From NCBI GenBank assembly GCA_031213475.1, contig JARUPZ010000014.1, positions 8,445,491 through 8,509,490 on the forward strand: DNA of 64,000 nt, written 5' to 3'. Of this stretch, positions 1-64,000 are shown piece after piece. Positions within the stretch are counted from its first letter, which is position 1; every line of letters begins with the position of its first letter. A program made the translations under genes and the position numbers. Under the pieces are notes generated by a model. That model saw only the letters and a list, made by a program, of their open reading frames with translations. It did not search any database and had not been told where the DNA came from. This DNA is from Nereocystis luetkeana (Eukaryota > Sar > Phaeophyceae > Laminariales > Laminariaceae).

Positions 1-145
1 CAACACCGAGAGGAGTTGACATGCACAACAACCATGCTTCACACGGGGGTCAACAACAAAAACATAGTGACAGACAAAGTAGCATCACTAGCAACAGAAC
101 GGAACAGCAGCAGGACAAACATAGCAGTAGTACCAGGGAAGCGGA

Positions 146-420
146 TGCACAACGGCAGCAGCAGCAGTAGCACAACCTTCACACCCGAGGCTTCCCCTGG
201 CACAACAGTCGGAGCAGGGGAACCCGGTTCGCATAAGGAGAAAAAGCAGAATAACATATCAGGCCGACGTACTCCGCGAGGGGTGCTGCATGAGCAGAAG
301 CAACTGCAACATCAGCTGCCCCCAGCAGCAGCAGCACAGCAGCAGCAGCAGCGCAGCGGTAGTAGCAGCAGCAGTAGCACATCACGCACGCGCGAGGCGG
401 CCCGCGGCACAGCAGTCAAG
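146..420 (+). repeat. CAG-rich simple-repeat tract
   Basis: Several interrupted (CAG)n/(AGC)n runs lie here, notably near 150-172, 322-353 and 361-380. The plus strand is open through them and would read as Gln/Ser/Ala-rich, but there is no codon bias, domain or splice context to prove a gene. A (CTG)n run at 909-926 is the same type. Either a polyQ exon or plain microsatellite. Confidence 0.7.
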
Positions 421-660
421 GCAGGGTAGCACGGTGGGGCACGAGGAGGAAAGTGGTGTTCCCGATGGGCTTGCTTTGTAGTTGGTGAATCTTGTCCCCA
501 CTAAAGTCGAGTTGAGGAACCGAGTCTCACCGAGTGCGTGCTCGTGCTCGTAGTATCGTTTCTTGCGTTAAACCTCGACAAGCGGCAAGCCCGAGAGCGT
601 GGCGTGCCATGGCTGCCGACTGACCGAGTGTGCTGTTGCTTGGTCTCTACGAAAACAATT

Positions 661-785
661 CAATACGTCAGCTGTGCGTAAGACCAGTTGAGTGGTCGAT
701 AATTGGTTCCTCACAGTCTCGAGGCCAAAGAGTTTGTTTGACGGCCTACCTTTGCCTCGTGAGGGTTCCCTTTTGGCCCTTCACG
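661..785 (-). repeat. Dispersed repeat R1, copy 1 (inverted)
   Basis: The reverse complement matches 2281-2482 and 3160-3280, sharing blocks such as GAGGCAAAGGTAGGCC and CAGCTGACGT in the same order. Homology resumes at 955-990 (GCCCAGGCGGGGCGCG), matching 2498-2525 inverted, so this copy has an insert containing the CTG run at 909-926. No coding capacity seen; the class of element is unknown. Confidence 0.65.
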
Positions 786-1718
786 CTCTCTTCTGATACA
801 TGTTTTAGGGCGAGCTACTCCGCGAAGGGGACCGAGTGAGCAGCAACAGCAGAACAATACAGCAACTGCACGTAGCAGCATCGACAGACCACGCGCGCCC
901 GAGGGCTGCTGCTGCTGCTGCTGCTACTATTGCCGCCGGACTTTATTCTTTGTTTTCGTGTACACGCTGGCACAGTGCCCAGGCGGGGCGCGAAAGAGTC
1001 ATCCCACGGTAGGGGTGCACCAGAAGTTCCTGAGCCCCTCACATTAGGAGCTCAATATCTCACCCGATACCATAATAGGAAGATTTTATTTTGCACCACC
1101 CGACCACCACTTTATTGCGTCGGTCCTAAAGCGAATACGCGAGTAAAATCTTCATCCTCACTACAGGTTCCTCACTTGGGGAACTCAATCGGTCAGAAAC
1201 CTTTGGCCCAAAAAGTAGAACCCCTACCGTGGGGTGACTCGAAAAGCATTCTAAAGGGTTTGCACGGGACGGCGCACGGATTTCACTTGTTTCGCCCTTC
1301 TTCACGGAACTAATTTGCACGAGTGCGGGACTTGAACAAACTCGGGATGGTATCGTGATCGCAAACATCTCCCCGGGATCAGTTTGGGAGGGAGCGGTCT
1401 TTTCAAAATTCCACGGAATCACGGGATCATCATGCAGCCCGCGGAATTCCGCGGTATGATTACAACGGGGAACATCCCCAGGAAAGCCCTGCAAATTCAA
1501 GTCCTTATTCGCAGTGGTTCGCGAGATACGACGGTCGGATGGTTTATCCATTTTTCGGCTGGCCGAGCTTGTACGTACGAGACGCTCGGCGTCCGTACTG
1601 TATATTCCATAGGCAGATAAATACAGAACCTTTATTACTTGTTGGGCAGCAGTCGATCGATTTTAATCGACAGTACGAAGCGCCGGCGACTAAGTTGGTG
1701 CAGCAAGCTCACAGCGGT

Positions 1719-1912
1719 ATGTTTGTTTCGATCTCCTCCCCCAAAAGGTTATAATATCGTATGCGGCGGGTTAGGAATCTCTGGAGGATACGATGAAGTG
1801 CATTCGTCATACCGGAACGTCGTGGGTGATAGTTGTTTGATGTATCATTCAGAGATTCCTAACCCGCCGAAAACTGTAATTTTGACCTTGTTTGGGGAGG
1901 ATATCGAAATCA
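1719..1912. mobile_element. Fold-back (palindromic) element
   Basis: Two arms face each other. The inner 20 bp at 1764-1783 is a perfect inverted match to 1850-1869. Outward of it the arms stay similar but imperfect (TCCTCCCC...AAGGT...ATAAT on the left against its complement on the right) for about 55 bp in all. The loop is about 66 nt and holds one copy of the AAGTGC...CGGAA...GTCGTGG motif that is tandemly repeated just downstream. No target duplication was identified. Best read as a small non-autonomous fold-back element. Confidence 0.6.
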
Positions 1913-1918
1913 AGAAAC

Positions 1919-2045
1919 GATGAAGTGCGTTGGCCGTTCCGGAAAGTCGTGGAGAGCAGATGTTAAGTGCGTTGGCCGTTTCGGGAAGTCGTGATAGTAA
2001 TTTATTATAAGGGCGTTGGTCGTTCCGGAAAGTCGTGGATACATA
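1919..2045 (+). repeat. Tandem repeat, about 40-bp unit
   Basis: Three imperfect units with core AAGTGCGTTGGCCGTTCCGG followed by AAAGTCGTGG start near 1919, 1958 and 2007. A fourth, more diverged unit (1791-1830) lies inside the neighbouring fold-back element, so the motif may have spread with it. Confidence 0.65.
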
Positions 2046-2280
2046 GTAATTTGGTGTACGAGTAGCACTCAGGAATTCCAAACCGGCCACAAATAAACGA
2101 TAATGAATAATATAATCTCTTGTGTGGAGAAGATTGAATTCAACAAAAATATTAAATTTTATTTTCAGGGAGGGTAAATTATCTCGCAAGCCCGAAATTG
2201 ACTGCAAACATCAGGCATCAGCCTGAAGGATACATGGGCATCCCAATTTTAACTTAGAGTATTTTCAAAGACTGTTTGAC

Positions 2281-2482
2281 AGGTGAAAGGTTAGCCTGAC
2301 GAGGCAAAGGTAGGCCGACATACGAAATACTTGGCCACGAGACCGTGGTAAATCACGCAGTGGGACGTAGCTTGCAAAATTGGTTATCGATCACTCTATT
2401 TGTCGAATTCAGTATCGACCACTTGACTGGTCCACGAAACTCAGTATTGACCACTCATTTGGTACAACTCACAGCTGACGTG
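2281..2482 (+). repeat. Dispersed repeat R1, copy 2
   Basis: Longest of three R1 copies. It carries an internal partial duplication (CAGTATCGACCACTTGACTGG then CAGTATTGACCACTCATTTGG). Similarity to copy 1 continues to about 2525. Confidence 0.65.
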
Positions 2483-3159
2483 TTTGAAATGTTTCTCGCG
2501 CCCCGTCTGGGCACTGCGCGAGCATGACAGAGGCCGTCTCTACAGCAGTATAGACACGACGAAAGGCGTAATCATACCCTCGGGGGTCAGCAACAAAACC
2601 TTTTGCAGGGTAAGCGTAACGCGCACCTACAGGCATATGTTATACATGTACTCGTTCATAAGTTCTTCTTCTTTCTTTCTTGGCAGTTCCACAATAATAC
2701 GAAACGCCTTCACACCACAATCTGGTCGCCTGGCGTGCACAGCAGCCGAAGAGGCTCGCGACGCTCATTTCACGACCATATGCTATCGCCTACGAATCTC
2801 AACGTTTTGGGGCAAAACTCGTGTTTTCACACATAAAATAGCCCGAATCGGAAATTCGACACATATTTCTGGAACGACCAACCCTCAACGCACAAGCAAC
2901 GGCGGAGCATAAGACCGGCCACCCCAGCCCATATCCCCCACACTCTTGCCGCCATGAGCCGTCGAAAGCCGCGGGGGGTGTGGCCTTTCCCGCTTCGACC
3001 AAGGAGAAGATATACAGTTTGGATGCTGGCATCTAGAACATAATACTTACACCGTCACGGGCGAGGATAGATGTCGACTGACGGCGCATCTGCCCCTTGG
3101 CGGCCAGCCGTCAACGACACCCCAGTGCCCAAAAATATCATATTTCAGAAGAAGTCCGG

Positions 3160-3280
3160 ACGGGCCAAAGGTAGGCCTGACGTGGTATAGATAGGTCATG
3201 AACCAAAATCTTTGACCACGAGTCTGTGAAAAATCGCATATCGACCGTTCTACTGGTCCTACTCTCAGCTGACGTACTCG
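3160..3280 (+). repeat. Dispersed repeat R1, copy 3
   Basis: Same order of conserved blocks as copies 1 and 2: GGGCCAAAGGTAGGCCTGACG, then TTTGACCACGAGTCTGTGAAAAATCGC, then CAGCTGACGTACTCG. No ends or target duplications could be fixed. Confidence 0.6.
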
Positions 3281-3459
3281 CACCCGACCAGGAAGCAGCC
3301 AGAGCACGGCATAAGCACCTTCGAGGCCGCCCGCGACACAGTCGGGGTTGGGGATCACGATGAGGCGGGGTCGTCCCGTCAGGTGAACTTCATCTCGCGC
3401 TAGCACGAACAACGCAAACAAATACGTCTAAGGGACGCTGAGGAGCGCTGAGAGTAGAG

Positions 3460-3611
3460 GGCCAACAATATCGTACCTATATCCCTTGATCGCAAAACCG
3501 TCATCTACGAGCGAGACGCCGGTTTGAGAGCCCTGCAGCTCCTACAGATCACCCCGGGCAGATTCAACGCATACGTCACATGGTGGCCATACCTGGCGCC
3601 TGTGGTATCTG
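3460..3611 (+). CDS. Candidate internal exon, unknown protein
   Basis: A stretch richer in G+C than its surroundings is bounded by an AG acceptor (3458-3459) and a strong donor, TCTG|GTGAGTGT. It reads one nucleotide, fifty codons and one nucleotide. The peptide has an even amino-acid mix (motifs DRKTVIYERDAGLRAL and YVTWWPYLAPVV). The YERD-type segment loosely recalls ABCG/PDR transporters, too weak to assign a function. No partner exon was found within 2 kb on either side, so this could be a gene relic or chance. Confidence 0.3.
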
Positions 3612-5429
3612 GTGAGTGTGCCCAGCCACCTCCCTTCTGTCCTCGGCTATCTCCGTGAGGAGTGGGAAGTAGGTCACAATTCAACCAACGGGTCTTGGCT
3701 TGGACACCCGTGACTCAGATATCAAAACAAACGTTTGACCCTTTCGGCCAACACAAAAACAAGTACTTGATGCATTTGAAAAAAACGTTATTCGTCTTTT
3801 TTAAAAGCGGCAATACTATTCCTGGTACATACCGCCGCGTCATGACTCCTTGCCGACTAGGGCATGTCTCTAGTTCTGATGATCAGACCATCTCCCGACC
3901 AACGTAAAGCTTGTTCGCGTTTGTCTCTATGAAGTGCTCGGGGTCGTGGAACAGCGAAGGAAGACATGAATTTCGTTGCTTGCAACCCGAAACAAATTTG
4001 CTATCTGCAAAAATTTCAAGTATTGCAGGGGTCCTGTTTGGTATATTCATTTGGCGACGCAGAATCGAATCAGACGCTCAGGTAGGTTCACCTACTCGCG
4101 CTCGGCGTTGTGGTCGGCAATCTAAGGTAAACAAAGTATGAGCAGCCTGGGAAACCTACATTCAAAAAAATAGTTTTTGAGTTCGTAGCAGAGGCATGCG
4201 GAGTCATTCTTCAGTAGTACGAGGCATTTTTCGTGAGGAACGATAGGCCGGGTCGATCCGGTGCCCGACTCAAACATGTTGCCCATTTCCAGTGCTTTCT
4301 AACACTGCCACGAGGGAGATTGTCTGAGCAATGGACACGGGGAAATATCGTCCGACGTTAGATCCAAGCGAGAAATGCCGCGTAGTGTAATCCAAAAGTT
4401 GAAACTTGAAAGAAGGCAGCATTATCCTGTTAACGACCAACGAGGCGAGTGACGGCATGCGAACTGCCTGCAGCTCTGCGGCTTTACGCAGACTTGTGTC
4501 GCCGGCACAGGTTAGGTGGCTATCGTTGCAGGGATATATATGTTAGATGGCTGACGCAGCCCAGCCCCTAACCTACACACAGGGTAGCATTAACGACGAT
4601 ACAGCCAGTGAAGGAATCACGGAAGTCGGCACCTGGTTGCTACTCGTGATGTTCAGAGGGAAATGAAGATGGGAACTGGGTTTCGAGGTCCTTGACTTCC
4701 ATACAGCCGCCGCGGGCCGTGGACTCGGTACAAGCGCCCACGCTGAGGCATCTCCGATAGCCCAGGGGTTCGGTATCGATGCATTTTGCCTCGCAGACGG
4801 TCGACAGCTCGGAACAAACTTATTATAATATGTAGCCTGCGTCCGTTTCGTGAAACACGCTAAGTCGAGTCCAACAACGCCTCAGATGGATAAGAAACTC
4901 GAAATCTAGAACTTGAACACTTTTCAGCACACGTCTCACGACTTTGCTTTGTTCGGACAACGGTAGCCACGAAACGGGATATCGGGGTATGTGTACGTCA
5001 TTATCGGGCATCAAAGGAGATCCGTCACCAAACTCTCCTTGGAACTACTGCGTCCATTGATTGGTCCAATGGTCCCTTCACCCGCAGATGGCCACGCCAG
5101 GGTGCACCGTTGTATCGAGTCTCAACTACAAGAAGTACTTTCTCTTTAAATCACCTCAGACTTGAAATCAATGTCATGTCTGGGTCGTCCATATATATGG
5201 CGTCTCCCCGCTATGAGGCGCCTGACCAAGACTGCCATGGTGCCTCGTAGAGGGAGGACACAGGGATGTCCACGCTAGCCAGGGCACTTTTCTTCTTGGT
5301 AAAGTTATTATTGTTGCTTATGTCCTGGAGGGCTCAATTAGGGTACAGGAGCAGAGGGCGACAAAGAGCGGAAGAGTCGAGTGCCAGACTGTCCCCTGTA
5401 CCATGTCTCTTCATACATGTACAGTCAAC
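3612..5429. other. No gene recognised
   Basis: Short open frames only (for example 4270-4458 minus and 4823-5014 minus), without recognisable domains, convincing splice-site pairs or repeats that I could match elsewhere in the window. Confidence 0.5.
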
Positions 5430-5560
5430 TAGACGTTTCCATCACTAGCACGTCACGTGCCCTCATACTCGTAGTACGTAACTGCCTGTCTCCTCATACT
5501 GATACAATCTTAGACGTTTCCGTTAGTAACACGTCATGTGCTCTCGTACTGGCACGTATT
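5430..5560 (+). repeat. Imperfect direct duplication, 81-bp period
   Basis: TAGACGTTTCCATCACTAGC... at 5430-5480 recurs as TAGACGTTTCCGTTAGTAAC... at 5511-5560; both continue ACGTCAYGTGCYCTCRTACT. Looks like an old tandem duplication. Confidence 0.65.
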
Positions 5561-5565
5561 ACACC

Positions 5566-7985
5566 GCCTTATGTCTACTGGTACGTGATACCACCACAAA
5601 ACTATACAAGGCATGATACACATCATACGGCGTCTCTTCTTCCTGTTAGTCTTGTTATGTGGTACTGCTCAATACAAAAAGAATGTAACTTGGATTCACA
5701 CGTGTTCGTCCCTGCACATTGCAGCACACGGCATACACTGTTTTGTATTACTAGACTCTGGTTTGGTCCGTGGTGCTCGTTTGCAGATACATGCCAACCC
5801 ACCAGGACAAGCTGCCAGGTTTCACGCCTTGTTTTTGATAGCATCGTGGGGGTCAGTGACGTTTTTTGCTACCCCCTTCTGAGAAAAATATTTATGATAT
5901 CTCGGAGGTTCCCTGAACTCCGAGACACTTGCGGGCCCACATGGCGACGGTCAGAAGCTTGGTTTACTTGCCTGCTAAAAGGGCGGTGTCGAGGATGTTC
6001 ACATGGTTGAAGCGAAATTGCTTCAGGTTATCATGGAGACGCCTCAAACGATGCTTAATGATACGGTATATGGGGCGAAGTATACCATCTTATGACGTAC
6101 GTGCAGACTACCGACTCACAAGCCCATCAAGGTCAACCCTGTCAACTTCACAACAACTAAACTGCGCAACACACGTTTCACTAATCAATAGCTTACACCT
6201 ACCACAGCAAATAAATGCCGGTGTTCAGAAAGGGAGAGTTTACAAACTGTTCGACTCTATGATTCAAGACCACTCCATCCCAACCCGCTCAGACCCAGCT
6301 AACCCTTCGGAAACAACTTAGTCGTAAACACAGTGCGATTTAACCATAGTGCCGAACGAACCATAGTTCGTCAGGAAATGCAATACCGTTCGGTCATCTG
6401 CGACTTCTTTTTTCCCCCGTTCGTGTCGACCCGATTGCGGACAATCCGCAGTGGCTACCAAGTTCCACACAGCCACCAAATCCTTTGGTGTCTCTAGGCA
6501 TTATCTGCGTCATAGCACCAAACTGCTTTGCTTGGCCATGGATGCCGTCGTGCAACAACAGGTAGCCCTCTCATTCCCAGTGAGAGGTAGTATTGATGGT
6601 GGTCAATCGTACCTGACGCCTGTTGCGTATCACTCGAGTACGAGTAGAGAGTGGCGTAACATGTGTATATGTCGACACCTGTTCTAGGCCAGAGATATCT
6701 CGGCGTGTTTGTCTCGAACATATTATACGTACGTATTACGAGTGCTTTCATGTTCTCTCCGCCTAGGGTTCCGATATTTTCGTGTGTTTTTATTGGTGGG
6801 CATCCCCTGATATAAGAACCGCACATATGTTGACGTGTCTTCGTGTATTTGTTAGTCATACAAATAAATGAAAGAAGACGAATAAACACGATGACTGACA
6901 TCTGGATTCCAATATTCGTACGGGTCCAATGCGGGGATGGTAGGGGAACCTCCCCGAGTTTAAAAAGGCTCTGATCGAGCTCAGGTTTCCAGGCTAGGGT
7001 ACCATAGGGGTCGGGATGACGGATCCGTTTGCAGATTTTGCAGTATATCAACGTGCCGGAGTAAATTCGGTCTACGAATGTCAGAAACACCCCGTCTCCC
7101 CCCATCATACACCCCGCGAATTCCGTTGAGCGCCAACGCTTTTAGGGATAGGTACGTTTGGTGTGGGGATCACAAGTTCGTCGCTTACCGCAGTCGAGAT
7201 AAAGCCACACAACAACGGCCTTTCCTTCCGGAGTTTCAAGTTTTATTAAGTATTCCAACGGATTTTCCACTGCGTTTTCTGTTCTGATCAAACGCCGGAA
7301 TGGGGGCACCGCCCCGAACCGGCCAAGCGGAATCGATTTGTTTCTGAGGTTTTCTTCTTTCGGGAAAGTTATGAGTGATCAATGTTGAAGATTATTCTGC
7401 ACATTGTCGGATGGCAAGAGAAGCCATAACTGGAAAGGAGACCGAAAGATGCAGGCTTGCGAATGCGGCCAAAATGAAATCAATTGGCGCAACCCGGCGC
7501 GTAGTTTGTTGAGTTCAACTATCGAACCCTTTCGTTGGAGTTGTGCATCGATTCAAAAGAAGAAGAAAAAATAAACACGCTTGAACTTCTCACGGTGGTA
7601 AGGAAGAGAAAAAGTACCGTAACGGCGGAAACTGCCTTAGAGGGTAAAAACGGGTTGGTAGCCTACTAGTGGCGGTGGAATTGACGCGAGGCGGCAGTTG
7701 GTATGCAGTAGGCCGTGTGCGTTCGACGGAAACAACAACCGAAACCCCGCCACGGTCAAATCACATTACGGAAACCTCAACAGCCCGGCGGGCGGAATCC
7801 CCTCCAGACAAAATTGAGGACAAAAACATACCCACACATAACCCATATATACCCGCTTGTATAGATCCCACGTCCGTCGGAATAGTGCATATGTCACGAC
7901 CAGAACAGACAGGCATTCAGGCGAACAGACGATAGAGTAGTCGAAGTACATACATTAGAAACAGAGCAGTCAAATGCGACGTGCA
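5566..7985. other. No gene recognised
   Basis: Only short frames of unremarkable composition. Longest is 6494-7108 minus (204 codons), which has no recognisable motif and no supporting codon bias. No repeats matched elsewhere in the window. Confidence 0.45.
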
Positions 7986-8071
7986 TTCGCTTCTTTATTC
8001 CCGCCATGACCTAACAGTAGAAACCTTTCGTTCGCTTTTCCACCACGCAACGTGTTTACCAAAACTCACAG

Positions 8072-8101
8072 AAATGGAGCCACCGTCACCTTCTCCTTCA
8101 G
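8072..8101 (+). CDS. Mini-exon 1 (Pro/Ser-rich), intact splice sites
   Basis: Acceptor ACTCACAG| and donor TTCAG|GTAAGG bound 30 nt. In phase 1-1 it encodes a peptide ending PPSPSPS, with the last codon split after its first base. Phase-1 symmetry means copies can be added without changing frame. It is the more distant of the two units keeping both canonical splice sites. Likely part of a secreted, mucin-like linker; that role is inferred from composition only. Confidence 0.45.
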
Positions 8102-9247
8102 GTAAGGCGTTCCGACTACTATGAATATCTATGCTAGCGCCGATGCAACGAGCAATTTTGCAGATCGAACAATGCAATGCCATTTTGTTTGAGACGATAG
8201 ACATTATGCTTGCGGTATCGATCCCGTATTTTCGCCGAATAATTTCGGTGGGGAGCACGTGTAGTGTGTTGTTCTTGAAGTGAGGACATTTATTTATGCG
8301 GGACGCGCAACGCCGACTCGTCTGTTAGGCAAGCAGAAGAATGTTGTTCGCGTGCTCACTTGTGAACTGTATGTTAAGCGATAAAAAGTACCTAAGCGGA
8401 GATGTAAGAAGAAACACCGCGAACTTTCCGTCAGCTGGGGAGCTCTGAAGAGGGCGCGTGCTGTCCATCGTTTTTTGTATGAATATGAACGGGCGTTCGT
8501 TGACCTATTATTGCGTTGTGTTTAATTTGAAGACCAAAGTTATACGTTTAACTCCCTGGTACTGTACGACTCAAGGAATAACTTTGTTTTATAGAAATAC
8601 GAATTAGTACCCTTCTGGTTCAATTTAAGCCTTCAGGAGACGCTGGCACGCCCAGGAAGACGTCGTCAAGTACCCGCGCGCAGGCGTTAAGGCAACATAT
8701 ACATACGGCTTGGAATTGGAGTAGGGGATTTGCAACCAAGATCCAAAGTTCGTGATTGTGGAGTGGTTGAGTCGAATGTATAAGAACCCTGAGCTTTTTT
8801 GCCCACTTTTGCACTTTTTGGGCGCAATACCTTACTACCCGTCATGCTAACGTAGCTTTTCGCCCAGCAGCGTTTTCGACGACGACGGTCAAAAATATGT
8901 ATCATCCGCCTGGAGAATCGCAATCGTCTAGTGAAGATCATTTCTTCCTCGGTGATGCAGTCATGCTGTGCCCCTTCTTGCGTGAAATGAAACATTTGAA
9001 CGTTACGCGAGATTTTTGTGCTACTCGCTCGCAACTTCGAACACACGAGAATTCCTAGTGAGGCGTTTTACGCTGCCTACGACTGCCGTTTGGCGCACGC
9101 GACGACCTCACAGATCGCATCATGAGCATTCCTCAGCTTCGCGGGCTGTAGTTTCCTGTAAAGAGTTGTCCGCGAGTAAAGTGCAAGCGTTCAGTTGGTG
9201 CACCCCAATGTTTGACCAATGTCGACCACTGGAGCACCTCGTAGCCG

Positions 9248-9518
9248 ACAAATCCCCGTCGCTCTCCGGTGAGCGCGAACCAGCCGAAGTTCCAAACGCA
9301 GCGTGTTTAGACGGAGATGTTTTTTCTGTTCCTATAAACATCTATTTGGGGTGTGGGCTTCTGTAGAAAGCCTACGGGGGACCAATCTCGAGGGAAACAC
9401 AAGCGGCTGTGATGAGTCTCTAACAAGTCGCCGTCGCTTTCTGGTAGCACGAACCAGCCGAAGTTCTTGACGCAGTGCGTTAAGATAGAGATGTTTTTTT
9501 GTTCCTATAAAACATCTA
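9248..9518 (+). repeat. Direct duplication inside the mini-exon region
   Basis: 9248-9343 and 9422-9518 are imperfect copies sharing CCGTCGCT, CGAACCAGCCGAAGTTC, ACGCAG.G.GTT and AGATGTTTTTT...GTTCCTATAAA.CATCTA. The end of each can fold on itself (AGATGTTT/AAACATCT). Both lie in what would be intron between mini-exons 1 and 2. Confidence 0.7.
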
Positions 9519-9582
9519 GAAAAAAGAGTGACCGGGAACCCGGGGACCAGCGGTAGACGCGATGTGTTCACTCAACCGACAG

Positions 9583-9612
9583 AAACGCCACAACTTTCAT
9601 CTTCTCCTTCAG
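9583..9612 (+). CDS. Mini-exon 2, donor decayed
   Basis: Aligned with its siblings, the acceptor is CAACCGACAG| but the donor reads CTTCAG|GGAAAA, so GT has become GG. The frame remains open and encodes an ETPQLSSSPS-type peptide in phase 1-1. Probably no longer spliced as a normal exon, or read with an alternative site. Confidence 0.35.
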
Positions 9613-9844
9613 GGAAAACGTTCTGCATGCTATGAACCCCTATGCTAGAGTGCAAATGAAACGAGCAGAATATATACACAGGAAGAGATGAATTCAAATA
9701 AATATGTTCTGACTCGAATAAATGCGCCGAAAACAATTCAGTCAAATGTAACGCGTACTCATTTTATATTGCCGCCATTTATCTAACGTAAGGATCTATT
9801 GTTTTACCCGTTGCACAACGCGATGTGTTTACCCGAACCGACAG

Positions 9845-9877
9845 GCACGCCACCTCCGACAACACCTGCTCCTTCAG
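9845..9877 (+). CDS. Mini-exon 3 (Pro/Thr-rich), intact splice sites
   Basis: Acceptor ACCGACAG| and donor CCTTCAG|GTAAGACAT bound 33 nt in phase 1-1, encoding a GTPPPTTPAPS-type peptide. It is one codon longer than mini-exons 1, 2 and 4. Its donor phase fits directly onto the phase-1 acceptor of the terminal exon at 10978. Confidence 0.45.
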
Positions 9878-10181
9878 GTAAGACATTCCGACCGCTTTGA
9901 ATGCCGATGGTAGTGCGAATGTGACGAGCAGAACAGACAGATAGACAGGCAAAAAAAAAGTCAATGAAAGTCAAAAGAATCGTGGAAATCGGTCAATTAC
10001 AGCGCGCGCAATCAACAGTGCAGACCGGCGAAAGACAGTACACAGACAGGCAAGTAGACAGACAAAAACTACTTGGGCATAAATATGACGTACATTGTAT
10101 TCTACCCGCGTCATGGTCAACCATTCTGTAGGAACTTTCACTTTCCCCTTGCCCGACGCGATGTGTCCACCCAACCGACAG

Positions 10182-10211
10182 AAACGCCACCAGTTACGTT
10201 TTCTTCTCCAG
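10182..10211 (+). CDS. Mini-exon 4, donor decayed
   Basis: Acceptor CAACCGACAG| is kept, but the donor position reads CTCCAG|CAAATA in place of GTAAG. Encodes an ETPPVTFSSP-type peptide in phase 1-1. Probably a decaying unit of the array. Confidence 0.3.
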
Positions 10212-10425
10212 CAAATATGTTCTGCCTGCCATGATCACCTGTGCTAGTGCCGACGTACCAAGCTGAACACAGAGGTAGACAGGCATACAACTGAATAAAC
10301 AAAAGACTCGAATGAACACATCGAAAACAGTACAGTCAAACGGAACGTGTATTGCTGATGTATCCCCGCCATGGCCTAGCATCAAGAGCTTTTTTCTCCC
10401 ACCCTTGCATGGGGAAAACCAACTG

Positions 10426-10453
10426 CAATGCCACAACCTACACCTGCGTCCAG
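10426..10453 (+). pseudogene. Mini-exon 5, acceptor decayed
   Basis: The donor CGTCCAG|GTAAGACG is intact, but the acceptor position reads ACTG where siblings have ACAG, and the length (28 nt) breaks the phase-1 symmetry. Still Pro/Thr-rich if translated. Regarded as a relic. Confidence 0.35.
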
Positions 10454-10977
10454 GTAAGACGTTTCCGCTACAATGAATGCCTATTATGTTAGTGCATAAA
10501 TAACGAACATAAACCAAATCGAACGATACAGCGCGGCGTACGGTAGGCCCTAGTGGTGTTGAGACGTTGGACACGATGTTTGCGATATAAGACCCATCCG
10601 CTAATATCGCTGTTTGTTCGAGGTATGGAGCACCTGTGCTGTTCGTGAACTGAGGGCAGAAATCCGTTACGTAGCCAACTAAATCAGCTGGCCTGTGAGC
10701 AGCATAATAGCATTCAACTCATCGGCCGAGAGTACTTTGTTCAGCGACACAAGCTCCGTATTTCAGCGATATCCTCGCTTGATCGTCATTAAGGCGTGCT
10801 CATTGCGGCATGAAACACGACCCTCGAAAAACATTGTAGATACTGCTAAACGCTTGAACGGCAGCATTAGCAACACCTTCTGCAGCCGGGTGACCCTGTC
10901 ACCTCGAAACATCGATCTTGTTTTGGTTTTAACAACCTACCCGCGTATTTCCCGACGCGCATGACAAAAACCCGCAG

Positions 10978-11900
10978 TGTGTCCGCCTGGAGACGATATT
11001 TGTGACGACCCGCACATGCAGGGCCTCCGAGGTCAGAAAATTGATTGGTCTGGGGTCAACGGTGGCTGGTACTCACTAGTCAAGGACGACGGCGTCGAGC
11101 TCCAGGTTAACGTCCGGCTTACGGCTCCGTTGCCAGAGGAATTCCCCGACCGCCAGCTGATTACGGGTCTGAGCATTTTGTTCGGGGAGCACTCTGTCAT
11201 CATCGAGGTGAAGAACCCGTACGACACAACCACTGACGGATGCCCTGATGGCGTCTCGCCTTGCCTTGCTAAGGGCGGTGTGCGAATTATCGTTGACGAG
11301 GAGCAGGATGATAGCATCTTCACGTCCAGCAGGGACGAGCGGGTCGCGGATGGCATTTATGTATCAGCATCCAACCTTCCTGTCGAGTGCCGGCAGTTTG
11401 GTGGAGACAAGATATGGGCCCGCATGTACGACGAAATGCTGCAGGGCAAACGCAAGCTGGCCGCCGAGGAAAGCTTCGAAAGCTGGATACTGCGGTTCGA
11501 CCACATGGCCGCGCCGGCCTGGTGTGCGCAGTACATCGCACAGAACGACCTCGTCGAGGTGCATTCCATCCATGCGATATTTAAGATTGTCACTCCTGCA
11601 GTGACCGTGCGCCTTAACGCCGGTGTCAACTACCAGGGCAACGGCGAGTTGGACTGGGACGGGCGCGTCCTACCCGACCTGGAGTTCTGGCAGATGGACG
11701 TGGGGTTGCACCGGTTGTCCCTCGAAAGCGAGTCTCTTTCCGGGATTCTTGGAGAAACAGCCCGCCCAGTGCTAGACGAGGCCGGCCACGAGGTAATGGA
11801 AGGGTATGACGCATTCCGCGGAACTGTAGAGGACTATCGTGTGGCCGGACCTCTGGGCACCGACTTCGCCCTTCTTCACAACGAGGAGTTCCACGAGTAG
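10978..11900 (+). CDS. Root-cap/LEA-like domain protein, terminal exon
   Basis: Long, GC-richer open frame of about 306 codons ending at TAG 11898-11900. There is no ATG at its start. Instead an acceptor CCCGCAG|TG makes it the 3' exon of a split gene, entered in phase 1, the phase left by the upstream mini-exons. The domain resembles plant root-cap/LEA-related proteins (PF06830 group). Near the N-terminus is DDPHMQGL..QKIDWSG, then W-S-L-V and VNVRLTAPLP, then TGLSILFGEHSVIIEVKNP. Near the C-terminus is SGILGETARPV, which matches the family's GVLGQTYRP block. Several Cys residues (CPPGDDICDDP, GCPDGVSPC, VECRQF) suggest a secreted, disulphide-bonded protein. Family members are extracellular and of unclear biochemistry. 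No poly(A) signal was recognised just downstream. Confidence 0.7.
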
Positions 11901-12013
11901 GCGTGGCGCCTTCGATACCTCGCTGGTTAAGGGGAGCGCCCGTACCGCTCCTTTATCTGCGGCGTTGCTTGTGTTCCGCTTATGAGCGTGTTTTTCTATA
12001 ACCGAACGGAATC

Positions 12014-12360
12014 AGGGGGGGGGAGGGGGGAGAGGAGCGAGTGGGGGGAGGGTGGAAGGCAGCGGAACAGAGGAGGAGAAGCGGAGGGGGGGGGGCGGGG
12101 CAGGGGGAAGGGGAGGGAAGGAGGGAGGAAGGAAAGAAGGGAGAATAGAAAAGAGGGAAAAAGGAAAGGAGGGAAGAAGGAATGAAAGAGGGAGAAAAGA
12201 AAGGAGAATAGAAAGGAGAGGGGGGGGGAGGGAAGGAGGGAGGGAGGGAGAGAGCAAGGGAAGGAAAAGAAGGAGGGAAAAAAGGAGGAAGGAACGAAAG
12301 GAGGGAGGGGGGGGAGGTTGAGAGGCAGCTGGGTAGAGGGAGGAAGGGCGAGAACCACGA
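12014..12360 (+). repeat. Long polypurine (G/A) tract
   Basis: About 345 nt almost purely G and A on the plus strand (GGGAGG, GGAAGGAA, GAAAGGAGGG). Frames open across it on both strands are artefacts of composition. Mirror-symmetric purine stretches could form triplex DNA. Confidence 0.85.
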
Positions 12361-13532
12361 CACGAGGGGAAACAGTGTTTGGAGGGGGGCGTGGGTGTTC
12401 AACTTTGTAGACACTGTTGCGTCTCTCGGAATCGTCGTACGCCTTTCAGTCAATGAGACGTTTGCCTCCCCTCCTGCCCGTGCCTGCGCTTACCGTTTTC
12501 ACACATTTTAAGTCGATGTATTGGTTCTGCAGATGTGCATGCCGCGACTACCGTAATGCGCCGTGCGTCCTTCAATTTGTTCAGGGCTGAAGAAACATAT
12601 CCGATATGTTTCAGCTGGCGTCAACCCTTGTTTATGGTTGAGGCATTGCGTACGATATCTCCGTCCGACTTGTGTACTCTTGCTGTGACGGGGTTCGTGG
12701 ATTGAAGGAGGCACGGAGGACGTGCGGCGTGAGCAGGCCGTTACGATACAACGTTTCCGAAGACGTGTCGGGACGGGTTTTGTCATTCCGACCGATTGTG
12801 GCGTCGTCATTGTGTCACAAACGCTTTCTCTCGGCGATGACGAGCGCATTGGATTCATTGCTGGTCGTTATATCCACGAACCTTCTAACATACGTATTCC
12901 ATTTGTATTGAATGAACAGAGTTGTTTGTGAGGTCCATAGCACGCGGAGTTCTATTCCTAGGCCTGCTCCGGCGTGTTCGGATGCAGCACGCGCATCCCG
13001 ATGACCAGTTCTACCGAGGTTTAAGCATGTAAAACGTACGGGTGTAGAGTTTAACTTACACATGTTGGATTTGCATTTTTTCGGAATTTATACTCTCCAG
13101 GAGTGAGGACAGCGAGGGAGACAACAGCCAGAGGTCAAAACGTGGCCGTTTTACAGTGGCATGTTTCAGTCGTGGTTTCCGTGGATTTGTATTAGGTGCG
13201 GGGGCGAGACCTATGGAGGGTTTTCGGTTGATAATTGCATTCACAAGCAAAGGGTAACGCAGTGCGCCTGTCGGACACTTGGCCTTGCCCGGACTATCCC
13301 ACCCAGCTGTCCTGAGTGTCGTCGACGCGTGATCAAGCCGGATACCGAACCGCGTAGTTGATATTATATATTTGCCCGTGTACGTAGACGGCTGAATTCA
13401 ATCTGCAGGTAGGCCCTTTAAGCATATGAACAGTATACCCTACCAGGTATGCGATTGAGTTCGGAAGACAGATATGTTGCCGTAAGCACGAATCCCGCTG
13501 CCCGTATTTTGTTTTTTGTTGCGAGCACAGTT
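12361..13532. other. No gene recognised
   Basis: Short open frames on both strands without domains; no matched repeats. Confidence 0.45.
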
Positions 13533-13540
13533 TAGTTCAG

Positions 13541-13569
13541 CGCCACCTACTTCTATTTTGCTGCGTCAG
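13541..13569 (+). other. Possible distant relative of the mini-exons
   Basis: TTAGTTCAG|CGCCACCTACTTCT...TGCGTCAG|GTAAAT resembles the mini-exon layout, and the following CCCCTATGAAATATGG resembles the conserved intron start CTACTATGAATATC. It lies downstream of the terminal exon's stop, so it would belong to another gene copy or be a relic. Confidence 0.2.
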
Positions 13570-14541
13570 GTAAATGTTTTTTTCCCCTATGAAATATGGA
13601 CTGTCTTTGGAAGAGCATACGTATGGCAGAAGGCTTCATGGGCTGCGGGAAGGCAATATGTCGCTCTGCGCCTGTGACGGTTGTTGTCTTTGGTACCCCT
13701 TATTGAGGGGTCGCACCCGCCCTTTTTGGCTGTGCCGGAAACAGTAAATGCACGCACGCACGGGTTCCGCTGACTAGAAATATATGTTGCATAACTTTGG
13801 TATTGGTTGGAGGGGGGCGAGCGCGGCGTGTTGCGTGGGCGTCTGCGCAAAGGGGGTCTTGAGGCAGAACCTTGGTGCCTCTAGGTATCAACGGCGTGTG
13901 TGCGTATCCCCGGTATATGTATGTCCTACATTAAGGCCAAGGAGACACGTACGTGCCGCGTGTGATCGTGGCCGACATTTGTTTCTGGGCAATATAATCT
14001 ATTTGTTTCAAGTTCAACCCGAATTGAGGTATGCAGAGAAAACCTGAAGCAACGTCAGGTCGCGTACGGGCTTCACTTGCCAATAGGTACACGTCTCAAG
14101 CCTACTTCGTGCAATGACGACCTTAGCAACTCCCGTTTCGTCCCGAGGACATGGGTTCAAGCCGTTAGGAGCTGTGGTTCAAGTTGCATACCTATTTGTT
14201 TCGTCTCCATGCTGACAATCGAGAACTCTCCAGGCTCAAGACTGGAGCCACAAGCATTGTTGCCCCCCATAGACATGCACAAGATGTACCTTATTATACA
14301 TGCAGCCTAATTTCCAGCCAAGCGTGTACTCATTGGCGTGTTCTCATTTTTGTGATACCCATTGCCGTATACTAAAATTACCTTCGATGGCATCTGGTCT
14401 AAATTCAAGTTGTTATCAGCTTCTATGTACGCCTCTCCGGTATCTGGGCATCTCTGAAAGTATATGGGCCTTCGACAGCACAATGAATGCTCAGGCTGTG
14501 ATCCGTGAAATTGCAAACGGAATGTTTCCGCCATCTGGGAA

Positions 14542-14932
14542 CAGACAAATCGGAAAAATGGGAACGAAACAAAAAATGAGAACGGATGTATTTTTTTAGA
14601 AAGCAAACCAATTGTGTACAACTCCAAGAAAAAAAGTTGACAGTCCTGTGGGGCTGTACAGCAGCCTTCGAATGAGCTGTCGCTCAGGCTGGAAGTCCTC
14701 GGCATCGCCGCGGTAGCCAGCATCTAGAGAAATCACAATAGAGCCAGCGTATATCGCTTTTTGCGCCCACCCGAAGGCACGAGATGGAGCATGGCCGTTC
14801 TGACGAGCTCCTCTCACAGGGCTGGCCAAGGGGTTTCGCAGGATCATTTTGGTTATCTGATACACCACACGGTTCTGGAGATACGGCTTGGTTCTCATTT
14901 TACGCTTCGTTCACATTTTTCCGATTTGTCTG
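14542..14932. mobile_element. 391-bp element with 42-bp terminal inverted repeats
   Basis: 14542-14583 and 14891-14932 are inverted repeats with 4 mismatches in 42, ending CAGACAAATCGGAAAAATG at each outer edge. The interior has one minus-strand frame (14596-14898) with no recognised domain. Flanks give no clear target duplication. A non-autonomous DNA transposon is the likeliest reading. Confidence 0.5.
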
Positions 14933-16262
14933 TATTCTGTGGGATATCCTGCTGTGGTCACCAAGCTCTCGCAGGACCACGAGCCTTTACAGGGTAGTGC
15001 GGGACGGCGGGATTGTGGGAATGTATGTGTAAAAGTCGTTTACCGCACCAGCGTGTCTAGGGTATCGCGCTCGCCTGTGCTGGCATCGGTTCCATTGTTC
15101 ACCGAATGCCTTTCGCACGGCCTCCTGTAGTACGAGCCCTAGCAGCCCTGGCCCAGCTGCTACTATACTATAGTCCGCAGAATGAGTGACTCTGGGGAAA
15201 CTCTCACAGGCTCTGCGTGCCAGTGGGCGAAGTCACAGCTCCGAATTGAAATGCAGTTGGGAGTTTCAAACACAGACGCTTGTTTCTATCGCGGGGTTGA
15301 CCAGGTATAGGCTACATGGTACGCAAATTGCAGCAAGAGCGGCCAGAGCACCAGCTCAGAGCACCTGCACTATATATAGTATGTGTAGGGTGTGCATAGA
15401 GTACCTGAGGTGTAACGGAACACGATACACCTGAGCTGTGGCTAGGGTATGTATGCATTCCCTAAACTCAGGTCGCGAAGACGCAGTCCAAGCGTTCTTT
15501 AATGCTTGGTCTTCTCGTGCATAAATCGGAAACGAGCGAAAACAACGACGACGGTTGTTGCAGCAATAGGCTTCGAGTGAGTCAGCGAGGTTGTGGCGCA
15601 TTGTTCACCTTCTTCTGAACAGTCCTCTAGGTAGGCCTTGTACCATTCATGTGTCTGCGTCGGCCCTTCCCGACCTCTGAATATAGCCTTCCTGCATGTT
15701 GCTCTCCAAGCCGAGGCATCCAGCCCACCCGAATATATATGTGTGTGCTGAACGTGTTGCACTCCAGGCCGTCGATGCCGGATATGGTTTCGTACGAAAC
15801 GCGCTGATAACGCCGATAAGGCGGCAAGGGATGCGGCCCGACTGGAGCAGGTCAGCAACAGCGACGATCTATGTCGGCTTGCTGTTCAGCTTTTCTCCTG
15901 CTCACAACGTCACCCTGCTATCGTGCATCCTCATTTCCTGTCCTCTACACGGCATTGCTGTCTGGTACCTGGTATGCTGCCGTCGTGTTGCAGTACTGTC
16001 TGTACGTGGTCAGGTGATGGTGGTTTGTTCCTCTGTTCTACTATTTGCTGTTATTCGCGCGTTATATATGCTATTGGTGGTGCTTCCTGGATTACATGAC
16101 TACACCCTCATGCAAACCACCCTCATGCCCCCGTCCTGCTCTACAGCCGTCGTCATCCTGCTGCATCTAACTCGTACACTGCTGGGGATCCCTTGGCCCT
16201 GCTGTACACCATCAAACTCCTCCCGTTTAACACCGTCCAAACAAATGCATATTTGCGTATGT
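14933..16262. other. No gene recognised
   Basis: A plus frame runs 15696-16343, but it overlaps the terminal repeat B2 of the next element, has no domain, and is likely chance. Confidence 0.4.
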
Positions 16263-16418
16263 TTTCGAAGTTGTCTTATATCAATTCGCATCCCCGCTCT
16301 CAGAGCGAGGAGGGTGGAGAGAGGGGCAGCCTCCAGGGGCTGAAACCCCCTGCTAACATCCGTAAACCCGAGTCTAACTCTATCCCGACACTGGCGACGT
16401 GGATCTCTCGACGCCAGG
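16263..16418 (-). repeat. YR element repeat B2
   Basis: Matches B1 (17228-17390): both start TTTCGAAGTTGTCTT, share GAGCGAGGAGGGTG in the middle and end in an ACGCCA block. The divergence is moderate, fitting an old insertion. Confidence 0.7.
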
Positions 16419-17020
16419 CGACTTGAATGGCAGTACATACAGAGGCGAATGCCAAGTAAAAACGTATCCACACAACGTATGCACACGTCATACACACCAC
16501 CAGACGTACACGTCGTATACAACAACGATGCACACACAATAAAGGGGAAATATATATTACGTGTATACACCAGCATATACCAGAAAAACAAAACGAAATC
16601 AATATGTCATGTATTCCGCGCCCCATGCCATTCATCGTACGGATAAACCTCTCTCCTACTATTCAGATTGCGCGCATAATCCGTGCTGATGATGCAACAC
16701 CATGTCGTGCACGCGGAAAGGCGTCAACCTCTCAAACACAAACGAAATAAGCAGCAATGTCCCCCGCGTCATACCAACAGCTAGTGCACCCGACACACGC
16801 TCCATGCAAACCGCGTATCGTGCGACAGAACACAAACCTTACAGCGGCTAGTCCCCTCCGCAACCTGCGCAATCTACAAGACCCGGACGTGAACAAAGCG
16901 TCCACAAAGTATGTATACCGAACAGCAGCCAATGCGTCATACCGCAGTTGCGAATGGGTAACTTCCCCTCCACTGACTCCATCAAAAGCACGGGCGGGTG
17001 GGTGGGAAGATAGGCCAGTC

Positions 17021-17219
17021 TTTACCGCACCTTGGACCCGTCTTGACGATCCTGCTTCTCTTCGCCCTCTCGATTGCGATTCAAGTGCTACAGCAGAACT
17101 GGTCACAGGTGCACTTCTGGACTATACGGGTACAACAACCCGTGGTGATATAATCGGTCAAACTCTCCCGTACATACTGAACACGTATTTTCTCGTACCT
17201 TCGATACTACTCCGCCTTA
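17021..17219 (-). repeat. YR element repeat A2
   Basis: Matches A1 (21141-21338): TTTACCGCACCTTGGACC, CTGGACTATACGGGTACA.CAACCCGTG and GATATAAT.GGTCAA are shared. Confidence 0.75.
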
Positions 17220-17227
17220 CATTTTTC

Positions 17228-17390
17228 TTTCGAAGTTGTCTTGTACTAGTTCGCACCCCCGCGCTCGGAGCGAGGAGGGTGAAGACAGGGAGAGACCCCC
17301 GGGGCTGCTCCAGGAGTAACCCCCTTCTAACGTTCGTAAACCTGAGTCAAACTCCATCCCCAACTAGCGAAGTCGATCGCGCGACGCCAA
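17228..17390 (-). repeat. YR element repeat B1
   Basis: Partner of B2; lies directly between the recombinase frame and A2, as expected for the internal B1-A2 junction. Confidence 0.7.
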
Positions 17391-17544
17391 CCTCCAACAT
17401 GGGGTTGACTCACGTTGCGGATGCCTACGCTACCCCTCCCCCCACCCCGCGCACTTGTTGCGGTGCTTAACAACTTCTCGGCCACCTGGCTCGCATAACC
17501 ACACCTACGCACCCCCCATTTGTTACCCAGTCCGGGGGGTTTAC

Positions 17545-18428
17545 TCACTTGCCCCGCTCGGTACCCTGCCCCAGCTGGATTCCGCTACCCGTGCCCTCCT
17601 TAGCCATCACGCTTGCCACCCAACTGGCGTCCCTCCCATGACTACGTGTGTACGCCTTGTACGTGTCCGGCGCCCACCAACCCTCACGCTGCAAGACCTC
17701 CGGTGTAGCCCCCCCGGACGACCGGTGAGTGGCGCCTCCAATCCTCAGGGAATGCAGGGTGCAATCCTCCGCCCGAACGCCCGTCAACGCAAATACTGCT
17801 AGCAGGGCAGCCGTCGCCTGCTGCTTGGTCCGCATGGCCCATCTGCCGTTACCAATACCGAACGCAATCAGAGGGGCCGGCGAGGGAAGGAACAGGTAAC
17901 AAGACATCAACTCGATCATACCATCGACGGCGCCCCTTCGGCGTCGGCGGGCCTCGGATGACCTTTCCGCGCGCGCGTCAGAACAGCACTCTTTCGCAAC
18001 TGATCCTCCTTCGACCGGCGAAAGTGGACTTCAATACGGTCAGCGGTCGACCACAGTGCTTGCGCCAGGAATCACCGCGAAAGAAAGCTATGTCAACCCC
18101 CCGCGATCAATACGACTGGTGAATTCGCGACCTCGTTCTCGCAACCATTTCCGACGTGTGGGTCAAGAAACTCAACGATGCACACAGCAAGCCACATAAC
18201 CCGTCCCCTAGCACGCCACGATGGGATCAGAGGCTCGCCCGCCAGCAATATCAACCACGAACTGGGCCGACGCACTGTTGCTTGGTTTCCCGCGTCGGCG
18301 TACGACCGAGCGGCGCCTTTGAAGGCGCTAGCGATAACGGGGTGGGTAACGTTGAGCACGAAACCGTGCGAAATACGGTAAACGTATTTGATCGCCGACA
18401 AACGACTCTCGATGGTCGCTGACCGCAA
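17545..18428 (-). pseudogene. Tyrosine recombinase (YR) of the retrotransposon, frameshifted
   Basis: The C-terminal half (17545-17919) carries the catalytic HSLRIGGATH motif (H-x-x-R) and the final WWAPDTYKAYTRS with the nucleophile tyrosine. A separate frame at 18093-18428 holds the helical N-terminal DNA-binding part (RLSAIKYVYRISHG...VIASAFKGAAR). Between them the frame is broken. The enzyme would integrate circular element DNA by strand exchange rather than by an integrase. Not expected to be functional. Confidence 0.75.
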
Positions 18429-18537
18429 TTGTTTGGTGGCAACGCGTACGCTATGTACTCAAACAAGCACCACACTTTGCACATATCATCCCGACCGTGC
18501 TGGAGAAAACCCGGCACTCCCCCACATACCCGGAAGT

Positions 18538-19537
18538 CTAACCTGGCGCCAAACTTCCCCAGATAAGTATGTTCAGACGAGACCGCAACTGCGTTCCGTA
18601 TGAGCTCGAGGCCAACAACGAAGTACAGAGAGACGTCCCGGCCTCTCCCAAGTCCTGAGTCTGCCTCGGAACATCCGGGCGAACGGATTGCAGGTTACGG
18701 AGAGCAAGGTCGCGATTCCAGTGTGAGATGCCATCAGCAGCGACGTTACATACTCCCCGCACGCGTATCGCGTCAAAATTCCAATCCGAAGACAATTCCA
18801 ACGCCCCGCCGAGGCGTATCAAAGCCCCAGATTGGGGGTCCTTACCCCAACGACACCGCTGCACCCACTCCACGGCGGCTTCACTGTCCCCACGCAACAT
18901 AGCGCAGTCACCCGTCGCTGACGGGCGCTCCGCCCGCGGAGACACCAAGACCCCCGCCGAGGCCACCATTCCCAACAGTTTAAGGACGTTGATGGAAATA
19001 TCGTTCTCGCCAGCGACGCCTTACTCGAGCCGGAGAAACGAGACTGCGGGGTCGAGCTCATATCGCTAGTATACTTCAGTTTCGAGGAAGAAACCCCCGA
19101 TAGCCGTTTTGAAAGAATCCGAAAACAGAGTACATTAGGCCGGGCGCTCGAGAAAGTGGTACATCCGAGCCGACAAGCTACCCCCCGGACGTCGAGGCCA
19201 TCAGCAACGAACCATCGCCAAACCTCGAGGTCCCCGTTGACTCGGCCCTTAGAACGACCCGCCGCCCAGGGTTGGGGGTACGGCACGCGAAGTCAGCGCC
19301 GGCGGTGATGCGCGGCATCCCCACCGAGGCCAACATGCGCTGCACGAAGAACGACCCCGGACGAACGGCGAACGATACGAGCATGAGAAACCCGACGAGC
19401 TCCGACACCTGCTTCGCGGAAGCGGAGGCCCGAGACGCCGGCCACACCGCGAGAATTTCACGCAGCTTGCCTCGCTTATGTGGCAGAATCGCCACCGTAA
19501 GGGCCTCAGTATTAATGATCCAACCCAACACCTCCAA
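18538..19537 (-). pseudogene. RT connection and RNase H region, frameshifted
   Basis: 19178-19537 begins with EVLGWIINTEALTVAILP, the conserved segment after the RT palm in YR elements, followed by a connection region. 18690-18975 carries the end of an RNase H fold (GDSEAAVEWVQR then VRGVCNVAADGISHWNRD, the C-terminal N-AD-S/H block). The frames differ, so at least one frameshift separates them. Confidence 0.65.
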
Positions 19538-19550
19538 TCGAGTATCCCAC

Positions 19551-20310
19551 TTAGTGCTTTACGGGCAGACAAGAGGGGAGGATCAGATGTCGCACGTTCG
19601 CCCAGCAGGCGAAAGTGGTCTGACGCGAGCGACTGCACCGCTCGCTGGCAACGGAGGCCATCCGGCCACCATTGCAGCTCAACGAGGATGCCGCCGTCGA
19701 CGCAATACCGTGCCAAACAACAGCTACCAGTATTACCCCCCGTGACAGGCACGGACTGGCAATCCCCCGGGAGCGGCACGACCGGCCCCCCGCTGTAGGG
19801 CGACTACGACGTGCGCGACGGCTACATCCACTTGGTGGGACACGACGGCATTCGGAAACGTGGAACGAGTGCGAGAACATTCGAGCGCCGACGCAACCAA
19901 ACCCCAAACCCCGGGGCTTTTACGCCACCCGAATTGCAAACTCAAGCCCACAACCACGTGGCCGCCGGCCACATACCCAAAGGCGGGCGCCCCGACAGAG
20001 TCCACCGGAACCTGCCGAAACGCGTATTTGACGTCAACCCGACACAAGACTATTCGAGCATTCCTACCGTGTGCCTGACTCAAGAATCAAATCCGCATCA
20101 GCACATCGCGAAGCACGCTGGCCTGTCCGCCCGCGCGCGCAAAGGTGAGATCAAGAACGATACAAAAATTGGGTTTCAGAACGGCAGCCAAGGGTGAAAG
20201 TCGTAGCCCACGGATCTCAACCGCGGAACCCAAATCAAACCCCAGGGCACGCCCACAGGCCACGTCCGCACAAACCTTCTCGATAAAAACACCCTTTGCC
20301 GTAGTCAAAC
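19551..20310 (-). pseudogene. Reverse transcriptase of the YR retrotransposon, broken
   Basis: 20087-20308 holds the finger region before motif A (RLSPLAAVLKPN..IVLDLTFA). 19733-20083 carries motif A as CRVDVKYAFRQVPVD and motif B-like LQFGWRKSPGVWGLVASALE. In another frame near 19690 the active-site box reads CVDGGILVELQWW where the family has Y/V-D-D: the second catalytic aspartate is glycine here. Several frameshifts plus this change indicate a dead enzyme. Upstream to about 20700 may be a gag relic, without clear motifs. Confidence 0.7.
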
Positions 20311-21140
20311 TCAGTATTCAAATCCCCCCGACGGGCAACGCATACCGGCGAGCCAGGAGACAACACACGAAGCAGTTGAGTAATCGCTGGGAACCGCTTG
20401 ATGGTCCCGAACCGCTTTATGGCCCCTTGCCATACTGGGTCACATCGAAATCGCCAGCCGAGCGGAGCTGGGCGGCCACCCGTGTCGTAACGTGGACCGA
20501 CTCCCCCACGAAGGATTGGATGTCGGCGGAAGAATCGCCGAGAATATGGAGGATTCGGCCCCAGAGAGTTCAGTGCCGTTGTGGGCCCGACTTTCTCCAC
20601 AAGGCAGCCTCGTCGACGAGCTACGACTTCTGGAGCAGTCGCTCCCGCGCGTTACGGTTGTCGCGGGAAGCGTCTCCTTGAGTGGCCTGGTTCGCCACGA
20701 TTAGCTGAAGCACGATGTCCAGGTGGGCGCACTGCGCCACGCCAGTCGACACCGAGTCTTGATTGCCCGCGATGGAAGCGTCTGGTTTGGCCGAAGCTGC
20801 CTGAATCTCGTCATGACAAGCCCAAATTGGCTTTCCACGTGCCCCAGCCACTGGACAATGTCGACGGAACGTACGAATCCCGATCCAGCGCCAGCGGGCC
20901 GAGCTTCGGCCGACGAGCTCTCATAGTTAGTCGCCACGCTTCTTGGAACAGCCGCTGGGGCCTCAGCAGCGGCCTAGGTGGCCTCGCCCGGTGTCGGGGC
21001 ATCACTCATCGCAGTAATCACGACAAACAGCAGCACGAATGAAACCCGAAAGAACATGCTAGCATGACGTCAATCAGCGACAAAGCCAGCATCTCTCACC
21101 AGTAGACAGCTATACTCGAAAGCAAGAAGCTAGATCAATG

Positions 21141-21338
21141 TTTACCGTACCTTGGACCTGTCTTGACGACCCTGCCTCGCTTCGTCCTCTCTATCGCGAG
21201 TCAACTACTACAGCTGAACTGGCCCCAGATGACGTCTGGACTATACGGGTACAGCAACCCGTGTTGATATAATTGGTCAATTTCTTCCGTACATACAAAA
21301 CACATAGTTTATCGTACCTCGATATTACTCCGCTTATC
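21141..21338 (-). repeat. YR element repeat A1
   Basis: 5' terminal repeat of the element in its own orientation; about 198 bp, matching A2. Confidence 0.75.
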
Positions 21339-21805
21339 GAGGTACGAGAAAAATGTATTTTATGCTGTAGCGCATCCCTGTATCCCTGCTTCGAAATACA
21401 AACGCACCACGGGCCTGTGGCCTTCCAGCTTCGACGTGCATCCCCCTGTGCGTCATCCTTCATTGTGGCGATTATATTATCACAGCAAACAATCATTTCA
21501 GGCAGAGAAAGGTGCGGAGGCAGCGAGGTTTGCGGAGAGAGATGCCAGCCGACAAAAGCGATGGCCACGGACGTGACCAAAGCAGCGAAGAAACGGAAGC
21601 TTCGTCGGGCTGCCTGCGCAGGTGTCAGGTACGACTGCAGTCCTCATGCGTCTATCTGTACAGTTTTTCCCTCCATTCAAGGTAGCTTGTTGCCTGGTAC
21701 GCATTGTACGTGTTGTTTACGCGTTATATATGCGGGTGGTATCGACCCGGGGACGGTGACTCGAATGACGACAGTATGTTTCACAAATAAAAGTCGCCTC
21801 ATCTA

Positions 21806-21975
21806 CTCCCGCCGAAAAAACGACTTCGAGGGCTTGCGACGTGATCCAGCGGGCACGGATCTCGCCCGGACCTCTACCAGTGTGTTCGGACGAGCTTTCT
21901 GTGTCGACTACATAGCGTTTGCCCAAAAGTGCTCGTATGAAGAAATACGCTGGGGGAAAAATACGAAAAAATCGC
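21806..21975 (+). repeat. Dispersed repeat R2, copy 1
   Basis: Imperfect match to 25742-25915, sharing CTCCCGCCG.GAAAAAAC, GA.CTC.AC.A.TGTGT.CGG and AAAAGTGCTCGTA.GAAGA. No coding potential. Confidence 0.6.
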
Positions 21976-22780
21976 AACCATAGATGTACATGTAACAACG
22001 CACATCGGGCAACACGATGACACGTCTGATCCTCCACCCCTCTACGTAGGGAAACTTCGGATCGCTAACCGCTGGGCGACAACAGGAAGATACGACTTGA
22101 AGCAGAGGTAGCACTTCTTTGGCCAAACCATTTCTGTCTGACCGGCCGCCTTGGTTCAATATTGTCCGGATGCCACTACGAGTCTTTTACTGCCTAATCC
22201 GAGATATACCTTGGCTTTGAGATCGTTCATCAATCAGGTTGCACTTTACGTTTTCACTTAAAATCAGTGTTTGGGAGAGGAATAGAGGTCGTCTAGGTAT
22301 ATTTATAAGGTTCCCCTCCGGGAGGTGCCTAGGGGAGTGGCGCAAAAACTAAATAATGCTCGTCGTATGAAATACTGCACACCTGTTTAGAACTAGAGAT
22401 TACAGCATCCACCCACCATTAATGTGAAGAAAATGCACGCATTTTTTAGGACAGACTATATATCGCTGTTTATGGCAATAGTCAGTGTGAGATCATTTCG
22501 AAAATATAAAAGAGGATATACCGGTAACTAGATATTGATCCTGAACGGATGACTCGCGGCGATCTATTCAATGCTTGCGCCGTAAGCGTAAGTATGAAAA
22601 GTTGTGTGAGGTCGAGATGCTTTGTGACCGACTGAGTAAAATCCAGCACATACGAAATATATTTCCGCGCAAAGTAAATGTTTCTTGGCGCTCTGAGTAG
22701 AATAAAGGTTTCACAGATATGTGTTACAATATATGCGTGAGATGGATGCTCATGGTACTGCGAGAGCATTTTTATTGGAG
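21976..22780. other. No gene recognised
   Basis: AT-rich sequence; the minus frame 22482-23153 runs into the short-repeat tract below and has no domain. Confidence 0.4.
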
Positions 22781-23560
22781 TACTGGCGGCCAAAATACTG
22801 CGAGTACTGATGATAAGGCCCACTAAATGCGAGTGCTGATAAGGTCCAACTACTGAGAGTACAGGGAGTATGAGCAGTACGGATTTCCGAGAGCACAGGC
22901 AAATATGTGCCCGCAGTACCGAAACACGAAATACTTGGAGTACCGGCATTATCCGCAGTACGGAGCCTCGAGATACTAAGAGTACTCGATGTGCATACTC
23001 CTCGCAGTAAGTATTCTCAAAATACTGCCAGTGTGCTCCAAGTACTCGAGTTGCCCCCAGCGAAAGTAATTTGCTCCAACTCCACCTCGTGGGACCATCT
23101 GTGATTGTCTCGTGCCGAATAATGGGCCTGAGTATTGCCGACGCACGGTGCACAGACGGTCGAAGGATACGTCATGCTCCAAGTATCCTCGGCATATCAA
23201 GAATATTTCGGTACTGTGCGAGTGTTCGCAGTATATACGAACACTGCCAACGGACGAAGTAAATACTGATAGTACTTGCAATACCCGCAGTACAAAACCC
23301 CGAGATACTTGAAGCACAACAGGGAGTAACCAAAGCAGCAGTATTATTAGCGAATTCCGTATTGGTGCGAGCCCGGAAGTATCTGGAGCGTAGTATCGGC
23401 AGTAGTACAGAACCTCGAAATATTGCGAGTACTCACAACAGTATCAGATTCTGCGGCAACAAACCCGAAATACTGCGAGAGCACGAAGTACCTATTACAG
23501 CAGTATTTTCTCGAGCAAACCTTGCTTTAATCCGAAGTATTGGGAGCACCTGTGAAAGGT
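22781..23560. repeat. Degenerate AGTACT/AATACTGCGAGTAC repeat field
   Basis: Variants of GAAATACT.GGAGTACC, CGAGATACTAAGAGTACTCG and CGCAGTA recur dozens of times at irregular spacing. Many are self-complementary around AGTACT. It looks like an old decayed satellite rather than genes; frames on both strands are incidental. Confidence 0.6.
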
Positions 23561-23725
23561 TGAGGTATGAAGGCACGCCATACGTAAGCGCGCTCAAACT
23601 CCGTGGCCTTCCGTAAGAACCCAAATCACTTGTAATATATCATAGGTATAAATAGTAGGTCAGAAAAGTAAGGTGGAGTTATTGGTACAAAGTTTATGAA
23701 ACGTTGAAAAGAAAAAAAAAAAGGC

Positions 23726-23799
23726 GGAGATCGTGCGAGTCGAACCTCGGCAACGAAAACACTGTCAAGCGCAGTTTGACATCTACGCTACAGACGTCC
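23726..23799 (-). tRNA. tRNA-like sequence with Pol III-type T-run (degenerate)
   Basis: 74 nt on the minus strand. The ends GGACGTC and GATCTCC pair in 6 of 7 positions, an A-box-like TAGCGTAGATGT and a B-box-like GGTTCGACTC are spaced as in a tRNA, and T11 follows three bases after the 3' end. The anticodon and T stems do not form cleanly, so this is more likely a tRNA pseudogene or the head of a tRNA-derived SINE than a working tRNA. No anticodon is assigned. Confidence 0.3.
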
Positions 23800-23833
23800 C
23801 AGGTACTCATCCAACTAGCGCGTTGTATTTTTA

Positions 23834-23929
23834 GGCCCTTTTAGCACCGCAGTCCCGGTTTGGGGACAAACTACTACCGTAATAATTTGTATGATTTGTC
23901 CCCAAGAGGGGACTGCAGTACTAAAAGGG
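23834..23929. mobile_element. 96-bp palindromic MITE with TTA flanks
   Basis: Left arm GGCCCTTTTAGCACCGCAGTCCC and right arm GGGGACTGCAGTACTAAAAGGG are inverted matches with few mismatches. The inner GGGGACAAA/TTTGTCCCC extends the stem. TTA occurs immediately outside both ends (23831-23833 and 23930-23932). A 3-bp TTA duplication is typical of PIF/Harbinger-class MITEs. Confidence 0.55.
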
Positions 23930-24349
23930 TTAGACACACATTCATCACAGGATCTGGTACAGGTACAACTTCATGTACAGCAGTAGTACTGCTGCTGTAA
24001 AAAACTATACAGCAGAAGATACGCGTTCTGCACCAAACGAATGTGAGCTGCTGTGGTGTGGGAGAGAAGGCAAGGGTACCAGTGATGTTGATCCACAGAA
24101 GAAGTGAGACACAGGTGTCTGTGCTTGGCCAAACTCCGACGCAGTTCGTGAGATGTTCTCTTTTGTCATGAGTGTGCGGCTTGCTCGAAGGGGGCAAGAG
24201 ACGAGAGAGCTAAGAGGGGGGTGGGAAACAGCTGGTTTTTGGAAGACAGAAATACGACCCATCTTCAACCGGCTACAATCTACTGGCAAGGGGGCACGCG
24301 TCACCCTCAACTGGGGGCACACGCCACCCTCAACTTCAAGCATGACATC

Positions 24350-24820
24350 CCGTAAAACCTCAAGTATGAAGATACTATGTAGTGCAACACCCCGTGAGTC
24401 CTGTATGAGGATACTATGTAGCGCAGCACCCTTTGTATGAACATAGTATCCTGTATGAAGTTACTATGGAGCGCAGCACCCCGTGAATCCTGTAGGAGGA
24501 TACTATGTAGCGCAACACCCCGTGAAGTCTCTATGAGCATAGGATTCTGTATGAAGATACTATGTAGCGCAACACCCCGTGAAGTCTCTCTCTATGAACA
24601 TAGTATCCTGTATGAGGATACTATGTAGCGCAACACCCCGTGAAGTCTCTATGAGCATAGTATCCTGTATGAAGATACTACGTAGCAATACGCCCCGTGA
24701 ATTATGTACGAACATAGTATCCTATATGATGATACTATGTAGCGCAACACCCCGAGAGCCCTGTATGAGCGTACTATGGATACTATGTAGCGCGACACCC
24801 CGATAATCCTGTATGAACAT
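24350..24820 (+). repeat. 57-bp hairpin minisatellite
   Basis: About eight imperfect units of CATAGTATCCTGTATGAGG|ATACTATG, then TAGCGCAACACCCCGTGAAG and TCTCTATGAG. In its best form each unit contains a 10-bp perfect stem, CATAGTATCC/GGATACTATG, with a 7-nt loop. The 57-nt period is a multiple of three, so frames stay open across several units; this is not evidence for a protein. Confidence 0.85.
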
Positions 24821-25127
24821 AGTACGTATATCTCTTATCTCCTCGGCTACCTGAATACTAGGCTGCGTACGAGTCCATTCTGTAAATATAACTATCTTAT
24901 CCATCGGTGGTTGGTCTATATACTTACTGATGGTTGGTCAATACCTGGTGTACTATACGCCAAGGTACTCTATCACACTGCTGCCCTTTCAGCTGGCTCT
25001 AAAGGGTCTATCGGTCAGCAGTGGAGGACAAACAACAAACAGTCAGTAATAACTCTGTACCTGGTACAGCATTTTCAAGTAAATTTGGCACACAATGCTT
25101 GTACACGAACGATTTGTTATAGTGGAC

Positions 25128-25214
25128 TGACTCAACGAACGTACGATGCGGGGATGATCGGCGCGGAGCAAAAAATGACTCAACGAACGTACGATGCGGA
25201 GATGATCGGCGCTC
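25128..25214 (+). repeat. 48-bp tandem duplication
   Basis: TGACTCAACGAACGTACGATGCGG.GATGATCGGCGC occurs at 25128 and again at 25176, nearly identical, so it is a recent duplication. Confidence 0.85.
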
Positions 25215-25741
25215 ACACACTGCAGCAGCTACGTGCATACCGGTAGGCCAATGCCACGATGGCAACAACAAACAGTACTGAGTACTGCGGATGTGCCACA
25301 TGCGCATAGAACGCTGCCTGCTGCTGCTGTTGGCGCACTATGCTGAGCACAGTTGGAACAGTGGCAACGCTTGATCACACACAGCAAAAAGTAGAAGAAG
25401 CAGCAGGAAGAGAGGTGATGATGATACAGGTGCGTGCGTCAGCCTGGGTATGTACGTTCATGAAAAATATTCTGGCACCTGTGGTAAGGCAGACTGTGGA
25501 ATACGGACGGTAGGCTCCGATGAACACAACCAGTCACGGCAATACTGCGGCGTGTGGGCGACAGCATTGCAACCATGGGATCTATGCATGCTGTCGTCTG
25601 TGTGCCTGGTATATGTCCCAGTGTGGTCCTGATTGCTACAGCGTTGTGTACTGACAGCTCAGGAGAGGAAAAGAGCCAACATTATCAGACCGGTACGTAC
25701 GTACAAAGTAGGGCCTCTCGTACTGAAACCAGGGCAATCGT

Positions 25742-25915
25742 CTGATCCACTCCCGCCGGGAAAAAACTTTGAGCGTCCGCCACGCGCTCCAAACTTCACG
25801 GATCCCGCCGAGACCTCCACTAATGTGTCCGGCCGGGCTTCATGTGTCCGAGTACTTACTGTTTTGCCTAAAAGTGCTCGTACGAAGAGAAAAGTTTGCA
25901 AAAATACGAAAAATT
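25742..25915 (+). repeat. Dispersed repeat R2, copy 2
   Basis: Second copy of the repeat at 21806-21975, same orientation. It ends where the CTGT-bearing repeat R3 begins. Confidence 0.6.
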
Positions 25916-25935
25916 GACAAACATCGTATGTACGT

Positions 25936-26018
25936 ATTCTCAGTTTGTAGAACTGAGATTTTTGTAGAACTGAGTCTCAGCTTTGGTAATTGCAAACTTG
26001 TGTGTCTGTCTGCCTGCC

Positions 26019-26051
<33 letters not shown>

Positions 26052-26215
26052 GACTGTCAGTCCGCAGTCACAAGGCCCCAGACTGCTCCGGACGTTGACG
26101 TATATACCGCGCGAATCGATAGCGGGAGATGGCCTGTATTCCTGTGATTGCGTGTCACCTCCAATTATTGAAAGATGCACCCTGCACGTGGTTGTATCGT
26201 CGTGAACAATGTTGG
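25936..26215 (+). repeat. R3 repeat with embedded (CTGT)n, copy 1
   Basis: Layout: block A (GTAGAACTGAGTCTCAG...TTGCAAA), a (CTGT)n run at 26003-26052, block B (CAGTCACAAGG...ACGTTGACGT..ACCGCGCGAATCG), then block C (GGCCTGTATTCCTGTGATTGCGTGTC...GTATCGTCGT). The same blocks flank the microsatellite in copy 2, so the run is part of a mobile or duplicated unit. Confidence 0.65.
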
Positions 26216-26920
26216 TACGTTCGTACTTCTTGTGGTACCGTCCACCTTTACTGCTGTATGGTATTATTACTTTGCGCCGCTTCTGCTGTACTGACACTCA
26301 AGGCTCGCAACTGACACGATCTTCCTTCGTCAACTAGTTAGTATCGAATCGTTGTATGTGCAATTAATGGTGTTCATTTCCCCGCTTTGTTCTAGTAGGT
26401 GGTCCGCGTGCCTCCTCTTACTAAGATCTATTTTGTGGGTTCAAGTCTCGCCGAGTGCATACTCGTAAAAAAAGACTTATCATTACCTAAAAATTGATTA
26501 TATTTAGCGGAAAGCGCGAAAGAAATTTCCACAGATAGATGCAGATGAGCTTCTGGCAGCAGCGATCCCACCAAAAGTAGCTGAGTAGGTTATAGGCAAT
26601 CTGGGAGGTAGGATCGTTAGCGGTGTTTTTGACTTGAAAATAGCCTGGCGCGGCCTGCACTTCAGAATCATCGTCCGCAACGGTTAGGGCTAGAGTCAGG
26701 GTCGGGTTGGGTATTCGCCCGTTCCTTGATCCCAACAGGAAACAAAAATACCTGAACAGACTACCAACCTGAAGATCTTAGCTCCCAGATTGTTGTGGGG
26801 CCTCAAGTAGCTTGTGAACGCCAGAAACAAATCAGAAGTGTACGGCAACGTGAGAAAATATACCCAAACGAATGGCACAAGTTGAAAATTGAAAGCGTTA
26901 ACTGTCATGGTACGTAGTGC
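26216..26920. other. No gene; possible tRNA-derived fragment at 26395-26460
   Basis: GTGGGTTCAAGTCTCGCC resembles a Pol III B box and is followed by GAGTGCATACTCG and a short A-run; a similar GAGTCTCACCGAGTGCGTGCTCG occurs near 520-545. It could be a SINE fragment. The rest holds nothing recognisable. Confidence 0.3.
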
Positions 26921-26924
26921 ACGA

Positions 26925-27090
26925 GATTGCCTGTGTTCCTGTGATTGCGTGTCGCCTCGAATTATTGAAACATATACCCCGCAGGTGCTTGTATCGTCGT
27001 CCACAGTTTGTGGTACTGCGTCTCAGTATTCTCAGTGAGTAGAGCTGAGTCTCAGTGTTGGCATTTGCAAAAATGTCTGTCTGTGTGTGC

Positions 27091-27138
<48 letters not shown>

Positions 27139-27146
27139 GTCTGTCT
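26925..27146 (+). repeat. R3 repeat copy 2, left part (block C, block A, CTGT run)
   Basis: Block C at 26927-27003, block A at 27027-27075, then (CTGT)n at 27086-27146, where the copia element begins. The rest of the same repeat resumes at 33803 on the far side. Confidence 0.7.
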
Positions 27147-27408
27147 TGTTGACTGTGCTCAAGAACACGATCCGTAAGATCCATCGTAGATTGAGGAGTT
27201 CCATGCTGAACAGGGATTCTGGTGGTAGGGTATTGGGATGTCGGGGTAACGTGTACCCCACCAATACCACTCGTTAGATGTAGCTCCATATGAGGCGAGT
27301 CAGCTCGACAGCTCGGATGTATAAGATAAGATGAGTTCCGTGTTATTGTCTGGAGCAACCACGCGTTCCCGTGCCAGCTGCGTCTATACCTTTAGAGATC
27401 AATCAACA
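27147..27408 (+). repeat. 5' LTR of the copia element
   Basis: 262 bp, TGTTGACTGTGC...AGATCAATCAACA. Differs from the 3' LTR at one site (TATAAG here, TATAAT there). Confidence 0.95.
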
Positions 27409-28773
27409 CACTAGTGAAGAACCGGTGATCTTCTATTGGCAAGCGTGGCCCAGGCCAACCTAGAGAGGTGGGAACCTTCCGGCATGTCTGGTTTAGATGG
27501 CGTGTCTAGTCTGGAAGCCGACGTGGGAAATTAGTAGAATATGCATGTATATGCATGTAGAGAAGCTGCTGCTGCGGACGATCCCGGAGAGGATCGAGGT
27601 CCTGGTGGAAAGGACATAAGGGAAGAAGAAGAAGATGCCGCACCAGAAGCAGCAGCGATCCCAGCAGGGCCAAGTTTGAGCCGGACCTGGTAGATTCGCT
27701 TGGCACTGGTGGCGAAGGCTCTGGAGATCAGCAGTTGCAGGGGCAACAGCACCTCCAGTAGCACCGTCGCAACAGCAGCAGTCAGAGGACTGCTGCGCCT
27801 GTTGCGACGATGAAGCGCACGCAGCAACCACCGTTATCGCCGCCGCCGTCACCACCGCCGCCGCCGCAACCGCCGTCTTCGCTACCGCCGCTGCCGCCGC
27901 CGTCGTCTCGACCGCCGCGTTTCCGTCGATGCTGCAACACCCCAGGAGAGCCAGGTATCTGCCTGAATCTTTATGTGGGTTCGTTTCGCGCTGGCGAAGT
28001 AGAAGTATAAATTAATAAGGATATATGAGAGGGTGAAGGACGAGTATGTGTATCGCCGGGAGGAGCAGGGTGGAAGGTGGAGACCGCGGGTGGAAGCTGA
28101 AAGTGTTTTGGGCAAAATCGTTTTCCTGGACTGCTGAAACACAGCGCCCGCAGGTGGTTGATGGAGGGGGGACGTTGCCCCCGAGGAAGGAGATGAAGGA
28201 GAGTGAGGATGGGCGCAGGGGGGGGAATCTGCATCTGCTGTTCGGGATCAGCGCACGGGCGCGACAGGATGAACTGCCCCAAGCGAGAGAGGGTGAAAGA
28301 GAAGAGACCGAGGCGCCACCAGCAAGGACTTACGTCCGCAACAGGCACGTTTGACTTTGTTGATTGTTTGCTGTCGGTAATTTCCGTTTTTAGATTGATT
28401 TTATATCGATTTAAGAGTGGCAGATAATATCCGAACATTGCGATTGAGAATTGAGAATGTTGGAATTAGAATGAAATGCACGGACGTGTTCGTATATATA
28501 TATATATATATATTTATTTATTTATTTTTTTCCATCCCATTCATTATCTTCGCACATCTTCTTCTCTCTCTCCTTCCAACTCGTAACTCAGATCCGGGGT
28601 CACATAGCAGGCTCTTCTCCCCCCTTCCCGCTACGGTACGTGCCTTCATTTTTTTATCGCGAGAAGATTTCAGCCTTTTCTTCCCTCGTCGACTCGCATC
28701 GAATTGTGCCTACCCACGCTGCAAGTTGCTCTCAACAATTGAATCCCTCTTATTTTGCAAATAAAGTCAAAGT

Positions 28774-28852
28774 CCGACCCTCCTAGGGCTCGAACCCAGG
28801 ACTCAAACAAGTAGAATTCGAGGTTAACCACTTGAACCACCGGGGCGACCGG
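28774..28852 (-). repeat. tRNA-like sequence (SINE head or tRNA relic)
   Basis: Minus strand: a D-arm-like GGTGGTTCAAGTGGTTAACC, then a perfect T arm CTGGG-TTCGAGC-CCTAG. The acceptor stem pairs poorly and the anticodon loop is two bases too long, so a functional tRNA is unlikely. Confidence 0.35.
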
Positions 28853-29404
28853 CTTTAGCTTTCACTGAAGTTATTATGTACCAGGTAGACGATTGCAGGA
28901 CAATGACGTCTGTCTGTTTATAGTTGACTGGTCGAGGGCTCTGGTTGGGCATCGATGCGAGTGCGAGTACTTGTACGAGATGAAAGTAAAGTATATGCGA
29001 AAGCGTAAAATTCGAGTTGTGGCTGAGAATTCGGGGGAGAATGAAGTATCGAAGACAAGTGCACAAAGTTGGCGCCGAGTTAAGTTGCATTGATGTACTG
29101 GGCATGGAAGCCGATACGCGCTGATGCTGGATGTTTTATTTTTTTATTGAGTTGTTTGCCCAGCACAGGACTATCATGCCCATCGCGTTGCTCGGCCTGC
29201 GGAGCACCACAATGTCAAGTTGTATCTGGTACAAGCATCTGTCTGTATTTTATGCAACTATTGAAGAATGAACAATGAAGAATTTCGTTATGATATTCAT
29301 ACTGCTGTATGCCTGCGACCGATGCATGGCGTTCATTTTATATGGCGTAAAAACGTATGCCTTTCAGCTCTTCGCTATCCAACCCTTTTTCCCCCCATCT
29401 AGCA

Positions 29405-29515
29405 GTGACTGAGTAGCTCAGTGGTCCATTCCTTCTAAGTTACGCGGAATGAGTGGTCTAGCAGGTAGTGCTGTATAATTCCCAAGGGTGGGTCGGGGGT
29501 TCGAATCTCGCCGAA
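29405..29515 (+). repeat. SINE-like segment with A and B box motifs
   Basis: GAGTAGCTCAGTGGTCC resembles an A box and GTCGGGGGTTCGAATCTCGCC a B box about 80 nt later; an A-box-like GAGTGGTCTAGCAGGTAG lies between. No tail or duplication was fixed. Confidence 0.35.
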
Positions 29516-30399
29516 TTTCGTAATTTGTGCTTTTCGAGCGTGCGCGCTGGAGACAATACGAATGATTATGATAGTGTGCCTCCAGACACCAGTAGCGATT
29601 GCCGAGGGGAGGGCCCCGGAGATCACTGTTACCTAGTTGGGCAAATATGGGCATGAGATGCAGGTTGCAGTTTTGTCTGAGCATCTATGTATGTGTTGAA
29701 CCCTTGAGCCCAACTACGTACAGCAACACGTTAGTTGAGACTCCGTTAGTTTGCGGCATTCCACATATTTAGATCTTCATACGAGGACATCTCGTTTTTA
29801 AGTTTTTGAGTTGATGTGTAGGACCACCCATGTTCCTTGATACGTACCAAAAGGCGAGATGCTCGTATGCGAACGGGGTAATATTCAATAAGAGTACAGC
29901 AGCAGAAGTAGAATGGAAAGAGAAACATCCGGGTATATGGAGTGGTCGAGGAATACATGGATTTGATGTGGGACCAGATATTCTCGTTGACAAGCATCTG
30001 TTTATTTACAGTCGTATTTGAAACTTTAGTGGTAAAGAGGAGTTGGAAAGCTGTTAACACATGGGAAGAGCAAAACACCCAATGCCACCTTGATCACCTG
30101 GCGCGCGCGGGTGAGGGACAAGCCGGAAATGCACTCGCCGTACCGCAAATTTTACGGGAGAGCACCGTTTGCGCGGCTGCTCCCATTTTTTAAGCCAGGT
30201 TTCCACCACGTCAGGAGGAGCTTGAAGACCGAGCCGAAGGCGGAGGCTTGTTTCTACCTCAACGGCGGCAACCACCACGCAGCTGACTGCAGCAAGATTC
30301 TGCTGGCATCTGGCCGGAGGTCGTTCTCCCGCGACGTCACTTGGGAGCACCCGAGGAAGCCGTTCGTGGGGTTACTGCCTTCGGAGGAGGAGAGCTCCC

Positions 30400-30720
30400 C
30401 GCCGCCGCCGTTGCCGTCACCACCGCCCCCGGGTACGCCGGAGCCTCTGAGAGGCCCTGACGTATGGCCCGAATTACCGTCCCCATCCCCACTGCTGCCG
30501 CCGCTACCGCCGTCATCACCGCCGCTATCGCCGCCGCCGCCGCCGTCGCCGTCGCCACCGCCCCCGCCGTCACCGTCGCCGTCGCTGCCGCCGTCATCGT
30601 CACCGCCGCCGCCACTGCCACCGTCACCGCCACCGCCGTCGCCACCGCCGCCGCCGCCGCCGTCGCCGTCGCCGCCGAGATCATCGCCGTCGCCGCCGCA
30701 GCAGTCATCGCAGCCACAGC
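30400..30720 (+). repeat. CCG/GCC-rich Pro/Ser spacer in the copia ORF
   Basis: Trinucleotide-rich run (CCGCCG, TCACCG) read as PPPPSPSPPP in the pol frame. Other frames on both strands are also open and read poly-Ala/Val or similar; those are shadows. Confidence 0.8.
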
Positions 30721-30776
30721 TTTCGCAGCGTGCTGCTCGGGAACTGGGTTCTTATATCCCGGACCCGGAGGATGGC

Positions 30777-31035
30777 GACGTACTGAGGGGGCGGACCAGG
30801 GGGGAGACTGCACGACACCAGGAGGGTGGCGGCGGTGTGCAGGGTGGTCGGACAGTGGGGGAAGCTGGACGACACCCGGAGGAAGGGGACGTACTGAGGG
30901 GGCGGACAAGGGGGGAGACTGCACGGCACCAGGAGGGGGGCGGCGGTGTACAGGGTGGTCGGACAGTGGGGGAAGCTGGACGACACCCGGAGGAAGGGGA
31001 CGTTCTGAGGGGGCAGACAAGAGGGGAGACCGCGC
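30777..31035 (+). repeat. 111-bp in-frame tandem repeat in the copia ORF
   Basis: Units starting GACGTACTGAGGGGGCGGAC at 30777 and 30888 and a third partial at 30999. The period is 37 codons (GDVLRGRTRGETARHQEGG...GRHPEE), so the pol frame is preserved. Confidence 0.9.
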
Positions 31036-33528
31036 GGAACCGCGAGGCTATGGGGCATGGGCTGCTATCGCTGATGGCAGCACGGGAAGGTATAGGCCAT
31101 GTACTTTTCCATCAAGCCCCACCGCGCGAGAATCCTCCCCTTCCCACGCGCCCGGCAAGCGAGCTTTCGACGCCGAACTCGTATGCTGAAGCGTGTGTGG
31201 ACGAGTATTCGACGATCTGGAGGCAGGCGATGGACAAGGAATATCATGGACTGGCGGACGCGGGGACGTTTGGAGCGATGTAGCAACCAGAGGGGCTCAA
31301 CGTCATCTCGGCGAAGTGGGTGTTCGCCTGGAAGTCCAACGAGCATGGTGATGTGGTGCGGGCGAAAGCAAGGCTGGTGGCACGAGGTTTCAAGCAGCGT
31401 GAGGGTATTGATTTCTTTGAGACTTTTGCTCCGACCCCTGCAGCGTCTTGTTTCCGTTTGCTGGGTGCCGTTGCGTGCGAGTTGGGTCTGGATTTGTGTC
31501 ATTTTGATGCTGAGCAAGCGTTCGTGCAGTCGAGTTTGGATGAGGATGTTTTCATGCGACTGCCCCCTGGCTGCGGCGAAATGTCCGGTAAGGTAGTCAG
31601 GTTGAATCGCAGTCTCTATGGCTTGAAGCAAGCGTCGAGGTCGTGGCACAACCACCTTCTCACTCACATGAAGAGTCTAGGCTTTGAGCAGAGCCCCGCT
31701 GACGCGTGTGTCATGAGGTTGGTCGAGTCGGGCTCTGTCTCCATAGTAACAGTGGTTCATGTGGATGATATTTTTGCTGTAGGGCGCAAGGCTAGGTGCG
31801 ATCAGTTCTGTGAAGACCTGAACAGCCTTGTTCCGATCAACAATCTGGGCGAGTTGCGGTGGTATGCTGGTTGTTGTTTTTCGAGGGATTGGGATGCTGG
31901 TACCTTGACGATTTCGCAGCAGGCGTTCGCTGAAAGGACCGCGGCGAGGTTTGGTGTTAGTTCCGGGAGGAATAATCCGCTTTCGGCTGGTGTGAAGCTC
32001 GAAGAGTTCGACGAGAATGAACCCGTGGGTGATTGGCCTTTCCGCGAGTTGGTGGGGTGCTTGATGTGGCTTGCGAACCAAACACGACCGGATATTGCGA
32101 ACGCGGTGAGGGCGGTAGCGAGGTACACGAATAGGCCGAGGGAAGTACACTGGGAGACAGCGGTCGGTATTTTAGAGTATGTTTTTTCTACGAGTGATTT
32201 CGGCATTACGTTTCAGAAGGGTAGCGGGCTTGAACTGGTAGCGTTTGCGGATGCGGACTACGCCAACAAAGCCACTGACAGGAGGTCAGTTTCAGGTGGG
32301 GCTATCATGTGTGCTGGGGCGTGTGTGTGCTGGTTTTCTAGGACGCAGAAATGCGTTACGCTCTCGACCACTGAGGCCGAATATGTAGCACTAGCAGACA
32401 CTATCAAGGAGGCGATGTTCTTGCGCTACGTTTGGAGTTTCATTTTTCCGGGGTTCGGGGAGCGATGCATTACGGTTTTCGAGGATAACGAGGGGGCAAG
32501 GCACCTGGCACAAAACCCAGTGTGCACGTCGAATTCTAAGCACATCGATGTTCGACACCACTTTTTGCGAGAGCTTATTTCCAAGGGGGAGTTTGTTATT
32601 ACCCATGTAGAGTCGGAGGAGCAGCGCGCAGACTTCTTAACAAAGCCGCTCAACAACATGGTTTTTCGTTACCACCGGGATTTTCTGATGAACCTTTGAC
32701 GCCTTGTTTCCGAGATGTTTTATTTTACTTATTTCGAGTGAAGAATGTGTTTGAACTATAAAATCGTTTTGTTTCTGGTAACGGATTTTAAAAGTTTTTT
32801 TTTGGTGTTTTCCGGGTGGTCACAACGTCAAATAAATTTCTAGTGGGGAAACCTATGTGCTATCTCGCATTACCGTCGCGATCTGTGTATCTATGGCGGG
32901 AGTAGGGGATAAGGGGAGACTCTTGTCCGGAGGAACGGGGTTCCTCGCGATCTCTGGCATTAAGTTTCTTGACTTGATTTTATTTTGATTGGCATGACCA
33001 CTCCTGTGGTATTTTTCTGATGATACTTGTGATTTAGGTTTTTGACAAGGCTGAAGTGAGACTAGGAAGCGCCTGGGGGCGTGTGCGGTCCACATGAAAA
33101 TGTTTTCCGACGAGGGAAGGTCTGGATAGTATTCGGAAATTGAGAGAGGTCGGTAGGACTGAAGAGACACTGATATATTTGAATCAATTCCGCGGAAAAT
33201 GCCGTTTTACCTGGCTGAATCCGAGAAGAATGCCGTTTTACCTGGCATTGGATTTCGGTATTTTTATATGTTTGCAATGGAACAGAGAGGCTTTGGATTT
33301 GATCGTTGAACAATGATTTGAGGATTTGAGTGTTGATTCGAGGATTTGATTTTTGAGTTGCAGATTGGATTTTTGAGTTTCTGAGTTTGGTATGAGGTGA
33401 ATTGGATATTGCGATATATCAACCCTGCTATTTCGTGCCTTGTCGTGCACCGGAACAGGGGGGACATTGGTAGGGTCGTGTACAGTTTTACCGACCTGGG
33501 GGGATATTGGAGTATGGTCGTGTATAGT

Positions 33529-33540
33529 GAGCAGGGGGGA
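33529..33540 (+). other. Polypurine tract of the copia element
   Basis: GAGCAGGGGGGA lies directly before the 3' LTR, the expected plus-strand primer. Two similar motifs occur upstream near 33455 and 33500. Confidence 0.75.
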
Positions 33541-33802
33541 TGTTGACTGTGCTCAAGAACACGATCCGTAAGATCCATCGTAGATTGAGGAGTTCCATGC
33601 TGAACAGGGATTCTGGTGGTAGGGTATTGGGATGTCGGGGTAACGTGTACCCCACCAATACCACTCGTTAGATGTAGCTCCATATGAGGCGAGTCAGCTC
33701 GACAGCTCGGATGTATAATATAAGATGAGTTCCGTGTTATTGTCTGGAGCAACCACGCGTTCCCGTGCCAGCTGCGTCTATACCTTTAGAGATCAATCAA
33801 CA
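33541..33802 (+). repeat. 3' LTR of the copia element
   Basis: 262 bp, same ends as the 5' LTR, one mismatch. Confidence 0.95.
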
Positions 33803-33808
33803 GTCTGG

Positions 33809-33859
<51 letters not shown>

Positions 33860-33902
33860 GCTGTCTGGCTGTCTGTCTGTCTGTCTGTATGTATGTCTGT
33901 CG

Positions 33903-33962
<60 letters not shown>

Positions 33963-34105
33963 GACTGTCTGACTGTCTGACTGTCAGACTGTCTGACTGT
34001 CTGTCTGCCCAGGTGTCACAAGGAACCTCCAGCCTCATCAGATCTGGCCCCAAACTGTTCTCGACGTTGACGTGTGTACCACGCGAATGGGTAGCGGACA
34101 CACAT
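33803..34105 (+). repeat. R3 repeat copy 2, right part (CTGT run, block B)
   Basis: Continues the microsatellite broken by the copia insertion (33803-34010, with GGCT and GACT variants), then block B (GTCACAAGGAACCTCCAG...ACGTTGACGTGTGTACCACGCGAATGGG) homologous to 26064-26120. Confidence 0.75.
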
Positions 34106-34817
34106 AGAAGCAGCCTGGGCCAACGTTCGGGTGCAACGGAGCCCTGCGCCTTGAGCTACGCGACCCAGCCTCATCGGAGGGAGAATCGCTTGTGGGCAAA
34201 CGCTTGTGCCAGAGTGGGTACGAGCAGCGAAATGTTTCGCAAATTGGCTACAGACCATCGATCGTAACAATAGTGGGATCACCTCACAGAAGCATGGCGC
34301 GCTCAGCGCGGTTGGCTAAAGGCGTTACTGAGGTCGTTGCCTGCCACTCGCAAACGGGTGTGCAAGGTCGCTCCTGGTAGCAAGGTCTCGACCCGATGGG
34401 ATTTGCAATATATTCGGTGGCGTTTTTCGGCAGGGTCGCTTCCTGCTCAACAGTAAATCCGAGTAGTTCAGTGTTGCACGTGGGGTGTGGTTCGAGGATG
34501 GGTAAAAAGGGACACAAATCACAGAACAGGGCAGCACTACTAGCCCAGATACGGGCAATAATATCTGGGTGTCGAGTCCCTCCCCGCTACCACTCACTTC
34601 TCTGCCAGAGTACCTACTCAGCTCTCGCCATCAAAGAAGATCTAAATCAGAAGAGACGAGGCACTGATTCCCAGCAGCCAGGTACGCCTGCATCCCTCAC
34701 CCTTAACATTACCCTTACGCTTACCTCGGCCATCACTTCACAATTCCTTGAGGGCGACAGAGCAGGAGGAGCCAAAAAAACAAATATCTTCACCACGACT
34801 CCACAGTCGATTACTTT

Positions 34818-34935
34818 TTCCTTCGCCTTCATTTTGCGATTATCGTCGTATTTTTCCGTACTCTCGTACAGTAAGTATCCCCGCTGTTGAAACTGGATGT
34901 CAATCTGTCGTTTATGTCAACAACCGACATGTTTT
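34818..34935 (+). repeat. Direct repeat D, left copy
   Basis: TTCGCCTTCATTTTG.GAT...TCGTCGTAT...CCCCGCTGTTGAAA...TGTCAATCTG.CGTTT.TGTCAA recurs at 36114-36225 in the same orientation. The two flank the inverted-repeat element 35028-36098, as would a duplicated or nested structure. Confidence 0.6.
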
Positions 34936-35027
34936 GCATTTGCCAACAGAGCGCCGTCAGCTTTCTGGTCACTTGTTGGGGATCTCTTTTACCACGATTT
35001 TACAGTCGATTACTGTTGGGAATTAGT

Positions 35028-36098
35028 CAAAAATAGGTGTACCTACGCTTTTTGTGCCATTAGTAGGTACACTGCGCATTTTACCCCGGAAATAGCTTCT
35101 TGCGCCGCCTGATATTTGGCCCGCGCTCCATCGTACCTACGAATGGCTCAAAAAGCCAAGGTCCACCTGCTACCAGCTATTCAACTTCCGTATCACCTAC
35201 TTTTGGCATCAAATGTACCTAAAAATAGCTCGAATGATCACTTGTTTGCTACTGAAGTATACCTGGTAGACAAAAGGCTGCAGAAATAGTAGAACAATTT
35301 TCTGGTATATGCGTGTACGGCTTACGGTCAAAGGGGACGGAGTTGCACAACCGTTGGCGCGGCCCGGACCAACATTCCATAGCAAACATGGGAGAGTGAA
35401 ATGTGTGTTTGTTCGTTCGTTTCACCCGTCGACATCCAGCACGACCAGTGTGCGTGCCGATTCTTCAATCCCATTATAAGAGAGATACAAGTTGTGTGGT
35501 CACAAAACTGCGCCACATCGGAGATGCGACGTTTCCACGTATGCAGTAAGCACAGTATAAAATGCCATGCCATGTCATCATAGTGGACACGGCAGGCACG
35601 GCGTACGCAATCCATGAATACGTGATTATGATTGCGGGTTCACACACAAGCTAGACTCTTTTACTGTAGTATGATATTACACATGCGGACCGTCACTAGC
35701 TCCGCTAATAACTAGGGCGCCATGAGGACACGAGACAAGCTGAGCTTCGCGAATAAATTTGAGAACTTCGGATAAGTGGACTGGTATGAAGTTCATAAGA
35801 AAGGATGGCCATGTTGTCTCCGGCGTTACCTGCGTTCGTGCTGTTTCCGCAGCCTTTTGTCCATATTTCAGTAACGAAAAGTGGTCGTTCGAGCAAATTA
35901 TAGGTACAATTGAAGCCAAACGTAGGTGACACGGAAGTTGAATAGCTGATAGTAATTGTACCTTGGCTTTTTGCGACATTTGTAAGTACGATGGAGCGCA
36001 GGCAAGATATCAGGCGGCGCCAGAAAGCTATTTCCGGGGTACAATGCGCTGTGTACCTACTAATGGCCCAAAAGGCGTAGATATACCTATTCTTGGCT
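35028..36098. mobile_element. 1.07-kb element with about 270-bp inverted arms
   Basis: 35028-35298 and 35826-36098 are imperfect inverted repeats. For example GGTACACTGCGCATTTTACC pairs with its complement near 36040, and GACAAAAGGCTGC at 35270 with GCAGCCTTTTGTC at 35850. Long arms without a transposase suggest a fold-back or MULE-like non-autonomous element. The interior carries the Cys-rich frame described next. Confidence 0.6.
35328..35615 (-). CDS. Cys-rich repeated ORF (Z family), copy 1
   Basis: 95 codons. Its segment CRVHYDDMAWHFILCLLH...NRHAHWSCWMSTG is paralogous to the frames at 59585-59790 and 59937-60140, where the pattern is C-x2-C...QYDD.AL.C.LC..H and then a conserved HW.CWMSTG. 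The spacing of Cys and His suggests a small zinc-binding fold, which I cannot name. Here two of the paired cysteines are lost, so it is probably a relic carried inside the inverted-repeat element. Confidence 0.35.
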   Translation of the reverse strand: MDCVRRACRVHYDDMAWHFILCLLHTWKRRISDVAQFCDHTTCISLIMGLKNRHAHWSCWMSTGETNEQTHISLSHVCYGMLVRAAPTVVQLRPL

Positions 36099-36113
36099 TT
36101 TGCCCACTACTTT

Positions 36114-36225
36114 TTACTTCGCCTTCATTTTGTGATCCTCGTCGTATGTTTTGGTACTCTTTCGTAAGTAACCCCGCTGTTGAAAATACGTGTCAATCTG
36201 GCGTTTGTGTCAAGTGCACAAAAGC
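36114..36225 (+). repeat. Direct repeat D, right copy
   Basis: See left copy at 34818-34935; a further shared block (GAGGGCGACAGAGCAGGA against CAGGGCGATAGAGCAGGA) lies at 34753 and 36237. Confidence 0.6.
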
Positions 36226-37000
36226 ACATGCCTTCAGGGCGATAGAGCAGGAACGAGAATAGATACCGCTGTACCAAAACGCTTGTTCGGCTGGCATACC
36301 ACTCTGTCCCGTAATATAGTAGCCGTTCGAATTGAACAAGCAGGCGCGCGAGCGCTAAGCGCGAGCTTTTGTTTCTTCGTTTTCCAAGCAAAAACAGCAG
36401 ACGTTCAGTCTGAGCCAAACCCCGCCTGCTGGAGTGCCGTCTGTGCCGGTGCCGACTGGTCTCTCTCCATACTCGCACCAAATCCAACTGCGACTTCACA
36501 AAAAAAAAAAAAGCAAACTGAGAACAGCGCCCGAGAACAGCGCTCGAATGTATTTCATCGAGGGCAGTAACAAATTATATTTTTCCGAACGATACGATAA
36601 ATATGACCCAACTGTACGTGATTCTTTGTGACAGATCCTACAGGTAAGGGGTAGGTGCAATTATCTAATCCCAATCTTTTTTTTTGTGCTTGATCCTCTG
36701 TGAGCTGTATTTTATTTTTTTCTCTTCCTTTCTTCCATTATTAAGCCTTAAGAAAGGAGTCGTGTGGGATGGGTGGATGACGAGCTATTGCTCGCGTCGT
36801 ATCGTCTGTCGCCGAGGGGCGGGGCATAGTTGACGAACGCAGGACGGAGACGGCAGAGAGGGTACCAAGGTACCTGGCGGAGTAGTAAGGAGAACCTGGC
36901 TATGCTACTCGTACCACAACCTGCTGCTGCTACCACCTGGAGGGTGCTTTGTACTTCGGTTCGCGTGATATTTTGCTTTGGATCCTAGTCTTTTCAGGTG
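36226..37000. other. No gene recognised
   Basis: A poly-A run (36500-36513) and T-rich stretches; frames are short and without domains. Confidence 0.4.
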
Positions 37001-37002
37001 TC

Positions 37003-37310
37003 TGCCACATCCCCTGCGGAGAGGCACGACAGTTTTTTATTTTATGTTTGTTTTCTCTTACACAAAATGAATGTCATGTATCTCCGTGTTTCTGCTGCGG
37101 CTACCTAAAGGGTGCTTCGGGCCTTGGTTTGACTGTTATTTCCCCCCGTTTTCTAAGCTTACTCTGTTTATAAGTGATGGTGTTTTTTCCTTATTTAGCT
37201 CGTTATTTTCAAGTGTCTGTCACATCCCCTGCGGGGGGGCACGACAGTCTTTTATTCTGTGTTTTCTTTTTTCTCCTTCATAGAATGAATGCCTCGTATC
37301 TCCGTGCGTA
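37003..37310 (+). repeat. Two copies of a GC-hairpin repeat (H family)
   Basis: GTCTGYCACATCCCCTGCGG.G.GGCACGACAG followed by a T-rich stretch and then ATGAATG.C.TGTATCTCCGTG occurs at 37003-37090 and 37214-37305. A third copy is at 59827-59945 (CACATCCCCCGCGGGGGGGCACGACA). CCCC-GCGGGG is self-complementary. At 37214 and 59827 the T-rich part ends CATAG|AATG, like a splice acceptor. Confidence 0.6.
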
Positions 37311-37569
37311 CCTTTTCAACCATCATGCTATCCTTCAGGCGTGCCAGCACGAAGTTAGGCGAATCAGCTTTAGGAGGGTACGCGGCTCATAGCACACAGC
37401 AGTATGAAGAACAAAAATTTTGCATGCAGGTTTCACGCTTCGTTCTTCGTTAATAATTGAATTGCAGAAAATACAGGTCCTTGTACCAGATATATCACGG
37501 CATGATGGTGCTGGTCAAGCAACCCAATAGCAAAACATCCAACATCAGCGCATATCGGCCGTCCGTCCC

Positions 37570-37690
37570 AGCCGATCGTTGCAAGCGCTTGGACGACCCA
37601 CTTGATCCTGCTGCTGCTGTTGCTCTTCGGAGCGATCGTCGCAAGCGTTTAGCGGACCCACTAGGTCCTGCTACTGCTGTTGCGGACGTG
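37570..37690 (+). repeat. Tandem duplication, about 61-bp unit, with CTG runs
   Basis: CGATCGTTGCAAGCGCTTGG...CCCACTTGATCCTGCTGCTG and CGATCGTCGCAAGCGTTTAG...CCCACTAGGTCCTGCTACTG. The plus frame reads RKRLADPLGPATAV-type repeats, but no gene context is visible. Confidence 0.7.
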
Positions 37691-37899
37691 TCTACTGGGG
37701 CTGCTGTTGCGGTTGCTGCTGCCCCGTGGAACCATCGCTCTCCCTTGTCACATTCACTTCATATATCACGTCATCACCTCGCACCTTCACCTCACTCAAT
37801 ACCTCGTCACCTTGCACCTTCAACGTGTCCTTTTGTTGCGTGGTATCTATATTCGCATGGTCTATGGGTATGGGCGCGCACGGTATCGCATGTTGGTGT

Positions 37900-38170
37900 G
37901 GCATGGTTGTACGATTTGATCTACTCTATGGAAGCAACACGGTATGTGATATGGTATGTTGGTATGGTATGGTACGATGGTACGGGTATATATAGACTAT
38001 TTGAAAAAAACACGGTACCTGGTATGTGATATGGTATGTTCGGGGTATGGTATAAGGAATAAACACGTATGTGATATGGTATGTTGGTGGTGTATCGATG
38101 GTACGGTGTGGTGGATGACTATATGTCTAGATATTACCTGGTGGTATGGTATGTTTCAGTCTATAAAGTC
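37900..38170 (+). repeat. Degenerate GGTATGTGATATGGTATGTTGG repeats
   Basis: GGTATG and GATATGGTATG recur irregularly; low-complexity tract without a coding signal. Confidence 0.65.
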
Positions 38171-38257
38171 CGTAAGCGTCGAATACGTCGCACGAATATC
38201 ATCTGTAACGACTTATATATCCATCATTAGAACGTATTCGAAAACATAAGGCATGCG

Positions 38258-38325
38258 GACCGACAGACAGACAGACAGACAGACACATCTGCATTTACCG
38301 AAACAGAGACTTAGTTTTTTCTAAT
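38258..38325 (-). repeat. R3 repeat fragment, inverted, with (CAGA)n
   Basis: The reverse complement reads AACTAAGTCTCTGTTTCGGTAAATGCA then (CTGT)n, matching block A plus microsatellite of R3. Confidence 0.6.
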
Positions 38326-38424
38326 TGAGAAATCAAGCGAGGAGCTTCAGAAAACCATGGTGCTGTGTCTACCGTAACACTCACCGCCTGGTCTTCTACA
38401 GGCCGAAACAAAACCGACCGAAGC

Positions 38425-39540
38425 AACCGGCCCACCCACCCACCCACCGTCACCCTCCCACCCACCCACCCACTGCCTTCATATCAATCCCCTCTCCTTT
38501 CCCTTCGCCAAGCTGTCCTCCACGCACATTCAAGACAACGATCAATCACGTCGTTCCCTCTGGACTGCCTACTGCAGTCGGTGATGGCCAGACGCGCTCC
38601 GTCCCGGCATTGTAGGGGTGCGAGGCTCTGTGGTCATAGGATCACGGACATGAGATGGGCGCCCTCTCGTTCCCTCGCCCAGTGTCTGCTGTTGTTCGTT
38701 TGTCGGAGTCAAGCATGTACAAAAAAACGACGACACGGCTGTGCAGTACTTGTCGCGCGTCTGGAAAAAGGAGCGTGCAGCTCTGAGAGCATGACCCGGC
38801 TGCCTGCACGGATGTCGCGGAGATCCTTTACACGGATCTTGCAGTCCGGACACATCCCGTGTATATGTACCCAGGCAGCAGCCCGTGCTGATTCGTGCGA
38901 CCGACGATATTGTGGTCGCCAATTTGCTTGGGTATAGTGTGTCCCTCTGAAGCCCCGGTTGGAAAATTGTCAATAGGACGTCATTATTCAATAAGATGCC
39001 AACCAACCGCAAGTCCGTGTCATCGGCCCCTGTCTTACCCTCTCTCCCTCCCTCCCTCCCTCCCTCCCTCCCTTCCTCCGTTCCTCCCTCCCTCCCTCCC
39101 TCCCTTCCTCCGTTCCTCCCTCCCTTGCCGGCATACGCGTTTTTGCTATTAATAGGACGCTCACCAACATCTCGTCCTATCAAAATCCCCGACAACCACA
39201 CTGAAAAAAGCGTTAAAACATTTTTAGATATTCCAACAGTACGTATCATACCGTATACCCTGGTATAGCAGCATGATGTTATTCTACTTCGCAGTAGCAT
39301 TAATAATATACCTGGTAGTAAGTACCAGGTAAGTACTAGTCGCTGAAAAAAACGCACGAGTCCGAAACAAAAGCGGAGATACTTACATGGATGGGAATGG
39401 GGTATACAACCTCCTCCCCTCGTGAAAAAAGCCAAGCGCGCCTCGCGCAAACGCCCCCGCCCCTCCCTGCCTCCCTCCCTCCCTCGCTCCCTATTTCCCC
39501 CCACCCCTCCCTCACCCAATCCCTCCGTCCCCACATGTGC
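38425..39540 (+). repeat. CCCA and CCCT microsatellites
   Basis: (CCCA)n at 38429-38471, (CCCT)n at 39039-39122, and another CCCT-rich run at 39458-39525. The minus frame 38569-39534 is mostly the translation of these repeats and is not regarded as a gene. Confidence 0.85.
38566..38650 (+). repeat. SINE-like family S fragment (opposite orientation)
   Basis: GCGCTCCGTCCCGGCATTGTAGGGGTGCGAGG and TCTGTGGTCATAGGA match the reverse complement of 53460-53520. Truncated at both ends; no G-run adjoins it. Confidence 0.65.
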
Positions 39541-41160
39541 CCGTCGTTCTGTTTGTCAGGAACAACATTTGGACGTAAGTTGCCTGCACATATAGACGTT
39601 GTACCAATGTGCGGGTGTTTATCGTTTCACTCGTCGGTTGCCTGAGGCGAGAAGATCCCGGGCTAGCACCAGCGAGAAAACGTCGACAACCTCATCCGTT
39701 CCCGGGACAAAACCATGTACCTGACATGAAAATACATACTCGTACCTGGTGCTATACAGTAGGAGCAAGAAAAGAAAACGTTCAATAGAACGTGAAAGCC
39801 CCAAAGAAGCGTTGTGAAAAAAAGGTTTCAACACAATGTTCACCCGAAACGTTCAAGACGTTGAGACACATCGCCGACAGATGATGATGTAGGAGCAGAT
39901 GATCTAGGAACAGATCATCCATCGACTGCAGTTCTTCACTTTTCGTTGAGAGCGGTTGTGCACGGTCTGAATAGTAGTTCAGACCCAGCCCAGTAACCGT
40001 GTGCTATAGAACACGCGGAAGATACGGGTCCCACCCCCAACTTCGGAAATAGATCTGATCTGCCATGAAAGATCTACTGTAGGCGTGAAAAACATGTTTT
40101 CGATGATCGGTCCGAGGTGTGGGAAAAAAAAATCGAAACAACCAAAAACTTCTACAAAACAAAAACCAAAAAAAAGGGCCCAAAAGCAAAAATGTTTCAA
40201 ACCAAACGTGCAAAAAACGGTTACTACAACAAGCAAAGTGTTTGAAAAACCTCTTTGGTTTGTAAAAAGCAATACATTTCAGCTATAACGGGGGGGGCTC
40301 TCGGCGACAGTGACCCCCGAACGAAAAAAAAACAAAAAAACTCAAAACACCAAAACTTCACTCTGTGCGGAAAGGCAAGGGCGGTTTGGATGTTGCTGTA
40401 GATATCGAAGTGGCCCTCATATTTCGGGACAGAATGGATCAAAGGAGGATCTCCCGTTAGGTCCCCGTCCGATTCGACCCAATGCGATCCGTCGAGGCAA
40501 AAAAGAAACATGCAAGCACGCGCTGGCTCTGACCCCGTAAAACATCCAGAGTGCGTAATAATACCATATCGGGCGACACATTCGGCAATTAAGAGGTACC
40601 CACGACTACGTATGGCAGTGCTGGCAATACTGTTAATCTACTCGTATATCTAATATACACCTGGTTGGGCGACTAATGGCGGCAATGTTTTCCACACCCG
40701 CCTGTTCGTGTGCATAATCGAAGCAGTCGTGTTGCACCGAAAAATCGCCGCATGTGCTTGCCCCAAAAAAAACACACTGGTGGCATGTTTCGTGCGCTGA
40801 TCTTATTCGTAGCGAATTCTGAATCCCGAAACGCCGCGAAAAAAAAAACGTTCGCCGAGTAATCTCACCCATTGTCGAAAAAACAGTAAAAACACGTAAA
40901 ACTCGAAAAAGCCGTAGAAACCCATCGCCGAACACAAATATCTTAAAATCGAAAAGACAACACCCATCTCTGCATCATAGAGAAATATCACGATCTTATC
41001 ACGATCTCGCCGCTGTTCAACAGCTAAAACGCGGTAGAAATACACTAGTTTCGGAAGTAACAAAATCTCGATGACCGGATGATAAACAGAACCCACCTCG
41101 ATATACGTGGTGAATAGTCGTAGGGGTTCGGGGGTGGTAGGAAAGCATTACAAGAAACCG
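39541..41160. other. No gene recognised
   Basis: A-rich stretches near 40110-40360 and 40830-40900 give Lys-rich frames. No domains or matched repeats. Confidence 0.45.
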
Positions 41161-41470
41161 CTTCATGGCCGTAGGAGGGGCTGGGGTGGGGGGGGGGTCA
41201 TCTATAACAACCCATCTTGTGTGGTAGCAAGGGGGGTATAGGGTCACGCCCGATGCCGACCGAGCGCTCGCTACCAGTCTGATCGAAACCGCATCAAACC
41301 AGATTGGTAGCAGTGAAAATTCGAAACCGCATCCAAACGCCCACTACGATTTTTGCGATCACATTGGTGCAATCGGTAACCAGTACAATGTATGCGGCAT
41401 ACCCAAAGCGCCTTTGTGTTTGGGGGGGGAGGGGGGTCCGAACAGATTGGTACCACAAGTTGTACATAGC

Positions 41471-41701
41471 CTAGCGCAAAGCCCGGGTCAGCAAAACGTC
41501 CGCCGCGAGCATCGATTCCGCTAAGGGTGGGAGAGTGCCGGGGTTTCCTACACCGTAGCAGCCTGTCGTGGGCTCGACGGTGCGGTTGAGACTCGCGGGG
41601 TCCGTGGGGGGGAGGAAAGTGGACAGCAGCTCCGGCTGTGTATTGAGGAGGTCTCGGTCTAACGGTAGGGCTCCCCAGCACAAAGTTTTCTTCTCGGCGC
41701 C
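41471..41701 (-). CDS. Terminal exon (E9) of the PH-ankyrin-C2 gene
   Basis: Acceptor TGGCCACAG| opens a 76-codon frame in phase 0, closed by TAG at 41471-41473. It is GC-rich among repeats. The start (GAEKKTLCWGALPLDRDLL) fits the segment after the strand encoded by E8 in AIDA-type C2 domains, where a basic stretch, a T-K/L-C-F/W and an acidic D-E/D-L follow. The rest (TDPASLNRTVEPTTGCYG...AADVLLTRAL) is a tail without a recognised motif. It is separated from E8 by an intron of about 11 kb holding both LINE copies. Assignment to the same gene rests on phase 0 to 0 and domain continuity. Confidence 0.45.
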   Translation of the reverse strand, partial: GAEKKTLCWGALPLDRDLLNTQPELLSTFLPPTDPASLNRTVEPTTGCYGVGNPGTLPPLAESMLAADVLLTRALR

Positions 41702-41867
41702 CTGTGGCCATGATGGTGGTAGTGGCGTTAATGTGTGTGCATGGAGCAAAGGGGGTGGGGGGGAATGGTTGGCGGTGGTGACGGGTAGTGGTGGTGGTCG
41801 TCGCGGTCGTGATTGTCGTATTGTCGTGTCGCCCGTGACAGTGGTAGAGCGCACAGAGGATAGGGAG

Positions 41868-42000
41868 AAGGGGGGGGGGGGCGGGCGGGGGGGGGGGGGG
41901 GGCGGTGTTGAAAAACGTTTAGCCGACCAAAAATAATGTTACCACAGAGGAGGGGGGTGGGTGGGTGGGGGAGGGGCGTTGCTTGCACCAAATGCGAAGC
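41868..42000 (+). repeat. Poly-G tracts
   Basis: G-runs at 41869-41880, 41888-41902 and around 41952-41976; also a G-run at 41188-41198 and one at 41421-41430. They belong to a field of plus-strand G-tracts from 41 to 57.5 kb that serve as insertion sites for the LINE and SINE-like families here. Confidence 0.8.
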
Positions 42001-42105
42001 GCCGTGAGGGTCTTCGCATTAAAGGTGAACCGCATCCTGTTTATACCAAGAGCCGCTTGTGAGGCGGACTTTCTCGCATATGGATGACAGCGTCGAAACA
42101 ATTGA
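41977..42105 (-). repeat. SINE-like family S fragment beside LINE A
   Basis: Matches the middle of the family S copies: TGCGAAGCGCCGTGAGG, GTGAACCGCATCCTG, CCGCTTGTGAGGCGGACTTTCTCGCATATGGATGACA. Its end next to the G-run is truncated. Confidence 0.65.
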
Positions 42106-42466
42106 GAAAAAGCGGGCGGGCGGGAGTGGCGGGGGGGGGGCGTACTCATTTGTTGTTTGCCTTAGTTATTTGACCATTGACCACTCATCCCTTTCGAGAT
42201 GGAGCACCGTTCTTGCTCCTAAAAGAGACAACTCCAGCAAATTGGGTACTCAGTACGTTGTTTCCATATTTTACATAGAAACTGTTTGCTAATCTTATCC
42301 CCTTCCTGTTTGGCCGCCTGTGGCCACCATCTATCTCCTAGGATAGCGATCGTTTTCTCGCTGCTATCTAGTGTGCCAAACTCCTCCATGTCACATCCGT
42401 CTATTTCCCTCATCTCCTTTTCTAACACATCCCGTTCCTCCTTGTATATTTCACATTCCCCTACTA

Positions 42467-42570
42467 TTACGGGGGACCATAGTTAGTAGGACCTATGGTA
42501 TACATAAAAATATATATATTCAACCATTTGCACAACAATATTTGGTCTTATTGACCATGGTCCCCCGTAA
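42467..42570. mobile_element. MITE copy 1 in LINE A
   Basis: 104 bp, ends TTACGGGGGACCATAGTTA.TAGGACC and its inverted complement, flanked by TA. LINE B at the same place reads CTACTCTGTGAGTTCTAC without an insert. The T-strand interior is shared by all five copies. Confidence 0.9.
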
Positions 42571-43312
42571 TATGTGAGTTCTACTCTATTGGTTTGTTTG
42601 CCACACGGGCACATCTGTGCCTCTATTTCCTCCTCCTCCCGGTTGCTGGTATACCTCTTTCTTCTTTCAGGCAGGTCCAGGTCACCTACGCGAAACGCAG
42701 TTTCAGCGTTTGCGCGAAGTCCATTGAGCCGTGCAGATACGTTTTCATGCATATTCCTTCCCTCGATCCCCCGTATATCTCTAGGTGTTTTTCCGATTCC
42801 ACCTTGCTTCGTAGCGCTAGCCTTTCCCTTCCTTATGTCCTTTCTACCACTTCGGCCTTGTACTTTCCAAACTTCTCGGCGGACATCAGCTCTTCTAGGT
42901 TTCCCCCTATATCCTTCCATACTTTCTCAACTACGCTATCACACCTTGCTGAGGCTCGCCCTTTCGTGATTTTCTCCGATACAGCTCTATCAACTATGGC
43001 TGGCAATCTCTTTGTTGGCATGTTCCTTACTTTATGTTGCCCTTTCAACTCTGTCATATATCTATTTGTCTTGAGTGAGTGCATTCCCAGTTCTGCTCTT
43101 AATACTCATTACTAGTCGTTCTTGGGCATCTTTAGGATTTTTTAGGTGCTGCCATCTGTACTGTTTCCAACTGTTTCACGACTTTCGCGTTCCCTTCCCA
43201 TACTTCTCCTGCATATTCTAGTTTTGGGACTATCACATCCATCAGGATACATCTCTTAATCCTGGTGCCAAGGTATCGAGTATCTTAAGATCGCATCCAT
43301 CTTGCCTATGTG

Positions 43313-44091
43313 TCATTTACCCTTCCCTATTATTTTTGCTACGTGTGTATCCCACGAGCAGAGTATTGATATATCTACGCTAAGGTACGTACACTGGTCT
43401 ACGATCGGGAATTCATATCCTCCCCACTTCCAACTGAAATTTATCGGGTTCACCTTATCTTCGTTACAAACAACTACTGCGCATTTCTTGACGTTCGCCG
43501 TCACCCTCCATTTCCTAGTGTATTATAGCACCTTCTCTATTTGTTTCTGCAATCTTCGTTACAAAAACAACTACTGCGCATTTCTTGACGCTCGCCGTCA
43601 CCCTCCATTTCGGGTGTTTCTAATCTCCCCACGAAGCCATCCGCAAACACAATCCCGAAACTGTATTAACCCTACGATGGCTCCCTGTCTTGCTGCTTCG
43701 ACTGCTACTATCAGGTCGTTAATATATATTTTGCGTAGGTTGGGTGACAACGTACATCCCTGTGCAACTCCTTGTAAAATATCAACACGCTTCGATATAT
43801 CCCTGTCCAGCATCACAGCACTTCTCGCACATACCGTCATATTTTTCATCCTTCTCTACATATTTCCTCTGATAATTATTTCCCATCATTTTTCAACAAT
43901 CCATTTCTCCATACTGTGTCGTACGCCTTCTGTACATCTGGAAAGAAACAGCACGTTGTTATTCTCCTACCTTGTATTGTCGTACCTAAGGTGTACACAT
44001 AGTCTACGCAGCTACAGTTTGGCCTAAACCCTGCCTGCCCTTCGCTTATTATGTCTTCCTTCTCCATCATCGTTCCCATTCTATCGTTCAA
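43313..44091 (-). pseudogene. LINE A reverse transcriptase fragments
   Basis: GQAGFRPNCSCVDYVYTLG and PDVQKAYDTVWRNGL (motif A, with the residue before D changed from L to P) at 43876-44091. AQGCTLSPNLRKIYINDLIVA is at 43598-43849, and the catalytic FADD box is lost in a frameshifted stretch. More decayed than copy B. Confidence 0.75.
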
Positions 44092-44186
44092 AATATTACA
44101 AAATGTTTTCCCTGCTGTGCATATTAGCGCTATCCCTCTATAGTTCCCCCGGTCAGCCTTACATCCTTTCTTGAATAAGTGTACTA

Positions 44187-44291
44187 TTACGGGGGTCCAT
44201 AGTTAACAGGACCAAATATTGTTAGTAAAAATGGTTAAACATATAGGTTTTTATGTGTACCATAGGTCCTGTTAACTATGGTCCCCCGTAA
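44187..44291. mobile_element. MITE copy 2 in LINE A (inverted)
   Basis: 105 bp, opposite orientation to copy 1, flanked by TA on both sides. LINE B has TTCTTGAAGAAGTTTACTACTACTCC uninterrupted at this point. Confidence 0.9.
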
Positions 44292-46210
44292 TAGTAATAC
44301 TACTCCTTCTCTTCACCCCCTAGGTGCGTACTCGTTTTCCCATATCCAGTTATACAACATAACCAGCATGGTAAGCATTCCTTCTCCCTCGTACTTCATA
44401 AATTACATCACCATTCGGTCTGCCCCTGCTGCTATTCTATTCTTAAGTTTAGCTACAAACTATTTACTTCTTCCCTTGTGGACTCTCTGTGCAACCATTC
44501 CGGACCACTGTCTTCCCGTTCTGATGCATCTACAATCGCCTCTGCCCACGCGTTGGTTTCCTTCTCGAATTCTGCGTCGAACGTTTCGTTCGCCGTGGAT
44601 GTTCCAAGCTTACGGCAAAGTTCTACGTGTACTTCTCTTTTTCCCCTCGAACAACTAACCATGCTACCGTTCTGTGCTCTTGAAGTAGCTATTCCCGTGT
44701 CTGACTCTCCTGCTTGCTTGCCCAGTATCCCTTTATTATCTCTACCCACATCTGCTTCATCTCGCTCTCAAAGTCTTCATTCGTTGTATTTACTATTATA
44801 AGTATTTCCCTATCCCTTTCTTCTTCTCTACCATTTATTTTACTTTCTTTCTAGCTACAGCATATTCCTCTCATCCTGTCGTAGTTATACTCGATGTATA
44901 CCATGCGCGAGCCTTTCTCCTTACTGTTATAGCCTCTTTCACTGGCGCGTCCCATCATTTTACTGCTCCGTTGCATACTATCAACTCCTTCCCTATTACT
45001 TTACTTGCTGTGGTCTCGAGCAACTGCTCCCATCCCCCTATTATCCTAGCTCCTGCATCGTTCTTCTCTCTATCGTTCCTTGTTGTACCTATTATCTCCA
45101 TTAGCTCGGAATATTGCTCTACATTTTGGGCCTATTTTTCTTGGAACTCTTCCCGTTTCTCTTTTACTTCTAGTTTATATATTCCCCGTCAGTGTATTTT
45201 CCTACCTCGTACTTGTTTGATAACTCTTGTCTGTCGTCTGTCTGTCCATATTAGACAGTGATCCGTCGTTCATCCCTCCGCTGCGCATACATGTAGATCT
45301 CTTTCCTTACCACTTCCATTTTCTACTACTACAAAGTCCAGGATAGAGCTTTCTTCCTTTTGTACGCACTGCCTAGACCATTCCGGTTCTGCCTTTTTTA
45401 CTCTGTCGTTCAACGTCTTCATCTCGTTGTGTTCGAGGAAACTTCGACATCTCTTCGCCATTCTTATGTTTTGTTATTTCCCCATATTTTTCAATGTTCT
45501 CTCATTTAGTTTGCGTGCCTTCCCAATTCTTGAATTAAAATCTCACACACAGTACTACTTCTCCTCGCCTCTTACACTTATGTACATCTACTGCCAATTC
45601 TACGAACTTCCTCTGTATACATTTTATCGTATTCTTCGACTCTGGGGGCATCGAGATGTTTCTTTAAGTAATAGTTTGCTCCTCGCTCCCCTGATATTTT
45701 AATCCATATGCTTCCGTCGAAATTAGTGTCTTTGATCACCTCTGTTATGTCACACAAGTACCTGGTATTGTTTTACTAGAAACCCCACGCCCCTCGCCCC
45801 CCCCATTCTTGCTAATATGCCCCTTCCTCTTCTTCCCTTCCCATGCGCACTCTCCAAATTTGCATCCTATCTCCCCCCTCTCTTCTCCCACGACTCTTGA
45901 ATTCCCACCATGTCTAGGCCGCGCTTACTTACTCGTTCGACAATTTCCACTACTTTTGCGCTCACCCGTGGCGAACCCACATACACTCCATGCTCCTATT
46001 CTCAGCCTCTTTTTCGTTTCGCTATCCGCTCTAGTCTTACCTGTTGTTCCTTCTCCGTTGTCGCTACGAGTATTTCTATCCTCTCATATTTGACCGTTAT
46101 TTCCGCTTCCATTCCTGTTCATGTTTGCTTGTTCTGCGCCCCTATTCTTTTCCCCCCATCCCTTTGAGCCACTTGTCGCTCCCTGTCTCCCCTTACCTTC
46201 GTTCACCCTA

Positions 46211-46315
46211 TTACGGGGGACCATAGTTAATAGGACCTATGGTATACATAAAAACCTATATATTTAACCATTTTTACCAACAATATTTGGTCCCATTAAC
46301 TACGGTCCCCCGTAA
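46211..46315. mobile_element. MITE copy 3 in LINE A
   Basis: 105 bp, TA on both sides (46209-46210 and 46316-46317). LINE B reads GTTCACCCTAGAACTACG at this point, showing the intact TA target. Confidence 0.95.
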
Positions 46316-46602
46316 TAGGACTACGTCTCAGTTTCGCTGTTCCATTCGCTGTACATACTCTCCATCCCAGTCTTCTAACCCATGCCCAAACTTTTTCTGT
46401 ATCTATCCTCTGCCACTCCGCGCTCGCTTTTCGGCTCGAGCATGACTCGAAAGTGTTCTCCCTCTCGTTCTACGTTTCCTGTTTTAAAGCAGTGCAGTCC
46501 TGCTTCGTTGCACTTCCACTCGAACTCAATCCTCGTCATGTCGCTAGGACTCCAAATATCAGCACTATTAGTACTTTACCCTTCTAACCCTTCTTTCTCC
46601 AC

Positions 46603-47479
46603 CCGCCCTGCCTCACCGTTTTTCTCCTAATCTCTAGCGAGAATATCTCCATCTTGTTTGTGTTCATAATGGCAGTGGGAACCGTTCAAGTTACTTGGGC
46701 TTCCCAATCCTAGTATTCGATGAGGGTCCGGTGTCTTTCTGTTCTTTTGCCGACGCACCACACTAAATAGTGTCTCCAACACCGGCTCGTAGCCTGGAGC
46801 CAATTGCAACTCACTTAACGCAAGTAGCCCACGTCTGTGTCAGGCGAGTAGCGTGAACATCCTGGCGTCCCACGATCGTATCTTCTATCTTCTTGCCCCG
46901 CTGCTGTACTGGTTACTTTCCTCCGAAGAGGTCATTTTTACCACGCAAGGTTCAAGGACGGCTTGCAGGGCACAACATCTTACTCACACATCGGGATGCC
47001 CCGTACGTCGCTTTCTCCGTCATATGTACGTTTCACCATGGGTAACTACCCCACAAATGCCTCCCGAGTAGACCGTCACTGCCGAAAGCTTGGCCAACAA
47101 TCCCCCCACATTTTGTACCTGCTTGAATCCTTCAATATATCAAGATATATATGTACCGCTTGGTGTTCCTTCTCTTTGGGTCATGTGGTCGGTCAGATGC
47201 AAGGTGTTTGTTTCATGAGTCTAATAGGTCTTGACTTAAAGGCATGCATCATCCACCCCTCCCCTTCATTTAGCGCTTGGTATGTGCACCTAGTGTCGGG
47301 GGTTTCAGGAATAAAGTCAGACCAGACTTCCACCGCCCAATGGAAATCAGTAAAGTTTTACAGGTACCTTGCCACAAGACCCGACCTTCATGTGAATTGA
47401 ACATATTGGGGCGGCCATGCTGTATAACTATGTGTGTGCATGTGAGGCGGTCCGCCTTCATGTTAGGCTTTTGGTCTCT
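46603..47479. other. No gene recognised
   Basis: Flank of LINE A; frames short and without domains. Part of the presumed 11-kb host intron. Confidence 0.4.
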
Positions 47480-48042
47480 CTTGTATGCCTTTACTACCAG
47501 TATTCTGATACGGGAGAAACTTTATACTGGTTTCATGTCCATGTCTGGTTTGGGTCGGAATATGGGGAGGGAAAAAAATTAGGTAGTTGAATTGGTTCAT
47601 GTCTAGATCTGGTGTGTGTTTTCAAAATAGGCAAAAACAAGCGGTTAGGTGAGAATTTTCATAGATATTTCTGATTTGGGTTTCGATATTGAAAAAAAAA
47701 CTATGATAATATGTTGTAATTTCGTGTCTGAATCCGGTTTGTGTTATCGTATATACTGGTTAGTTCAATTGTTTCATGTCTGAATCTGTTTTTTTGCGTT
47801 CTTGGTACAAAAAAAATAAAATGTTAGCTGAGTAATTTCATGTCTGAATCCGGTTTGTGTTATGATAAGGGGGGGAAAATCTGGTTAGTTCGATTGTTTC
47901 ACGTCTTAATCCGGTTTTCGCACTTTTAGTAAGAGAAAAAAAAAGGTAGTTGAGCAATTTCATGTCCAAGTCCGGTTTGTATGATCATATTGGGAAGAAA
48001 CAACGGTTAGTTCTCTTGTTTCATCTAAATCTGTTTTTTGCG
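47480..48042 (+). repeat. Minisatellite, left half
   Basis: Degenerate units of GGTTAGTTCAATTGTTTCATGTCTGAATCCGGTTTGTGTTTCGGTATGGGGGAAAAA type, about 60-75 bp each. The same repeat continues at 52158-52330 beyond LINE B, so the LINE inserted into the array. Confidence 0.75.
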
Positions 48043-48073
48043 TTTCGGTATGGGGGGGGGGGGGGGGGCGTAC

Positions 48074-48619
48074 TCATTTGTTGCTTGCCTTAATTTGACC
48101 ATTGACCACGCATCCCTTTCGAGACGGAGCACCGTTCCTACTCCTAATAGAGAAACCTCCAACAATTGGGCGCTCATTACGTTGTTTCCATATATTACAT
48201 AGAAACTGTTTGCTAATATTATCCCCTTCCTGTTTGGCCGCCTGTGGCCACCATCTATCTCCTAGGATAGCGATCGTTTTCTCGCTGCTATCTAGTGTGT
48301 CAAACTCCTCCATGTCATATTCGTATATTTCCCTCATCTCCTCTTCTAACACATCCCGTTCCTCCTTGTATATTTCACATTCTCCTACTCTGTGAGTTCT
48401 ACTCTCTATCGCTTTAACACACGGGCATATCTGTGCATCTATTTCCTCCTCCCCCCGGCTACTGGTATACCTCTTCCTTCTTTCTGGCAAGTCCAGGTCA
48501 CCTAAACGAAAACGCAGCTTCAGCGTTTTCGCGAAGTCCATTGGGCCGTGCACATACGTTTTCATTCCTGTTACTTCCCTCAATCTCCCGGATATCTCTA
48601 GGTGTTTTTCCGATTCCAC
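48074..48619 (-). pseudogene. LINE B C-terminal region with zinc-knuckle-like motif
   Basis: Continues after the RT thumb in another frame. Contains CPCVKAIESRTHRVGECEIY, a C-x-C...H...C arrangement common at the C-terminus of Jockey/R1-like LINE proteins, presumably binding template RNA or DNA. Conserved RWWPQAAKQEGD follows. Confidence 0.7.
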
Positions 48620-48848
48620 CTTGTTTCGTAGCGCTAGCCTTTCCCTTCTTTCTATCCTTTCTTCTACTTCTGCCTTGTACTACCCAAACTTCCCGGCGAA
48701 CATCACCTCTTCTTGGTTTCCCCCTATATCATTCCACACTATTCTCAACTACGCTATCCCACCTTATTCCAGCTCGCCCTTTTGTTGCTTTCTCCCATAC
48801 AGCTCTATCAACTATGGCCGGCAACCTCTTTTTTGGCATGTTCCTTAC

Positions 48849-50072
48849 TTAATATTGCCATTTCAACTTTCTCATAACCCTGTTTGTCTTGAGTGGGTGC
48901 ATTCCCAGTTCTGCTCTTAATACTGTATTACTAGTCGTACTTGAGCATCTTAGGATTGTTTTAGCTGCTGTCATCTGTACTGTTTCCAACTGTTTTACGA
49001 GTTTCGCATTCCCTTCCCATACTTCTCCTGCATATTCTAGCTTTGGTACTATCACATTCATCAGGATACATCTCTTAATCCTGGTGTCAAGGTGTGAGTC
49101 TGTTAGGATCGCATCCATCTTGCCTATGTGTGCTTTACCCTTTCCTATTACTTTTGCTATAGGTGTATCCCAAGAGCAGCCTTTTGAGATCTCCACGCCA
49201 AGGTACGTATACTGGTCTACGATCGGCAATCCCTCTTCTCACTTCCAACTGAAATTTATCGGGTTCACTTTATCTTCGTTACAAACAACTACTGCGCATT
49301 TCTTGACGTTCGCCGCCACCCTCCATTTCCTAGTGTATTCTAGCGCGTTCTCTATTTGTTTCTGCAATCCTTCAGGTGTTTCTGATATCCCCACGAAGTC
49401 CTCAGCAAACATCAATCCCGACACTGTATCTTCCCCTACCGTGACTCCCTGCCTTGCTGCTTCAACCGCTACTATCAGATCGTTAGTATATATCTTGAAT
49501 AGGTTGGGTGACAGCGTACATCCCTGTGCAACTCTTTGTAAAATATCAAAATACTTCGATATTTCCCCGTCCAGCCTCACAGCACTTCTCGAACATTCCG
49601 TCATATTTTTCATCATTCTCCACATCTTTCCTCTGATTCCTATTTCCCATAGTTGTTTTCACAATCCATTTCTCCATACTGTGTCGTAGGCCTTCTGTAC
49701 ATCTAGAAAGTAACAGTACGTTGGTAGTCCCGCGTCTTTCCTACCTTGGATTATCTTACCTAGAGTGTACACATGGTCTATGCAGCTACGGTTTGGCCTA
49801 AACCCTGCTTGCCCTCCGCTTATTTTGTCTTCATTCTCCATCATCGTTCCCATTCTAACGTTCAAGATCTTACAAAATGTTTGGCCTACTGTGCTTAGTA
49901 GCGTTATCCCCCTATAGTTCCCCGGGTCAGCCTTATCTCCTTTCTTGAAGAAGTTTACTACTACTCCTTCTCTCCATCTCCTGGGTGCGTACTCGTTTTT
50001 CCATATCCAGTTATACAACATAACCAGCATGGTAAGCATTCCTTCTCCCCCGTACTTCATAAATTCATTCAC
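48849..50072 (-). pseudogene. LINE B reverse transcriptase, one frame with a few stops
   Basis: Three segments share one frame. 49659-50072 has RRWREGVVVNFFKKGD, NYRGITLLSTVGQTF, GQAGFRPNRSCIDHV and motif A CYFLDVQKAYDTVW. 49239-49625 has QGCTLSPNLFKIYTNDL and the catalytic box as LMFAEDFVG, where the family has F/Y-A-D-D: the first Asp is Glu. 48849-49229 is the thumb (YTYLGVEISKGCSWDT, RCILMNVIVPKLEYAGEVW). In-frame stops separate them. Confidence 0.85.
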
Positions 50073-50501
50073 TATTTGGTCTGCCCCTGCTGCTTTTCTA
50101 TTCTTAAGTTTAGCTACACATTTTTTTACCTCTTCCCTAGTGAACTCTCTCTGTAACCCTTCCGAACCACTGTCTTCCCTTTCTCATGCATCTACAATCG
50201 CCTCTGCCCACGCGTTGATTTCCTTCTCGAATTCTGCGTCGAACGTTTCGTTGGCTGTGGGTGTTCCTAGCTCACGGTAATACTCGACAAGTCCTTCCCT
50301 TTTCCCTTCGAACTACTAACCATTTTACCGTTCTGTGCTCTTAAGGTAGCTATTCCCGTGTCAGCCTCCTGCTTGTTTGCCCAGTATCCCTTTTATTCCT
50401 ACCCACATCTGCTTCATCCCGCCCTCAAAAGTCTTCAATCGTTGTATTTACTATTATAAGTATTCCCCTATCCCTTTCTTCTTCTCTACCATCTCTTTTT
50501 C

Positions 50502-51955
50502 TTACTTTCTAGCTATATCATATTCCTCCCATCCTGTCCTAGTTTTGCTCGATGTATACCTTGCGTGTGCCTTTCTCCTTACTGTTATAGCCTCTTGCAC
50601 TTCTTCATCCCACCATTTTACTGCTCTGTTGCATACTATCAACTTTTTCCCTATTACTTTACTTGCTGTGGTCTTGACCAACTTCTCCCATCCTTCTATT
50701 ATCCTAGCTCCTGCATCATCCCTCTCTATATCGCTATTTGTTGTACCTATTACTTCCAATAGCTCGGAAAATTGCTCTGCATTTTTGGCCATCTCTTCTT
50801 GGAACTCTTCCCGTTTCTCTTCTACTTCTAGTTTATCTATTCTCCATCTGTGTAATTTCCTACCTCGTCTTTGTTTGATAACTCTTGTCTGCCAACTGTC
50901 TGTCCGTATTAGACAGTGATCCGTAGTTCTTACGTCCGCTGCGCATACATGTAGTTCTGTTTCCTTCCCCCTTCCGTTTTCTACTACTACAAAGTCAAGG
51001 ACAGAGCTTACTCCTTTTGGTATGCACTGTCTTGTCCAGTCCGGTTCTGCCTTTTTTACTCTGTCATTCAACGTCTTCATCTCGTTGTGTTTGAGGAACT
51101 TCAACATCTCTTCCCCATTCTTATTTTTTGTTACTTCACCATACTGTCCAATGCTCTCATTCAGTTTGCTTGCCTTCCCAATTTTTTAATTACAATCTCC
51201 CACTAGTACTACTTCTCCTTGCCTCTTATACTTCAGTACATCTACTGCTACTTCTCCGAACTTCCTCTGTGTATCTTTTATCGTATTCTTCGACTCTGGG
51301 GGCGTATAGATATTTCCTAAGAAGTGATATTTCGCTCCCCGCTCCCCTGGTATCTTAATCCTTATGATTTCGTCGAATTTAATGTCTTTGATCTCCTCTA
51401 TTATGTCACAGGTATTCTTTGACTAGGAACCGCACGCCCCCCGCCCTCCTATTCTTGCTATTCTGTCCCTTCCTCTTCTTCCCTATCCAGGCGTACTCTA
51501 ACTTTGCATCCTATCTCCCCCCCCTCTTTCTCCCATGACTCTTGAATTCCCACCATGTCTAGGTCGCGCTTACTTACTTGTTCGACAATTTCGATCCTTT
51601 TTCGTTCTTCCGTGGCGAACCCACATACGTTCCATGATCCTATTCTCAGCCTCTTTTTCGTTTCACTATCCGCTCTAGTCTTACCAGTTCCTTCTCCGTT
51701 GTCGCTACGAGTATTTCTGTCCTCTCTTCTTTGACCGTTCTTTCCATTTCCGTTTCTGTTTTTGTCTTCTTGTTCTACGCCCCTATGTTTCTTCCCCATT
51801 CTCTTTGGACCACTTGCTGTTTCCTGCCTCCCCTTACCTTCGTTCACCCTAGAACTACGTTTTAGTTTCGCTATTTCATTAGCTATACATACTCTCCATC
51901 CCAGTCTTCTAACCCATGCCGACACTTTTTCTGTCTCTATCCTCTGCCACTCCAT
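50502..51955 (-). pseudogene. LINE B apurinic-type endonuclease and N-terminal region
   Basis: 51458-51955 ends with RLRIGSWNVCGFATEERKR and DLDMVGIQESW, the start of an APE-like (exonuclease-endonuclease-phosphatase) nuclease, preceded by a charged N-terminal part. 50502-51107 continues in another frame with the nuclease end (DFVVVENG...TTDHCLIRTD, matching the SDH box) and a basic helical linker. This nuclease would nick target DNA for target-primed reverse transcription. Confidence 0.8.
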
Positions 51956-52157
51956 GCTCGCTTTCGGCTTTAGCGTGACTCGAAAGTTGTCTCCCTCTCG
52001 TTCTACGTTTTATATTGCAAAGCAATACAATCCTGCTTCTTCGCACTTCCTCTTGAACTCAATCCTCGTCATGTCGCTAGGAACTCCAAATATCAGCACT
52101 ATTAGCACTTTACCCTGCCAGTCTTTCTTGCTCCACTTTCGGTATGGGGGGGGGGGG

Positions 52158-52330
52158 AATAGGTAAGTAATTTCATGTATAAATCTGGTTTTTGTTTTGG
52201 TATGGGAAAATAGCTGTGAATCGTCTGGTTTTTGCGTTTCGGTATGGAGGGAAAAAAATTAGGTAAGTTGTTTCATCTCTAAATCTGGTTTGTGCTTCGG
52301 TATGGGAAATTAACTGCGAATCGTGTGTAT
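52158..52330 (+). repeat. Minisatellite, right half
   Basis: Same unit as 47480-48042 (AAATCTGGTTTTTG..TTTCGGTATGGGAAAAT), resuming beyond LINE B. Confidence 0.7.
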
Positions 52331-52548
52331 TGTGCTGTGTATGTCCTACCGGTGGGTCTGGTTTTTGAGCTGTTGATTGCATGGTGTCTATGTCTGCCCT
52401 GGCCTATGCGGCATTTGTGCCGGAAGGAGCAGTCCGTACATTGCATGTCTAGTGTCTTGACAGTACGACACTTGTTTCACAGCGTCGTCGCCACTCAACG
52501 CCAACCCATCCAGATTTGAAGGAGGGGCGGGCGGGAGGGGAGGGGGGG

Positions 52549-52605
52549 CGTACTCATTCGTTGCTTGCCTTTGCCATCTGACCATTACCCACGCTTCCAT
52601 TTCGG
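52549..52605 (-). mobile_element. 5'-truncated LINE 3' end, 57 bp
   Basis: CGTACTCATTCGTTGCTTGCC...TGACCATTACCCACGC matches the last bases of LINE A/B. Target duplication GAAGGA(G/C)GGGCGG lies at 52518-52530 and 52606-52618, both within G-rich DNA. Confidence 0.75.
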
Positions 52606-52771
52606 GAAGGACGGGCGGTGGGGGGGGGGGGGATGAAGAGGAGGCAGGGAAAAAAGGGGGGGGGAAGAAGTGGGGCTATAGCGCACCGCACCGCATGGCA
52701 CAAACCGCCCATCACAGGGGGGAGGGGGGCAAGAAGAAAGGGTCAAAGAAGCAGGCAGACCGGGACTCAAC

Positions 52772-52846
52772 CTGAAGGTCTCGCAGCTCGAAGACAATCA
52801 TGCTCCCCGCCCCCATGGTTTCCAAAGGCGTTCGCATGTGCCATGT
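52772..52846 (-). CDS. Exon E8 of the PH-ankyrin-C2 gene
   Basis: 25 codons between acceptor GGGGCCAG| and donor CTTCAG|GTTGAG, phase 0 at both ends. The peptide WHMRTPLETMGAGSMIVFEL fits a core C2 strand pair of the AIDA type, where family members show a hydrophobic strand, L/P-x-G and A-I-x-F-E-F/L. The donor is not optimal. One small exon may be missing between E7 and E8, since AIDA-type domains have about a dozen more residues here. Confidence 0.5.
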
Positions 52847-53442
52847 CTGGCCCCACCAAAGGTTCTCCGACAAGGCGAGGGTAGGAGAAATGACGTCCTT
52901 TCGCGTGTGAGAAAACAGAGAGAACGAGAGAGCGGCGGGGGGGCACGCGTGAGAGGATTCAAAAGTTATTCAAACTCAAGACAACAGGCGGAACAACAAA
53001 CTGAAAACAAGAAAAGGGAAAAATCCGGAAGAAAACAAAGTAGAGCAGGCGAGAGAGAGGCGGAGACAACAACAAAATGTGGTAAGAACGCCTTCGGGGG
53101 GGGGGAGGACCAAAAACAGCAATTCCTTTTGGTTGATGCAAACACATCATGTGACAGAACACGGAAAAGATTGAAAACGCAAACAATTTCTACACATGTT
53201 CCGATAAAATAGCAAGATACTCCAAGATGCCTGGTGCACCCCAAACCGATCTTCCGATTTTTATACCTCACTTCAATCCTGTTCATGTGAACAAAAAACA
53301 AATATGGTATTACAATAAACAAAGGTTTTACACCAATGGTACAAAGAAGTAAGCTGTCAGTGCGAGCAATTGGGTGGTTCATACTCAATTTTCTAGTCTG
53401 CATGACATTGTACGCTTGTGGATCGGAGGGGGGGGGGGGGGG

Positions 53443-53762
53443 TGTACTCGGTATCAAGCAAGGCCGTAGTCGTATGACCACAGACCCTCGCATCCCTACA
53501 ATGCTGGGACGGAGCACGTCGGATTTTCACCGATCAGGCAGACAATGCTTGCGCCGAGCGCGAAGCGCCGCGAGGTGTTGGGCGAGTCGCATGAACGGTG
53601 AGCTGCACCCTGCTAAGAACCGCTTTTGAGGCGGAGTTTCTTGCATATGGATAACATCATCAATGAATTGATTTAATTTCTGATGTGACCACTTCCAGGG
53701 ACAGCAATGGGTTCACCATGTAGCTGCCTCGTGGGTGCCTCACGATGTACACTACGTGATAC
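53443..53762 (-). mobile_element. SINE-like family S, complete copy
   Basis: About 320 bp. Its 3' end (CCGAGTACA then C-run on the minus strand) resembles the LINE 3' end in order and spacing. GATCG(G/C)AG plus a G-run flanks both ends (53421-53442 and 53763-53782), so it shows the same kind of target duplication as LINE B. The second copy at 56918 shares its 5' end, which favours a discrete short element over random LINE truncation. No Pol III boxes were recognised. Confidence 0.65.
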
Positions 53763-53823
53763 GATCGCAGAGGGGGGGGGGGCGAGGTGAGCCACATCAT
53801 GAACTGCATCCTCCGCATCGTAC

Positions 53824-54048
53824 CTGAGTGGCCTCGACGAGCTGTCCCTTTGCGCTGAACACAGACAGAGTCACGGCAGGACTCGCCACCTTCACTGTGG
53901 AGGGAAGGCTGAGCGTCTCCAGAAACAGGGACACGTAGGTGAAGCCGAAGAGCTTGGACGGGGCCGGGAGCAGCTGGGCTACGGTAACGTCGGTAGATAC
54001 GATGACGGTTCGCGACTCGGTGAACTCGTCCTGCAGCAACCGCCCCAG
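53824..54048 (-). CDS. Exon E7 of the PH-ankyrin-C2 gene
   Basis: 75 codons between acceptor ATGTCTGCAG| and donor ACTCAG|GTACGA, phase 0-0, markedly GC-rich. Begins LGRLLQDEFTESRTVIVSTD. The second half carries FGFTYVSLFLETLSLPST and SPAVTLSVFSAKGQLVE, matching the start of an AIDA-type C2 domain (hydrophobic strand, then P-x-V/I-T-V/L-S-V...G). C2 domains of this kind bind membranes or partner proteins. Reading on past the donor meets a stop within nine codons, supporting splicing. Confidence 0.6.
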
Positions 54049-54119
54049 CTGCAGACATGGATACACATCGATAGTGGTCGCGGAGGCGACGTGGGGATGC
54101 CATCATCGCGAAAGCCATG

Positions 54120-54910
54120 TTCGTCGAAAAAAAAATGATCGGGTCGGGTCGTCGTGAAGATGTCGGCGCCGTAGCGAAGCAGGCGGATGATCGGTGTCGT
54201 CGTTTGGAAGGCCATGCCGTCCGTCGAGAAAAGGAATGTCGATAGAAATGAAAACATTCGACCGTCATGGAGATGTTGGTACGAACGGTCGCGTTGATAC
54301 AGTCCGCGACAGTCCGCGAAGGCGGGCGGAAGTCGTCCAGAAAGGCCATGTCGTCAAGAGCCGAAAATTGTCGTGGCAAAGGTAACAACGCCGCGAAATA
54401 AGACGAACATACGGGAAACGGAACGTCAAAAAAAGGACATGTCGCCAGGGAAACCATGTCGTCGAAGAAGACAATTTCGTCGATGACAGGAACGCAAGCG
54501 TTTGTCTCGAAAAACAAAAAATATCCGTTGGATACGAACTGATCGTTAAGAAAACAACGCCATCGAGAAAGCAACATCGTCGAGAAAGAAAAGACCATCG
54601 TGAACCGAATCATCGAAAACTAAACTAAAGAGTCGTCGCGAAGGTGTGTAACCAATTCGTCGCGATCGCAATAATGCCGTCGCGCAAGCGATGTCGTCGA
54701 GAAAAAGCAAAAGTCGTCGCAAAAAAAAAGAGCATTCTCGCGGGGACAAGCAAAGTCGTCGCGAAAATCAATGTCGTCAGGGAAGCGATGCTGTCGCGAA
54801 AGCAAAATACAGCCCAGAAAAAGCAACCAACGTCGTCGCGGAAAAATCAAACGATACCATCGCGAGACACGGAAAACGCCGGTCTGCCCCTGAAACGTCG
54901 TGATAGGGAG
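54120..54910 (+). repeat. Degenerate GTCGTCGCGAAAGCAA repeats
   Basis: GTCGTCGAGAAAG, CCATCGTGAAC, GTCGTCGCGAAAATCAA and similar recur about every 20-45 nt. The long minus frame 53660-54613 is partly this repeat and is not taken as a gene, apart from exon E7. Confidence 0.6.
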
Positions 54911-55126
54911 AGACAAACATAGGAAACAAAAACTCTCTCTCCACACCCCGCGTGGTCAATTTTCAGCACAAACCAGCTATCACCTGAAACCGTCAAACGG
55001 ACCAATCACCGTTACCTCTCTCCATCTCTCTCTCTCTTCCCTTTTCTCGGTATATCTACCTACATCTGTCGTTGCCTGTTGATCTACCTCTCTATCTCTA
55101 CACATCTAGCTCGCATCCAAAGTCAC

Positions 55127-55324
55127 CTCTCCGTTCTCCGCCGCCAGCTGGGAAGGCGTCTTCCCATCTCCCCTCCTCCCCAAGTCGAGGTCGCCACCCC
55201 TCCTCTCCAGTGCAACCGCCACCGAGGCATGCCCCGCGTGGACAGCCGAGTGCATAGGGGTTTCTCCTCCCTCGTCGAAGGCGTTCGGATCCCCACCGTT
55301 CTCCGTTAGCCAGGTGCAAACTCT
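55127..55324 (-). CDS. Exon E6: two ankyrin repeats
   Basis: 66 codons, exactly two 33-residue ankyrin units, between acceptor GGACAACAG| and donor GGAGAG|GTGACT, phase 0-0. Ankyrin hallmarks: GGDPNAFDEGGETPMHSAVHAG, then DGKTPSQLAAENG. Ankyrin repeats mediate protein binding. The exon length matching whole repeats, with symmetrical phase, allows duplication without frameshift. Confidence 0.7.
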
Positions 55325-55384
55325 CTGTTGTCCAAAGCGCGTACATTCGGCGCGATGAGCGTGAGACGGAGGAGGGTGGGGTGG

Positions 55385-55441
55385 CATACTCATGTGTTGC
55401 TCGCTTCAACTTGTTTGACCATTGACCACTCATCCCGTTTC
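55385..55441 (-). mobile_element. 5'-truncated LINE 3' end
   Basis: CATACTCATGTGTTGCTCGC...TTTGACCATTGACCACTCATCCC matches the LINE 3' end. GAGACGGA followed by G-rich sequence lies on both sides (55363 and 55442), though the right one overlaps LINE sequence. It sits just outside the acceptor of exon E6. Confidence 0.6.
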
Positions 55442-55649
55442 GAGACGGACGCGGGGGTGGGGGGAGGGGGGTGGGATTGGTGAGTGGGTGAATCGATTAT
55501 TTGCCGTGGAACAAAATATTGAGAGTTTTGTTTTTGAAACAGTTGTGCTGGGATAAAGAACGGCAGGTTCATACGTACGCACAGCACTCCGATTTAAGGA
55601 CCAACCCGTAGGGAGTGGGGGTGGGAAGTGGCGGCGGTCGGGCGGGCGG

Positions 55650-55915
55650 GGGTGGGGGGGGGGGGGGGGTTGGGTGGCGTGGGAGGTGGAGGACGGACGT
55701 GAGGAACGCCAGCAACACCCAACCACCACCGCCAACAACACCAATACCACCAATGGCAACAACCACTACCACCGCCACAACCAGCACCACCACTATCCCC
55801 AACAAGCCCCACCCTCATCCCCAATCACCAACACCACCATTCCCCCCCTCCTTCCCAACATTCACCACCACCACCCCCCCACTCGCCCCCCCCCCCCCCC
55901 GCCAAAACAAAGCAC
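55650..55915. repeat. Poly-G tract and ACC/CAC-rich simple sequence
   Basis: G-run 55656-55669, then (ACC)n/(CCA)n-rich sequence to 55905 with a C-run at 55888-55900. Frames across it are composition artefacts. Confidence 0.8.
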
Positions 55916-55972
55916 AATCACAACCACCAACACAACGAGGCCACTAAAGTCACCAAAAACCCATGTGCGTAC

Positions 55973-56129
55973 CTGTACGGCAATAGCCACGACGGGTTCT
56001 TTATCGTGCCCAAGGCGATGCATGTCATACCCGAATGCCGCCGCAAGGTGGAGTGGGGTTTCCCCCCTGTCGTTTTCGGTGCAAAGGAGCCCGTGACGCC
56101 TGTCCAGATCAAGGAACTCCATCGGCCAC
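55973..56129 (-). CDS. Exon E5: ankyrin repeat
   Basis: 157 nt between acceptor CGACCTTAG| and donor CCGTACAG|GTACGC; one base completes the codon from E4, then 52 codons end in phase 0. Ankyrin signature: GLLCTENDRGETPLHLAAAFGY. An upstream EFLDLDRRHG and downstream KEPVVAIAVQ complete the repeat. Confidence 0.65.
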
Positions 56130-56689
56130 CTAAGGTCGACAGAACAGAGTAGCCGTGGTTTGAGGTCGAGTTCATCTTGACTCCGTCGAGCTTTTTTTCT
56201 TTGATTCAAGGTTCAGGTGGTTTGAGTTTTGTTTGGTTAGCTATCACCCGTCTACCACGCAAGGTAAGACACCCACCCTCTGGGACGGATTTCAGACCCG
56301 GTCTCCTCCAAAACTTTGGGGGGCACACCCAACCAAAACGGTGGCTTTAGAACTATTTTGTCGAATAGGTTGCATGGCATAGACGCCTCGCTCGTCGTAC
56401 TCAGTACGCCCTCCCCGTTGTCAATAAACCCAACTTCGAAAAACCGTCCGAGGGGGTGTGCTATATTATCCCCCTAGTGTGATAGGGTCATACGTATGCT
56501 TTTTTCAATGTATTGTGTTGTTTTGGTATGTTTGGTTTCAGATGTTGTTCGTTTCTAAGTTTTGTGTGTCTTTGAGGTTCATGAGGCCCGCCCACGCGTC
56601 ATAGCTCCATCGGCCACCTATCCCCTACAGTACTCCACCCCCCGGATCCCTTGCCCCCCCTGAATACAACAAAAGCCGGAACCATCTGA

Positions 56690-56713
56690 ACTCCGGGGGG
56701 GGGGGGGGGGGGG
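56690..56713 (+). repeat. Poly-G tract next to a partial exon duplicate
   Basis: More than 20 consecutive G. Lies just beyond the donor of the partial E4 duplicate, as another G-rich tract does beyond the donor of E4. Confidence 0.9.
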
Positions 56714-56739
56714 GTTGCTCCGCGTCATGTTGCACTCAC

Positions 56740-56790
56740 CCCAACTTCTCGTTCCTCAAGTTGTCGTATCAGCACAGTGAGAGGCACCAT
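56740..56790 (-). pseudogene. Partial duplicate of exon E4
   Basis: GGTGCCTCTCACTGTGCTGAT...CTTGAGGAACGAGAAGTTGG|GTGAGT parallels the end of E4 (GGTGCCCCTGAGGGTACTGGT...CTTCAGGAACGAGAAGCGAGA|GTGAGT), including the donor. The 5' half is replaced by CCTCCACC-type simple sequence, and no acceptor remains. It is a relic exon in the E4-E5 intron. Confidence 0.55.
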
Positions 56791-56917
56791 CCCCCTCCAC
56801 CCCTCCACCCCTCTACCACCGTCCACCCCACCCCTCCCACCCCCGCGGCCTCCACCCCCCCCTATATGCCACAATGCCGATAACTACTGAATTCGGGGGC
56901 GGGGGGGGGGGGGGGGG

Positions 56918-57262
56918 TACTGGATAGGAGATGTGTACTCGATCGCATGCATGGCCGTAGTCGTATGACCATAGACCCTCGCATCCCTGCAATGCCAAGA
57001 CGGAGCATGTCGGATTTTCACTGACCATGCAGACATTGCTTGCACTAAGCGCAAAGCCCCGTGAGGTGTCTGGCGAGTTGATAAAGGGTGAGCGGCATAC
57101 TACTAAGAATCGCTTGTGAGGCGGACTTGCATATGGATGACAGCTTCAATGAGTTAATCTAATTACCGGCGTAGGCTTTTCCAGAGACAGCAATGGGAGT
57201 ACTATGTAACTGCCTCTTTGGTGCCTTGCCATAAACACCACCAGGTACGTGGTACGATAATT
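56918..57262 (-). mobile_element. SINE-like family S, second copy
   Basis: Colinear with 53443-53762: GGCCGTAGTCGTATGACCA.AGACCCTCGCATCCCT, then TGTCGGATTTTCAC, CGCTTGTGAGGCGGA and CAGCAATGGG. It abuts a 17-G run. Its outer end has an extra TACTGGATAGGAGATG before TGTACTCG. A short AATTC occurs at both flanks, a weak duplication. Confidence 0.65.
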
Positions 57263-57555
57263 CCCACTCGAGCGGAACAAAGGTTGTTTACCTCGCACAA
57301 ACGATCTAACTCGACAACCAGCTGTGACCGACCGCCGAAATAAAAAAATAAAAAAGCGGTACCCTGGTTGTCTAGCTCAAGTAGTGAGCGGCATGTTTCA
57401 CGATGTCCTTGCCAACCGACGCCAACCCAACCTATACATATACATAATAGGAGGGGGTGGGGGGGTGTACTCGATAGGAGAGATGTACTCGGGGGGAGGG
57501 GGAGGGGGGATGTACTCGGGGGAGAGGGGGTTTGCATTGTGTTGGAAGAACTCAC

Positions 57556-57659
57556 TCTCGCTTCTCGTTCCTGAAGTCGTAGAACCGGACCAGTACCCTC
57601 AGGGGCACCATCCACCGCTGCAGCTCCAGCTCGTCGCCCGCACGGAAGTAGAGGCGACC
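57556..57659 (-). CDS. Exon E4: end of the PH domain
   Basis: 104 nt between acceptor GCGGTAG| and donor CGAGA|GTGAGT, entering in phase 0 and leaving after two bases, which E5 completes. The peptide GRLYFRAGDELELQRWMVPL is the last strand and C-terminal helix of a pleckstrin-homology domain, with the invariant tryptophan; VLVRFYDFRNEKR follows. A partial duplicate of this exon lies at 56740-56790. Confidence 0.65.
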
Positions 57660-57769
57660 CTACCGCATGCCACAGGGACAAGAAAGCAAGACGTGAATAC
57701 ACTACGCGAAAAGAGCCGAAGGTTGAAGACCGAAGATCGGAGGTTGAGAATAAAAAAACGGCAAATCGA

Positions 57770-57970
57770 ACGTGAAAACCACAAACAGAAGATCGACAAG
57801 CGTGAAAATTGACATTCGTGCGTGGTTGGTTCGTCAATCGAGAATCAAGATCGTGGATTGAAAGTCGGGAATCGTGAGTTTGTGAATCGAGAAACCGAGA
57901 ATCATGAATCGTGAAGCGTGAATCGCCAACAGTTCATCGTTCGCCAACATCGTGAATCGTGCATCCGCAA
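57770..57970 (+). repeat. Degenerate GAATCGTGA repeats
   Basis: GAATCGTGA, GAATCGAGA and GAATCATGAATCGTGAAGCG recur; decayed short tandem repeat within the E3-E4 intron. Confidence 0.65.
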
Positions 57971-58383
57971 GTCGTCAACCACTCGTCACTTTTATACCAG
58001 GGTATCACACAATATCACACGAAAGACTGGGCGCTTTCGCACAAGAGCAAGAAAAAAAACATCATGGTATAGTATTTAGACGAAGAAGATGGTCGATGGC
58101 CCCACAGCCAAGTCACGACGCAGACTCTACTCTCACCGCTCCGACGTTCCTTGCCCACTCCTCAATCGAAAATACCGCCACCATTCAATGCGTTGTTACA
58201 CGATAGCAAAACAGCACCGAGCGAGGTCGGGCAAACACCACCAACGCACAGCAGGAAGAACCGCCGAGCGTCAATCGAGGCAGTCCCCTACCTACCGTTG
58301 TCGTTCTCCTACCGCGCCGGAAAAAAACAGTAGTATTAATAGAGCAAACGTTATCCGGGTCAAGTGGGCCCCGTCGTTTTTTT

Positions 58384-58482
58384 CACAGTAAGCCCTGCCG
58401 TCGAGAACATGCCCTTAGACTGGGCCTGCGTAGCGCGGATGGCAAGAACGCGGCGGACGACCCGCGCGAGGTACGGGCACTC
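58384..58482 (-). pseudogene. hAT transposase C-terminal (dimerisation) fragment
   Basis: CPYLARVVRRVLAIRATQAQ then SKGMFSTAGLTVKK follows the hAT dimerisation domain pattern (P-x-L-A...L-x-I-x-A-T-x-A-x-S-E-R-x-F-S-x-A-G). The usual SER reads SKG. The frame continues upstream to about 58690 without other recognised hAT parts, so only the 3' end is present. Confidence 0.55.
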
Positions 58483-58784
58483 CGTGGCACTTGCTGCGCC
58501 AGAAGTTTGAGCGTCGGCGTCGGGTGCGCCAAAGATGACGCCGCCGGCACCGTCGGGAGAGAGAGAGAGATGGGTTGTAACGCCATTTGTGCGTGTGCGC
58601 GAGTGTGGATCTGCCGTCGAGCGCTGCAGTGTCAAAGGGCGTGAAGGTGTCCGCAGCCCGCAGCTAAAAGGGTTGAAAAGCTGCGTCCCGTGCAAAGAAA
58701 CGCCTTCCTGCAGTTAAGGTAACCCAATGAGTCGGAAAGTTGGCACTCTATTTCACGACTGACTATAAGTCCGACTCATAACTA

Positions 58785-58891
58785 TTACGGGGGACCATAG
58801 TTAATAGGGCCTGTAGTATACATAAAAACCTACATATTTAACCATTTCTACTACATCAATATTTGGTCCTATTAACTATGGTCCCCCGTCA
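58785..58891. mobile_element. MITE copy 4
   Basis: 107 bp with the same ends as copies 1-3 and TA on both sides; a few substitutions (GGGCCTGTAG, CCCGTCATA) make it the most diverged copy. Confidence 0.9.
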
Positions 58892-58919
58892 TAGGCGGCG
58901 ACTCAAGTCGTCACGACTC

Positions 58920-59040
58920 AAAGCCCTGACAATCACCATCAACAACACCAACACAAACAAAACCAACACCACCAACATCATCAACACCACCAACACCTCC
59001 ACCACAACCAGCACCATCATCACTACCACCACCACCTCCA
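58920..59040 (+). repeat. AAC/CACC-rich simple sequence
   Basis: CATCAACAACACCAACAC and similar; reads as poly-Thr/Asn. Not a gene. Confidence 0.75.
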
Positions 59041-59313
59041 CGAACTCAGGAACCTATGGCAGGGTTCCGTCCCGCTGCAGCTTCACATGTGACAAAAGTC
59101 GGCTGCGTATAGCTTTCCAAATGAATCAACTAAAAGTACTACAGAATCAACCGCAACAGCTTCTCGCGGTTGCTGTCCTGGGTATCATAAGAGGGCCCGC
59201 AGAAACAAAACAAATGAACAAAAAACGGAGAAGAGGGTGAATACCGGTACTGTGTCAGTACAATCAAATACACCAAACGCCATACAAATCACGACTTACA
59301 GCAGACAATACTA

Positions 59314-59418
59314 TTACGGGGGACCATAGTTAATAGGACCTATGGTGTACATAAAAACCTATATATTTAACCATTTCTACTAACAATATTTGGTCCTATT
59401 AACTATGGCCCCCCGTAA
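59314..59418. mobile_element. MITE copy 5
   Basis: 105 bp, TA on both sides, nearly identical to copy 3. Only 422 bp from copy 4. Confidence 0.95.
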
Positions 59419-59584
59419 TAGGTAGATCCTAAACCTACCGTCGTGATATAAGGTGCGGGATCCTTGTGTATCGTGCAGATCTAACTACAGAAAAAAATGC
59501 CCTAGGTAGATCATCTAGGTCAATGTACTGCCTCCCATCTGTGTTTTCCTTTATTTCTTTCGTTTTTTTCTCTCTTTCATGTAA

Positions 59585-59790
59585 TGCGTGTGGGTGTCGT
59601 GTTTGTTCTATCCAGTACGATGACATGGCACTGTATTGTCTACTCTGCTCAGCGCATAGCTTCGTAGTTTCTCCGGGTCGTGGATTTACTACAGAGCTTG
59701 TCTGTCTAGGATTGAATAATCGGCACGGACACTGGTTGTGCTGGATGTCGACTGGTAGAAAGAACGGTTCCATGGGAAGAACACACACAG
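59585..59790 (+). CDS. Cys-rich repeated ORF (Z family), copy 2
   Basis: Frame with CRVCSIQYDDMALYCLLCSA, then NRHGHWLCWMSTG. Cys pairs at C-x2-C and C-x2-C spacing suggest zinc binding. About 150 bp downstream begins the H-family hairpin repeat, then copy 3, so Z and H repeats travel together here. Function unknown. Confidence 0.4.
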
Positions 59791-59826
59791 TTAGTGGTAT
59801 TGTGTCTGTAGGTCGTTCTATACTGT

Positions 59827-59945
59827 CTGCCACATCCCCCGCGGGGGGGCACGACACGTTTTTAATTTGCACCTTCAATCGTTTCTTGGCTTCTTGGATT
59901 CGCTTCTCGGGTTCCGTTGTTTTCTCTCTCTCATAGAATGTATAT
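59827..59945 (+). repeat. H-family GC-hairpin repeat, copy 3
   Basis: TGTCTGCCACATCCCCCGCGGGGGGGCACGACA, T-rich stretch, then CTCTCTCATAG|AATGTATATGCC. The acceptor-like CATAG precedes the Z copy 3 frame. Confidence 0.6.
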
Positions 59946-60140
59946 GCCGTGCCTGTCGTACCCAGTACGATAACACGGCATTGCAATGCCCACTCTGCGC
60001 GCTGCACAAACATGAAGCATCTCTGTGTCGTAGTTTAGTGGCCACAGAGCTTGTATTTCCCCATCAACAGGATTGAAGAACCAGCACGGGCACTGGCTGC
60101 CCGGCCGGATGTCGACCGGTAGAAAGAGCGGTTCGATGTC
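59937..60140 (+). CDS. Cys-rich repeated ORF (Z family), copy 3
   Basis: CRACRTQYDNTALQCPLCALH is the best-preserved C-x2-C...C-x2-C version; the frame meets a stop near 60074, and the HW-CWMSTG part continues only in another frame, so this copy is probably broken. Confidence 0.35.
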
Positions 60141-60479
60141 AACAACACACAGGCACACGCCGGCAGACCGACGCCATACATTGGGCAGATCACACACATG
60201 CAGAGAAACACCTGCCCCGACAGATCTACAGTAGATGATGCTGACGAAGCGAGAACAGAATGACCTTTCCGAGGTGTATCAACTGCGTGCGCTGGTGGGC
60301 GATGGTACACATCACTTGTTGTAATCGGAAACCAAAAGAAAAAACAAACAAACAAAAACGGGGAGTCTCGGTGGGAGGCCGCGAAGATCCGCTACACTCA
60401 GGCCTCCGGCTTGAGCGCCGACTGCAGTGTTAAAACCGCATTCAATAATAAAGAAAATTGGAAGATTCAACCGGCGCCA

Positions 60480-60595
60480 GGTCGAGTCGGGTCGGGTCGG
60501 GTCGGGTCGAGTCGGGTCGGGTCGAGTCGGGTCGGGTCGGGTCTGATCGGGTCGGGTTGGGTCGGGTCGGGTCGGGTCGGGTCGGGTCAGGAGGT
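60480..60595 (+). repeat. GGGTC pentanucleotide satellite
   Basis: About 23 tandem GGGTC/GAGTC units with few substitutions, in the E3-E4 intron. Confidence 0.95.
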
Positions 60596-60765
60596 TTTCA
60601 AACATGTCCCTGGTCGTGTAGGATCGGCACGGGTTCACCCGACTCGCGAACAGCCAGGATCATAGCATCATAGCCGGCTGTGCCAAGTCAGCAACTCGCT
60701 TGATTTGGTTGTTTCTTGGTGCTATTAACAGACGTAAACCATTTTATTATTTTAATGAGGCTTAC

Positions 60766-60864
60766 CTCGCTATTCCTGCCTTCCATCATGAGAGGCGAAT
60801 GCAGCTCGAACGCAAAGTTGACGTGCTCCGATCTCTTCAATAGGCAGTGCTGCAGCATAATCAC
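60766..60864 (-). CDS. Exon E3: middle of the PH domain
   Basis: 33 codons between acceptor AACAAAAG| (weak pyrimidine tract) and donor AGCGAG|GTAAGC, phase 0-0. VIMLQHCLLKRSEHVNFAFELHSP fits the central PH strands (V/I-x-L-x-x-C then F-x-L/F-E-L). It joins E2 and E4 without a gap relative to the PH fold. Residues here would face phosphoinositide or protein ligands. Confidence 0.6.
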
Positions 60865-61019
60865 CTTTTGTTCCGTGGAAGAGTTTCATTGACAACAGGG
60901 GGAAACATCGCATATTTTTAGCGGTTAGGATCGGCAGCCAGAATGGGAAAAGGAGTGAAGGATGAGTCAAACTGGCAAAGAGGAAAGCGTTGTAATTTTT
61001 AGAGGAAGTAACGGCGGCT

Positions 61020-61265
61020 AGAATGGGAAACGGAACGAGGGAGGAAAGGGAGAGGAGGCGGGAGGGGGGGGAGCGTGGGAGGGATGGAGGGAGGGAGGGA
61101 GAAGCTGAAGGAAGGGGGGGAGGGAGGGAGGGAGGGAGAAGCTGAAGGAAGGGAGAGAGGGAGGGAGGGAGAAGCTGGAGGGAGGAAAAAGCGGGAGGGT
61201 GAAGGAAGGGAGGGAGGGTGGAAGGAAGGGCGGGAGGGAGAGAGGGAGGGAGGGAGAGGGCGGTG
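61020..61265 (+). repeat. GGGA-rich polypurine tract
   Basis: (GGGA)n and GAAGCTGAAGGAAGGG units, almost purely purine; flanking frames on both strands are artefacts. Confidence 0.9.
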
Positions 61266-61833
61266 GCCTAAAAGTAAAGAAGGAACAAACGAGAAAAAAC
61301 ATAAACACCCAAAAAGAAACGAAGCACCGCAAGGAAAGGCCCGCTGGCATCGTGAGGACATCCAAGACACCCACGACATAAAAAGACAGCAAACAAGAAA
61401 AAGCAGAACCGCGCTACTGTTGTGACGGACTACACGCTAGAACAAACAAGACACTTTCGACTCGGGGGATCCGAAGTGCCCTCCTGGGACGATGTTAGGA
61501 TCGTGGTTGAACGAGCTGGAGGCTTTGGGGCGGTTACCGTTGAACGCCAGAAGGTAGAAGAATTGGTGTCGAAGCAAGAAATCCACCGTAGCTTTTCGTC
61601 GCACGTTTACTTCTGGCCTGTCTAAAGTCGACCTGTCCTTTCCGGTGTATTCGCGTTCCCAGGAACGGCGCCAATGTCTTCCAGTGGGTTCAGTTCGAGT
61701 CCGTGTGGTACGCACTCCGGCATCGACACACTTCCTCCCAGACGGTGGCCACACTGCAACACCTCGGTTTGGGCGGATCACCACAAGCTGCTGCACCGTG
61801 TGAATGTTGTGTCGATTAGAGTGAGGGTCCCAC

Positions 61834-61960
61834 CTTAGAGGGTTGTCTGTCTCCTTTCTTCTTGAAGTAGAACAGGGCGGGGCCGGCCTCGAGCGCACCA
61901 CCTTCGGAAGGCGCGAAGTGCTTGAGCTGGCACCATCGCTTCAGCCAGCGGTCCGTCTCT
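61834..61960 (-). CDS. Exon E2: start of the PH domain
   Basis: 127 nt between a good acceptor TTGTTCGTTTCAG| and donor TCTAAG|GTGGGA; one base completes the previous codon, then 42 codons end in phase 0. TDRWLKRWCQLKHF and ALFYFKKKGDRQPS are the classic first strands of a PH domain (W-x-K/R-R-W-C-x-L ... L-x-Y-F-K). The basic residues of this loop commonly bind phosphoinositides. Confidence 0.65.
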
Positions 61961-61964
61961 CTGA

Positions 61965-62190
61965 AACGAACAATCAATCAATCAACCAACCAGGCAATCA
62001 ATTAATTAATCAATCAATTAATCAAATAAAAAACAATCAATCAATCAATCATTCAACCAACCAATCAGGCAAACAATCAAGCAGGAAAGCATTTAAACTG
62101 GTGGGTGTATGAAACTAATACTGCAGTCAACCAACAAATCGAACGATCAACCAATCAACTAATAAGTCAACCAACAGATCAATCACTCTA
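61965..62190 (+). repeat. AATC/AACC tetranucleotide repeats
   Basis: (AATC)n and (CAAC)n runs interrupted by unique bases, directly upstream of the acceptor of E2. Confidence 0.9.
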
Positions 62191-62936
62191 GTAAGCTAAT
62201 CTGTGCCTCTGTAGAAAAAAACGAAGCATTGAATCGACCAATCAATCCACCCCATCGCAACCGCCACAAACACATAACACGTAAAAAAAGGGGACAATCT
62301 CCCGTCCCTCTCCAGCACACCGGGCAATCCCTCGCGAGAAAAGACAAGACCAGACGAAACAACGCAACAAAGCAAGCCACAAGACAAGACAAGACAAGAG
62401 AGCACGGGACGACACAAGACCGACACAAGGCAAAACAAGACAAGACGAAGCAACAAAGAAAACAAAAGAGCACCACCTAAGCCAACCGAAGGCAACACAA
62501 CTCAACACAACCCCAACACAACTTGAACACACCACCAGACGACACCAAACAAGATGAAACAACACAAACCCAAAAAAACCCACACGAGACCACATACCAA
62601 AACACAACAGCAAACACGAAAACAAGAGAGCCAAGCAAAGCCACCAAAGCCCGCAAGACAAAAAAAAAAGAAAAAAAAACTTCCCCATCCCCCACTCCCC
62701 CCTCCCCCGCCATCCCCACCTTCTCTTCTTCAGGAAACCCTCCACGACCGGCCGCCCCCCCGCCCCGGCCTCAGCCCCCTCTTCCCCCCCAAGGGTCGCC
62801 TCCCACCCCCCCTCCCACTTCCCGCCTCCCACCCCCAACCCCATCCCCGCCCCCCTGTGGTCCCTCCCGATACCACCCTGTCTGTTGACCAGGGAAGGGG
62901 TAGCAGCGTCGGAGAGCCGGAGACGTCGGATCATAC
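62191..62936. other. Low-complexity intron-like sequence
   Basis: (ACAAG)n-like stretch 62385-62460, A-rich sequence to 62690, then C-rich sequence to 62875. No gene signal; frames on both strands reflect composition. Confidence 0.5.
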
Positions 62937-63000
62937 CCGCAGCTAGGGAGAAAGCCTCCTTGGACATGCCCAGGGGGAAGGCTTCGGGGGTGGGGGCGGG
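62937..63000 (-). CDS. Tentative exon E1: N-terminal edge of the PH domain
   Basis: Donor TGCGG|GTATGA leaves two bases that E2 completes in frame. The peptide ends HVQGGFLPSC, resembling the G-x-L strand opening a PH domain just before W-x-K-R-W. The acceptor (GCGGGCAG|) is uncertain, and an alternative frame across the same bases (KEAFSLAAGMIRRLRLSD) is also open. Further 5' exons and the start codon would lie upstream, possibly beyond the window. Confidence 0.35.
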
Positions 63001-64000
63001 CTGCCCGCTAGCCGCGGACCGGATCGCCTGCGAGTTGCGAGTTGCGTTTTTATTTTGTTGGTCAGACCGGGGTCAACAGATGAGAGCCTCAAGAACACAA
63101 CCAGGAGGTACGGGCCGCAGGACCACCGGCTGGGACAGGACGAGAAGGCCTTCAACTGATGGAATCCGTCCTTGACTTCAGATGGTCAGTTGAAGGCGGA
63201 GAAGATCACATACAGATGAAAAAAAAAAACAGAAGCCAACCAATCGGAGCACAACGCCAAATGGAACACACTGACATGGTTTCCAGTTTTTTATCACAAA
63301 CCTTGGACAGGTAATCGATTCCCACTTCCATAGCATTCGTAGACACTTCAAGGCAGATGTATTATATTTACCATCTCGTACCCATCTATTAATAGCTCGT
63401 ATTTTTTGCCAGGCGGGACCCGTACAAATGTCCTCAGCACGATCTCAGCACGATCTCATCAGCACCTGCTTCCGGGGTTGGATCTGTAGAGCATATGGCA
63501 TGCACGTCCTGCAACGAACCCTCGCAACGGCAGGCGAGGGACTAGATGATCTGTAGACGATCGCCAGGTGTACTACAGTATGTTCCGAGGTGTGCCACGG
63601 TCGAATCCGACACTATATATACTGGTTGCGAGTGGGTGAGTGGGTGGGTGGGTGCGAGGGTTTTCGTGCGATGGTTGGTTGCTTGGTTCGTTGGTTCGTG
63701 CGATGGTTGGAGGCTTTCAGGGTTCGGAGTGGGTTGCACGGGTCGGAAGGTACGGAGTATTTTCGAGCTCCATTACGCCTCACCAAACAAAAAACTGGCC
63801 CTATACTTCGTGTATAAGAAACCGAAAAAAAAACGTACCCTCGATAGACAATCGATGCCTACGGCATAAGTATCATAAGCACAAAATCAGTTATATCCCA
63901 GTCTCGTCACTCGGGTTATCACATCATGGCCAAAACGTGATATACCCTAACGTAGCTGGTGTGATTTATGTTTTTTTACGAAGGAGGTGTGGTAGTAGAG
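63001..64000. other. No gene assigned
   Basis: 63000-63180 is GC-rich with a minus frame (KDGFHQLKAFSSCPSRW...) that might be a further exon but lacks clear splice sites. 63630-63720 is GGTT/GGTG-rich simple sequence. The rest is unremarkable. Confidence 0.35.

Follow-up and report, generated by a model that had tools for sequence, protein, structure and literature searches.

A stretch of 64,000 nucleotides from the brown alga Nereocystis luetkeana (positions 8445491-8509490 of contig JARUPZ010000014.1, hereafter the window; the assembly comprises 465 Mb in 1987 contigs) holds two related LINEs, one of which contains three short inverted-repeat elements that the other lacks. This raises the question of which of the two states is the older, and what kind of enzyme moved the short elements. 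Very probably they are MITEs, non-autonomous transposons of the IS630/Tc1/mariner kind that are moved in trans and duplicate a TA, and the three entered LINE A after its own insertion.

The two LINEs (Table 1) show 483 differences over 4060 aligned positions, corresponding to ~88% identity, and their alignment confirmed the original prediction of three MITEs in LINE A and none in LINE B. Pfam places the reverse transcriptase domain (PF00078) in two LINE B frames, and the LINE B endonuclease matches fall below the cut-off. Other retroelements are also seen in the window. A 471-aa open frame at 31284-32699 (+) holds a Copia-type reverse transcriptase (RVT_2, PF07727), and frames at 17545-19803 (-) resemble by eye a tyrosine-recombinase retrotransposon of the DIRS type, for which Pfam gave no match.

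The third site demonstrates the TA duplication directly, as had been claimed. LINE A reads CACCC-TA-[MITE]-TA-GGACTACG and LINE B reads CACCC-TA-GAACTACG, a single TA in LINE B against a TA on both sides of the MITE in LINE A. At site 1, where LINE A has CCTAC-TA-[MITE]-TA-TGTGAG and LINE B has CCTAC-TC-TGTGAG, a TA duplication fits only with one base substitution (TC in LINE B against TA in LINE A). At site 2, LINE A reads GTAC-TA-[MITE]-TA-GTAATA-CTACTCC and LINE B reads TTAC-TA-CTACTCC. The intervening GTAATA is a copy of the last four bases of the MITE plus TA, and may stem from tandem duplication or slippage, or an earlier excision may have left it behind; once these six bases are set aside, the TA duplication at site 2 is exact. 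Sites 1 and 2 had been described as compatible, which holds given the substitution at the one and the six-base repeat at the other, the latter having been omitted from that description. Since open LINE B frames cross all three sites and LINE A is disrupted, it is LINE A that gained the MITEs. The predicted nested order, with LINE A inserted first and the three MITEs later, is thereby supported; the term 'dated' applies to this relative order and not to an absolute date. The unequal divergence of m1, m2 and m3 from the consensus suggests that they may also differ in age among themselves, although 105 bases are no proof of this.

Table 1. Features of the two LINEs and of the MITE copies in the window (positions are those of the window).
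Feature	Positions	Strand	Description
LINE A	42128..46602	-	Decayed non-LTR retrotransposon, host of m1-m3; delimited by blastn against LINE B; stops and frame changes relative to the open LINE B frames
LINE B	48056..52136	-	Paralogue with three empty sites; split into several frames
MITE copy m1	42467..42570	+	In LINE A; 104 bp; TA on both flanks; 9.6% from consensus
MITE copy m2	44187..44291	-	In LINE A, inverted; 105 bp; TA on both flanks; 5.7% from consensus
Right TA of m2, then GTAATA	44292..44299		GTAATA (44294-44299) absent from LINE B
Scar-like motif TACCTGGTA	45759..45767		In LINE A; the alignment gap in LINE B is nine bases, as opposed to a clean gain of 7 bp
MITE copy m3	46211..46315	+	In LINE A; 105 bp; TA on both flanks; 1.9% from consensus
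MITE copy m4	58785..58891	+	Outside the LINEs; 107 bp; TA on both flanks; 7.6% from consensus
MITE copy m5	59314..59418	+	Outside the LINEs; 105 bp; TA on both flanks; 3.8% from consensus

All five copies in the window lie between two TAs, including the further two that had been predicted, which are outside the LINEs. The predicted length of 104-105 bp is correct for the three in LINE A, and the full set spans 104-107 bp with the middle LINE A copy inverted. The terminal inverted repeats are 27 bp long and start with TTACGGGGGACC; the right end of m4 reads CGTCA. RNA folding of the five MITE strands gave strong hairpins, as is expected of any inverted repeat, and no function is drawn from them. 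The genome contains 12,292 exact copies of the 27-bp end (6219 and 6073 per strand), and because the reversed pattern occurs 0 times, chance can be excluded. With a length of ~105 bp, inverted repeats and this number of exact ends, the family has the properties of a MITE.

TA targeting holds across the genome. A TA directly precedes 11,231 of the 12,292 exact ends (91%; reversed pattern 0) and is missing from ~9%, so the outcome that would have spoken against the original prediction, a majority of genomic copies lacking TA, is not what is seen. A C stands before the TA at 7,134 of the 11,231 TA-preceded ends (64%), against a local C-before-TA background of 19.8%. Among 34 fully read copies (the five in the window and 29 of 30 excised loci, the thirtieth being m3 itself), TA is found on both sides in 29 and is absent from at least one side in five. 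CTAG targets account for 11 of the 29 TA-flanked copies, against a local background of 2.9% (binomial p 3e-10). MITE insertion thus prefers C-TA-G. Of 1345 candidates, 40 were scored and the best 30 make up these loci, a selection that biases the divergence values in favour of young copies; the mean of 3.7% is in turn inflated by a misoriented locus (L005) with an artefactual 24.5%. The copies cluster, with 22 further matches (fragments included) in ~87 kb around 29 loci, and in some arrays the copies are spaced by TA alone (L026, L021). On contig C1, 60 of the first 100 CTA-flanked ends listed fall, by eye, within 15.19-18.53 Mb. The 70 aligned MITE hits, one of which is the end of an autonomous element (L059:4180) and two of which have doubtful borders (L019), include 47 of 105 bp, four of 112 bp and four of 118-120 bp.

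The whole-genome Pfam search for DDE_3 gave 0 matches at E 0.001, presumably due to a long catalytic spacer that splits the domain. A candidate autonomous family was reached through weak DDE_1 matches alone (46 in the genome up to E 1, 20 of them excised with 1.5 kb on either side), as two frames of a 4.27-kb element whose copies at the loci L059 and L060 are 99.5% identical. At L059 it is 4267 bp long with TA on both sides, and its ends, TTACGGAGGCTCATAATTAGTAGGTCC and TTACGGGGGCTCATAATTAGTAGGACC, agree with that of the MITE in 21 and 23 of the 27 bases. The L060 ends agree with the MITE in 22 and 21 of the 27 bases; one of these ends lies next to a direct TA and the other next to AATA. A 513-aa frame of L059 matches DDE_3 with 47.2 bits (cut-off 28.6), and its HTH_33 and DDE_1 matches are below cut-off. 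The putative catalytic residues, assigned by motifs and the Pfam match, are D130, D263 and E387, the last two being separated by 123 residues; in a 599-aa relative (L064; 33% identity over 423 aligned positions) the corresponding spacer, likewise taken from motifs and pairwise alignment, is 113. A full-length transposon with the same ends and a DD34D/E-type transposase had been proposed as a check on the original prediction. What was found is a DDE_3 element with related ends, having neither identical ends nor that catalytic spacing, and no element combining exact MITE ends with a transposase was found in this genome. The distant relatives L062, L064 and L065 showed no clear MITE-type ends, no relatives of the transposase were confirmed in viral contigs, and a comparison with solved structures gave no match.

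Several other candidates were set aside. One frame, P0002, was not supported as a first exon of the transposase, and L061, considered as a candidate, holds just another MITE of the same kind. Among the DDE_1 loci, L049 and L052 carry a different element with TA-CAG ends, L047 has another end type, and L040 and L054 merely have a separate MITE copy nearby.

We infer cut-and-paste movement with a transposase supplied in trans, the enzyme coming from the L059 family or a close sister. Such a transposase would bind the MITE ends, cut the MITE out and insert it at a TA, preferably within C-TA-G, so that the TA is duplicated; three MITEs would have entered LINE A in this way after LINE A's own insertion. 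A tentative refinement is that the L059 transposase itself, and not a lost or unseen sister, moves the diverged MITE. Its ten best copies are 98-100% identical over at least 421 residues (with one in-frame stop in four of the ten), and the left end of L059, after its 21 of 27 bases in common with the MITE, continues with CAAATCTTG against CAAATATTG. Against this, the L059 ends differ from the MITE by 4-6 of 27 bases, and the exact L059 end type has 19 occurrences at 12 places only. As 11 of these 12 places also carry the transposase, this end type is that of the autonomous family, without a MITE swarm of its own.

Movement by another superfamily is very improbable. In PIF/Harbinger elements, for example, 3-bp TTA/TAA duplications could be misread as TA followed by a TTA end, and the MITE ends do read TTA/TAA beside the TA. 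Harbinger is also among the most family-rich groups of DNA transposons in Ectocarpus, according to the available text of PMC12477816. However, on that reading the left flank would be TTA and the right flank TAA, inverted copies instead of direct ones. The related-ended element encodes DDE_3, and the reading is refuted at site 3, where LINE B has a single TA and lacks TTA. Least credible of all is the loss of the MITEs from LINE B by precise excision, with LINE A as the older state: excision does occur in cut-and-paste elements, and the TA of LINE B at site 3 is clean, but three losses that each restored an open frame are much less probable than three gains, and classical excision of the Tc1/mariner kind leaves extra bases.

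Insertion into LINE A by a TA-duplicating transposase can be compared with several known systems. Stowaway MITEs of plants are also short, duplicate TA, reach thousands of copies and are mobilised in trans by mariner-like enzymes; their ends differ from those described here, making this a likeness of kind with no sequence relation claimed. The bacterial insertion sequence IS630, as Tenzen and Ohtsubo are said to have reported in 1991 (cited in PMC2170065), inserts at TA and prefers CTAG. This is the preferred target of the MITE too. TcMar MITEs have already been reported in brown algae, and the 105-bp family is a further such family. In Ectocarpus, the 217-bp Mariner-Tc1 MITE TcMar-N1_Ec32 depends on the 4.4-kb autonomous TcMar-2_Ec32 and is 27 times more numerous than it (PMC12477816, in the text available). 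The pair of 105 bp and 4.27 kb found here is likened to it by description, both being a brown-algal MITE with an autonomous element. As described in the same text, TcMar-2_Ec32 has an N-terminal EsV-1-7 domain, whereas the two L059 frames scanned (P0001 and P0002) gave no EsV-1-7 match in Pfam. EsV-1-7 domains are otherwise abundant in this genome, with at least 150 matches listed (150 of 1713 candidates scored). There were 0 matches in 14 control genomes, a weak control as the named ones are prokaryotes. According to the available text (PMC12477816), such domains expanded in number in brown algae and are known elsewhere mostly from giant viruses, so that their abundance by itself makes a brown-algal genome very likely.

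The catalytic spacing sets the family apart from classical members of the group. In classical Tc1/mariner transposases, 34-41 residues lie between the second D and the E (PMC8533490, as available), a spacing that neither of the two related transposases has. The Tc1/mariner-type mobilisation that had been proposed thus holds in the wide sense of IS630/Tc1/mariner, with TA duplication and 27-bp terminal inverted repeats, and not in the sense of classical DD34D/E; the DDE_3 transposase sits on an element whose ends are related to those of the MITE and not identical. Sailor, a DD82E family of the IS630-Tc1-mariner group (range DD78-111E), includes full-length elements of 1757-4441 bp with TIRs of 24-57 bp in stramenopiles, mainly duplicates TATA and has ends that are usually GT or CC (PMC8533490, in the part available). 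The L059 family resembles Sailor in its long spacer between the second D and the E. It is not filed under Sailor because its spacers (123 and 113), its TA duplication and its ends (TTACGG, starting with TT) differ from those in the available description. For a MITE family of very high copy number, the result is a clean empty-site demonstration of TA targeting, together with counts across the whole genome; the CTAG preference of the family parallels that of a bacterial element, and the catalytic spacing of its autonomous relative lies beyond the Sailor range.

Outside this genome, searches of phages for the MITE gave six partial matches covering at most 37% of the query, and viral contigs gave one match to the MITE end, by eye due to chance, and none to its longer form. 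Six matches came from bacterial and archaeal contigs, of which L032, L034 and L036 look like chance and L033, L035 and L037 are real members. The latter three were deposited as bacterial MAGs; their MITEs have 78-89% identity to the consensus, and the contigs probably represent algal contamination.

Many TA sites, in part within these MITEs, also show a 7-bp gain that reads TA-CCWGG-TA. TACCWGGTA occurs nine times in the window against 0.35 expected, e.g. at 39309-39331 and at the LINE A position given in Table 1. Thirty insertions of three or more bases were counted among the 70 aligned MITE hits. By eye, nine of the events, one of them in L037 and the other eight in this genome, add CCWGG and a TA where the consensus has a TA; four further events of this type are decayed or less clear. 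In 257 kb of the own genome, a sample enriched in MITE loci, TACCWGGTA was found 100 times, TACGWCGTA 0 times and TAGCWGCTA once; TAGGWCCTA, found 38 times, is part of the MITE itself. Bacterial and viral loci (28 kb) have no occurrence of TACCWGGTA and the three MAG contigs (20 kb) have three; in this genome its density is 8.0 per 10 kb around MITE loci against 1.4 in the window. Of 273 TACCWGG words, 200 run on into TA, as do 4 of 49 TACCSGG words (both strands, palindromic places counted twice). Genome-wide, 15,917 places carry the tandem double TACCWGGTACCWGGTA and 2 carry the reversed pattern; in viral contigs the double was seen at one place in each of nine contigs, read as chance.

The leading reading, though a tentative one, is that these scars number tens of thousands (extrapolated from the nine in the window) and are excision footprints of an abundant TA-targeting transposon that is now missing or rare. 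Five-base CCWGG overhangs would anneal save for a central A:A or T:T mismatch, which would then be repaired to A or T. The main rival is a 7-base repeat spreading by slippage. By eye, both units share the central base in 40 of the 59 doubles listed, where independence predicts about half, and some tandem duplication is therefore favoured. No intact or larger CCWGG-ended element was seen in the 257 kb, leaving excision without a source element, but slippage does not explain the single gains at TA inside MITEs. A limited search found no paper on TACCAGGTA or on genome-wide footprints of this type, which is no proof of their absence in print. If the footprint reading is true, the MITEs are dated targets that record the activity of the transposon, and with a scar motif present genome-wide its source could be sought directly.

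Sleeping Beauty leaves three-base CAG footprints, to which the CCWGG scar would be a longer analogue. In 223 kb of own-genome loci, the commonest word of three bases between two TAs is TA-CAG-TA, with 97 occurrences. These might be footprints of the CAG-ended elements of ~2.2 kb in L049 and L052, and CAG repeats could contribute to the count.
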